Assembly: GCA_945877505.1 (NCBI GenBank)
Contig: CAMDWT010000020.1
Location: forward strand, 1-35,007
Length of the DNA stretch: 35,007 nucleotides
Direction of reading: 5' to 3'
Source of the DNA: Crenothrix polyspora
GTDB taxonomy: Bacteria; Pseudomonadota; Gammaproteobacteria; Methylococcales; Methylomonadaceae
In this document: in pieces, positions 1-35,007 of the stretch
Position numbering within the stretch: position 1 is the first letter of the stretch
How the letters are laid out: every line of letters starts with the position of its first letter
Program-made: the position numbers and the translations under genes
Notes under the pieces: generated by a model
Told to the model about the DNA's origin: nothing
The model's database searches: none
Seen by the model: only the letters and a program-made list of their open reading frames with translations

Positions 1-759
1 GAAGAGTTCGAAAAACTTATTAATGATAAGACCAAATTAATTTCAGTTGTGCATATGTCCAATGCCTTGGGGACAATTAATCCTGTCAAAAAGATTATTG
101 CGGTAGCACATAAAAAAGGAATTCCAGTTTTGCTCGATGGTGCCCAAGCTATTCCGCACATGACCGTGGATATGCAAGATTTGGATTGTGATTTTTATGT
201 GTTTTCAGGACATAAACTTTATGCGCCAACCGGTGTGGGTGTGCTTTATGGTAAGCAAGCTTTATTAGAAGCGATGCCGCCTTATCAAGGGGGCGGTGAT
301 ATGATCCGTAAAGTCACTTTTGAAGAAACTGAATATAATGTTTTGCCTTATAAGTTTGAGGCAGGCACGCCAAATATTGCTGATGTTATTGCTTTAGGCA
401 CAGCAATTGATTATCTCAGTAAAATAGGCATGGAAAATATTGCTGCTTATGAAGCAGAGTTGTTGGAATATGCCACAATAAAAGCAAAACAGATTAAAGG
501 GCTTCGGATTATTGGTGAAGCTGAACATAAAGGTGCTATCTTGTCTTTTGTGTTGGATAAAATTCATCCGCATGATATTGGTACAATGCTCGATAGCTTA
601 GGGATTGCTATAAGAGCAGGGCATCACTGTGCGATGCCAGTAATGGATTTTTATAAAGTCCCGGCCACGGCAAGAGCTTCTTTTGCGATGTATAACACCA
701 AAGAAGAAATTGATGTATTAATGAAGGGGATAGAATCTTTGATTGAGGTATTTGGCTAA
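1..759 (+). CDS. sufS: Cysteine desulfurase SufS, C-terminal part (5' end outside window)
   Basis: PLP-dependent cysteine desulfurase of the SUF system; it takes sulfur from cysteine as a persulfide for Fe-S cluster assembly in the cytoplasm. The frame is open from base 1, so the N-terminus lies upstream and the GTG at 49 is not the start. The PLP-binding lysine is seen in FSGHKLYAP (Lys codon 214-216). The catalytic cysteine is in RAGHHCAMP (Cys codon 628-630), the form typical of group II (SufS/CsdA) enzymes rather than IscS. Its stop codon shares one base with the start of sufU, so the two are translationally coupled; SufU is the expected sulfur acceptor. The rest of the operon (sufB, sufC, sufD) would be expected just upstream but cannot be seen. 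Confidence 0.95.
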   Translation, partial: EEFEKLINDKTKLISVVHMSNALGTINPVKKIIAVAHKKGIPVLLDGAQAIPHMTVDMQDLDCDFYVFSGHKLYAPTGVGVLYGKQALLEAMPPYQGGGDMIRKVTFEETEYNVLPYKFEAGTPNIADVIALGTAIDYLSKIGMENIAAYEAELLEYATIKAKQIKGLRIIGEAEHKGAILSFVLDKIHPHDIGTMLDSLGIAIRAGHHCAMPVMDFYKVPATARASFAMYNTKEEIDVLMKGIESLIEVFG

Positions 760-1211
760 TGTTTGATGATTTACGCGACCTTTATCAAGAGGTTATATTT
801 GATCATAATCGCAATCCACGCAATTTTCGAATTATAGAAGATGCAGATAGGACGGTAGAAGGATTTAATCCCCTGTGCGGAGATCGGCTGACGTTATATT
901 TAAAAATGGCAGGCAATGTAATCAGTGATGCTAGCTTTCAAGGTTCAGGATGCGCCATTTCCACAGCATCAGTTTCCTTAATGACGGAGATTGTAAAAGG
1001 CAAAACAGAGCAAGAAGCTGAAGTTTTATTTAAAAAGTTTCATGAAATGACAACGGGTAAAGATAATAGCTTTAACCTTGAAACGATTGGCAAATTAGCC
1101 GTGCTAGCAGGTGTGCGTGAATATCCTGCGCGAGTTAAGTGTGCAACTTTAGCATGGCACACATTGGATGCAGCGTTGAAAAATGAACAGCAGGCAATTT
1201 CTACAGAATAA
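759..1211 (+). CDS. sufU: SufU-type sulfur-transfer/scaffold protein
   Basis: IscU-fold protein of 150 residues that accepts sulfur from SufS. Conserved metal/sulfur ligands are visible: Cys40 and Asp42 in NPLCGD, Cys65 in GSGCAIS and Cys128 in VKCATLAW. The stretch of about 20 residues between the second and third cysteine regions (around 97-120) is the insertion that separates SufU from IscU, and the ligand spacing closely matches that of the Bacillus SufU zinc site. By family knowledge SufU is a zinc protein that receives persulfide from SufS rather than a true scaffold. The ATG overlaps the sufS stop by one base. SufS-SufU pairs are best known from Firmicutes and Actinobacteria; most Enterobacteria use SufE instead. 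Confidence 0.93.
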   Translation: MFDDLRDLYQEVIFDHNRNPRNFRIIEDADRTVEGFNPLCGDRLTLYLKMAGNVISDASFQGSGCAISTASVSLMTEIVKGKTEQEAEVLFKKFHEMTTGKDNSFNLETIGKLAVLAGVREYPARVKCATLAWHTLDAALKNEQQAISTE

Positions 1212-1226
1212 GATTTATTCGGTAAG

Positions 1227-2000
1227 GTGTTAGTGCAAAAATACACTGGAAAACTAGCGGTACTCTATCAAGAGGAAGGTGATATTGAGCTATTTCAGGC
1301 GCTTTCTGAAAGGCTAGGGGTGCCTCTGCATCTAGGCATTAAAGAGAACGATTCAGAAAGCTTCTATTTAACGTGGCGAGATGGATGCTTAAAACTGTTA
1401 GATAAAGAGTTACTAAGAAAAGGTGGCTTACTGGTTGAGATAGAGCCCCGTAATGGTGAGCAACGATCGTGGCCAGCTCCTAAGCAAGGTCCGTTGGCTC
1501 ATGCGCTCGGACGAAAAACCAGATCCGTAGTCGATGCCACTACAGGTTGGGGGCAAGACAGCTTACATATTTTTCGAATGGGCTATGAGTTGCTTTGCAT
1601 AGAGCGCTCTCCTGTGATGGCAGAATTGTTGTTAGATGGTTTTAATCGTCTTGCTTTGCAGGAGTTGATGCAAAAGCTAAATCTTCAGCCTCCGCAATTA
1701 ATAAACGCTAACGCAATTGAGTATCTTGAGCTACTACCAACTCAGCCTGATTGTATTTACCTCGATCCCATGTTTCCCCCTAAACGTAAAAAATCGGCTC
1801 TAGCAAAGAAATCAATGGTGATTTTGCGAGATTTATTGGGTGATGATCAGGATAAAGAGGCGCTTTTTGCTGTCGCACTAAAAGTGGCTGGAAAGCGAGT
1901 TGTCGTAAAAAGCCCTGATTATGCGGAACCGCTGGGAGGAAAGCCCAATGAAAGTTATCAGGGAAAACTGTTACGTTATGATGTCTATTTTAAAGGGTAG
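1227..2000 (+). CDS. rsmJ: 16S rRNA (guanine1516-N2)-methyltransferase RsmJ
   Basis: Class I SAM-dependent methyltransferase that modifies G1516 of 16S rRNA in E. coli (YhiQ). The SAM-binding motif VDATTGWGQDSL and the family signature YLDPMFPPKRKKSA followed by KKSM are clear, and the length (about 257 residues, E. coli 250) fits. The first in-frame start is GTG at 1227. A second GTG at 1233 has a TAAGG sequence five bases upstream and may be the real start; the difference is two residues. It sits 15 bases after sufU and three bases before the Rieske gene, so it appears to share the suf transcript, with no obvious functional link. Confidence 0.9.
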   Translation: MLVQKYTGKLAVLYQEEGDIELFQALSERLGVPLHLGIKENDSESFYLTWRDGCLKLLDKELLRKGGLLVEIEPRNGEQRSWPAPKQGPLAHALGRKTRSVVDATTGWGQDSLHIFRMGYELLCIERSPVMAELLLDGFNRLALQELMQKLNLQPPQLINANAIEYLELLPTQPDCIYLDPMFPPKRKKSALAKKSMVILRDLLGDDQDKEALFAVALKVAGKRVVVKSPDYAEPLGGKPNESYQGKLLRYDVYFKG

Positions 2001-2003
2001 AAA

Positions 2004-2324
2004 ATGTCAGATTGGATAAATGTAATCACTGAGACGGCGTTAAGTGAGGGTGAAAATATTGTAATTGATGTTGATGGCGTTGATGTCGCCGTATTTAAGA
2101 TAGAAGGCCAATATTATGCAATTGAGGATGTTTGTTCGCATGATGGAGGGGAAATTGCGAGCGGTCACTTGGAGGGTGATGAGATTGTTTGTCCGCGTCA
2201 TGGCGCTCGATTCTGCATTAAAACAGGCGCGGTTAAGGCGCCGCCAGCCTATGAAGGCGTGAGTTGTTTTCCGGTACGCATCTTAGATGGTAAAGTGCAG
2301 GTTAGGGATGATCGATGGGATTAG
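2004..2324 (+). CDS. Rieske [2Fe-2S] ferredoxin-like protein
   Basis: Small soluble Rieske protein of 106 residues. The two cluster-binding boxes are Cys44-x-His46 (VCSHDGG) and Cys63-x2-His66 (CPRHGARF), the canonical two-Cys, two-His set. It resembles the ferredoxin components of ring-hydroxylating dioxygenases and NirD, but no oxygenase or reductase is nearby, so its electron partner is unknown. It begins three bases after rsmJ and is the last gene of the suf-sufU-rsmJ row. Inference: it may be a client of, or accessory to, the Suf machinery. Confidence 0.9.
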   Translation: MSDWINVITETALSEGENIVIDVDGVDVAVFKIEGQYYAIEDVCSHDGGEIASGHLEGDEIVCPRHGARFCIKTGAVKAPPAYEGVSCFPVRILDGKVQVRDDRWD

Positions 2325-2417
2325 CGAGCGCTAACGTGCTGAGCAAAGAGATTAAAGCAGTAATGATTGAGTACAGAAATAATTGAAGTAGTGAAATATT
2401 AAGGAAATAGAGCTGGA

Positions 2418-2454
2418 TACTATCGATAAAGTATTAAACACAATACCGATAGTA
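2418..2454. terminator. Nested inverted repeat between convergent genes
   Basis: Perfect 8-base arms TACTATCG (2418-2425) and CGATAGTA (2447-2454), with inner arms GTATT (2431-2435) and AATAC (2442-2446). It lies between the convergent Rieske gene and the unknown gene on the minus strand, so a bidirectional terminator is the natural reading. Neither strand has a strong U-tract, so this is uncertain. Confidence 0.4.
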
Positions 2455-2508
2455 GAGAATAGTTTTAAAGTTGCTATTCAATAGCAGCTGTTGCGAGGTA
2501 AAAAGTGA

Positions 2509-2946
2509 TTAAGAGTCTTTAAGTCCAGACACACCGATAATTGACCAGTTATCAAAATCAAGCACACCCTCTTGGTCGTCGCCATCATTATAAGTTATAC
2601 GACAAGCGTATTTTTTAGTCGTTGTGCTTGGCTTTTCATCAGTAAGCGTAAATTCAGCACTGATAACATATTGATAATTGCCGAGCGTCCAAGCATTTGA
2701 GGGTTTTTCAGGAAATGCGAGCGTTACATTAGGTCCAAGTTCGGATTTAATGTAATTATTACAGTGGGTAAAGGCAATGTTAGATAGCGGTGTAGAAATA
2801 GGTTGCTGGCTAGCCTGATCTTTACTGTCGACTAAGAAAAGATCAGATGCTGCAACTTTATAAATAAAAGGCATAACAACCTTATATTGGCTCAAAAGTA
2901 GAGCTGCAAATCCCGCTATAAATAATAAATTTCGATATTTTTTCAT
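2509..2946 (-). CDS. Hypothetical protein with N-terminal membrane anchor
   Basis: 145-residue protein that I do not recognise. Residues about 6-30 form a hydrophobic segment (LLFIAGFAALLL) that could be an uncleaved anchor or signal peptide, followed by a polar, probably periplasmic domain. That domain holds two cysteines, about residues 62 and 113 (THCNN, KYACRITY), which could form a disulfide. The last 40 residues look like a beta-rich domain (CRITYNDGDDQ, DFDNWSIIGV). The start ATG has only a weak ribosome-binding site. It is divergent from pmoC, with 291 bases between them; a link to methane oxidation is not supported by anything in the sequence. Confidence 0.75.
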   Translation of the reverse strand: MKKYRNLLFIAGFAALLLSQYKVVMPFIYKVAASDLFLVDSKDQASQQPISTPLSNIAFTHCNNYIKSELGPNVTLAFPEKPSNAWTLGNYQYVISAEFTLTDEKPSTTTKKYACRITYNDGDDQEGVLDFDNWSIIGVSGLKDS

Positions 2947-3085
2947 ATGAATGAGCTAATAAGATAGTGGTCAATATTGACATGAGCAAAGCGAAATTTT
3001 AACAGAAATCAGACGATTATGAGTAGGTTAATTTGAGGCTAAGCAACGTAAAGAAATAAAAATAAAATAGTAAGATGTTTTTGAC

Positions 3086-3113
3086 TTGACAAGGTTGCTT
3101 GAGCTGGTAGACT
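3086..3113 (+). promoter_or_regulatory. Candidate sigma-70 promoter of pmoCAB
   Basis: A perfect -35 hexamer TTGACA (3086-3091), a 16-base spacer and a TAGACT -10 (3108-3113, four of six consensus bases). It would start a leader of about 115 bases before pmoC. Methanotroph pmo operons are known to be driven by sigma-70-type promoters upstream of pmoC, which fits the position. Confidence 0.6.
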
Positions 3114-3156
3114 GATATCTCACTAAATTGACTTGGTGGCATTTTAATAAGAAGAA

Positions 3157-3184
3157 TATCCTTATTGGAATGGGAAAAAGGATA
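3157..3184 (+). promoter_or_regulatory. Stem-loop in the pmoC 5' leader
   Basis: Perfect 7-base arms TATCCTT (3157-3163) and AAGGATA (3178-3184) around a 14-base loop, inside the predicted untranslated leader of pmoC and 42 bases before its Shine-Dalgarno sequence. It could stabilise the mRNA or have a regulatory role; the short stem makes chance possible. Confidence 0.35.
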
Positions 3185-3237
3185 CTATAGAGTCCTGGTT
3201 ATTATAACTGGGGATTTTTAACTATTAGGAGGTAGAA

Positions 3238-3990
3238 ATGGCAGCTACAACTGAATCAGTGAAAGCTGATGCTGCGGAAGCACCGCTGTTAAATATAAAA
3301 AATATGGTACTTGGCTCTTTGCTATATATCGTATTCTATGCTTGGGTTCGTTGGTATGAAGGCGTCTACGGCTGGTCAGCTGGTCTAGATTCATTCGCAC
3401 CAGAGTTCGAAACTTACTGGATGAACTTCCTGTATATCGAATTCGTTCTAGAAGTATCTACTGCAGGTATTCTGTGGGGCTACTTATGGAAATCTCGTGA
3501 CCGTAAAGTGATGTCAATCACTCCAAGAGAAGAGTTGAGAAGACACTTCACACATTGGACTTGGTTGGTAATGTATGCTTGGGCTATTTATTACGGCGCT
3601 AGCTACTTCACTGAGCAAGATGGTACATGGCATCAAACTATCGTTCGTGATACTGACTTTACTCCAAGTCACATCATTGAATTTTACTTGAGCTACCCAA
3701 TCTACATCATCACTGGTGGTGCAGCTTTCCTATATGCTAAAACTAGATTGCCAACCTATCAAAAAGGTTTGTCACTTCAGTATTTAGTATCAGTAGTTGG
3801 TCCTTTCATGATCTTGCCGAATGTTGGCTTGAATGAATGGGGTCACACTTTCTGGTTTATGGAAGAATTGTTTGTTGCTCCTTTACACTACGGCTTCGTA
3901 TTCTTCGGATGGGCTGCTTTAGGTGTTTTAGGTGTTGTAAACATAGAAGTTCAAGCAATTGCTAAACTTCTGAAAAAAGACTTAGCTTAA
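3238..3990 (+). CDS. pmoC: Particulate methane monooxygenase subunit C
   Basis: Integral membrane subunit of particulate methane monooxygenase, which oxidises methane to methanol in the intracytoplasmic membranes. At 250 residues it has the usual size. The first metal site is present as Asp128, His132 and His145 (D-x3-H-x12-H, in QDGTWH and PSHIIE), matching the spacing of Asp156/His160/His173 in Methylococcus capsulatus. The second set, Asn199, His203 and His217 (NEWGH and APLHYG), sits at the same offset as the CuD ligands. A perfect AGGAGG (3227-3232) precedes the ATG by five bases. Codon choice is more uniform than in neighbouring genes, as expected for a very highly expressed operon. First gene of pmoCAB. 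Confidence 0.98.
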   Translation: MAATTESVKADAAEAPLLNIKNMVLGSLLYIVFYAWVRWYEGVYGWSAGLDSFAPEFETYWMNFLYIEFVLEVSTAGILWGYLWKSRDRKVMSITPREELRRHFTHWTWLVMYAWAIYYGASYFTEQDGTWHQTIVRDTDFTPSHIIEFYLSYPIYIITGGAAFLYAKTRLPTYQKGLSLQYLVSVVGPFMILPNVGLNEWGHTFWFMEELFVAPLHYGFVFFGWAALGVLGVVNIEVQAIAKLLKKDLA

Positions 3991-4016
3991 TTTAAAATTA
4001 AGTCTTGGCTGTAATA

Positions 4017-4073
4017 ACTATCTCCTCGCTGTTTCGCCCTATTTCAAGGCGAAACAGCAAAATGGAAGATAGT
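4017..4073 (+). promoter_or_regulatory. Large hairpin between pmoC and pmoA
   Basis: A perfect 11-base stem GCTGTTTCGCC (4028-4038) / GGCGAAACAGC (4048-4058) with a 9-base loop, enclosed by an outer stem ACTATCT (4017-4023) / AGATAGT (4067-4073) plus CC/GG (4024-4025 and 4064-4065). There is no U-tract after it, so it is more likely an mRNA stabilising or processing element that sets the pmoC:pmoA ratio than a full terminator. Confidence 0.75.
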
Positions 4074-4113
4074 CATTAATAAAAATAATTTAAATCCTTT
4101 AGGAGGTAAGCTA

Positions 4114-4857
4114 ATGAGCGCATCTCAATCAGCTGTACGTTCACGCGCTGAAGCAGTAAAAGCTTCACGCACGTTCGATTGGCTAATTTTGTTCACATTG
4201 TTCTTCGTAGTACTTGGTGGTTATCACATTCACTATATGTTAACTGGTGGTGACTGGGATTTCTGGACTGACTGGAAAGATAGACGTCTATGGGTAACTG
4301 TAGCTCCAATCGTTTCAATCACTTTCCCAGCTGCTGTTCAAGCAGTTTTATGGTGGCGTTACCGTTTACCATTCGGCGCTGTAGTTTGTATTTTAGGTCT
4401 ACTCTTGGGTGAGTGGGTCAACAGATATTTAAACTTCTGGGGCTGGACTTATTTCCCAGTAAACTTCGTATTCCCATCTAACTTAATGCCAGGCGCTATT
4501 GTTCTTGACGTTGTGTTGATGTTATCAGGAAGTATGACTGTAACAGCTGTTATCGGTGGATTGGCTTATGGCCTATTATTCTACCCAGGTAACTGGCCAG
4601 TTATTGCTCCATTACATGTTCCTGTTGAATACAATGGCATGATGATGACTTTAGCTGATTTACAAGGTTACCACTATGTAAGAACTGGTACTCCTGAGTA
4701 CATCAGAATGGTAGAAAAAGGTACACTGAGAACTTTCGGTAAAGACGTTGCTCCAGTATCAGCGTTCTTCTCTGGTTTCGTGAGTATCATAATATACTTC
4801 TTGTGGCACTTCTTTGGAAAATGGTTCGGAAGCACAGCTTTCGTAGAAGCTTCTTAA
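4114..4857 (+). CDS. pmoA: Particulate methane monooxygenase subunit A
   Basis: Membrane subunit of particulate methane monooxygenase and the standard phylogenetic marker of methanotrophs. The 247-residue product carries the stretches used for marker primers (GGDWDFWTDWKDRR near residues 45-58 and the NFWGW region) and several membrane helices. It reads as a type I (gammaproteobacterial) PmoA, not an AmoA or the divergent pXMO form. A perfect AGGAGG (4101-4106) lies seven bases before the ATG. It is separated from pmoC by a 123-base spacer holding a strong hairpin, and from pmoB by 105 bases. No frameshift or missing region is seen. Confidence 0.99.
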   Translation: MSASQSAVRSRAEAVKASRTFDWLILFTLFFVVLGGYHIHYMLTGGDWDFWTDWKDRRLWVTVAPIVSITFPAAVQAVLWWRYRLPFGAVVCILGLLLGEWVNRYLNFWGWTYFPVNFVFPSNLMPGAIVLDVVLMLSGSMTVTAVIGGLAYGLLFYPGNWPVIAPLHVPVEYNGMMMTLADLQGYHYVRTGTPEYIRMVEKGTLRTFGKDVAPVSAFFSGFVSIIIYFLWHFFGKWFGSTAFVEAS

Positions 4858-4891
4858 GAAACTTGTTACAACGAAAAATAAAAAAGACTGC

Positions 4892-4916
4892 CGGTAAAAT
4901 GAATTTTAATTTACCG
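4892..4916 (+). promoter_or_regulatory. Short stem-loop between pmoA and pmoB
   Basis: Seven-base arms CGGTAAA (4892-4898) and TTTACCG (4910-4916) around an 11-base loop. It is much weaker than the pmoC-pmoA hairpin and has no U-tract; possibly an mRNA-stability element. Confidence 0.4.
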
Positions 4917-4962
4917 ATAGATACTCAAAAAACAATAGATTCTCTATTATAGAGGAGGATAT

Positions 4963-6207
4963 ATGAAAATATTAAAAGACAAGGTTGCTAAATTATCCTT
5001 TGTCGCACTGCTGATTACTATCACAGCAGCGATGTTTTATACACCAACTGCATCTGCACATGGTGAAAAGTCGCAAGCCGCTTTCATGCGTATGCGTACA
5101 ATTCACTGGTTTGACCTGAATTGGTCAAAAGAAGAAGTTGTTGTTAACGATACTATGACTATTTCAGGTAAATTCTTTGTATTTACTGGATGGCCAGAAA
5201 CTGTTGACAAACCAGAAATCTCATTTTTGAACATTGGTATTCCTGGTCCTGTATTTATTCGTGCAGGATCTTGGATCGGTGGTCAATTAGTTCCACGTTC
5301 AGTATCTTTAGAACTTGGTGAGACTTATGAGTTTAAAGTATTGTTGAAAGCTCGTCGTCCAGGTGACTGGCACGTTCACACTATGTTGAACGTTAAAGGC
5401 GGTGGTCCAATTATTGGTCCAGGTAAATGGGTAACAATCACAGGTTCTATGGGATCTTTTGTTAATCCAATTACTACTTTAACAGGTCAAACAATTGACT
5501 TAGAGAACTATAACTTAGGAAACACATACTTCTGGCACGCTGCTTGGTATGCTCTTGGTGTTCTTTGGGTTGCTTATTGGGCTCGTAAACCAATGTTTGT
5601 TCCACGTTTGATTGCTGTTGAAGCTGGTAAAGCTGATTCATTAATTAGTGGCACTGACAAGAAAGTTGCATTAGGCTTTGCTGTAGGTACTATCGCGATT
5701 GTTGCTATGTCAATGGCTAGCACCAACGAGAAGTTCCCTATTACAACTCCTCTGCAAGCTGGTTTGTTACGTGGTATTAAATCAATTGAAATGCCAGTTC
5801 CTACTGTTGCAGTTAAAATTGAAGACGCTACTTACCGTGTACCAGGTCGTGCAATGCAAATGACCATGACTATCACTAACAATGGTGATTCTCCTATTCG
5901 TTTAGGTGAGTTCAACACTGCTGGTGTTCGTTTCTTGGATGCTGCTGTTGCACAAGACGAAACAGGTTATCCTGATGACTTGTTGGCTGAAGAAGGTTTG
6001 ACTGTTAGTGATAACAGTGCGATCGCTCCAGGCCAATCAAGAACAGTTCAAGTAACTGCTTCTGACGCGGCATGGGAAGTTTACCGTTTAGCTGACTTGA
6101 TCTATGATCCAGACAGCCGTTTTGCTGGTTTGTTGTTCTTCTATGATGCAGCTGGCAACCGTCAAATGGTAACAATTGACGCTCCATTAATTCCAACTTT
6201 CATCTAA
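4963..6207 (+). CDS. pmoB: Particulate methane monooxygenase subunit B
   Basis: Copper-binding periplasmic subunit of particulate methane monooxygenase, 414 residues. Residues 1-32 form a signal peptide ending TASA, so the mature N-terminus is His33. His33 together with His137 and His139 (GDWHVHTML) gives the complete copper site; the numbering is identical to that of Methylococcus capsulatus PmoB. Two membrane helices (about 185-205 and 233-252) separate the two cupredoxin-like domains. A perfect AGGAGG (4953-4958) precedes the ATG by four bases. It is the last gene of the operon and is followed 45 bases later by a strong terminator. Arg is written almost only as CGT, in keeping with very high expression. 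Confidence 0.99.
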   Translation: MKILKDKVAKLSFVALLITITAAMFYTPTASAHGEKSQAAFMRMRTIHWFDLNWSKEEVVVNDTMTISGKFFVFTGWPETVDKPEISFLNIGIPGPVFIRAGSWIGGQLVPRSVSLELGETYEFKVLLKARRPGDWHVHTMLNVKGGGPIIGPGKWVTITGSMGSFVNPITTLTGQTIDLENYNLGNTYFWHAAWYALGVLWVAYWARKPMFVPRLIAVEAGKADSLISGTDKKVALGFAVGTIAIVAMSMASTNEKFPITTPLQAGLLRGIKSIEMPVPTVAVKIEDATYRVPGRAMQMTMTITNNGDSPIRLGEFNTAGVRFLDAAVAQDETGYPDDLLAEEGLTVSDNSAIAPGQSRTVQVTASDAAWEVYRLADLIYDPDSRFAGLLFFYDAAGNRQMVTIDAPLIPTFI

Positions 6208-6251
6208 TGAAGTAATTAACTGATGGTTTGATTATCAGTTAAGGAATTGAG

Positions 6252-6289
6252 AAACCCCCGTTACTTTTAAGTAGCGGGGGTTTTTTTTT
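6252..6289 (+). terminator. Rho-independent terminator of pmoCAB
   Basis: GC-rich stem from CCCCCGTTACTT (6255-6266) pairing with AAGTAGCGGGGG (6269-6280), one G-T wobble, extended by AAA/TTT and followed by a run of nine T. This is the strongest terminator in the window and closes the pmo operon 45 bases after pmoB. Confidence 0.92.
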
Positions 6290-6417
6290 GATGAAGAGAA
6301 CCAAAGTAAAGAGCGATAAGAAAAATAAGTTGCTCATTATGAGTATTAATTCAAGGTTAAAATAGAAAAGATTCCTACTGTGCACGAGATTGCGTTCACT
6401 ATAGACGTTAATATGAG

Positions 6418-6445
6418 TTTGCAGGTAGTGATGAGTTGGTAATAT
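6418..6445 (+). promoter_or_regulatory. Weak candidate promoter for sucCD
   Basis: TTTGCA (6418-6423), 16 bases, TAATAT (6440-6445); each hexamer matches four of six consensus bases. A promoter is required here because the pmo terminator lies upstream, but the exact site is uncertain. Confidence 0.25.
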
Positions 6446-6505
6446 TGATAGAATCACACTAAGTGAAGAATTGAACCGGGTTTGCCGGAAAGTCAGGAGT
6501 AATAA

Positions 6506-7672
6506 ATGAATATCCATGAGTATCAGGCAAAACAATTATTTGAAAGTTATGGAATACCTATACCGGAAGGTCGTAAGACAAGTACCGCGGAAGAAGCTCA
6601 AGAAATTGCCAATGAATTAGGCGGTATTGGTTGGGTGGTAAAAGCGCAAGTGCATGCAGGTGGTAGAGGAAAAGTAGGTGGAGTTAAGGTTGTTGATAAT
6701 ATAAAAGACGTGCTAGAAAGAAGTCGAGATATGCTAGGTAAGCGATTAGTGACTCAACAAACGGACAGGTTAGGTTTACCAATCCATTCTGTATTAGTAG
6801 AAAAACAATATCCAATAAAAAGAGAACTCTATCTAAGCATATTAATTGAAAGAGAAAGTGAACAGATAATATTTATTGCTTCACTTGCTGGTGGAATGGA
6901 TATAGAAGCTGTAGCTCTCGACACGCCAGAAAGAATAATCACGGTAAAAGTAAACCCGTCTACAGGATTGATGGCTTATCAATGCAGACAAATTGCTAAT
7001 GAATTAGAAATAAAAGGTTTACAGGTTAAAGCATTAGAAAAAATAATGAAGGGTATGTATCGATTATTTATTGAAAATGATGCTAGCCAAATTGAAATAA
7101 ACCCATTGATTGAAACCGATGCAGGTGAGTTATTAGCGTTAGACGCTAAAATAAATTTTGATGATAATGCTATTGCACTGCATCCTGATATATTGGCAAT
7201 GAAGGATCCGAGCCAAGAAGATGATAAGGAAAATTATGCGCAACAATACGGATTAAATTATATTACCTTAGAAGGTAATATTGGTTGTATGGTTAATGGT
7301 GCAGGACTTGCAATGGCTACAATGGATCTAGTAAAGTTAAAGGGTGGGATGCCTGCAAATTTTTTGGATGTGGGTGGCGGAACGAATGTAGAAAAAGTAT
7401 GTGAAGCATTCAAATTGATCCTGTCAGATCATAGCGTGAAAGCGGTCTTAGTTAATATTTTTGGAGGTATTGTTCATTGTGATGTTATTGCCGCGGGTAT
7501 TCTTGCCGCAATTGAACAAATCCACGTGACCATTCCTGTTGTCGTTCGCTTGGAAGGCACAAATGTAGAGCAAGGTAGGGCGTTATTGCGTAATACAGGT
7601 CTTAATATTTTTCCAGCCGATGATTTGGCGCATGCTGCAGAGCAAGTTGTTGCATTGGCGGAGGCCGTATGA
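6506..7672 (+). CDS. sucC: Succinate-CoA ligase (ADP-forming) beta subunit
   Basis: Beta subunit (388 residues, same as E. coli SucC) of the TCA-cycle enzyme interconverting succinyl-CoA and succinate with nucleotide phosphorylation. It has an N-terminal ATP-grasp domain ([12 protein letters not shown] near residue 50; INPLIE near 197; [14 protein letters not shown] near 208-221) and a C-terminal CoA-ligase domain ([16 protein letters not shown]). AGGAG lies just before the ATG. The stop overlaps sucD as ATGA. Oddity: the usual GGIVRCD reads GGIVHCD here, a single-base change from an Arg codon. The related malate-CoA ligase MtkA of the serine cycle is the main alternative; overall similarity to SucC makes the sucC call more likely. 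sucAB and other TCA genes are not adjacent. Confidence 0.85.
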
Positions 7673-8535
7673 GTATATTGATTAATAAAAACACAAAGGT
7701 TATTTGCCAAGGTTTTACAGGTAAGCAAGGTACGTTTCATTCTCAACAAGCACTCGCTTATGGTACGCAATTGGTAGGAGGGGTAACACCTGAGCGGGGC
7801 GGCGAAATTCATTTGGGCTTGCCCGTATTTAATACGGTTGATGATGCCGTAAAAAATACGGGGGCAACGGCTAGTGTTATTTATGTGCCACCTTATTATG
7901 CCGCTGATGCCATTCTTGAGGCCGTAGATGCAGGGATTAAGATCATCGTTTGTATTACTGAAGGGATACCCGTTTTACAAATGTTACGCGTAAAAGCAGC
8001 CATGGCTGGAACCGGTGCGCTATTGATTGGGCCTAACTGTCCTGGAATAATAACGCCAGGGGAATGCAAGATAGGTATTATGCCTGGAAAAATACATCTT
8101 CCAGGATCGATTGGTATTGTTTCACGATCAGGTACTTTAACGTATGAATCGGTACATCAAACTACCCAGCAAGGACTAGGACAAAGTACCTGTGTAGGAA
8201 TAGGAGGCGATCCAATTCATGGGATGAATTTTGTAGATGTCCTGAGTCGTTTTCAAGAAGATGAACAAACTAAAGGAATAGTGATGGTAGGAGAAATCGG
8301 TGGGGGCGAGGAAGAAGATGCTGCAGACTATATTAAAGCCTATGTAACTAAGCCCGTGGTGGCTTATATTGCAGGACAAACGGCACCTGCTGATAAACGG
8401 ATGGGACATGCTGGAGCCATTGTAACCGGAGGTAAGGGCACTGCTAAAGGTAAGATTGCTGCATTGAAAAATGCAGGCATTGAAGTGTGTTTATCACCTA
8501 CTGATATTGGTGTTGCAATGAAGGCCTGCTTTTAA
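7669..8535 (+). CDS. sucD: Succinate-CoA ligase (ADP-forming) alpha subunit
   Basis: Alpha subunit (288 residues) carrying the CoA-binding Rossmann fold ([16 protein letters not shown] at residues 12-27) and the histidine that is phosphorylated during catalysis, in [13 protein letters not shown] near residue 245. Other family blocks are [17 protein letters not shown] and [10 protein letters not shown]. It is very close to E. coli SucD over its full length. It overlaps sucC by four bases (ATGA), with GGAGG just upstream of the ATG inside sucC, so the two subunits are translationally coupled. As with sucC, the malate-CoA ligase subunit MtkB is the less likely alternative. Confidence 0.88.
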
Positions 8536-8612
8536 TTTTTTTAGAGAGGACTAACGGCTCAGATTAAAGCGAAAATTTATTAATGAAACAATAAATAACA
8601 CGCAGTTATAAT

Positions 8613-9554
8613 TTAGTCAGTAGTATGTTGGATGTAGGTTAATACCTCGTTAACTAAATCATTTTGTTCGCTCTGAAAATTTTTGGCATCGCTGATTTTA
8701 CGTAACCAAGTAAATTGTCGCTTAGCTAATTGCCTAGTGGCAATAATCGCTTTTTCTGTCATACCGCCAAGGGATTCTTCACCTTGAAGGTATGACCAGA
8801 TTTGTCGATAACCGACGGCTCGAATTGCGGGCATCTTCTCGTTTAAATCGCCCCGTTGGTATAGTTTTTCGACTTCACTGATCAAACCTTGTTCGAGCAT
8901 TTGATGAAAACGTTGAGCAATAACCTCGTGTAATAACTTTCTATCCGTAGGAGCGATAATCAGCTTTATATTCTGGTAGGGTAACTCATTGTTTTGTGAA
9001 GAACTGAAAAAAGATGATAAAGGTTGGCCACTAATTTCATAGACTTCTAAAGCTCGTTGGACGCGTTGTGGATCATTGGGATGAATTCTTGCGGCAGCGA
9101 CTGGATCAACCTCAGCAAGACGGCTATGTAATACTTCTCTACCTAAGGTCTCTAAATCATGATCTAACTTCGCACGGATTAGTGGGTTAGCCTCGGGTAA
9201 TAGTGCGAGTCCGTTAAATAAAGTCGAAAAGTAAAGCATGGTCCCACCTACTAAAATGGGTGTTTTTCCACGACTTGAAATATCCTCCATCAGACTTAGC
9301 GCCTTAGATCTAAACTGTCCTGTTGAAAAAGATTCTTTTGGGTCCAAAATATCAATTAAATGATGAGGAATATGAGATCTTTCAATTAGGGTGGGTTTGG
9401 CCGTGCCAATATCCATCCCTCTAAACACCAGCGCAGAATCCACACTAATAATCTCGCCCCCCATGCTGTCAGCAAGTTTAATAGCAAGCGCTGATTTACC
9501 TGATGCGGTTGGGCCCATTAAAAATATAGCTGGCGGAAGGGATTGGGTAGACAT
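8613..9554 (-). CDS. miaA: tRNA dimethylallyltransferase MiaA
   Basis: Transfers a dimethylallyl group to A37 of tRNAs reading U-starting codons. The P-loop GPTASGKS is at residues 14-21, followed by SVDSALVFRGMDIGTAKP, the substrate-binding block of the family, and RAVGYRQIW further on. Length 313 residues agrees with E. coli (316). It lies 83 bases downstream of mutL on the same strand, the usual mutL-miaA order. In many gammaproteobacteria hfq follows miaA; here the next gene is sucD in the opposite direction, so hfq is elsewhere. Confidence 0.96.
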   Translation of the reverse strand: MSTQSLPPAIFLMGPTASGKSALAIKLADSMGGEIISVDSALVFRGMDIGTAKPTLIERSHIPHHLIDILDPKESFSTGQFRSKALSLMEDISSRGKTPILVGGTMLYFSTLFNGLALLPEANPLIRAKLDHDLETLGREVLHSRLAEVDPVAAARIHPNDPQRVQRALEVYEISGQPLSSFFSSSQNNELPYQNIKLIIAPTDRKLLHEVIAQRFHQMLEQGLISEVEKLYQRGDLNEKMPAIRAVGYRQIWSYLQGEESLGGMTEKAIIATRQLAKRQFTWLRKISDAKNFQSEQNDLVNEVLTYIQHTTD

Positions 9555-9637
9555 AGTTAAAAATTATTTAGATGTTCTAATAGCAATTGATGATCGAAGG
9601 GATACTTATTGTTAGGACCTGAACAAACTAAACACAT

Positions 9638-11452
9638 TTATTGCCCCCGCATAAAAAATTTATCAAGGTCTTGAAGCGATAGTTCAATCCACGTGGGTCT
9701 ACCGTGATTACATTGGCCAATTCGTTCAGTTTTCTCCATATCTCTTAGTAATGCATTCATTTCTTCAAGCGTTAAACGTCGATGAGCACGAACAGAACCA
9801 TGACAAGCCATTGTAGCCAAAACTTGATTACGCTGCTCTTGTATACGTTGGCTAATGCCGTTAACTGAAATATCAGCCAAGACGTCTCGAATCAATTTTT
9901 CTTTGTCGATATTACCCAGTAATGCCGGCGTTGAACGTAAAATTATGGTTTCAGGACCTGAACGAGTAAGTTCAAAGCCTAATGAAGAAAAAAACGAATC
10001 TTCTGACTCTGCCAAGTCTGCTTCAGATGAACTAACAGTGATTTTAATAGGTAGTAATAAGGGTTGGCTGGGAATCCCGCCTTCTTGGTATTGTTGCTTT
10101 AAGCGTTCATAAGTTATCCGCTCATGGGCTGCATGGGTATCAACCAGAATGATACCTTTTGGTGTTTCGGCTACTATAAATGTTGCGTGTAAATGGGCAA
10201 CAGCATAGCCTAAAGGATGGCTGTCAGAATGTTCTGAAACAGTATTTTCAGGCTTTTGTAAGGGTAAGTCAGACGAATATAGAGATGTATACCCGCTAAT
10301 AGCTTCTGCGATTGTTAAAGGCAAAAGATTTTGCTGCGGAGGACGGGGGGTATAAGCACCTATAGACTTAAAATGTGCACGGGGATCTGTTTCGTGCGCA
10401 GAATCTAAGGCCAGATTGTCAGTTACGGTAATGTGATCAATACGGTTTTCAGGTCTTATATCCGCGAGTGATCGGTAGAGTGCGCTGAACAAAAAGTCAT
10501 GAACCAATCGCCCTTCTCTAAACCTAACTTCCAGTTTAGCCGGATGTGCATTAACATCGACTAGCGTAGGGTCTAGCGTCAAATATAAAACAAAAACAGG
10601 ATGCCGGCCATGGAATAAAACATCCTGAAAAGCTTGCTTAACAGCATGAGACACTAATTTATCTTTGATTAACCGGCCGTTAACATAAAAAAATTGCATA
10701 TCTTGTTGGCTACGAGAAAAGGTCGGTAAGCCAACCCAACCTGTCAAATGTAAGCCAGATGCTGAAAATTCGATTTTGACTGAATTTTCAATAAAAGAGG
10801 GTCCACAAATGCTACCGATTCTTTGTTCTTGAGCTGAAGGGCTTATTGCGGGCTTTAGATTAAATATTTCTTTTTGGTTATGAAACAGCGTAAAACCAAT
10901 ATCAAAACGACTGAGTGTCATTCTTTTGATTAAGGTCTCAATATGCGCAAATTCAGTTTTCTCAGCTTTTAAAAATTTACGTCTAGCCGGTGTATTATAA
11001 AATAAATCACGAACATCAATGGTCGTACCTTGAGGATGCGGATCTGGTTGAGGATCAAAATTTTGTTCTGAACCGTCAGCGGTCACACTCCATGCGCATT
11101 CAGCATTGGCCGTGCGAGAAATGAGTGTCAGTCTTGCAACGGAACTAATGCTGGGCAAAGCTTCACCTCGAAAACCCATGCTAGCGACTTGCTCTAAATC
11201 TTGTAGAGAGGCAATTTTACTAGTGGCATGTCTGGATAAGGCTAGGGGCAGGTCTTCTTTATCGATTCCACAGCCATCGTCCCTGATTTTTATAAGTCTA
11301 GCGCCACCCTGCTCTATTTCTATCGTAATTTGGCTTGCACCCGCATCAAAACAGTTTTCAATAAGTTCTTTAACTACGGACGAAGGTCTTTCTACGACTT
11401 CACCAGCCGCAATCTGGTTGATGAGTTGAATGGGTAGGGCATGAATGCGCAT
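9638..11452 (-). CDS. mutL: DNA mismatch repair protein MutL, endonuclease type
   Basis: Mismatch-repair protein linking MutS to strand incision. The N-terminal GHKL ATPase shows IAAGEVVERP (14-23), DAGA (36-39), DDGCGI (58-63) and GFRGEAL (93-99). The C-terminal domain has the metal-binding set of nicking MutL proteins: D438-x-H-A-x2-E444-x4-E449, ACHGSVRA (549-556) and CNHGRP (581-586). E. coli MutL lacks this set and relies on MutH, so this organism probably nicks with MutL itself. The first motif reads DTHA where DQHA is usual. A proline- and glutamine-rich linker (about 335-415) joins the domains. 604 residues, a normal length. Confidence 0.96.
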   Translation of the reverse strand: MRIHALPIQLINQIAAGEVVERPSSVVKELIENCFDAGASQITIEIEQGGARLIKIRDDGCGIDKEDLPLALSRHATSKIASLQDLEQVASMGFRGEALPSISSVARLTLISRTANAECAWSVTADGSEQNFDPQPDPHPQGTTIDVRDLFYNTPARRKFLKAEKTEFAHIETLIKRMTLSRFDIGFTLFHNQKEIFNLKPAISPSAQEQRIGSICGPSFIENSVKIEFSASGLHLTGWVGLPTFSRSQQDMQFFYVNGRLIKDKLVSHAVKQAFQDVLFHGRHPVFVLYLTLDPTLVDVNAHPAKLEVRFREGRLVHDFLFSALYRSLADIRPENRIDHITVTDNLALDSAHETDPRAHFKSIGAYTPRPPQQNLLPLTIAEAISGYTSLYSSDLPLQKPENTVSEHSDSHPLGYAVAHLHATFIVAETPKGIILVDTHAAHERITYERLKQQYQEGGIPSQPLLLPIKITVSSSEADLAESEDSFFSSLGFELTRSGPETIILRSTPALLGNIDKEKLIRDVLADISVNGISQRIQEQRNQVLATMACHGSVRAHRRLTLEEMNALLRDMEKTERIGQCNHGRPTWIELSLQDLDKFFMRGQ

Positions 11453-11674
11453 CAGTCTAAGTAAGGTCTAGGAGCTGTAGATGAATGAATAAAAGGGATT
11501 TATTTATTAGCTGGCATCATTTCGACAAGCTAATAAAGTATCGTGTATTAATTATACCTTATCTAGTGGAGACAAATTGATAGTGTCACTTGTATACGGT
11601 AGCGAATAAAGTAAATGGCTTTTTTATAGTGATGAATAACACATTATTTTTTAGCTGATAATGGAGTTTTAAAA

Positions 11675-11767
11675 ATGCCTAACGATAGCACGCGCTCAAA
11701 AATGCGACGTCTGCTAAAATGGGCAAGTTTGACTCTAGACATGGCCTCTATAAGCTCGCTTAGATGA
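11675..11767 (+). CDS. Possible 30-residue small ORF
   Basis: ATG at 11675 with a TGGAG ribosome-binding sequence nine bases upstream opens 30 codons (begins MPNDSTRSKMRR, ends ASISSLR). It is basic at the N-terminus and unlike anything I recognise. It precedes the permease by 70 bases and could be a leader peptide or chance. Confidence 0.2.
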   Translation: MPNDSTRSKMRRLLKWASLTLDMASISSLR

Positions 11768-11786
11768 TCGCTATTTATCTAACACC

Positions 11787-11803
11787 ACTCACTGTAAGTG
11801 AGT
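11787..11803 (+). promoter_or_regulatory. Palindrome upstream of the NCS1 permease gene
   Basis: Perfect arms ACTCACT (11787-11793) and AGTGAGT (11797-11803) with a 3-base loop, 34 bases before the permease start. It could be an operator or a leader hairpin. Confidence 0.4.
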
Positions 11804-11837
11804 CTTCTAAGCACTATATTAAGATGCGACACACGCT

Positions 11838-13142
11838 ATGAAAAAATTAAAACCTCATGATGATTATTCATTATCACGCGTGCCGTCAGACGGAAAGCTA
11901 CCTACTTGGAAAGTTATGGTGGTAAGGTTGGGCTGCTTATCTTGCCTGCCAGTTCTTATGCTTGGAACTACACTGGGTTACAGTCTTACTTTTTGGCAGG
12001 GTGTTTGTGCTCTATTTTTTGGAAGTGTACTACTACAGATCGTCGGGTGGGCGATTGGTAATATTGCTGCTAGAGAAGGATTGGCAACCAGTTTAGCCTG
12101 TCGTTGGGCTGGCTTTGGAAACCTAGGATCGTCCTTAATCGGTGTCGTCATTGCCCTATCTACTATTGGATGGTTTGGGATTCAAAATTCAATTTTTGCT
12201 ACAGGGCTTTTTCAAACAACGGGGCTCTTAACGTTTGAAATTTGGTCAGTCATTACTGGGCTTGTGTTAACGATACTAGTTATGTACGGCTTTAAATTCT
12301 TGAGTCTGACGGCTAATATTGCCTTACCGTTATTTGTTATCGGTACGCTCTATGCACTGGTAGAGATATTAGCCAAAAACAATCTAGCTGATTTAGTCAA
12401 CTCATCAATTCCCGGTCCGGCGATTTCAATGGGTACTGCGATAACCATGGTGATGGGTAGCTTTATTACAGGAGCTGTTTTAACGCCAGATTTGACTCGT
12501 TTTGTGCGAACGGGCAAAGATGTTTTCTGGATATGTTTGGTCAGTACCTTTGTAGGTGAACTTGGTTTTGGCATGATTGGTATTTTAATGTCTCACGCTG
12601 CTAAATCAGCTGATCTGAATGTCATTATGCTGTCGTTCTCGGGTGTGTTTGGGACGCTTATGGTCATTTTCTCAACTATAAAGAGCAACAACCTAAACCT
12701 TTACAGTGCGTCATTAGGTATCCTAAATTTTTTTGATGCGGCTATTAAGATCAGGTTAAATCGAGGAACAGTGACGTTATTGGCAGGCATTATAGGCACT
12801 GTACTTTCTATGGTGGGTGTGCTGAGTTTTTTTACAAACTTTTTGATAGTGCTGGGAGAAGCAATTACGCCGATAGCAGGCATTATGGCCGTGGATTATT
12901 ATGTGTTAAAAAGGAGTCGCAATGTGCTTGATATATCAAGCGCAAAAGGGACGCTTCCTGATAAGGTTGAAACCTGGAATCCTGTTGCCATAATAGCTTG
13001 GGCGCTGGGCTTTATAGCTGGAATATTTTCAACAGATTTTGGGATTCCTGCAATAAACTCGCTTGTAGTTGGCGCGCTTACTTATCTAGTTATCATGAGG
13101 CTGTCGGTAACTTTTTTCAGTAAGAAAAGGCTTGAGTTGTAA
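11838..13142 (+). CDS. NCS1-family permease (cytosine permease CodB-like)
   Basis: 434-residue integral membrane transporter with about 12 hydrophobic helices. The N-terminal segment (YSLSRVPSDGK), the first-helix region (LGTTLGYSLTFWQG) and the middle GSFITGAVLTPDLTRFVR block are typical of nucleobase/cation symporters of the NCS1 family, closest in style to CodB. The substrate is therefore probably cytosine or a related base, but no deaminase gene is next to it, so this is an inference. It converges on the LuxR-type regulator gene. No clear Shine-Dalgarno sequence precedes the ATG. Confidence 0.85.
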   Translation: MKKLKPHDDYSLSRVPSDGKLPTWKVMVVRLGCLSCLPVLMLGTTLGYSLTFWQGVCALFFGSVLLQIVGWAIGNIAAREGLATSLACRWAGFGNLGSSLIGVVIALSTIGWFGIQNSIFATGLFQTTGLLTFEIWSVITGLVLTILVMYGFKFLSLTANIALPLFVIGTLYALVEILAKNNLADLVNSSIPGPAISMGTAITMVMGSFITGAVLTPDLTRFVRTGKDVFWICLVSTFVGELGFGMIGILMSHAAKSADLNVIMLSFSGVFGTLMVIFSTIKSNNLNLYSASLGILNFFDAAIKIRLNRGTVTLLAGIIGTVLSMVGVLSFFTNFLIVLGEAITPIAGIMAVDYYVLKRSRNVLDISSAKGTLPDKVETWNPVAIIAWALGFIAGIFSTDFGIPAINSLVVGALTYLVIMRLSVTFFSKKRLEL

Positions 13143-13182
13143 GCTTGAAGTAAAATATATTACAAAAAAGAGCTAAGTCGAC

Positions 13183-13213
13183 TATAGGGCTTATAACCAA
13201 TTTTTAGCCTATA
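13183..13213. terminator. Possible bidirectional terminator between convergent genes
   Basis: TATAGGGCT (13183-13191) pairs with AGCCTATA (13206-13213) with one bulged G; the loop contains a T-run. It sits between the permease and the LuxR gene and overlaps the latter's stop codon. Confidence 0.4.
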
Positions 13214-14318
13214 AGACGTGGGTGTTATTTAATAGAGCCACTAATTCAGCTTGTCTTTTGGTCCCTGTCTTTTGAAAGAGTGCTTTTAACTGACTCCGAA
13301 CTGTATTAAGGGTAACGTTTGCTGCACTGGCATACTCTTCCAATGATTGTCCTGCCATTAAGGCTGAGGCTACCCGACCTTCAGCCTTTGTAAAATGTAA
13401 TAGTTTACTGATAGCTTCTAGCTGTGATGGTGGCTTTCCCGTTTTGTTAAGCAAAATCAATGCAAGAGGTGTTTGCCAATCTTTTGCAAATATTGATGAA
13501 GCGACTACAGGAGTGACAAAGACTTGCCTGTTTTTAACACCACTAACCTGCATCTGTCCACCTACAGCTTGTTTTTTTGTTGCAGCGCTGATCAACGAGT
13601 TTAATTGGTGGCAATGAGTCGATAAGCGGGCGGTTAAGTATCCATCTTTATAGCATAAGTCAAAATCCGGATCATTGAGTAGCTTATCTGCGCTCGTATT
13701 TAAATGTAAAATACCCCCCCGCGCATTCACTATAATCATCGATGATTTACAGTTATCAATGGCGATAGTGCCTAGTTCAATTTTTGTTTGCAGTTTTTGG
13801 GTTTGGTAATGCAGTCGCAAGGTTCTTTGTAAATGATCAAAAAGCTGATTTGCGGCTGAAATATTAGTTTGGTCAAAAGGATTCTGACCAACATTTCGTA
13901 TTAATCCAAATGTTTTAAAAAGTTCATTGTCTTCATAAGCCCCAGCAACCATCAGGTATCTAACATTACAAGGTAATAAATAATCTTGATAAAACTCATT
14001 ATGATCAACATAATGTTGGCTGTTAATATCGTGACAGAAAAGCCATTCTTTTAGGGGTGCTTTGTTGATATGAGCTCTGGGATCTATCTTACTGTAATAG
14101 TTGACATAATCATCAATTTCATCAAAAGAATGAGATAACCCCGCTATAACTGCATCAATAGGGCGCTCATCTTCTTTATCAAAACTCATAATCAGGGCAT
14201 CATTAGCCCCTATATATAAAGCGCAAAGCTTCAAGGCGTCTTGTAATCCGTTGGGGTTAAGAACAGATTCATACAGCGAGCCAATTACAGCGTCTAATGT
14301 TGGTTTTTTAGAGATCAC
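13209..14318 (-). CDS. LuxR-type helix-turn-helix transcriptional regulator
   Basis: 369-residue regulator. The C-terminal about 65 residues form a GerE/LuxR helix-turn-helix (FTKAEGRVASALMAGQSLEE, then NVTLNTVRSQLKALFQKTGTKRQAEL). The N-terminal about 290 residues are a sensory region; residues 180-285 (IAIDNCKSSMIIVNARGGILHLN) look PAS-like, but I cannot name its ligand. The start is GTG at 14316-14318. It lies 43 bases behind the response-regulator gene on the same strand, so the two are probably co-transcribed, and it converges on the NCS1 permease, which is a candidate target by proximity only. Confidence 0.85.
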   Translation of the reverse strand: MISKKPTLDAVIGSLYESVLNPNGLQDALKLCALYIGANDALIMSFDKEDERPIDAVIAGLSHSFDEIDDYVNYYSKIDPRAHINKAPLKEWLFCHDINSQHYVDHNEFYQDYLLPCNVRYLMVAGAYEDNELFKTFGLIRNVGQNPFDQTNISAANQLFDHLQRTLRLHYQTQKLQTKIELGTIAIDNCKSSMIIVNARGGILHLNTSADKLLNDPDFDLCYKDGYLTARLSTHCHQLNSLISAATKKQAVGGQMQVSGVKNRQVFVTPVVASSIFAKDWQTPLALILLNKTGKPPSQLEAISKLLHFTKAEGRVASALMAGQSLEEYASAANVTLNTVRSQLKALFQKTGTKRQAELVALLNNTHVL

Positions 14319-14361
14319 AACGTTGTTTTGAGGTTAATTACAAAGAGACGAGATGATCCAA

Positions 14362-15102
14362 TCATTCAATTAAAATAGCCGATACGCAAGCATAACCAAT
14401 AGAATGAACTGTGGTAATTGGTAATTCACAGTCTAGAGCTTCCATGACTTTCTTTCTTAATCGACCGACTAATAAGGTCATTCTGCGACTACCATTCTGG
14501 TTATAGCGGCCCAATAATTTTTCAGCCAAAAAATGTTTATTAACGGTTTCGCCGCGTTTTAAAGCCAAAATATTGAGCAAGTTAAACTCTCGCGCAGTTA
14601 ATTGTAATGTTTTTCCGGAAGGTGCCTTGAGTAACCAGCCATTAGTGTTTAATGTCCAACCTACCGCATCGTTAAGCGAGGGAGTTTCTATCAAGTCTTG
14701 GCTTTGCCTGGTTGCGGCATAAATATTCGACAGTAACAAATCACAAGTAATCGGGTTAATTAAAAAACGATCAACTCCCTTATCTAAGTAAAATATCTTT
14801 TTCGCGCTACTAAAATTAGCATCAACAATTAAAATAATTATTAAGTCAGGATTAATGGCCAAATAACGCGAGATATCACCTTCAAATAAGATATTAGAAG
14901 CCTCGTCAAAATAGACGACTAAAACAGTAATGGGTTCATTTAATAAAGATTTGAATAAGGAAAAGCCATCTACGAATTGTTTAAACTTAAAATCAATGCT
15001 GCAAAAATTGACTTCCCATTCAGCTAATTTGAGAGGGTCATTGCTTAAAAAAGCAACGACTAATTGATTATGATGGATTGCATTATTATTATTATGACTC
15101 AT
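14362..15102 (-). CDS. OmpR-type winged-helix regulator with degenerate receiver
   Basis: 246-residue protein. Residues about 150-242 are a clear OmpR/PhoB winged helix (LQLTAREFNLLNILALKRGE, RRMTLLVGRLRKKV, ITTVHSIGYAC). Residues 10-130 have the beta-alpha pattern of a receiver, but its key residues are altered: the N-terminal acidic pair reads SND in place of DDD, and the Lys-Pro of strand 5 reads Asn-Pro (FLINPI). An aspartate is present after strand 3 (VVYFDEAS). Phosphorylation-independent signalling is therefore likely. No histidine kinase gene adjoins it; the next gene downstream is the LuxR regulator. Its promoter must lie in the repeat-bearing region to the right. Confidence 0.85.
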   Translation of the reverse strand: MSHNNNNAIHHNQLVVAFLSNDPLKLAEWEVNFCSIDFKFKQFVDGFSLFKSLLNEPITVLVVYFDEASNILFEGDISRYLAINPDLIIILIVDANFSSAKKIFYLDKGVDRFLINPITCDLLLSNIYAATRQSQDLIETPSLNDAVGWTLNTNGWLLKAPSGKTLQLTAREFNLLNILALKRGETVNKHFLAEKLLGRYNQNGSRRMTLLVGRLRKKVMEALDCELPITTVHSIGYACVSAILIE

Positions 15103-15329
15103 TATCCCAACCCCATATTTATCTTTAGTCCTTTATACTTTAAATATCCTAATTTTTAATGGTACATCAAATTACCTCAGTAATATTTCTAATAGGTTTA
15201 ATTTGAATTCTTTTGTGCCTATTGGAGGCATTTAAAATAATTTTTAGCTTAACTTCAACGTGTAAGTGAGCTGTATTTTTATGCCTTAGAGAGCTAGGGC
15301 TTCTATTATCCCTCACTTGTAATATAAAA

Positions 15330-15349
15330 CATCCCCTATTTGGGGGATG
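15330..15349 (-). terminator. Hairpin next to the AACTC repeat
   Basis: Arms CATCCCC (15330-15336) and GGGGATG (15343-15349) with a 6-base loop. On the minus strand it is followed by TTTTATATT, so it could act as a terminator or attenuator ahead of the response regulator gene. Confidence 0.5.
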
Positions 15350-15360
15350 AAAATATAATC

Positions 15361-15410
15361 AACTCAACTCAACTCAACTCAACTCAACTCAACTCAACTC
15401 AACTCAACTC
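15361..15410. repeat. Pentanucleotide microsatellite (AACTC)x10
   Basis: Ten perfect, uninterrupted tandem copies of AACTC (GAGTT on the minus strand). Non-coding, 259 bases upstream of the minus-strand response regulator start. Perfect arrays of this length are prone to copy-number change by slippage. Confidence 0.98.
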
Positions 15411-15594
15411 GGATCTTAGGACGTCATTAGTTGTTCAATTCTCGCGGATGTTCTTCCTAAGTGGTAAGCATAAAACCTCTTAACGACAAATGATGTCGTA
15501 TTGAATAAATAACATAAAGCGGGGTTCGGAAATAAGATTGGTATCAGAAAGTTTTTTGGATGTTGAGCTTAGTTTTTTTTATGTTTCATTAGGC

Positions 15595-15632
15595 AATAAA
15601 AAAACCCGCTAAGCCTTTCGACTTGCGGGTTT
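15595..15632 (-). terminator. Rho-independent terminator of the tRNA-Gly/tRNA-Cys unit
   Basis: Arms AAACCCGC (15602-15609) and GCGGGTTT (15625-15632). Read on the minus strand, the stem is followed by TTTTTTTATT. It lies 34 bases beyond the 3' end of tRNA-Cys. Confidence 0.85.
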
Positions 15633-15665
15633 CTGTTTGTCTTTGTACTTGTTTGAATCTACCCA

Positions 15666-15739
15666 TGGAGGCTGCGGGCGGAATCGAACCGCCGTAGATG
15701 GCTTTGCAGGCCACTGCATAACCATTTTGCTACGCAGCC
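15666..15739 (-). tRNA. tRNA-Cys (anticodon GCA)
   Basis: On the minus strand: acceptor stem GGCTGCG / CGCAGCC, anticodon stem GTGGC / GCCAT with loop CTGCAAA (anticodon GCA), T-arm loop GGTTCGATTCC, and encoded CCA. 74 bases including CCA. It is downstream of tRNA-Gly on the same strand, a pairing also seen in E. coli (glyW-cysT). Confidence 0.97.
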
Positions 15740-15752
15740 ATAAAGGTTAAAT

Positions 15753-15782
15753 AAAAAAGCCGCGATATTTCGCGGCTTTTTT
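15753..15782 (-). terminator. Terminator-like hairpin between tRNA-Gly and tRNA-Cys
   Basis: AAAAAAGCCGCGA (15753-15765) pairs with TCGCGGCTTTTTT (15770-15782): a 13-base perfect stem with a TATT loop and A/T tails, so it looks like a terminator on both strands. It occupies most of the 53-base spacer between the two tRNAs. Confidence 0.75.
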
Positions 15783-15792
15783 ATTTATATAT

Positions 15793-15867
15793 TGGAGCGG
15801 GAAACGAGATTCGAACTCGCGACCCCAACCTTGGCAAGGTTGTGCTCTACCACTGAGCTATTCCCGC
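15793..15867 (-). tRNA. tRNA-Gly (anticodon GCC)
   Basis: On the minus strand: acceptor GCGGGAA / TTCCCGC, D-arm AGCTCAGTGGTAGAGC, anticodon loop TTGCCAA (GCC), T-arm GAGTTCGAATCTC and encoded CCA. 75 bases. First tRNA of the unit, 19 bases from a consensus -10 box. Confidence 0.98.
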
Positions 15868-15885
15868 ACTGAAATCAATTCAGGT

Positions 15886-15913
15886 ATTATATATAGTTTA
15901 AAAATACTGTCAA
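15886..15913 (-). promoter_or_regulatory. Consensus sigma-70 promoter of the tRNA unit
   Basis: On the minus strand TTGACA (15908-15913), 16-base spacer, TATAAT (15886-15891). Both hexamers are perfect, the best promoter in the window, with a start expected about 12 bases before tRNA-Gly. Confidence 0.92.
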
Positions 15914-15926
15914 ATGTTATTTGATT

Positions 15927-16463
15927 TTATTGAATATCGATAGCTAAAGCCCAAGATTCATTGCCTTTGCATTCGCCATCTTCAATTCTGACCTTTGCGT
16001 AGGCTTTTTGTTTTCCATAAGCATCTGCAAATTCAAGAACAGATACAGGAGTTCCTTGAGCTATATGTTGGCAAGCACCTGATCTATCGGCTTCTTCGGT
16101 ATCATCATAAGCGGCAATTGCGCCAGGTGTGACGACTAAACGAACGGTTGCAGCAGGATCGTAACCATTAGCGCTTTTTAGTACGTAGCGTTGGCCTATT
16201 GCAAGATCTTTAAGGGCAGGTCCAGAAAGTGCAGGTTTTGCGCCATCGTCACCCATAGACATTAGTAACACAAGAAGTACCGCTACGCCGCCAATACTAC
16301 CAAAGAATACTTTAGGATTATTTTCTTTTAAGCTTAAAAAAGAAGAGATTAAGTTGCCAACACTATTTTTTGCAGAATCCATTAATTCGTTAGCATTTTC
16401 TTCTACCTTTACAGCGTCTTCTTGTGCGATTTCTTCTTGATTGGTGTTATCTTCGTTACTCAT
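15927..16463 (-). CDS. Hypothetical membrane-anchored protein
   Basis: 178-residue protein not recognised. Residues 1-50 are acidic and polar (EDNTNQEEIAQEDAVKVEEN), and about 51-69 form one membrane helix (VFFGSIGGVAVLLVLLMSM). The rest is a small, probably periplasmic, beta-rich domain (residues 90-178: IGQRYVLKSANGYD, VRLVVTPGAIAAYDD, YAKVRIEDGECKGNESWALA) with two cysteines that might pair; the pattern resembles SH3-like domains but I cannot name it. GAGGA lies nine bases before the ATG. The tRNA-Gly promoter starts 14 bases after its stop codon. Confidence 0.8.
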   Translation of the reverse strand: MSNEDNTNQEEIAQEDAVKVEENANELMDSAKNSVGNLISSFLSLKENNPKVFFGSIGGVAVLLVLLMSMGDDGAKPALSGPALKDLAIGQRYVLKSANGYDPAATVRLVVTPGAIAAYDDTEEADRSGACQHIAQGTPVSVLEFADAYGKQKAYAKVRIEDGECKGNESWALAIDIQ

Positions 16464-16574
16464 TTCTTATCCTCACATTAGTTTATTTTTATAGTTATCA
16501 ATTATTACTCAATATCTTATTAACGTTTAACCCAACAACTAGCATTGCATACCTATTCTTACACAAAATCAGGC

Positions 16575-16592
16575 TGGATATTAAAATATCCA
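16575..16592. promoter_or_regulatory. Inverted repeat in the spacer upstream of the 178-residue protein
   Basis: Perfect arms TGGATATT (16575-16582) and AATATCCA (16585-16592) separated by AA, within the 235-base spacer between the ABC permease and the hypothetical gene on the minus strand. Possible operator; the rest of the spacer is AT-rich with nothing recognised. Confidence 0.35.
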
Positions 16593-16683
16593 CCTAGCGG
16601 GTAAACTTACCACAATAACAAAACTTTTCAAGTTCTTAATATTCCTTTTTTGGAGGGTTTTCTATCTGATGGCCTTGTTTTTA

Positions 16684-16701
16684 TAAAGATAATTATCTTT
16701 A
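16684..16701. promoter_or_regulatory. Perfect 18-base palindrome at the end of the ABC permease gene
   Basis: TAAAGATAATTATCTTTA is fully self-complementary and includes the permease stop codon. The GATAATTATC core resembles half-sites of Fur boxes, but a functional role is not shown; with no loop and weak pairing it is a poor terminator. Confidence 0.4.
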
Positions 16702-17502
16702 AGCGCCGCCTTTTTTTACCATCATACCTTTTGAAGGGTTATAGCCGATGATGGCGGCTGCCATGAAAATTAGAAAAGCCGCTAAAGTATAGATAAATGC
16801 CGATTGATTAAATTGTCCATATAGTGCGAAACGTATTAGCTCAACAGCTTGAGAAAATGGATTATAGTGAGCAAGCAGACTTAATAGTGGGCTAGATTCT
16901 TTCATTTTCCACAACGGATAAAGAGCTGTCGACATGAAAAACATGGGGAAAATGACAAAATTCATAACCCCAGCAAAATTTTCTAGCTGTTTTATAAAGG
17001 AGGATAGTAATAAGCCCAACGCCCCTAACATTAATCCGGATAGTATTAATGCGGGCAATATCCCTAAGTAGCCTTGCCAAGGTGCATGGATATCATAAAA
17101 CCAGGCGATGGCTAGAAATACGTAAACTTGTAACAGCGATACGCCCGTTCCTGCTAGTAATTTACTGAGTAATAAAAACCAGCGGGGTAATGGGCAGACC
17201 ATTAATATGCGCATACTGCCCATTTCTCGATCATAAACCATGGATAATGAACTTTGCATACCGTTAAACAGTTGTATCATGCCGATCAAGCCGGGCGTGA
17301 TATAAACTTCATATAAGATGTAGGTTTCATAAGGCGGCGTTATAGCAAGCCCTAAGGACGCTCTAAAGCCCGCTGCAAAAACAAATAGCCAGACGAGTGG
17401 CCTGATCAGTGCAGATATAAAACGTTCACGTTGGGTAATAAAGCGCCATAATTCTCGGTTAATAATACCCCACATCGCCCGCCAGTAATGTAGCATGATC
17501 AT
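16699..17502 (-). CDS. ABC-2 type permease of a PQQ-alcohol-dehydrogenase-associated system
   Basis: 267-residue membrane protein with about six helices and the ABC-2 permease pattern: an N-terminal cytoplasmic helix (RELWRFITQRERF), a YDREMGSMRILMVCPLPRW loop, and a last helix pair. It is of the type annotated as alcohol ABC permease beside PQQ-dependent dehydrogenases (as in the Pseudomonas ped cluster). Its start ATG overlaps the ATPase stop as ATGA (17499-17502). It is the last gene of a four-gene minus-strand operon. Direction of transport and substrate are unknown; ABC-2 permeases usually export. Confidence 0.88.
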   Translation of the reverse strand: MIMLHYWRAMWGIINRELWRFITQRERFISALIRPLVWLFVFAAGFRASLGLAITPPYETYILYEVYITPGLIGMIQLFNGMQSSLSMVYDREMGSMRILMVCPLPRWFLLLSKLLAGTGVSLLQVYVFLAIAWFYDIHAPWQGYLGILPALILSGLMLGALGLLLSSFIKQLENFAGVMNFVIFPMFFMSTALYPLWKMKESSPLLSLLAHYNPFSQAVELIRFALYGQFNQSAFIYTLAAFLIFMAAAIIGYNPSKGMMVKKGGA

Positions 17503-18239
17503 GCTTGAGCTCCTTGGGTTAGATTGTAAAAGGCTTCTTTTATTGTTGGTGTGTTCGTTGTGTTTAAGACTTCATTTACAGTACCTTTGGCTCTTATCTG
17601 ACCTTTATGGAGCACTAATAAATGATCTTCTGGATATATTTCATCAATTAAATGACTGGCCCATAAAATGGCAAGATTTTCATCGCTCGCGAGTTGATGC
17701 ACATAGTCAACAATAGCTAATCGGCTGGGTACGTCTAGCCCGACAGTGGGTTCATCTAGTAATAATAGCGCCGGTTTATGTAGTAAGGCTCTGGCAATTT
17801 CTACGCGCCGACGATGACCGCCATTTAGTTGGCGTATTTTTTCAAAACGGCGATCAAACATGTTTAAGCGGTCAAGTTCTTGCTCTATTCTTTGGAGCGA
17901 TTGTTTACGTCCCATGCCATGTAAGGCCGTGTGATAGCGTAAATTTTGCAGGACGGTTAAGTCCATATCTAGAGTGGTTTGTTGAAAGACAACCCCTAAC
18001 CTTGCTAAGGCTGCTTGAGTTTGTTGCTTAATGTCGAAGCCACAGAGTTCAATGCGACCTTCGTGCGTATCATATAGCCGAGTGATCAATGAAAACAGCG
18101 TGCTCTTGCCTGCGCCATTTGGACCTAAGAGCAAAGTGCATTCACCGGCTTTTATTTCAAAACTAACTTGGTCTAGGGCTTTCTTGCCGCTATACGAAAA
18201 ACTCAAGTTGTCAATTGATAGTGCAATAGCTGTTTTCAT
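17499..18239 (-). CDS. ABC transporter ATPase of the PQQ-associated system
   Basis: ATP-binding subunit of about 246 residues. Walker A GPNGAGKST is at residues 39-47, the signature reads LNGGHRRRVEIA instead of the usual LSGGQ, and Walker B is LLLLDEPTVGLD. The open frame extends to a TTG at 18260, but the ATG at 18237-18239 is the better start: it overlaps the upstream stop as ATGA and gives a normal N-terminus (MKTAIALSIDNLSFSY). With the ABC-2 permease it forms the core transporter. The family is the one annotated as belonging to PQQ-dependent alcohol dehydrogenase systems. Confidence 0.92.
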   Translation of the reverse strand: MKTAIALSIDNLSFSYSGKKALDQVSFEIKAGECTLLLGPNGAGKSTLFSLITRLYDTHEGRIELCGFDIKQQTQAALARLGVVFQQTTLDMDLTVLQNLRYHTALHGMGRKQSLQRIEQELDRLNMFDRRFEKIRQLNGGHRRRVEIARALLHKPALLLLDEPTVGLDVPSRLAIVDYVHQLASDENLAILWASHLIDEIYPEDHLLVLHKGQIRAKGTVNEVLNTTNTPTIKEAFYNLTQGAQA

Positions 18240-19243
18240 GGTTTTACTGTAACGCCCCAAGGATAATTGCCTACGCCGAGAGATTGCGTAACCGTTTGGC
18301 TTTCTAAATCGATAATGGATATGTCGTTACTTGTGCCATTGGTGGTATAGAGCCGTTTCTGATCGGGAGAAAAGGCTAAATTCCATACGCGTTGGCCTAC
18401 TAGCAACACTTTTTCTACAGCAAAGGTTTTCGCATTAACGATCGCTACACGGTTGGCAGGGCCTAAGGCGACATAACCTTTGTTGCCTGCTTTATCAATA
18501 ACGACACCTACCGGTTGAATTTTATCGGCGGTTACACCCTGCACTTCAAATTTAAGGGTCTTGATGATTTGTTTTGTTTTAGTGTCTAGAATCATTAGAC
18601 TTCCAGCCATTTCTGACGTAACCCATAGTTGCTGACTATCGGCTGTAAAGCTTGCTGCTCGAGGGCGAGGGTCAACCAAAGTGTTTTCTATAATCGTGTT
18701 GGTTTTAGTATCAATCCAATGCACCATATTAGTTGTTTCAGAAGCACTGATTAGCCAATTATTATCAGGGCTAACCGTAATGCCTTCTGGCTCTACGCCC
18801 ACCTTAATTTGTTTGATGATTTTTTTCTTGGCTATATCAATAACGGTTACCAAGCTATCATCTTCGTTGGACACATAAAGGATGTCGCCCTTAGGATTTA
18901 ATGCGAAGGTTTCAGGATCCTCGCCAGAAGGTAATTTACCCACCTCTTTAAGGGTCTCGGCATTAATTATTTTTATGGTGTTTTCGTCACTGGTCGCTAC
19001 ATATAAAAGCTTGTTATCGGGACTTATGGCGATGCCTCTTGGTCGCTGACCTACGGCGACTGTTTTGAGTAATTTGCCGGCAAGGGGATCAACTATAGCT
19101 AAGGCATTGTCTTTTTCTAAGGTCACAAAAACAGTCTCCGCTTGAACCGTTCCCGTTAGAGCCAAGGTTAACAATAAACCTGAGAGTTTTCTTAGAATAG
19201 AATCAGCTTGCAGATTATCGACGTTCTTTTTTTTCAATAGCAT
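18236..19243 (-). CDS. YVTN beta-propeller protein, PQQ-catabolism associated
   Basis: 335-residue periplasmic protein. A signal peptide ends near residue 35 (LLLTLALTGTVQA). The rest consists of about seven propeller blades, each with a variant of G-x-x-P-x-G-I-x-x-S-P-D-x-x-x-L-Y-V (for example GQRPRGIAISPDNKLLYVA, GVEPEGITVSPDNNWL). This is the beta-propeller type that accompanies PQQ-dependent alcohol catabolism genes; the molecular function is unknown. Its ATG follows the stop of the binding protein directly, and its stop overlaps the ATPase start. Confidence 0.9.
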   Translation of the reverse strand: MLLKKKNVDNLQADSILRKLSGLLLTLALTGTVQAETVFVTLEKDNALAIVDPLAGKLLKTVAVGQRPRGIAISPDNKLLYVATSDENTIKIINAETLKEVGKLPSGEDPETFALNPKGDILYVSNEDDSLVTVIDIAKKKIIKQIKVGVEPEGITVSPDNNWLISASETTNMVHWIDTKTNTIIENTLVDPRPRAASFTADSQQLWVTSEMAGSLMILDTKTKQIIKTLKFEVQGVTADKIQPVGVVIDKAGNKGYVALGPANRVAIVNAKTFAVEKVLLVGQRVWNLAFSPDQKRLYTTNGTSNDISIIDLESQTVTQSLGVGNYPWGVTVKP

Positions 19244-20488
19244 TTATTTATCCCACTTACATTGTGTTTCAGGTTGATCATAACCCAAGGTGTCGAGTTC
19301 AGTCTTTGGATGTAAAAAGCCTTCAATGGGCGCGACAGCCACTAAGGACTTAGGGGCTGCGAGCAAAATAGGTTGCCGCAATTGGCCATCCCAGGTTCTA
19401 AAAGAGAGTGGATTACCTTTATAACCTTGTAAGGCAAAGGCATCACTTAAAATATAAGCTTTGAGCTGCTTTATGTCGTTGCTTTTAGTGCGTGTTGTAG
19501 CCTCGCCTAGCGCTCTAGTCGCCAAATAAGCGGCATAATCTTGCTCTTCCATCCAGCGGCCGGCTTTTTCTTTGAAGCGATTTTGAATTTGTATAGCGCC
19601 CCATTGTTCATGTGTTTTATGCCATGCGGTAGCCATTAATCCTTGAGTGCCTATCACTGGCCTTGGGTTCCAGGTTCGGTAATCAAGATATTCACCGAAT
19701 TGTCCTTGTTCATCAGCAACCACCACGACATCATAAGCGTCATCGATTTGGGTAAATACCGCTACATCGGATTGTTCTGTTCTGCGGGCATCAAAAGTAT
19801 GTTCCCAGGTTTTATCGGCTATTATTTTCATACCAAAACGTTTAGCGGCACGCCGGATAGCCTCAGCAAATAAACGGTCTTCTTGTGTAGAGCCTACGAC
19901 TAAGAACCATTTATCCCAGCGTTTTTTCATCATATATTGCGCTAGTGCATCTGCGCGCATGGCTCTACTGGGCAACAAGTGCAAAACATTGTTGCGACAT
20001 TGTTCATTACGAAGTGCATCATCCATGGTCGCTACATCTAGCAATAACAGATCTTTTGTCGCTGGGAGGTCGGCCAGTTGGGTGAGTTGAGTGGCCGGTA
20101 AATTTACGATGACATATTGAAAATGATGACTGATAGCTTTATTAAAAGTGTCAGTAATATTGCCATCTAAGGGCACTATAAATTTTTTTAAGTTAAATTG
20201 CTGTCCCGTAAATTCACCAGTGGTATTATCATCATCAATACCCAGTTCTGCACCAATAATGCCTTTATTTTTAATGAAAGGTTCTGCATTGGATAGTTGC
20301 GGTGGGGCGATTTGTTCCTGAGTTAAATAGGCGATATCAATGATTTGTTTGGATTTTGCATAAACAAGATTGACATTAACTAACTGAAAAAATAAATAAA
20401 AAACTACCAGAACCTGTAAGGTCGAGTTATTTGATCGCATGGGTTGATAATAATAAAAGTTCATATTCAGCAATTCTAACGGATTCAT
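19244..20488 (-). CDS. Periplasmic substrate-binding protein, PQQ-associated ABC system
   Basis: Type I periplasmic-binding fold protein of up to 414 residues, first gene of the operon. After an N-terminal hydrophobic segment (LVVFYLFFQLVNVNLVYA, about residues 27-44) come blocks such as IDIAYLTQEQIAPP, RNNVLHLLPSRAMRADALAQYM, KKRWDKWFLVVG and QEDYAAYLATRALGEA, as in the binding proteins annotated with PQQ alcohol dehydrogenase systems. Three starts are possible (20488, 20464, 20440), none with a good ribosome-binding site; the ATG at 20440 gives the most ordinary signal peptide. Binding proteins normally serve importers, whereas ABC-2 permeases normally export, so the pairing is curious. Confidence 0.85.
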   Translation of the reverse strand: MNPLELLNMNFYYYQPMRSNNSTLQVLVVFYLFFQLVNVNLVYAKSKQIIDIAYLTQEQIAPPQLSNAEPFIKNKGIIGAELGIDDDNTTGEFTGQQFNLKKFIVPLDGNITDTFNKAISHHFQYVIVNLPATQLTQLADLPATKDLLLLDVATMDDALRNEQCRNNVLHLLPSRAMRADALAQYMMKKRWDKWFLVVGSTQEDRLFAEAIRRAAKRFGMKIIADKTWEHTFDARRTEQSDVAVFTQIDDAYDVVVVADEQGQFGEYLDYRTWNPRPVIGTQGLMATAWHKTHEQWGAIQIQNRFKEKAGRWMEEQDYAAYLATRALGEATTRTKSNDIKQLKAYILSDAFALQGYKGNPLSFRTWDGQLRQPILLAAPKSLVAVAPIEGFLHPKTELDTLGYDQPETQCKWDK

Positions 20489-20572
20489 AAATTTTTTTTT
20501 AGTTTTCGCATAGGTTCTTCAAGGATAGTTTTATTTTGGGCGTTTAAGTTCACATTTATAGGTCGATTTACA

Positions 20573-21397
20573 ATGATGCGCAGTTTGTTAAGTGAAATAA
20601 TAATTTATCCCGTTAAATCACTCGCGGGCATTAGTGTTAAGGAGTGGCCGGTTATAAAAACAGGGCTTTTGTATGATAGAAAATGGATGTTGATTGATAC
20701 GGACAGACAGTTTCTAAGTCAGCGAAAGTTGCCAAAAATGGCATTAATCAAAACAGCCTTAACAGAAGAATATTTAATGTTGTCAGCGCCAGGAATGGTT
20801 GATCTGTTAATACCGCTAGCCCAGACTGATGGTGATATTATCAACAGTACGGTTTGGGAGGATCAGTGCGAGGCGCGAAGTGTGTCAGATGAGGCGGATC
20901 AATGGTTGAGTCACTTTTTAACGATAGCCTGTCGCTTAGTTTATCAGCCTGATGATAGGGTGAGGCTCGTTGATCCAGCTTATGGCGAGTCTAGCGATCA
21001 GGTTGCTTTTTCTGACGGGTTCCCCTTTTTGATTATTTCAGATAACTCCTTGCTTGCTTTAAATCAAGCTATGTCCTTAACTTTATCCATGGCTCGCTTT
21101 AGACCTAACTTAGTTATTTCTGGTTGCCCTAGTTATGCGGAAGACACGTGGCGGAAAATTAGTATCGGTGATATTGATTTTAGACTGCCTAAGCCCTGCT
21201 CGCGATGCTCAATCCCGGCTATTGATCCAGAAACAGCAGAAATCGGTAAAGAACCGCTTACGACGCTTAATCGCCTTAGAAAATGGGATAACAAACTCTA
21301 TTTTGGGCAAAATGCTCTGCATGATCAAAGTGGTTTGTTAAGGGTAGGGGATGCTGTGCTAGTTAACGTGACGGGCGCAAAACAGCCACCTATTTAA
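20573..21397 (+). CDS. MOSC domain protein (YcbX-like, no ferredoxin domain)
   Basis: 274-residue protein with an N-terminal MOSC_N barrel (IIIYPVKSLAGISVKEWPV near residues 9-27) and a C-terminal MOSC domain. The block PKPCSRCSIPAIDPETAE, then EPLTTLNRLRKWDNKLYFGQN, matches E. coli YcbX, whose cysteine binds the molybdenum cofactor. The C-terminal [2Fe-2S] ferredoxin domain of YcbX is absent, as in shorter family members, so another protein must supply electrons. Likely role: Moco-dependent reduction of N-hydroxylated compounds. It is divergent from the ABC operon, with 84 bases between them. Confidence 0.88.
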   Translation: MMRSLLSEIIIYPVKSLAGISVKEWPVIKTGLLYDRKWMLIDTDRQFLSQRKLPKMALIKTALTEEYLMLSAPGMVDLLIPLAQTDGDIINSTVWEDQCEARSVSDEADQWLSHFLTIACRLVYQPDDRVRLVDPAYGESSDQVAFSDGFPFLIISDNSLLALNQAMSLTLSMARFRPNLVISGCPSYAEDTWRKISIGDIDFRLPKPCSRCSIPAIDPETAEIGKEPLTTLNRLRKWDNKLYFGQNALHDQSGLLRVGDAVLVNVTGAKQPPI

Positions 21398-21452
21398 TTT
21401 AAGCTCGCGCTTGATATTTAGAGCTATTTCGTTTGTTTAAAAGGAAAATAAA

Positions 21453-22148
21453 ATGTTACCTCATCATCACGAAACACACAGAACTCATCGTATAGGTTGG
21501 TTACGCGCTGCCGTACTCGGTGCAAATGATGGGATTGTTTCGACGGCAAGTTTAATTGTAGGGATTGCCGCTTCACAGGCTGTACATGCAGATATTGTAG
21601 TCGCGGGTGTCGCTGGATTAGTAGCGGGCGCCATGTCGATGGCGGCAGGAGAATACGTGTCAGTCAGTTCGCAAGCGGATACAGAGCATGCTGATTTGGC
21701 GCGTGAACGTAAAGAGTTAGATGCAAATATTGAACACGAACAAAAAGAGTTGCAAGCCATTTACGAGGAACGAGGACTTGACGCGGCTTTGGCTGAACAA
21801 GTTGCGATGCAATTGATGGCTCATGATGCCTTAGGTGCGCATGCCCGAGATGAGTTAGGCATTTCAGTTACAGGTGCCGCTCGTCCCATTCAAGCGGCAC
21901 TCACCTCGGCCCTTACTTTTGCCATTGGCGCGGCATTGCCTTTATTGCTCGTCATTTTCACAGTAGATCAGAATATCATTGTTTTAGTGTCAACGGCCTC
22001 TTTGGTGTTTCTTGCTTTGCTGGGTATTTTAGCGGCTTATACCGGCGGCTCTAGTATAATTAAGAGCGCGGTTAGGGTGACTTTTTGGGGTGCTTTAGCG
22101 ATGGGATTAACCGCAGGGGTAGGCACTTTTTTTGGCACAGTTGTTTAA
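21453..22148 (+). CDS. VIT/CCC1-family iron or manganese transporter
   Basis: 231-residue membrane protein of the vacuolar iron transporter family. The first helix holds RAAVLGANDGIVSTASLIVG (near residues 18-37), the family hallmark, followed by GAMSMAAGEYVSVSSQ, a charged cytoplasmic stretch (about 75-130, rich in Glu and His, probably metal-binding), and three further helices. The N-terminus is His-rich (LPHHHETHRTHR). An AAGGA sequence precedes the ATG. By family knowledge it moves Fe2+ or Mn2+ out of the cytoplasm. It stands alone between the MOSC gene and the PfkB kinase gene. Confidence 0.93.
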   Translation: MLPHHHETHRTHRIGWLRAAVLGANDGIVSTASLIVGIAASQAVHADIVVAGVAGLVAGAMSMAAGEYVSVSSQADTEHADLARERKELDANIEHEQKELQAIYEERGLDAALAEQVAMQLMAHDALGAHARDELGISVTGAARPIQAALTSALTFAIGAALPLLLVIFTVDQNIIVLVSTASLVFLALLGILAAYTGGSSIIKSAVRVTFWGALAMGLTAGVGTFFGTVV

Positions 22149-22188
22149 AAGCGCTGGACAGTAAGTCGAGTTTATAAAAGAGAACATT

Positions 22189-23100
22189 ATGCTTGAGAAT
22201 AATAAAGCGGCCGCAAACAATCAATCCATTGTGATTTTTGGAGAAGTACTTATTGATCAATTTCCAGATGGTCAGCAGGTTTTAGGTGGAGCGGCTTTTA
22301 ATGTTGCATGGCATTTACAGGCCTTTGATCAGTCCCCGCAATTTATCAGCCGTATTGGTCATGATGTAATAGGCGAGCACCTCTCTACCATGATGAGCCA
22401 ATGGGGGATGACGCTTGATAATTTACAGATTGATCCTGACCATCCTACGGGAACCGTCGAAGTCAGCTTAATTAATGGCGAGCCTTGTTATGAAATCTTA
22501 GCTGATCAGGCATACGATTTTATTTCGATGGCACAACTTGGCTCAACAAAAGGGTCAGGTCTTCTTTATCACGGCTCTTTGGCCTTACGAAATAGCATTT
22601 CTAATGAAGCATTTGACTCTATAAGAGCTGGTCATAGCGGCAAAATTTTTATGGATGTAAATTTGCGTGCGCCTTGGTGGAATAAAGCCTCGATAAAGGC
22701 TTGGTTGTCTACAGCCCATTGGGTAAAGCTTAATCATGAAGAGTTGATACAGTTGGGGACAGCACAAAATACGTTGCGAGCGTCGATGCATTTATTTTTA
22801 GAGCAGCATGACTTGGATGTTTTGGTGGTTACTTGTGGAGCCTCAGGCGCTAGCGCCCTGAATAGTCTAGGTGAGTTTGTTGAGGTTACGCCCTCAGCCC
22901 ATTTGACTATTGTTGATACGGTGGGCGCTGGCGATGCTTTTTCTGCTGTGCTGTTATTAGGCATACAGCAGGGCTGGCCATTGCCTGTCATGATGGCTAG
23001 AGCACAAGCATTTGCTTCTGCGTCAGTCACTCAGCGAGGGGCAACGACTCAAAATTTAGCGTTCTATCGGGAATTTATCCGCGATTGGAGCGTTGTTTAG
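22189..23100 (+). CDS. PfkB-family carbohydrate kinase (fructokinase-like)
   Basis: 303-residue sugar kinase. The N-terminal sugar-binding signature is GEVLIDQFPDGQQVLGGAAFNVAWHL in two parts, and the C-terminal ATP site/catalytic motif is DTVGAGDAF with Gly246-Asp249. The overall style is fructokinase-like; methanotrophs are known to use fructokinase with sucrose synthesis genes, but none lies here, so the substrate stays open. It starts 40 bases after the VIT gene and may share its transcript. Confidence 0.85.
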   Translation: MLENNKAAANNQSIVIFGEVLIDQFPDGQQVLGGAAFNVAWHLQAFDQSPQFISRIGHDVIGEHLSTMMSQWGMTLDNLQIDPDHPTGTVEVSLINGEPCYEILADQAYDFISMAQLGSTKGSGLLYHGSLALRNSISNEAFDSIRAGHSGKIFMDVNLRAPWWNKASIKAWLSTAHWVKLNHEELIQLGTAQNTLRASMHLFLEQHDLDVLVVTCGASGASALNSLGEFVEVTPSAHLTIVDTVGAGDAFSAVLLLGIQQGWPLPVMMARAQAFASASVTQRGATTQNLAFYREFIRDWSVV

Positions 23101-23125
23101 GTAATCGCTCTATTTTTTAAATAAC

Positions 23126-23153
23126 CTCCACGCTTTTTTAGTAGGTGGAGTTT
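23126..23153 (+). terminator. Possible terminator after the PfkB kinase gene
   Basis: CTCCAC (23126-23131) pairs with GTGGAG (23145-23150), followed by TTTATC. Short stem and short T-run, so only moderate support. Confidence 0.4.
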
Positions 23154-23306
23154 ATCTGCTAGGACTTAAGCTAATCTAGAATGATGAACAAATTAATATT
23201 TGTATTTTTGGCACTTTTAACCGTATTCTTTGTCCGATAACGTTTATAGAAAGCTGCGTTGCTGCTGTTTTTCAAAAGAAACAAAAGTACACGTTTAAAT
23301 AAATTA

Positions 23307-25031
23307 ATGATTAAAACTATGATGACACTAAAACCATTCGTTAAGCCTGATGTCGAGATGAGGCTTGTTACGGCCCTACTGTTTTTTTTACTTGCAATGA
23401 TGTTATTACCCGCGCCTTTATTGGCGGCAGACATAAGTGTTGCCGTGGATCGAAATCCGGTTAGCTTGGATGAATCGTTCCAGATAATTTTTACGGCGAC
23501 TCAATCACCTGACGACGATCCAGACTTTAGTCCATTGGAGCAGGAATTCTCCATACTTAATCAAAGTACTAGCAGTAGCTCATCCTGGGTTAATGGTAAA
23601 TCCAGTAAAAAGGTGCAATGGACATTGATAGTCATGGCTAAAAAATGGGGTAGTTTGCTTATTCCATCAATTAGATTTGGTCAGGATGCTAGTCACTCGT
23701 CTGCAGTGCTGGTGACCGATAAGGTGGCTAAAAAAACACTTAATAGTGATGAAGAGCTGTATGTAGAAGTTGAAGCAACCCCCGAAAGTCCGTTTATACA
23801 ATCGCAAGTTTTTTATACGCTACGTTTAGTGACAAAAGTGGATATTTCTCAAGCAAGGCTTAATGAGCCTGAGTTAGCCGATGCAGTGATTGAGCGTTTG
23901 GGTGAAGACAGTAATTATAATACACAGATTAATGGCGTAAATTATTCGGTTACCGAGCGTAAGTACGCTATTTTTCCACAAAAAAGCGGGCAATTAACGA
24001 TAAAGCCGGTCGTATTAACAGCCGAAATACTGACTAATAGTCGGCCTAGTTTTAATGGTTTTTTTAATTCACAGATGAGTAAGACGAAGCGAGTTGAGTC
24101 AAAAGCTATTGTGTTGGATGTAAAGCCTGTACCGACATCGTTTACAGGAAAGCATTGGTTGACTGCGGAACAATTGGTCTTAAAACAAGAATGGTCCGGT
24201 GATATTCAACAAATGAAAGTTGGCGAGCCTTTAACGAGAACCTTAAGTTTAGTTGCTCAAGGTGCAACGGTCGGGCAACTTCCTGAATTAAATAGCTTGG
24301 CGACCAATGATCAGTTAAAAGTATATCCTGATCAGCCGATATTGCAGGAACAGAAAAAAGTAGAAGGATTGCTGGCTTTTAGAGAAGAGAAAATAGCTTT
24401 GATGCCTTCAAAAGTTGGCGCCTATACATTGCCCGCTATTGAGATTCCTTGGTTCAACACGAAAAGCCAAAAAATGGAAATAGCGTCGATTCCTGAAACC
24501 GTTATTAACGCCATTTCAGCAACGGTAGCCGACGAAATGCCCGCTAGTGTTGCGCCAGTAGCGCCCCAAAAAGTTGAAGCCAGCGCAGGTATTGAAAGTT
24601 CAAAACAAGCGAATACATGGTTTTGGGTTTCTGTGTTTTTAGGGGTGGGTTGGCTAATAACGGTCGTATTTTTCTTAACTAAACACAGGTTTAAAAAAAC
24701 CGTTATTGAAAATAACGAAGCCGACGTTAATCTAAAAGGCTGTGTTAAAACTTTAAAGAATGCCTGTCGAAATAATGATGCAGTCAGTGCTAAAAATGCT
24801 TTGCTTGATTGGGGTAGACAAAAGTTTAATAGCAACAATCTGGGCACGATTGCGGTTTTTTGTGATGCGCGATTAAGAGATGAAATTATACTTTTAAATA
24901 AAGTCTTATACGGTAAAGAGTTAAGCCAATGGCAAGGTAAAAAATTGTTTCAGGCCTTCACTGAAAATAAAGCCAGAGAAAAGATTGCGGATACTGAGGA
25001 TAAAAGTTTAGAGCCGCTTTTTCGCTTATAG
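23307..25031 (+). CDS. batD: BatD-like protein
   Basis: Large membrane-anchored protein of the BatD (oxygen-tolerance/aerotolerance) family. After a signal peptide (RLVTALLFFLLAMMLLPAPLLAA) comes a periplasmic beta-rich region with repeated blocks (DISVAVDRNPVSLDESFQI; WTLIVMAKKWGSLLIPSIRFG; GAYTLPAIEIPWFNTKS), then one membrane helix near the position encoded by 24617-24685, and a cytoplasmic tail. The open frame begins at a TTG (23259); ATGs at 23307 and 23358 are both possible, and the one at 23358 gives the tidiest signal peptide. In most genomes batD follows moxR-batA-batB; none of these is in the preceding 8 kb, so this copy is separated from its usual partners. Confidence 0.85.
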   Translation: MIKTMMTLKPFVKPDVEMRLVTALLFFLLAMMLLPAPLLAADISVAVDRNPVSLDESFQIIFTATQSPDDDPDFSPLEQEFSILNQSTSSSSSWVNGKSSKKVQWTLIVMAKKWGSLLIPSIRFGQDASHSSAVLVTDKVAKKTLNSDEELYVEVEATPESPFIQSQVFYTLRLVTKVDISQARLNEPELADAVIERLGEDSNYNTQINGVNYSVTERKYAIFPQKSGQLTIKPVVLTAEILTNSRPSFNGFFNSQMSKTKRVESKAIVLDVKPVPTSFTGKHWLTAEQLVLKQEWSGDIQQMKVGEPLTRTLSLVAQGATVGQLPELNSLATNDQLKVYPDQPILQEQKKVEGLLAFREEKIALMPSKVGAYTLPAIEIPWFNTKSQKMEIASIPETVINAISATVADEMPASVAPVAPQKVEASAGIESSKQANTWFWVSVFLGVGWLITVVFFLTKHRFKKTVIENNEADVNLKGCVKTLKNACRNNDAVSAKNALLDWGRQKFNSNNLGTIAVFCDARLRDEIILLNKVLYGKELSQWQGKKLFQAFTENKAREKIADTEDKSLEPLFRL

Positions 25032-25080
25032 AGAATACCTAACGGTGTCGATAAATTTAATTAGCGCCGTTGTGGTCTTA

Positions 25081-25099
25081 TTAGATACTTAGTATCTAA
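25081..25099. promoter_or_regulatory. Palindrome upstream of trmN6
   Basis: Perfect arms TTAGATAC (25081-25088) and GTATCTAA (25092-25099) with a TTA centre, 26 bases before the trmN6 start. It could be an operator or the end of the batD transcript; no T-run follows. Confidence 0.4.
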
Positions 25100-25125
25100 C
25101 GACTAGACTGAAGACTATTTGTTAT

Positions 25126-25842
25126 ATGTCAATTTTTCGCTTTCAGCAGTTTACAGTCATACAAAAACAGTCAGCAATGAAAGTTTGTACGGATGCTGTT
25201 TTATTTGGCGCAATGGCACCGGTTAGTTGCGGCGATAAGGTTTTGGATATTGGGGCGGGGACCGGATTATTGTCTTTGATGATGGCTCAGTTGGGCGCAG
25301 CGCAGGTAACTGCAGTCGAGTTAACAGAGCAGGCTTACGAAGAAGCACAGTTAAACTTTGCTAATAGTCCTTGGACGGATCATCTTGTTGCGGTGCATCA
25401 AGATATCCAAAGGTTTTCTACGGCTGAAAAGCAGCAATACGATCTTATTATTTGTAATCCGCCTTTTTTTGAGAACCATAGCAAGACGACCAATTCTTTA
25501 AGGAAAATTGCCAGACACAATGATGCGTTATCGTATGCAGATTTACTTAAAAGCATAGGGGATTTGTTAGCCGCTGAGGGTTTGTTTTACGTATTGTTGC
25601 CTATCCCTGCGGTAGACAAATTTATTGAAATGGCGGTGTTAGCGGGCTTTTATTTGAAGTATCAAACTGATTTTCGGGGTTATGATCATAATGAAGCTAA
25701 AGTTTCAGCCTTAACATTGAGTCGTGTTGAGGGGTTTTACGTTAAAAGATTACTGACGATTTATGAGGCGCATAGAGTTTACGGACAAGAAAGCCAAGTC
25801 TATTTAGAACCGTTTCTTTTGCGGTTTTCTAAAGCTAATTAA
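25126..25842 (+). CDS. trmN6: tRNA1(Val) (adenine37-N6)-methyltransferase TrmN6
   Basis: 238-residue class I methyltransferase that makes m6A37 in tRNA-Val (E. coli YfiC). Visible motifs: FRFQQFTVIQ and MKVCTDAVLFGA at the N-terminus, SAM-binding VLDIGAGTGLLSL at about 39-51, and the N6-adenine catalytic motif NPPF at residues 111-114. Length and motif order match the family. It converges on the minus-strand coiled-coil gene. Confidence 0.92.
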   Translation: MSIFRFQQFTVIQKQSAMKVCTDAVLFGAMAPVSCGDKVLDIGAGTGLLSLMMAQLGAAQVTAVELTEQAYEEAQLNFANSPWTDHLVAVHQDIQRFSTAEKQQYDLIICNPPFFENHSKTTNSLRKIARHNDALSYADLLKSIGDLLAAEGLFYVLLPIPAVDKFIEMAVLAGFYLKYQTDFRGYDHNEAKVSALTLSRVEGFYVKRLLTIYEAHRVYGQESQVYLEPFLLRFSKAN

Positions 25843-25860
25843 GATTAAATCGTGGATTTG

Positions 25861-25878
25861 CAACACGTCCTTGTGTTG
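25861..25878. terminator. Weak hairpin between convergent genes
   Basis: CAACAC (25861-25866) and GTGTTG (25873-25878) with a 6-base loop, between trmN6 and the minus-strand coiled-coil gene. No U-tract, so a terminator role is only suggested by position. Confidence 0.3.
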
Positions 25879-25901
25879 TAGTGAGCATCAAATTAATCAA
25901 G

Positions 25902-26654
25902 CTACTGTTCTTGCTTGTCTAGATCTTCAGAGGCGTGAGGCTCAGGATCATTCGGAGAGACACTATTATTTAATTTCTTTCGGCTGTTGTATATCCAAGC
26001 GATAGCAACAACTAAGAGAACAAGTATAATTAAAGAAATGATAACTAAAAATTTATATAAGCCCTCGTTTCCAGTGCCTGATAAATAAGAACCTACCCCC
26101 CCAGCAACCGTTCTATTAACATCGGCTTCTGATTGAACAACGTCAATTTCAGTAGATTCTTTTTTTCTAGCTAAAGCGGTTTCTTCTGCAATGCTTTTAA
26201 TTCTATCATTGGCTATAGCCGCTTCTAAATCGGCTTTAGCTTTAAGTCGTTGTGTCTCTAATTCTTCTTGTTGAATTTTTAACGCCGACTGTTGTTTGAT
26301 AAATTCACGCGCTTCATCTTCCTGTGCCTGAGATCTGGCTTTATCTTGCAGCCTTTCTGCTTCTATTTTATTTTGTACGGATTTAGCTCTTTCTGCGGCA
26401 GCTTTATTTGCATCAGCCTCTATCTTCATTGCCTTTTCTTGTAAGCGGCGATCAGCTTCTCGTTGTTGAATGGCAATAGTTCCTAAGCGTTTTTGTTCGG
26501 CTTGTTGCGCAGTAAATTCATCTTGAGCTTGTGATTTTTCATTAGCTATCGTTTGAGTTTGTACACTATCAAGCGCGTTTAATTGGTCGGTTAGTGACGG
26601 GTCTGCAATAGCTAAGCTGCTAAATAATGAGATAAAAAAAATAAACTTGTTCAT
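25902..26654 (-). CDS. Exported coiled-coil protein with C-terminal membrane helix
   Basis: About 250 residues; I do not recognise a named family. The open frame extends further upstream into the preceding gene, but the ATG at 26652-26654, one base after that gene's stop, gives a clean signal peptide (MNKFIFFISLFSSLAIA). Residues about 18-165 are a long, highly charged helix rich in Ala, Glu, Gln and Lys, certainly a coiled coil. A membrane helix follows (FLVIISLIILVLLVVAIAWIY), then a polar tail. Topology would place the coil in the periplasm. Its linkage to the lipoprotein gene just upstream suggests joint expression and perhaps an envelope-spanning role. Confidence 0.82.
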   Translation of the reverse strand: MNKFIFFISLFSSLAIADPSLTDQLNALDSVQTQTIANEKSQAQDEFTAQQAEQKRLGTIAIQQREADRRLQEKAMKIEADANKAAAERAKSVQNKIEAERLQDKARSQAQEDEAREFIKQQSALKIQQEELETQRLKAKADLEAAIANDRIKSIAEETALARKKESTEIDVVQSEADVNRTVAGGVGSYLSGTGNEGLYKFLVIISLIILVLLVVAIAWIYNSRKKLNNSVSPNDPEPHASEDLDKQEQ

Positions 26655-26655
26655 T

Positions 26656-27162
26656 CTATTTCTCAACAGGACAAACTGCATTTGGTTGGATACGCGTTTC
26701 ATTTGGGCCAGTCGAAATAATGAGAGCGGTTAGATTGGGTTTAAATTCACATAATTTACCGACTTGAGCCGAGGTAAAAATTTTGCCATTTTCAATATAG
26801 GCAATTGAAACGCCCTCAACTAAAACTTTATCAGATACCATCGAGCCAGCTCCTGCACCTAGAGCACCGCCACCTAGAGTAGTCCCAACAGTAGCCGCTG
26901 TGCCAATGCCGCCAAACCCACCTGCTAATCCACCTGCTATTGCACCTAATGCGCCGCCTGCGATCATCGCTTGTTTTTGTTGTTTGGAATTATCAACCTC
27001 AATTTGAGCGGGTAATACAGCTGTTATTTTGATTGTTCTAGCATTTTGGGAAGTATTAACTTGTCCAGCCTTATAAACATTACCTTTTAAGTTTTCACCA
27101 GTTGCTGCACAACCCGTCATTGTCATTACGGTTAGCATAGCAATTATCTTGTGTGTTTTCAT
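26656..27162 (-). CDS. Glycine-zipper outer membrane lipoprotein (SlyB-like)
   Basis: 168-residue lipoprotein. The lipobox MTGC puts the lipidated cysteine at about residue 18. Residues 60-110 form a glycine-zipper helix pair (GGALGAIAGGLAGGFGGIG, then TLGGGALGAGAGSMV), as in the SlyB/17-kDa antigen family, followed by a small beta domain (LVEGVSIAYIENGKIFTS; ALIISTGPNETRIQPN). AGGATC precedes the ATG. Its stop is one base before the start of the coiled-coil gene, so the two form an operon. The family resides in the outer membrane; precise function is unknown. Confidence 0.88.
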   Translation of the reverse strand: MKTHKIIAMLTVMTMTGCAATGENLKGNVYKAGQVNTSQNARTIKITAVLPAQIEVDNSKQQKQAMIAGGALGAIAGGLAGGFGGIGTAATVGTTLGGGALGAGAGSMVSDKVLVEGVSIAYIENGKIFTSAQVGKLCEFKPNLTALIISTGPNETRIQPNAVCPVEK

Positions 27163-27252
27163 ATTAGGATCCTTTATTTTTTATGATAAATAATGTTTAT
27201 ACGGCCATTTATTTTTTTTTGCAATACATCCCTGTATATAGGTGTTTAAAAA

Positions 27253-27648
27253 TCATCTAACAACTTTGTGTCCACGACCACTCATACAATTGTTAAATGA
27301 GCTTTTATATTTGTCTTCTGCGCTGACACCTTTATAGGTGCCGCCACCAAGGCCACCGGCAGCGGCTCCAATAGCTGCACCTGTGCCGGGGCTTCCAACA
27401 AATGCCCCAATAATAGCTCCTCCAGCGGCGCCTATTAAAGCGCCTGTTCCGGCGCCTACGGCAGTTTCAGTTGCAGTGCCACCAGAGGCTTGACTTGCAA
27501 GTTGTTTACATTCAGACATGTCTTGATCAATTCGATAGGCATTGGGATCATTATAAGAATCGATAGTGGGCGCCCAGCCACCTTGACTTGCACAGGCGGT
27601 TAGTAAAATAATGCCGATAAAAACACAGCTAGTTGTAAATTTTTTCAT
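27253..27648 (-). CDS. Glycine-zipper lipoprotein
   Basis: 131-residue lipoprotein with lipobox LTAC and lipidated cysteine at about residue 19. The mature part has a short polar region (PTIDSYNDPNAYRIDQDMSEC), a glycine zipper of about 45 residues (GAGTGALIGAAGGAIIGAFV, GAAIGAAAGGLGGG), and a tail with NNCMSGRGHKVV. The two cysteines outside the lipobox flank the zipper and may form a disulfide, a layout common in small envelope lipoproteins. AAAGGT precedes the ATG by nine bases. It lies 90 bases upstream of the second lipoprotein gene. Confidence 0.88.
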   Translation of the reverse strand: MKKFTTSCVFIGIILLTACASQGGWAPTIDSYNDPNAYRIDQDMSECKQLASQASGGTATETAVGAGTGALIGAAGGAIIGAFVGSPGTGAAIGAAAGGLGGGTYKGVSAEDKYKSSFNNCMSGRGHKVVR

Positions 27649-27887
27649 TGTGCGTACCTTTTAAGTTGGGGTTGCAGTATATTGATTAAGTATGAATACA
27701 ATCTGAACGAAGTGGCTATTAATGTTTAAATTAAAGTAGCTCATTAGCACTATTTTGTTACGCTAACAGTAAAGATGCAAATTTTTTAGTGCGGTTTGAG
27801 CCCTTATTAGGTTTTGTAAAAATAGCGTAAAAGCAGACTGAATGCTAAAATCGGTTTTTTAATAAATCCAACTATTTTAGGAAGGTC

Positions 27888-28178
27888 ATGAGTAAAATTA
27901 CTATCGAGCATAATCCTAGTGAAGAGCGTTTAAAGGAATTGGGTGTTTCCGCTTGGTCGATTTGGGAAAAAGAAATTTCAAAGTTCCCAATAGATTTTGA
28001 TGAAACTGAATGTGCTTATGTCTTAGAGGGCGAAATACTGGTAACGCCCGCTGACGGTCAGCAAGTAAGAATTGTCGCGGGTGATTTGGTGTCGTTCCAC
28101 GCAGGCTTAGATAGTCAGTGGGAAGTGGTTAAGCCTTTGCGTAAGCATTATAGTTACGATTATCCAAACGGTATCTAG
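27888..28178 (+). CDS. Small cupin-domain protein
   Basis: 96-residue single cupin barrel of the Cupin_3 (ureidoglycine aminohydrolase-like, DUF861) type. The strand pattern CAYVLEGEILVTPADGQQ, then VAGDLVSFHAGLDSQWEV, fits the two cupin motifs, but the metal-binding histidines of the classical family are mostly missing, so catalysis is uncertain. AGGAAGG lies just before the ATG. It stands alone; its 239-base upstream region shows nothing beyond a likely promoter. Confidence 0.85.
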   Translation: MSKITIEHNPSEERLKELGVSAWSIWEKEISKFPIDFDETECAYVLEGEILVTPADGQQVRIVAGDLVSFHAGLDSQWEVVKPLRKHYSYDYPNGI

Positions 28179-28260
28179 TCGGTGATGAGTTTTTTAAGAA
28201 GATCTTAGTGTTAAGGCTGATCTGATTAAAAAAATCAATAGGCTGTTAGAAATTGGATGC

Positions 28261-28292
28261 GGATGACATTATGAATAATCGTAATGTCATCC
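28261..28292. repeat. Inverted repeat between cupin and yebC-like genes
   Basis: Perfect 11-base arms GGATGACATTA (28261-28271) and TAATGTCATCC (28282-28292) with a 10-base loop, between convergent genes. No U-tract. It may be a terminator or a dispersed palindromic element of the chromosome. Confidence 0.5.
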
Positions 28293-28363
28293 CAGCACGT
28301 CTCGGTTTGATTTGTTAGCGTGCGCTCTATCGAAGATGTAAGGCTGCGCAGTAAACAATCAGT

Positions 28364-29083
28364 TTAAAATTCAGCGTCATGGTAAACGTTCTGGACATCA
28401 TCTAAATCATTTAGCATGTCTAAAAATTTTTCAAACATGGCTAAATCTTCTTCGTCACTAATGGGGGTGGTTCCTCTTGGCAAGAATTGAATCTCATCAA
28501 CATCAAAGTCAATATCACCTAACGCCTCGGCTAAGGCTTGCTTCGCTTTAAAATATTCAGCATGGGGTGTAAAAACAGTAATCTTTCCGTCATCACTTTC
28601 AATGTCAGTAACATCAACATCAGCCATCAGTAAGGCTTCAAGAACAGCATCTTCGTTGTTATTTTTAAAAGCTAAAATGGCTGAGTGGTCAAACATGTGA
28701 CTGACCACGCCTTGAGTGCCAATTTTACATTTGGTTTTAGTAAAGCATAGACGTACATCACCAAAAGTTCGATTTGGATTATCAGTGAGGCAGTCAATAA
28801 TGACCATGCAACCACCGGGGCCAAAGCCTTCATAGCGAGCGGGTGCAAAATCTTCACCACCGCCACCTTTAGCTTTTTCAATTGCTTTTTCAATGACATG
28901 GCTAGGTACTTGGTCTTTTTTTGCGCGATCAATTAAGCCACGTAATGCCAAGTTCCCGTCTGGATCTACACCGCCTGCTTTAGCACACACAAATATTTCA
29001 CGGCCGTATTTACTGTAGACTTTTGCCTTAGTATCCGATGTTTTGGCCATTGACTCTTTACGGTTTTGATAAGCTCTTCCCAT
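28364..29083 (-). CDS. YebC/PmpR-family protein, YeeN type
   Basis: 239-residue member of the YebC family. Conserved blocks: [20 protein letters not shown] near the N-terminus, [36 protein letters not shown] and NRTFGDVR. The N-terminus ([14 protein letters not shown]) and the [10 protein letters not shown] block are closer to E. coli YeeN than to YebC, whose proteins begin MAGHSKW. By recent work YebC-type proteins act at the ribosome on difficult sequences such as prolines, and older work calls them transcription regulators; the role of the YeeN branch is not settled. GGAG lies about 11 bases before the ATG. Confidence 0.88.
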
Positions 29084-29177
29084 ATAGCTGTTGCTCCATT
29101 CACTAAGATAAATAGACTAATTTTACAGATAAGTAATTATATAGGGAAACTTTTAGTCAATTTTCCTGTTCATTAGG

Positions 29178-29194
29178 AAGTCGTTTGGCGACTT
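29178..29194. other. Short hairpin in the spacer between yebC-like and hot-dog genes
   Basis: AAGTCG (29178-29183) and CGACTT (29189-29194) with loop TTTGG, 31 bases beyond the stop of the upstream minus-strand gene. It could end that transcript but lacks a U-tract. Confidence 0.3.
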
Positions 29195-29225
29195 GGAAAG
29201 ATTAAAAGCCTAGAGGGCCGTTAGC

Positions 29226-30155
29226 TTATTTCTGTCGGATATTTTTAAGTATTTCTTCTAAAGGAACAAGGTTCATACTCATTCTAAATAAAACATCGTT
29301 ATTTTGCAGTAGACCATAGCAGTGATAAGTTCTTAGCATGATGTTTGTTTGGTTGAGGGTATTTTCACTGGATTCAGGTAGTTGTTTGACAAGAATATGT
29401 AATTTGTCATTATTTTTTAGCTGGCTTACATGCTGTCGGTCAACTGAAATCTCATGGGAGGTATAAACCATGGGGTTAAGTTTAAAGTTATGGTGCTCTA
29501 ATTGCGCTTTTTCTAATAAAGCTCCGGAAGTAAGGCTGCAGGGAAATATTTCTGGATAATGAGCAACATGGGCTAGTTCATCAAAATAATCGGACTGTTC
29601 TGCTAAGGACCCTGATAAAAAGTTTTTTACAGAACCATTATTCATAAATTTCCGTTTTAGAAAATAATCTGTATTGGGAATAATAGTGCGGTCTGGGATC
29701 TCGTTTAGATCGGGTAACTTGGTGAAAGCCGTATCAGGCAAAAATAAAGGCGTTTGTGTTTCTTTCTTAAAGCCCAATAAGACGGTTTTGCCATCAGACT
29801 TCATCGCAATACGATTGCCTAGCGTTAAGTTGGGAATGGTTGTGATGAGTGTTTTTTTTATATCTAAATATACGGGCGTTCTTGGTCTAACCGCATTGAC
29901 AAAGGTGATTTGGTAATTGCTGAAGCGTAAATTGTTTTCAGCAATTATTCGATTTTCATGGTGGGTTTTTCGATAAAGGTGCATTTGGTATTCAATTAGT
30001 GTATTTAATTGATAACCCAATACGATGGGTCCTTTAAAAGGATTGTGTGTTATTTGTAACCATTTATGTTTGTCGTGGAATAAATTAAAGTCGTCGGTCG
30101 CATTGCGAGCCACTTCAATGTGAATCTGGTCAAAAACAAAGGGTTCATTTTTCAT
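29226..30155 (-). CDS. Probable double hot-dog-fold protein (MaoC-like)
   Basis: 309-residue soluble protein. The N-terminal half has the hydratase-like block ARNATDDFNLFHDKHKW followed by KGPIVLGYQL, the layout of MaoC-type hot-dog dehydratases, where D and H of D-x-N-x-x-H are catalytic. The C-terminal half (VYTSHEISVDRQHVSQLK; IMLRTYHCYGLLQNNDVLFR) looks like a second, motif-free hot-dog domain. A role in fatty acid or polyketide-like thioester chemistry is the natural inference, but no such genes adjoin it. Both neighbours on this strand are separate genes with their own spacers. Confidence 0.65.
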   Translation of the reverse strand: MKNEPFVFDQIHIEVARNATDDFNLFHDKHKWLQITHNPFKGPIVLGYQLNTLIEYQMHLYRKTHHENRIIAENNLRFSNYQITFVNAVRPRTPVYLDIKKTLITTIPNLTLGNRIAMKSDGKTVLLGFKKETQTPLFLPDTAFTKLPDLNEIPDRTIIPNTDYFLKRKFMNNGSVKNFLSGSLAEQSDYFDELAHVAHYPEIFPCSLTSGALLEKAQLEHHNFKLNPMVYTSHEISVDRQHVSQLKNNDKLHILVKQLPESSENTLNQTNIMLRTYHCYGLLQNNDVLFRMSMNLVPLEEILKNIRQK

Positions 30156-30326
30156 TTTTATTCTCTGGACTTATGGCTAAGCGTTAGAAATGCAAGAGGT
30201 ATTGATTAATAGGCTTTTTTCAGTACCTAAGCCATCAGCTTGAGGTATAGAGCGGAACGTCTTGTTATCAGTGCTGAGTAGCAGGGCGTTGCTGTAGATA
30301 ATATATCTGTTGAGTATTAGATAAAG

Positions 30327-30358
30327 CTGTAATGCTTGCTAAAAGGCAGGCATTACAG
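30327..30358 (-). terminator. Strong hairpin after the 151-residue protein gene
   Basis: CTGTAATGCTTGC (30327-30339) pairs with GCAGGCATTACAG (30346-30358), 13 bases with one wobble and a 6-base loop. It begins 17 bases after the stop codon of the minus-strand gene; the following sequence CTTTATC is a poor U-tract, so termination may be partial. Confidence 0.55.
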
Positions 30359-30374
30359 TCTATGCAATTGAGCA

Positions 30375-30830
30375 TTAAGGTTTATATTTGCTGATTTTTT
30401 CAAGTTTAAGCAGTGCTGCTTTGATCGTGTCTTCAATGGCAGGGTCTAGCTCAGCATTTTTATAGACTTTTTCAACCAATCCTTCTGCTACTAAGGCATC
30501 CTTTATCCAGCGCTTGGTAAATCGATAGTTGGCGTAGGCGGTGGTGACTTCTCCAGTGACGGGGTCTTTTAAGCCTTTTTTTGCAGGTGGCGTCGCTTGA
30601 ATTTTTGTTTTTGGTTTTTCTGCGCTTTTAGCCGCTGGTTTTGGAGCGTTAGCGGTTGGCTTTGCCTTTTTTACGGTGGCATCAACGATGGGTTGAATGA
30701 TCGTTTCTTTTGGAGTTTCTTGCTTTGCCTTTGGAGCTACCGATTTAGAAATTCCTTTATGATCATTTACGGCCACATAAATAACATAAGCAACAAAAAT
30801 AACAGTTAAAACAAATAGTCCTTCAGTCAT
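30375..30830 (-). CDS. Hypothetical protein with N-terminal membrane helix
   Basis: 151 residues from the ATG at 30828-30830, which follows an AAAGGTGGGGG sequence; an in-frame ATG 51 bases upstream is less likely. Residues 3-22 form a membrane helix (GLFVLTVIFVAYVIYVAV). Residues about 30-85 are a Lys/Pro/Ala-rich low-complexity linker (PKPAAKSAEKPKTK). The C-terminal about 60 residues (DPVTGEVTTAYANYRFTKRW, then LDPAIEDTIKAALLKLEKI) form a small folded domain I cannot name. Linker-plus-domain anchored by one helix is typical of periplasm- or cytoplasm-facing scaffold proteins. No function assigned. Confidence 0.75.
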   Translation of the reverse strand: MTEGLFVLTVIFVAYVIYVAVNDHKGISKSVAPKAKQETPKETIIQPIVDATVKKAKPTANAPKPAAKSAEKPKTKIQATPPAKKGLKDPVTGEVTTAYANYRFTKRWIKDALVAEGLVEKVYKNAELDPAIEDTIKAALLKLEKISKYKP

Positions 30831-31226
30831 AAAGCCCCCACCTTTTAATTGATTGCAATTTTTGCCTTGAGAAATTCCCATGACTAATACAGTAGATAAA
30901 GTTACTGATGCTTAAATATACCAGAAGCTATCGGTCTAGTTAAGTCTTAAATTGATAAGTTACTAAAATGGTAAGGTTATTCTAGTGATTTTAAAAAATA
31001 GTCGCTAATTATTTTTTCGAATTCCTAAAATGGGTTAGATAGAGATTAAGTAAATGCAAGCTATGGCCATTGATGGGTGGTATTTTTGAGGTAATTTTTG
31101 GCAGTATAATTAAGGTTGATGGTTTATTTAATAAAATTGAACAGTTTCTTAAGGAGCATATTACGCACTAAAACAGTCGGTTAAATATTATCCGCGTGTA
31201 TAATAAACTTTTTATATTAAAGGCCT
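30831..31226. other. Divergent intergenic region
   Basis: About 395 AT-rich bases between divergent genes. A TATAAT at 31199-31204 lies 22 bases before the spermidine-synthase-like start, but no good -35 is at the right distance. Nothing else was recognised. Confidence 0.5.
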
Positions 31227-32048
31227 ATGCGTTTTGTTATGTACAAATATGAGGGTTTGCTCATTCATGAAAGTCATGACGATGAAGGTATCATAGAAGT
31301 TATTGATCTTAAAGGAGTTAGATCGTTACACTTTGGCTCTTCTTCTCGGCAAAGTAGTATGCGGTTAGCTGAGCCCTATAAACTTGAGCTTGATTATGTT
31401 CGAGCGATGACCAGTTGGTTATTATTTAAGCCTACGCTTGAAGAAGATGCACTGATTATAGGTTTGGGAGGAGGCTCATTGACTAAGCATTTGCTGCAAA
31501 ATTTTGTTGATTGTCGCCTAAAAGCGATAGAGTTTAGAAAGAGTGTCGTTAAGATTGCGCGCAGCCATTTTGGCTTGCCTTTAGATCCTAGGTTAAAAAT
31601 TATTGTTGATGATGGTGGTGATTATATTCGACAACATGAAGAATCTCATCGTGAACGCTACAGTTTATTGATTATTGATGCGTTTGATCATGACGGGATA
31701 GCGCCCTCAATTTGTAATGAGGCCTTTTTTGACGCTTGCAAAGCGATTTTAAAAAATGATGGAATTCTTGTGATGAATCTTTGGGGAGGCACGCATAATC
31801 CGGAGTTTCAACAGGTATCTTTGTGGTTGGCTCGAGTTTTTAATTGGCGCACGCTTTTCCTACCTGTTCGAGATAAGGGCAATATTATCGCTTTAGCTTT
31901 TAATAACTATTCACCACTTTATTCTTTAAAAGAACTAAGAACTAATGCCATGGCTCTTGAGCAGCAATATCAAATTGAGTTCCCGACTTTTTTAAAAACA
32001 CTTAAAAAACATAACGCAAGTACCTTTAACCAAGTGATCAAAACATGA
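31227..32048 (+). CDS. Spermidine-synthase-like SAM-fold protein
   Basis: 273-residue protein of the polyamine synthase/methyltransferase fold. The nucleotide-binding loop [16 protein letters not shown] is near residues 86-101, with an acidic residue ending the next strand (LKAIEF) and [10 protein letters not shown], then [14 protein letters not shown] at the catalytic position. True spermidine synthases have an Asp-rich YDVIxxDxxDP pattern that is only partly kept, and the N-terminal domain is short, so substrate and even activity are uncertain. AAAGG lies three bases before the ATG; a second ATG is at 31239. It overlaps ygiQ by four bases (ATGA). Confidence 0.8.
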
Positions 32049-34219
32049 TGCCCACCGCTTTACAAACTGAACCTAATCTTTTTAGCTATCGTAAATACTG
32101 GGCGCAACGCTTTGGTGTCGCGCCTGTTTTGCCAATGAGTCGTGCTGAAATGGATGACCTAGGATGGGATAGTTGCGATGTTATCTTGGTTACTGGTGAT
32201 GCTTATATTGATCATCCTAGCTTTGGAATGGCTTTGATTGGTCGTTTATTAGAGGCGCAAGGCTTTAGAGTCGGTATTATCTCTCAGCCTGATTGGACTA
32301 GCGCCATTGATTTTAGTAAGTTGGGGCGGCCAAATTTGTTTTTCGGGGTAACCGGCGGCAATATGGACTCAATGGTTAACCGCTATACGTCTGATAAAAA
32401 AATCCGGTCTAATGATGCGTATACCGCTAATGGAGCGGCAGGGAAACGTCCTGATCGCGCTGTTAATGTTTATTCTCATCGTTGCCGAGAAGCTTTTAAA
32501 GACGTACCGATAATTATTGGTGGAATAGAAGCCAGTTTGCGACGCATAGCGCATTATGATTATTGGTCTGATAAGGTTCGTAAATCAGTTTTGCTAGATT
32601 CTAAAGCAGATCTTTTGGTTTATGGCAATGCAGAGCGCCAAATTGTAGAAATTGCTCATCGATTAGCGCAGGGCGAAGCGATTTCTGAGTTGAAAGGCAT
32701 TCGTGGTACCGTGCATTTTGTTAAGCAAATACCCGAAGGCTGGGTGGTTAAAGATTCCACTGATATTGATAAGCCAGGTGCCTTAAGTCATATACAAAAC
32801 CCATATCAGGAAGAGCCGGCTTGCGATAAAAAACCTGATGATGTTAATCCGGATGAAAAAGTGATTTCGCTCTCAAGCGTAGTAATGCTTAAGCAGTTAA
32901 TCAGAGATCAGAGATCACAGACGGTTATTCGTATTCCCGCTTATGAAGCGGTAAAAGATGACCCTATTTTATATGCGCATGCCTCTAGAGTGATGCACGG
33001 TGAAACCAATCCGGGAAATGCTCGTCCTTTAATTCAACTACACGGAACGCGTCAAGTTTGGATTAACCCGCCTCCCGTTCCGTTGACCACTAAAGAAATG
33101 GATGGTGTTTTTGACCTGCCGTATTCACGGGTTCCACATAAGGAATATGGTGGAGCCAATGTGCCGGCTTTTGAAATGATCCAGCATTCCGTTAACATCA
33201 TGCGCGGCTGTTTTGGGGGGTGTACTTTTTGTTCAATTACTGAGCATGAGGGGCGCATCATTCAAAGTCGTTCAGAAGACTCTATTATTAGGGAAATTGA
33301 AGCTATCCGTGATACGTCACCTGCTTTTACCGGACATATTTCTGATTTGGGTGGCCCAACAGCTAATATGTATCGTTTGGCTTGTAAGGATGAAAAAATA
33401 GAGGTAGCCTGTCGTAAGCCCTCTTGTGTTTATCCAGGTATTTGTCCTAATCTCAATACAGATCATACACCGCTGATAAAGCTTTACCGTAGGGCTCGGG
33501 CTTTACCGGGGATCAAGAAAATCTTTATTGCTTCTGGCCTACGTTACGATTTGGCGGTTGAGTCACCCGAATATGTTAAAGAATTGGTAACACATCATGT
33601 CGGTGGATATCTTAAAATTGCCCCAGAACATACAGAGCAGGGCCCCTTATCAAAAATGATGAAGCCGGGAATGGGAACTTATGATCGATTCAAAGAGATG
33701 TTTGATAAGTATTCCAAAGAGGCAGGAAAAGAACAATATCTAATACCTTATTTTATTGCGGCACATCCCGGCACTACCGATAGTGATATGCTTAACCTCG
33801 CTTTATGGCTTAAGCGAAATGGCTTTAGAGCCGATCAAGTGCAGGCATTCTTGCCATCCCCTATGTCGATTGCTACGGCAATGTATCACTCTGGCAAAGA
33901 TACCTTGAATAAAGTTAGTCGTAAAGCTGAAGATATAGCGATACCTAAAAGCATTAAACAGCGGCGATTACATAAAGCTTTTTTGCGTTATCATGACCCT
34001 AAAAACTGGCCTTTATTGCGCGATGCTTTAAATGCAATGGGGCGTAATGATTTGATAGGTAATGGTAAGCAGCATTTAATTCCTTCTTATCAGCCTAAAG
34101 GCACACTTGATACGCCAAGTAAGATCCAGCACTTTAAAACTAAATATACGGACCTTGATAATCGAAGAAATGAAAAAGGTTTTGGTAAAAATAAAACCGA
34201 AAAAAAACAAAAAAAATAA
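32045..34219 (+). CDS. ygiQ: YgiQ-family radical SAM protein
   Basis: 724-residue radical SAM protein of the UPF0313 (YgiQ) family. An N-terminal region resembling a B12-binding fold ([20 protein letters not shown] near residues 46-65) is followed by the radical SAM core with the cluster-binding cysteines Cys389, Cys393 and Cys396 in [17 protein letters not shown], and a Lys-rich C-terminus. The reaction is unknown for the whole family. It overlaps the spermidine-synthase-like gene by four bases (ATGA), so the two are translationally coupled. It ends just before the tRNA-Thr promoter. Confidence 0.93.
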
Positions 34220-34228
34220 TAAAGGGGC

Positions 34229-34256
34229 TTTTCAATAATTATATTTGGTGTATAAT
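34229..34256 (+). promoter_or_regulatory. Promoter of tRNA-Thr
   Basis: TTTTCA (34229-34234, four of six), 16-base spacer, perfect TATAAT (34251-34256), placing the start a few bases ahead of the mature tRNA at 34269. Confidence 0.75.
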
Positions 34257-34268
34257 GACGACTTCTTT

Positions 34269-34344
34269 GCTGGTGTAGCTCAGTTGGTAGAGCAGCTGAT
34301 TTGTAATCAGCCGGTCAGGAGTTCGAATCCCCTCACTAGCTCCA
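34269..34344 (+). tRNA. tRNA-Thr (anticodon TGT)
   Basis: Acceptor GCTGGTG / CACTAGC (one G-T pair), D-arm AGCTCAGTTGGTAGAGC, anticodon stem CTGAT / ATCAG with loop TTGTA (anticodon TGT within TTTGTAA), T-arm GGAGTTCGAATCCCC, and encoded CCA. 76 bases. The DNA beyond it looks accessory, and tRNA 3' ends are common integration sites. Confidence 0.96.
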
Positions 34345-34355
34345 AACAAATCAAT

Positions 34356-34385
34356 GGCTTAGATAGAAATATCTAGGCCTTTTTT
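34356..34385 (+). terminator. Rho-independent terminator of tRNA-Thr
   Basis: GGCTTAGATA (34356-34365) pairs with TATCTAGGCC (34370-34379), one T-G wobble, GAAA loop, followed by six T. It lies 11 bases after the tRNA. Confidence 0.88.
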
Positions 34386-34411
34386 ATTGCCTAATGCTTT
34401 TTTAAGCAATT

Positions 34412-34435
34412 TAGTCCCGGTTATAGTCCCAGTAA
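34412..34435 (+). repeat. Two tandem 12-base repeats downstream of tRNA-Thr
   Basis: TAGTCCCGGTTA (34412-34423) directly followed by TAGTCCCAGTAA (34424-34435), identical at ten of twelve bases. Position 68 bases after a tRNA suggests integrase arm-type sites or attachment-site remnants, but no integrase gene is visible in the window. Confidence 0.55.
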
Positions 34436-34582
34436 GCATTCTGGTTGTAATAGGAAATGTTTGGAATTCTTTGGATAATAAATAAAAAATCGGTTAGAAA
34501 TATCCAATGATTGCGCTCGCCTAAGCAAATTTTAGCAACTGAAATTCTATTAAATTAAATAAAATAAAATAATTAGCTAATT

Positions 34583-34756
34583 TCAATTCTGTTGAATTCG
34601 ATCAATCACTTCCATTAGTGCCATTCTCACAAATTCAGATTCACTGAGATTCAACTGTCTAGCCTTAGCGTAAAGGCTATGTGCTTCTGATGGTGATGGT
34701 GATGGTGAAAATCTAAATGACTTGTTTGTTCTTAGGTGTTTGGTTGTCTTTCTCAT
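34583..34756 (-). CDS. Small ribbon-helix-helix-like protein
   Basis: 57 residues from the ATG at 34754-34756, which has AGGAG nine bases upstream; a longer frame reading back to 34837 has no such signal. The C-terminal half (AHSLYAKARQLNLSESEFVRMALMEVIDRI) has the pattern of a ribbon-helix-helix or MobC/antitoxin-type DNA-binding protein: a short strand (NKSFRFS) then two helices with SESEFVR between them. Between strand and helices is SPSPSPS, encoded by a hexanucleotide repeat (TGATGG units at 34688-34708). An inverted repeat sits over its ribosome-binding site. No toxin or relaxase gene is seen beside it. Probably a repressor or accessory protein of mobile DNA. Confidence 0.6.
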   Translation of the reverse strand: MRKTTKHLRTNKSFRFSPSPSPSEAHSLYAKARQLNLSESEFVRMALMEVIDRIQQN

Positions 34757-34758
34757 TA

Positions 34759-34789
34759 ATAAATACTCCTGTATCACAAAAGTATTTAT
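34759..34789 (-). promoter_or_regulatory. Inverted repeat overlapping the ribosome-binding site of the RHH gene
   Basis: Perfect 9-base arms ATAAATACT (34759-34767) and AGTATTTAT (34781-34789) with a 13-base spacer. The AGGAG ribosome-binding site (34766-34770) overlaps one arm by two bases. It could be the operator of an autorepressing RHH protein or an RNA stem that hides the start. Confidence 0.6.
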
Positions 34790-34861
34790 CTCTTTAGTCT
34801 CAAGTCTCAATTCCCTTCTTTTTTCATAAAAACCCAACTATTTCTTTCCATTTGCTAAATA

Positions 34862-35007
34862 ACCTGAGTTCGATATAAGAAAGCAGCTTTTATAAAAATT
34901 TGAAAGACTAGATGTTCGACGAAAAACACTTTCAAAAAAGGCTGCCTGCAATGATTTTACATCAACTATTTACCGATATTGACGATTTTTGTAACGATTT
35001 TTTATCC
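34862..35007 (+). mobile_element. Left end of a probable IS982-family insertion sequence (continues beyond window)
   Basis: The sequence from ACCTGAGTTCG at 34862 onward, with the transposase-like frame starting 50-90 bases inside, has the layout of an insertion sequence end. The right end lies outside the window, so terminal repeats and target duplication cannot be checked. Family call rests on the transposase N-terminus. Confidence 0.5.
34951..35007 (+). CDS. IS982-family transposase, N-terminal fragment (runs off the window)
   Basis: Open frame from the ATG at 34951 to the last base, 19 residues visible, reading LHQLFTDIDDFCNDF after the first residues. An N-terminal L-F-x-x-I-D-D-F-C block is typical of IS982-family DDE transposases. 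An in-frame ATG at 34912 would add 13 residues; AAGG about nine bases before 34951 favours the inner start. The fragment is too short to show any catalytic residue. Confidence 0.6.
   Translation, partial: MILHQLFTDIDDFCNDFLS

Follow-up and report, generated by a model that had tools for sequence, protein, structure and literature searches.

The locus and its repeat

The window, as we call the whole 35,007-nucleotide stretch of DNA that was analysed, is contig C20 of a 126-contig, 2.46-Mb assembly that is 99.75% complete (genome G000). It carries pmoC-, pmoA- and pmoB-type genes by Pfam, whose models do not separate methane from ammonia monooxygenases. Since the A subunit is closest to particulate methane monooxygenase among solved structures (524.6 bits, versus 274.1 for the best ammonia monooxygenase), its sequence makes the host very likely a methane oxidiser. 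Across the whole window, the only RNA families that reach their gathering score are three tRNAs. The features around the repeat are as follows:

14362-15102, minus strand: OmpR/PhoB-type DNA-binding regulator, with Trans_reg_C at 163-238 and no Pfam receiver-domain match
15164-15178, plus strand: putative operator ACATCAAATTACCTC, with which RCATCAAATTRCCTC has its one perfect match in this genome
15330-15349, minus strand: terminator-like hairpin (7-bp stem, 6-nt loop, T-rich tail) that adjoins the tract and faces the regulator gene
15361-15410, plus strand: perfect tandem tract of ten AACTC units, 15359-15410 with a partial unit; the minus strand reads (GAGTT)n
15602-15632, minus strand: hairpin AAACCCGC...GCGGGTTT followed by a T-run, found by eye, its loop being longer than the scan allows
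15666-15739, minus strand: tRNA-Cys (gca)
15793-15867, minus strand: tRNA-Gly (gcc), with a 12/12 sigma-70 promoter match upstream at 15913-15886

A first-pass annotation of this DNA had described a perfect (AACTC)x10 array upstream of a regulator, and both parts of that description hold. Direct reading and Tandem Repeats Finder agree on 15361-15410, which the program extends to 15359-15410 (period 5, 10.4 copies, 100% matches, score 104; the top of 18 rows), and the start codon of the regulator ORF lies 258 bp away, with the tract upstream. Ten AACTC units have an expectation of about 1e-26 for the window under independent base composition, and three or more consecutive units appeared in none of 100 dinucleotide shuffles of it. 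No perfect repeat with units of 2-12 nt exceeds it in length in a 435,007-base sample of the genome, made up of the window and 20 stretches of 20 kb, where (ATCT)8.5, at 34 nt, comes second. A search for other (AACTC)n tracts, which the annotation had suggested, found the 18-mer AACTCAACTCAACTCAAC nowhere else in the 2.46-Mb genome; the backwards control for this 18-mer is not independent, as the unit reversed gives the same repeat. The (ATCT)8.5 tract is located at L232:3219-3252 on contig C16, between genes and upstream of a nucleotidyltransferase/HepT-like gene pair.

The DNA that holds the tract does not extend to relatives in any match that we found. The tRNA side is matched by 149 of 151 genomes, and among the matches listed none reaches left of ~15575; the two left flanks read in relatives hold other ORFs. 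Within its own genome the gap at 15100-15660 has three short matches at the tRNA terminator and is otherwise unmatched. Because there is no further genomic copy and the listed matches of relatives stop at or to the right of ~15575, we regard the gap as lineage-specific. No orthologous gap was found when DNA 14362-15590 was compared with 91 genomes, four of which were matched (its own, G024 through a piece of the regulator gene, and G025 and G032 through the repeat only), and a search of genome contigs restricted to close relatives, with the regulator as query, gave none. A mobile element in the gap was rejected, since beyond the matches at the tRNA terminator there was no other genomic copy, no match of the gap in a plasmid collection and no exact match of a 24-mer from the left junction in viral contigs.

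Candidate control sequences near the tract

Three of the closest homologues of the regulator in the genus are found in G024 (42%), G034 (39%) and G018 (38%). A comparison by eye of the DNA upstream of the regulator in the window and of its homologues in G024 and G034 showed the 15-mer RCATCAAATTRCCTC in all three. G000, G024 and G034 have one perfect match each, in every case upstream of the regulator, and G018 has none; as the pattern was built from the former three, its presence there is circular and only its uniqueness is informative. Allowing one mismatch adds two matches in G000, one in G024, one in G034 and five in G018, and a reversed-pattern control gave 0, 1, 2 and 0, respectively. 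In contrast to the copies of G024 and G034, that of the window reads against the direction of the gene. It stands between tract and gene, with 61 bp to the start codon and 182 bp to the tract. From this comparison we infer that the 15-mer is likely the control site, or operator, of the regulator. In the three-sequence alignment, the window regulator has a Tyr where G024 and G034 have the Asp that ends a VL(I/V)(I/V)D stretch, which by our reading would be the phosphorylation site; no Pfam receiver domain was matched in the window regulator or in either of these two homologues. The genes divergent from regulator homologues (L070:2402-3568, L071:200-1033 on the minus strand, and L072) encode signal-peptide-like proteins ending in VSPN, several of them Ala-rich, and the one in L071 belongs to no Pfam family. 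A neighbour of this type was not seen in the window.

The annotation had gone on to propose that a change in copy number would rotate upstream sites and tune the promoter of the regulator. The geometry behind this is sound, one unit turning the helix by ~171 degrees and two by ~343 degrees (10.5 bp per turn), so that a protein bound beyond the tract would be moved by about half a turn with each unit and odd and even copy numbers would give high and low expression. Such a mechanism is reported for nadA of Neisseria meningitidis, where repeat number alters operator spacing and leads to quasi-periodic expression (PMC2791445). The TAAA tract of nadA is likewise non-coding, upstream of a gene and made of a unit that is not a multiple of the helical turn; it differs in having operators on both sides and measured expression changes, whereas the only candidate operator in the window, at 15164-15178, lies towards the gene, 182 bp and the terminator-like hairpin away from the tract. 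AACTC-unit tracts that separate motif 1 from a sigma-54-type site in the relatives G025 and G255 (see below) speak for a spacer role, but between the window tract and the tRNA terminator we found no site that is conserved or recognisable, on a far side that has no relative for comparison and where sites could be missed. There is therefore nothing known at that position for a change in copy number to rotate, and the proposed tuning, which we find unsupported by these data, is an unlikely account of the tract.

Promoter predictions were evaluated at the tract itself. The best sigma-54 score between 15000 and 15700 was 16.5 of 22.5, versus 18.0 and 19.5 for the PEP-CTERM promoters of G025 and G255, and a sigma-54 promoter at the tract was rejected on these weak scores. 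There was no sigma-70 match between 15111 and 15868, which is weak evidence of absence given a promoter scan that found 5 sites against 3.5 expected by chance. A TATAAT at 15354-15359 on the plus strand abuts the tract, with no -35 element seen by eye.

The other strand raises the question of an RNA. Two terminator-like sites were found in 15000-16000 versus 0.9 expected from shuffles, so the hairpin at 15349-15330 is weak evidence by itself; it is present in the minimum-energy fold too. As it comes directly after the (GAGTT)n strand, it could end a minus-strand transcript, either a small RNA or a read-through tail of the tRNA operon, that would carry (GAGUU)10 near its 3' end and in which the number of units would set a binding platform. 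The region does fold slightly better than its shuffles (z -1.78), but 10 of 200 shuffles fold at least equally well, and no sigma-70 match lies between 15600 and 15350 to start such a transcript. Read-through is further opposed by the hairpin at 15602-15632, seen by eye, which is likely the operon's own terminator. Four matches to RNA families in the gap scored 11.4-18.8 bits, none of them near its Rfam gathering score, and a known RNA was rejected on that basis. Taken together, this leaves either form of an RNA role improbable.

A protein-level role at this position fared no better. Among ORFs of at least 20 aa, only a 47-aa TTG frame crosses the tract, which is no credible gene, and reading the unit shows that all minus-strand frames hit TGA within the repeat; for want of a credible ORF, the tract of the window was rejected as a frame switch or coding start. 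Compared with contingency loci built on simple sequence repeats (SSRs), the window has the perfect, slippable tandem tract. At the place of a coding start or between promoter elements, it has this 47-aa frame and no promoter elements recognised by scans that are weak. No surface or modification gene controlled by the tract was found, its neighbours being a DNA-binding regulator and tRNAs.

Pentamer tracts in other genomes

Arrays of this kind had been called rare in non-pathogen genomes. Since at least seven AACTC units occur in 82 stretches among 84,980 species, in a collection from which the window's own record is perhaps excluded, rarity is confirmed; the emphasis on pathogens is not, as most of the 82 come from environmental or gut organisms, judged by record titles. 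Ten or more units are present in 49 of the 82. The 18-mer is present in 6 of 237 genomes of the family, in a scan whose backwards control is again not independent, and three of these were informative about the setting in which such tracts may work.

In the first, a methanotroph relative (G217), AACTC tracts of 5 and 5 (L099), 7 (L100), 6 (L101) and 8 (L102) copies all lie within 8 bases of an ATG. When these five tracts were translated with 4-9 copies, a frame of 195-266 aa was open only at 6 or 9, and every open frame had a VPEAGEWAMMLLGLPL-type tail at its end; in the assembly, one of the five is open. The tract of L101 occupies 2972-3001 on the minus strand, and there are five paralogous PEP-CTERM-type genes in all. 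Exosortase is present in G217, and the open product matches PEP-CTERM models, though in each case short of the curated cut-off (NF038126, 46.4 bits, cut-off 50; NF035944, 21.2, cut-off 35). Because L101 and L102 differ in unit number (6 and 8) and are near-identical around the tract (560/560 bases after it, 195/200 before it), the repeat has changed faster than the flanking DNA.

A leader of 159 nt has six matches in G217, four at 97-100%, one at 82% and one at 88%. Each of the six is also a match to the c-di-GMP-I-GGC riboswitch model (E 5e-6 to 2e-4), with 33.7-39.1 bits that are below the Rfam gathering score of 59. These riboswitch-like leaders are located as follows:

L101:3064-3143, minus strand
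L102:3075-3154, minus strand
L099, two leaders
L100, one leader
L262, one leader, the sixth, whose following ATG has no AACTC tract

These sequences suggest that G217 likely has a multi-gene, translational phase-variation system, in which tract length would switch what are likely surface-protein genes on and off; given the placement of the tracts, slippage must change the protein frame. As the leaders match the c-di-GMP-I-GGC model, a switch that responds to a signal would be combined with a random one on the same gene. SSR phase variation seems to have been described mostly in host-adapted pathogens. The system would extend it to PEP-CTERM-type (exosortase-sorted) proteins of free-living methanotrophs, and in titles and abstract openings, mostly of non-subscription papers, we found no description of pentamer tracts at PEP-CTERM genes. 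A close parallel is with the Opa genes of Neisseria, whose CTCTT pentamers lie within the leader-peptide coding sequence (PMC3745409). Both the window and G217 resemble Opa in having a pentamer unit in a slippage-type tract, and G217 also in its coding position and multi-gene family; the window tract differs in being non-coding, single and outside a surface gene.

The other two genomes, G025 and G255, have 26 sites with at most one mismatch to motif 1, which occurs together with motif 2 in the sigma-54 promoters of PEP-CTERM genes (Haft et al. 2006, PMC1569441). In 5 of the 22 sites whose DNA was examined, a pentamer tract begins at the 3' end of motif 1 (L108 on both strands, L110, L116 and L124), its unit being AACTC in two, AATCC in two and CTTAC in one. 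Three of the five have a GG-N10-GC (sigma-54-type) site at 80-81 nt, with tract lengths of 31, 38 and 40 nt; the published spacer is 62.8 +/- 10.6 nt, and the consulted part of that paper makes no mention of tandem tracts within it (PMC1569441). The constant distance could mean that the total spacing is selected, an argument against free variation, though three cases decide nothing. A PEP-CTERM-like ORF, its tail recognised by eye, follows three of the five tracts, and a script found none after the other two. The model scan covered two of the three ORFs: that of G025 passes the TIGR02595 cut-off (21 vs 16), and that of G255 is below the cut-offs of the models it matched.

The window tract could in principle be a relic or an instance of this pentamer switch, with which it has the AACTC unit and the bacterial family in common. 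Its own genome contains no match to motif 1 (<=1 mismatch), unlike G025 and G255, and none to exosortase (PF09721), and the promoter relic was rejected on these grounds. The best score for PrsR (TIGR02915) is 335.1 bits, short of the cut-off of 502.6, only 6 of the 16 bases preceding the tract coincide with motif 1 by eye, and no credible ORF follows. Lacking motif 1, exosortase, a PrsR above cut-off and a following gene, the tract falls outside the PEP-CTERM system, and we give its descent from such a switch almost no credence. Nor does the link seem to belong to the unit generally: the 82 stretches (<=8 kb each) contain no motif 1 and, for a crude PEP-CTERM pattern, one doubtful match (L207), so that it looks specific to some methanotroph-family genomes. 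In G032 and G263, too, the tracts lack a PEP-CTERM setting.

Probable slippage and its likely consequences

The reading that we favour, with a probability of about 0.7, is a near-neutral intergenic microsatellite grown by slippage, with little or no effect on the regulator. A pentanucleotide repeat would have expanded through slipped-strand mispairing in the lineage-specific gap between the tRNA-Gly/tRNA-Cys operon and the regulator, and it probably still gains and loses units, so that the tract would be mutable in the window's species. The hairpin at 15349-15330 would act as a terminator. Little effect on the regulator is expected because its likely control site is near the start codon, with 182 bp and that hairpin between it and the tract. 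Of the earlier proposal, which combined slippage with promoter tuning, the slippage-type tract is retained, AACTC copy number differing between paralogous sites in G217, and the tuning is not. Like ordinary bacterial microsatellites, the tract is a perfect array of short units in intergenic DNA, although its ten pentamers make it the longest such array in the examined part of the genome. The (ATCT)8.5 tract is intergenic as well. An intergenic place also appears common for the AACTC unit, since 48 tracts of the 82 stretches from other species overlap no ORF of at least 80 aa in a crude scan (22 of the 82 lie within 300 bases of the end of their locus).

An error of assembly, in the unit number or in the tract itself, might be suspected in a genome of 126 contigs. 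At 52 nt, however, the tract is shorter than a normal read, and AACTC tracts recur in many assemblies, including that of G217 with its 3 contigs, which makes such an artefact very improbable.

Several observations count against near-neutrality. A perfect tract of 52 nt without decay could be very young or maintained by selection, this one adjoins a regulator, and the AACTC unit has a seemingly functional placement in G217, G025 and G255. A broader and improbable reading would make pentamer tracts a recurrent contingency device of the methanotroph family, one that toggles the spacing within sigma-54 promoters by half a turn and, behind c-di-GMP-type riboswitches, switches the reading frame of exosortase-sorted surface proteins; the window tract would have arisen independently and would toggle a transcription regulator instead. 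If that were true, the window tract would make a whole regulon bistable; taken alone, it would be a possible strain marker and little more.
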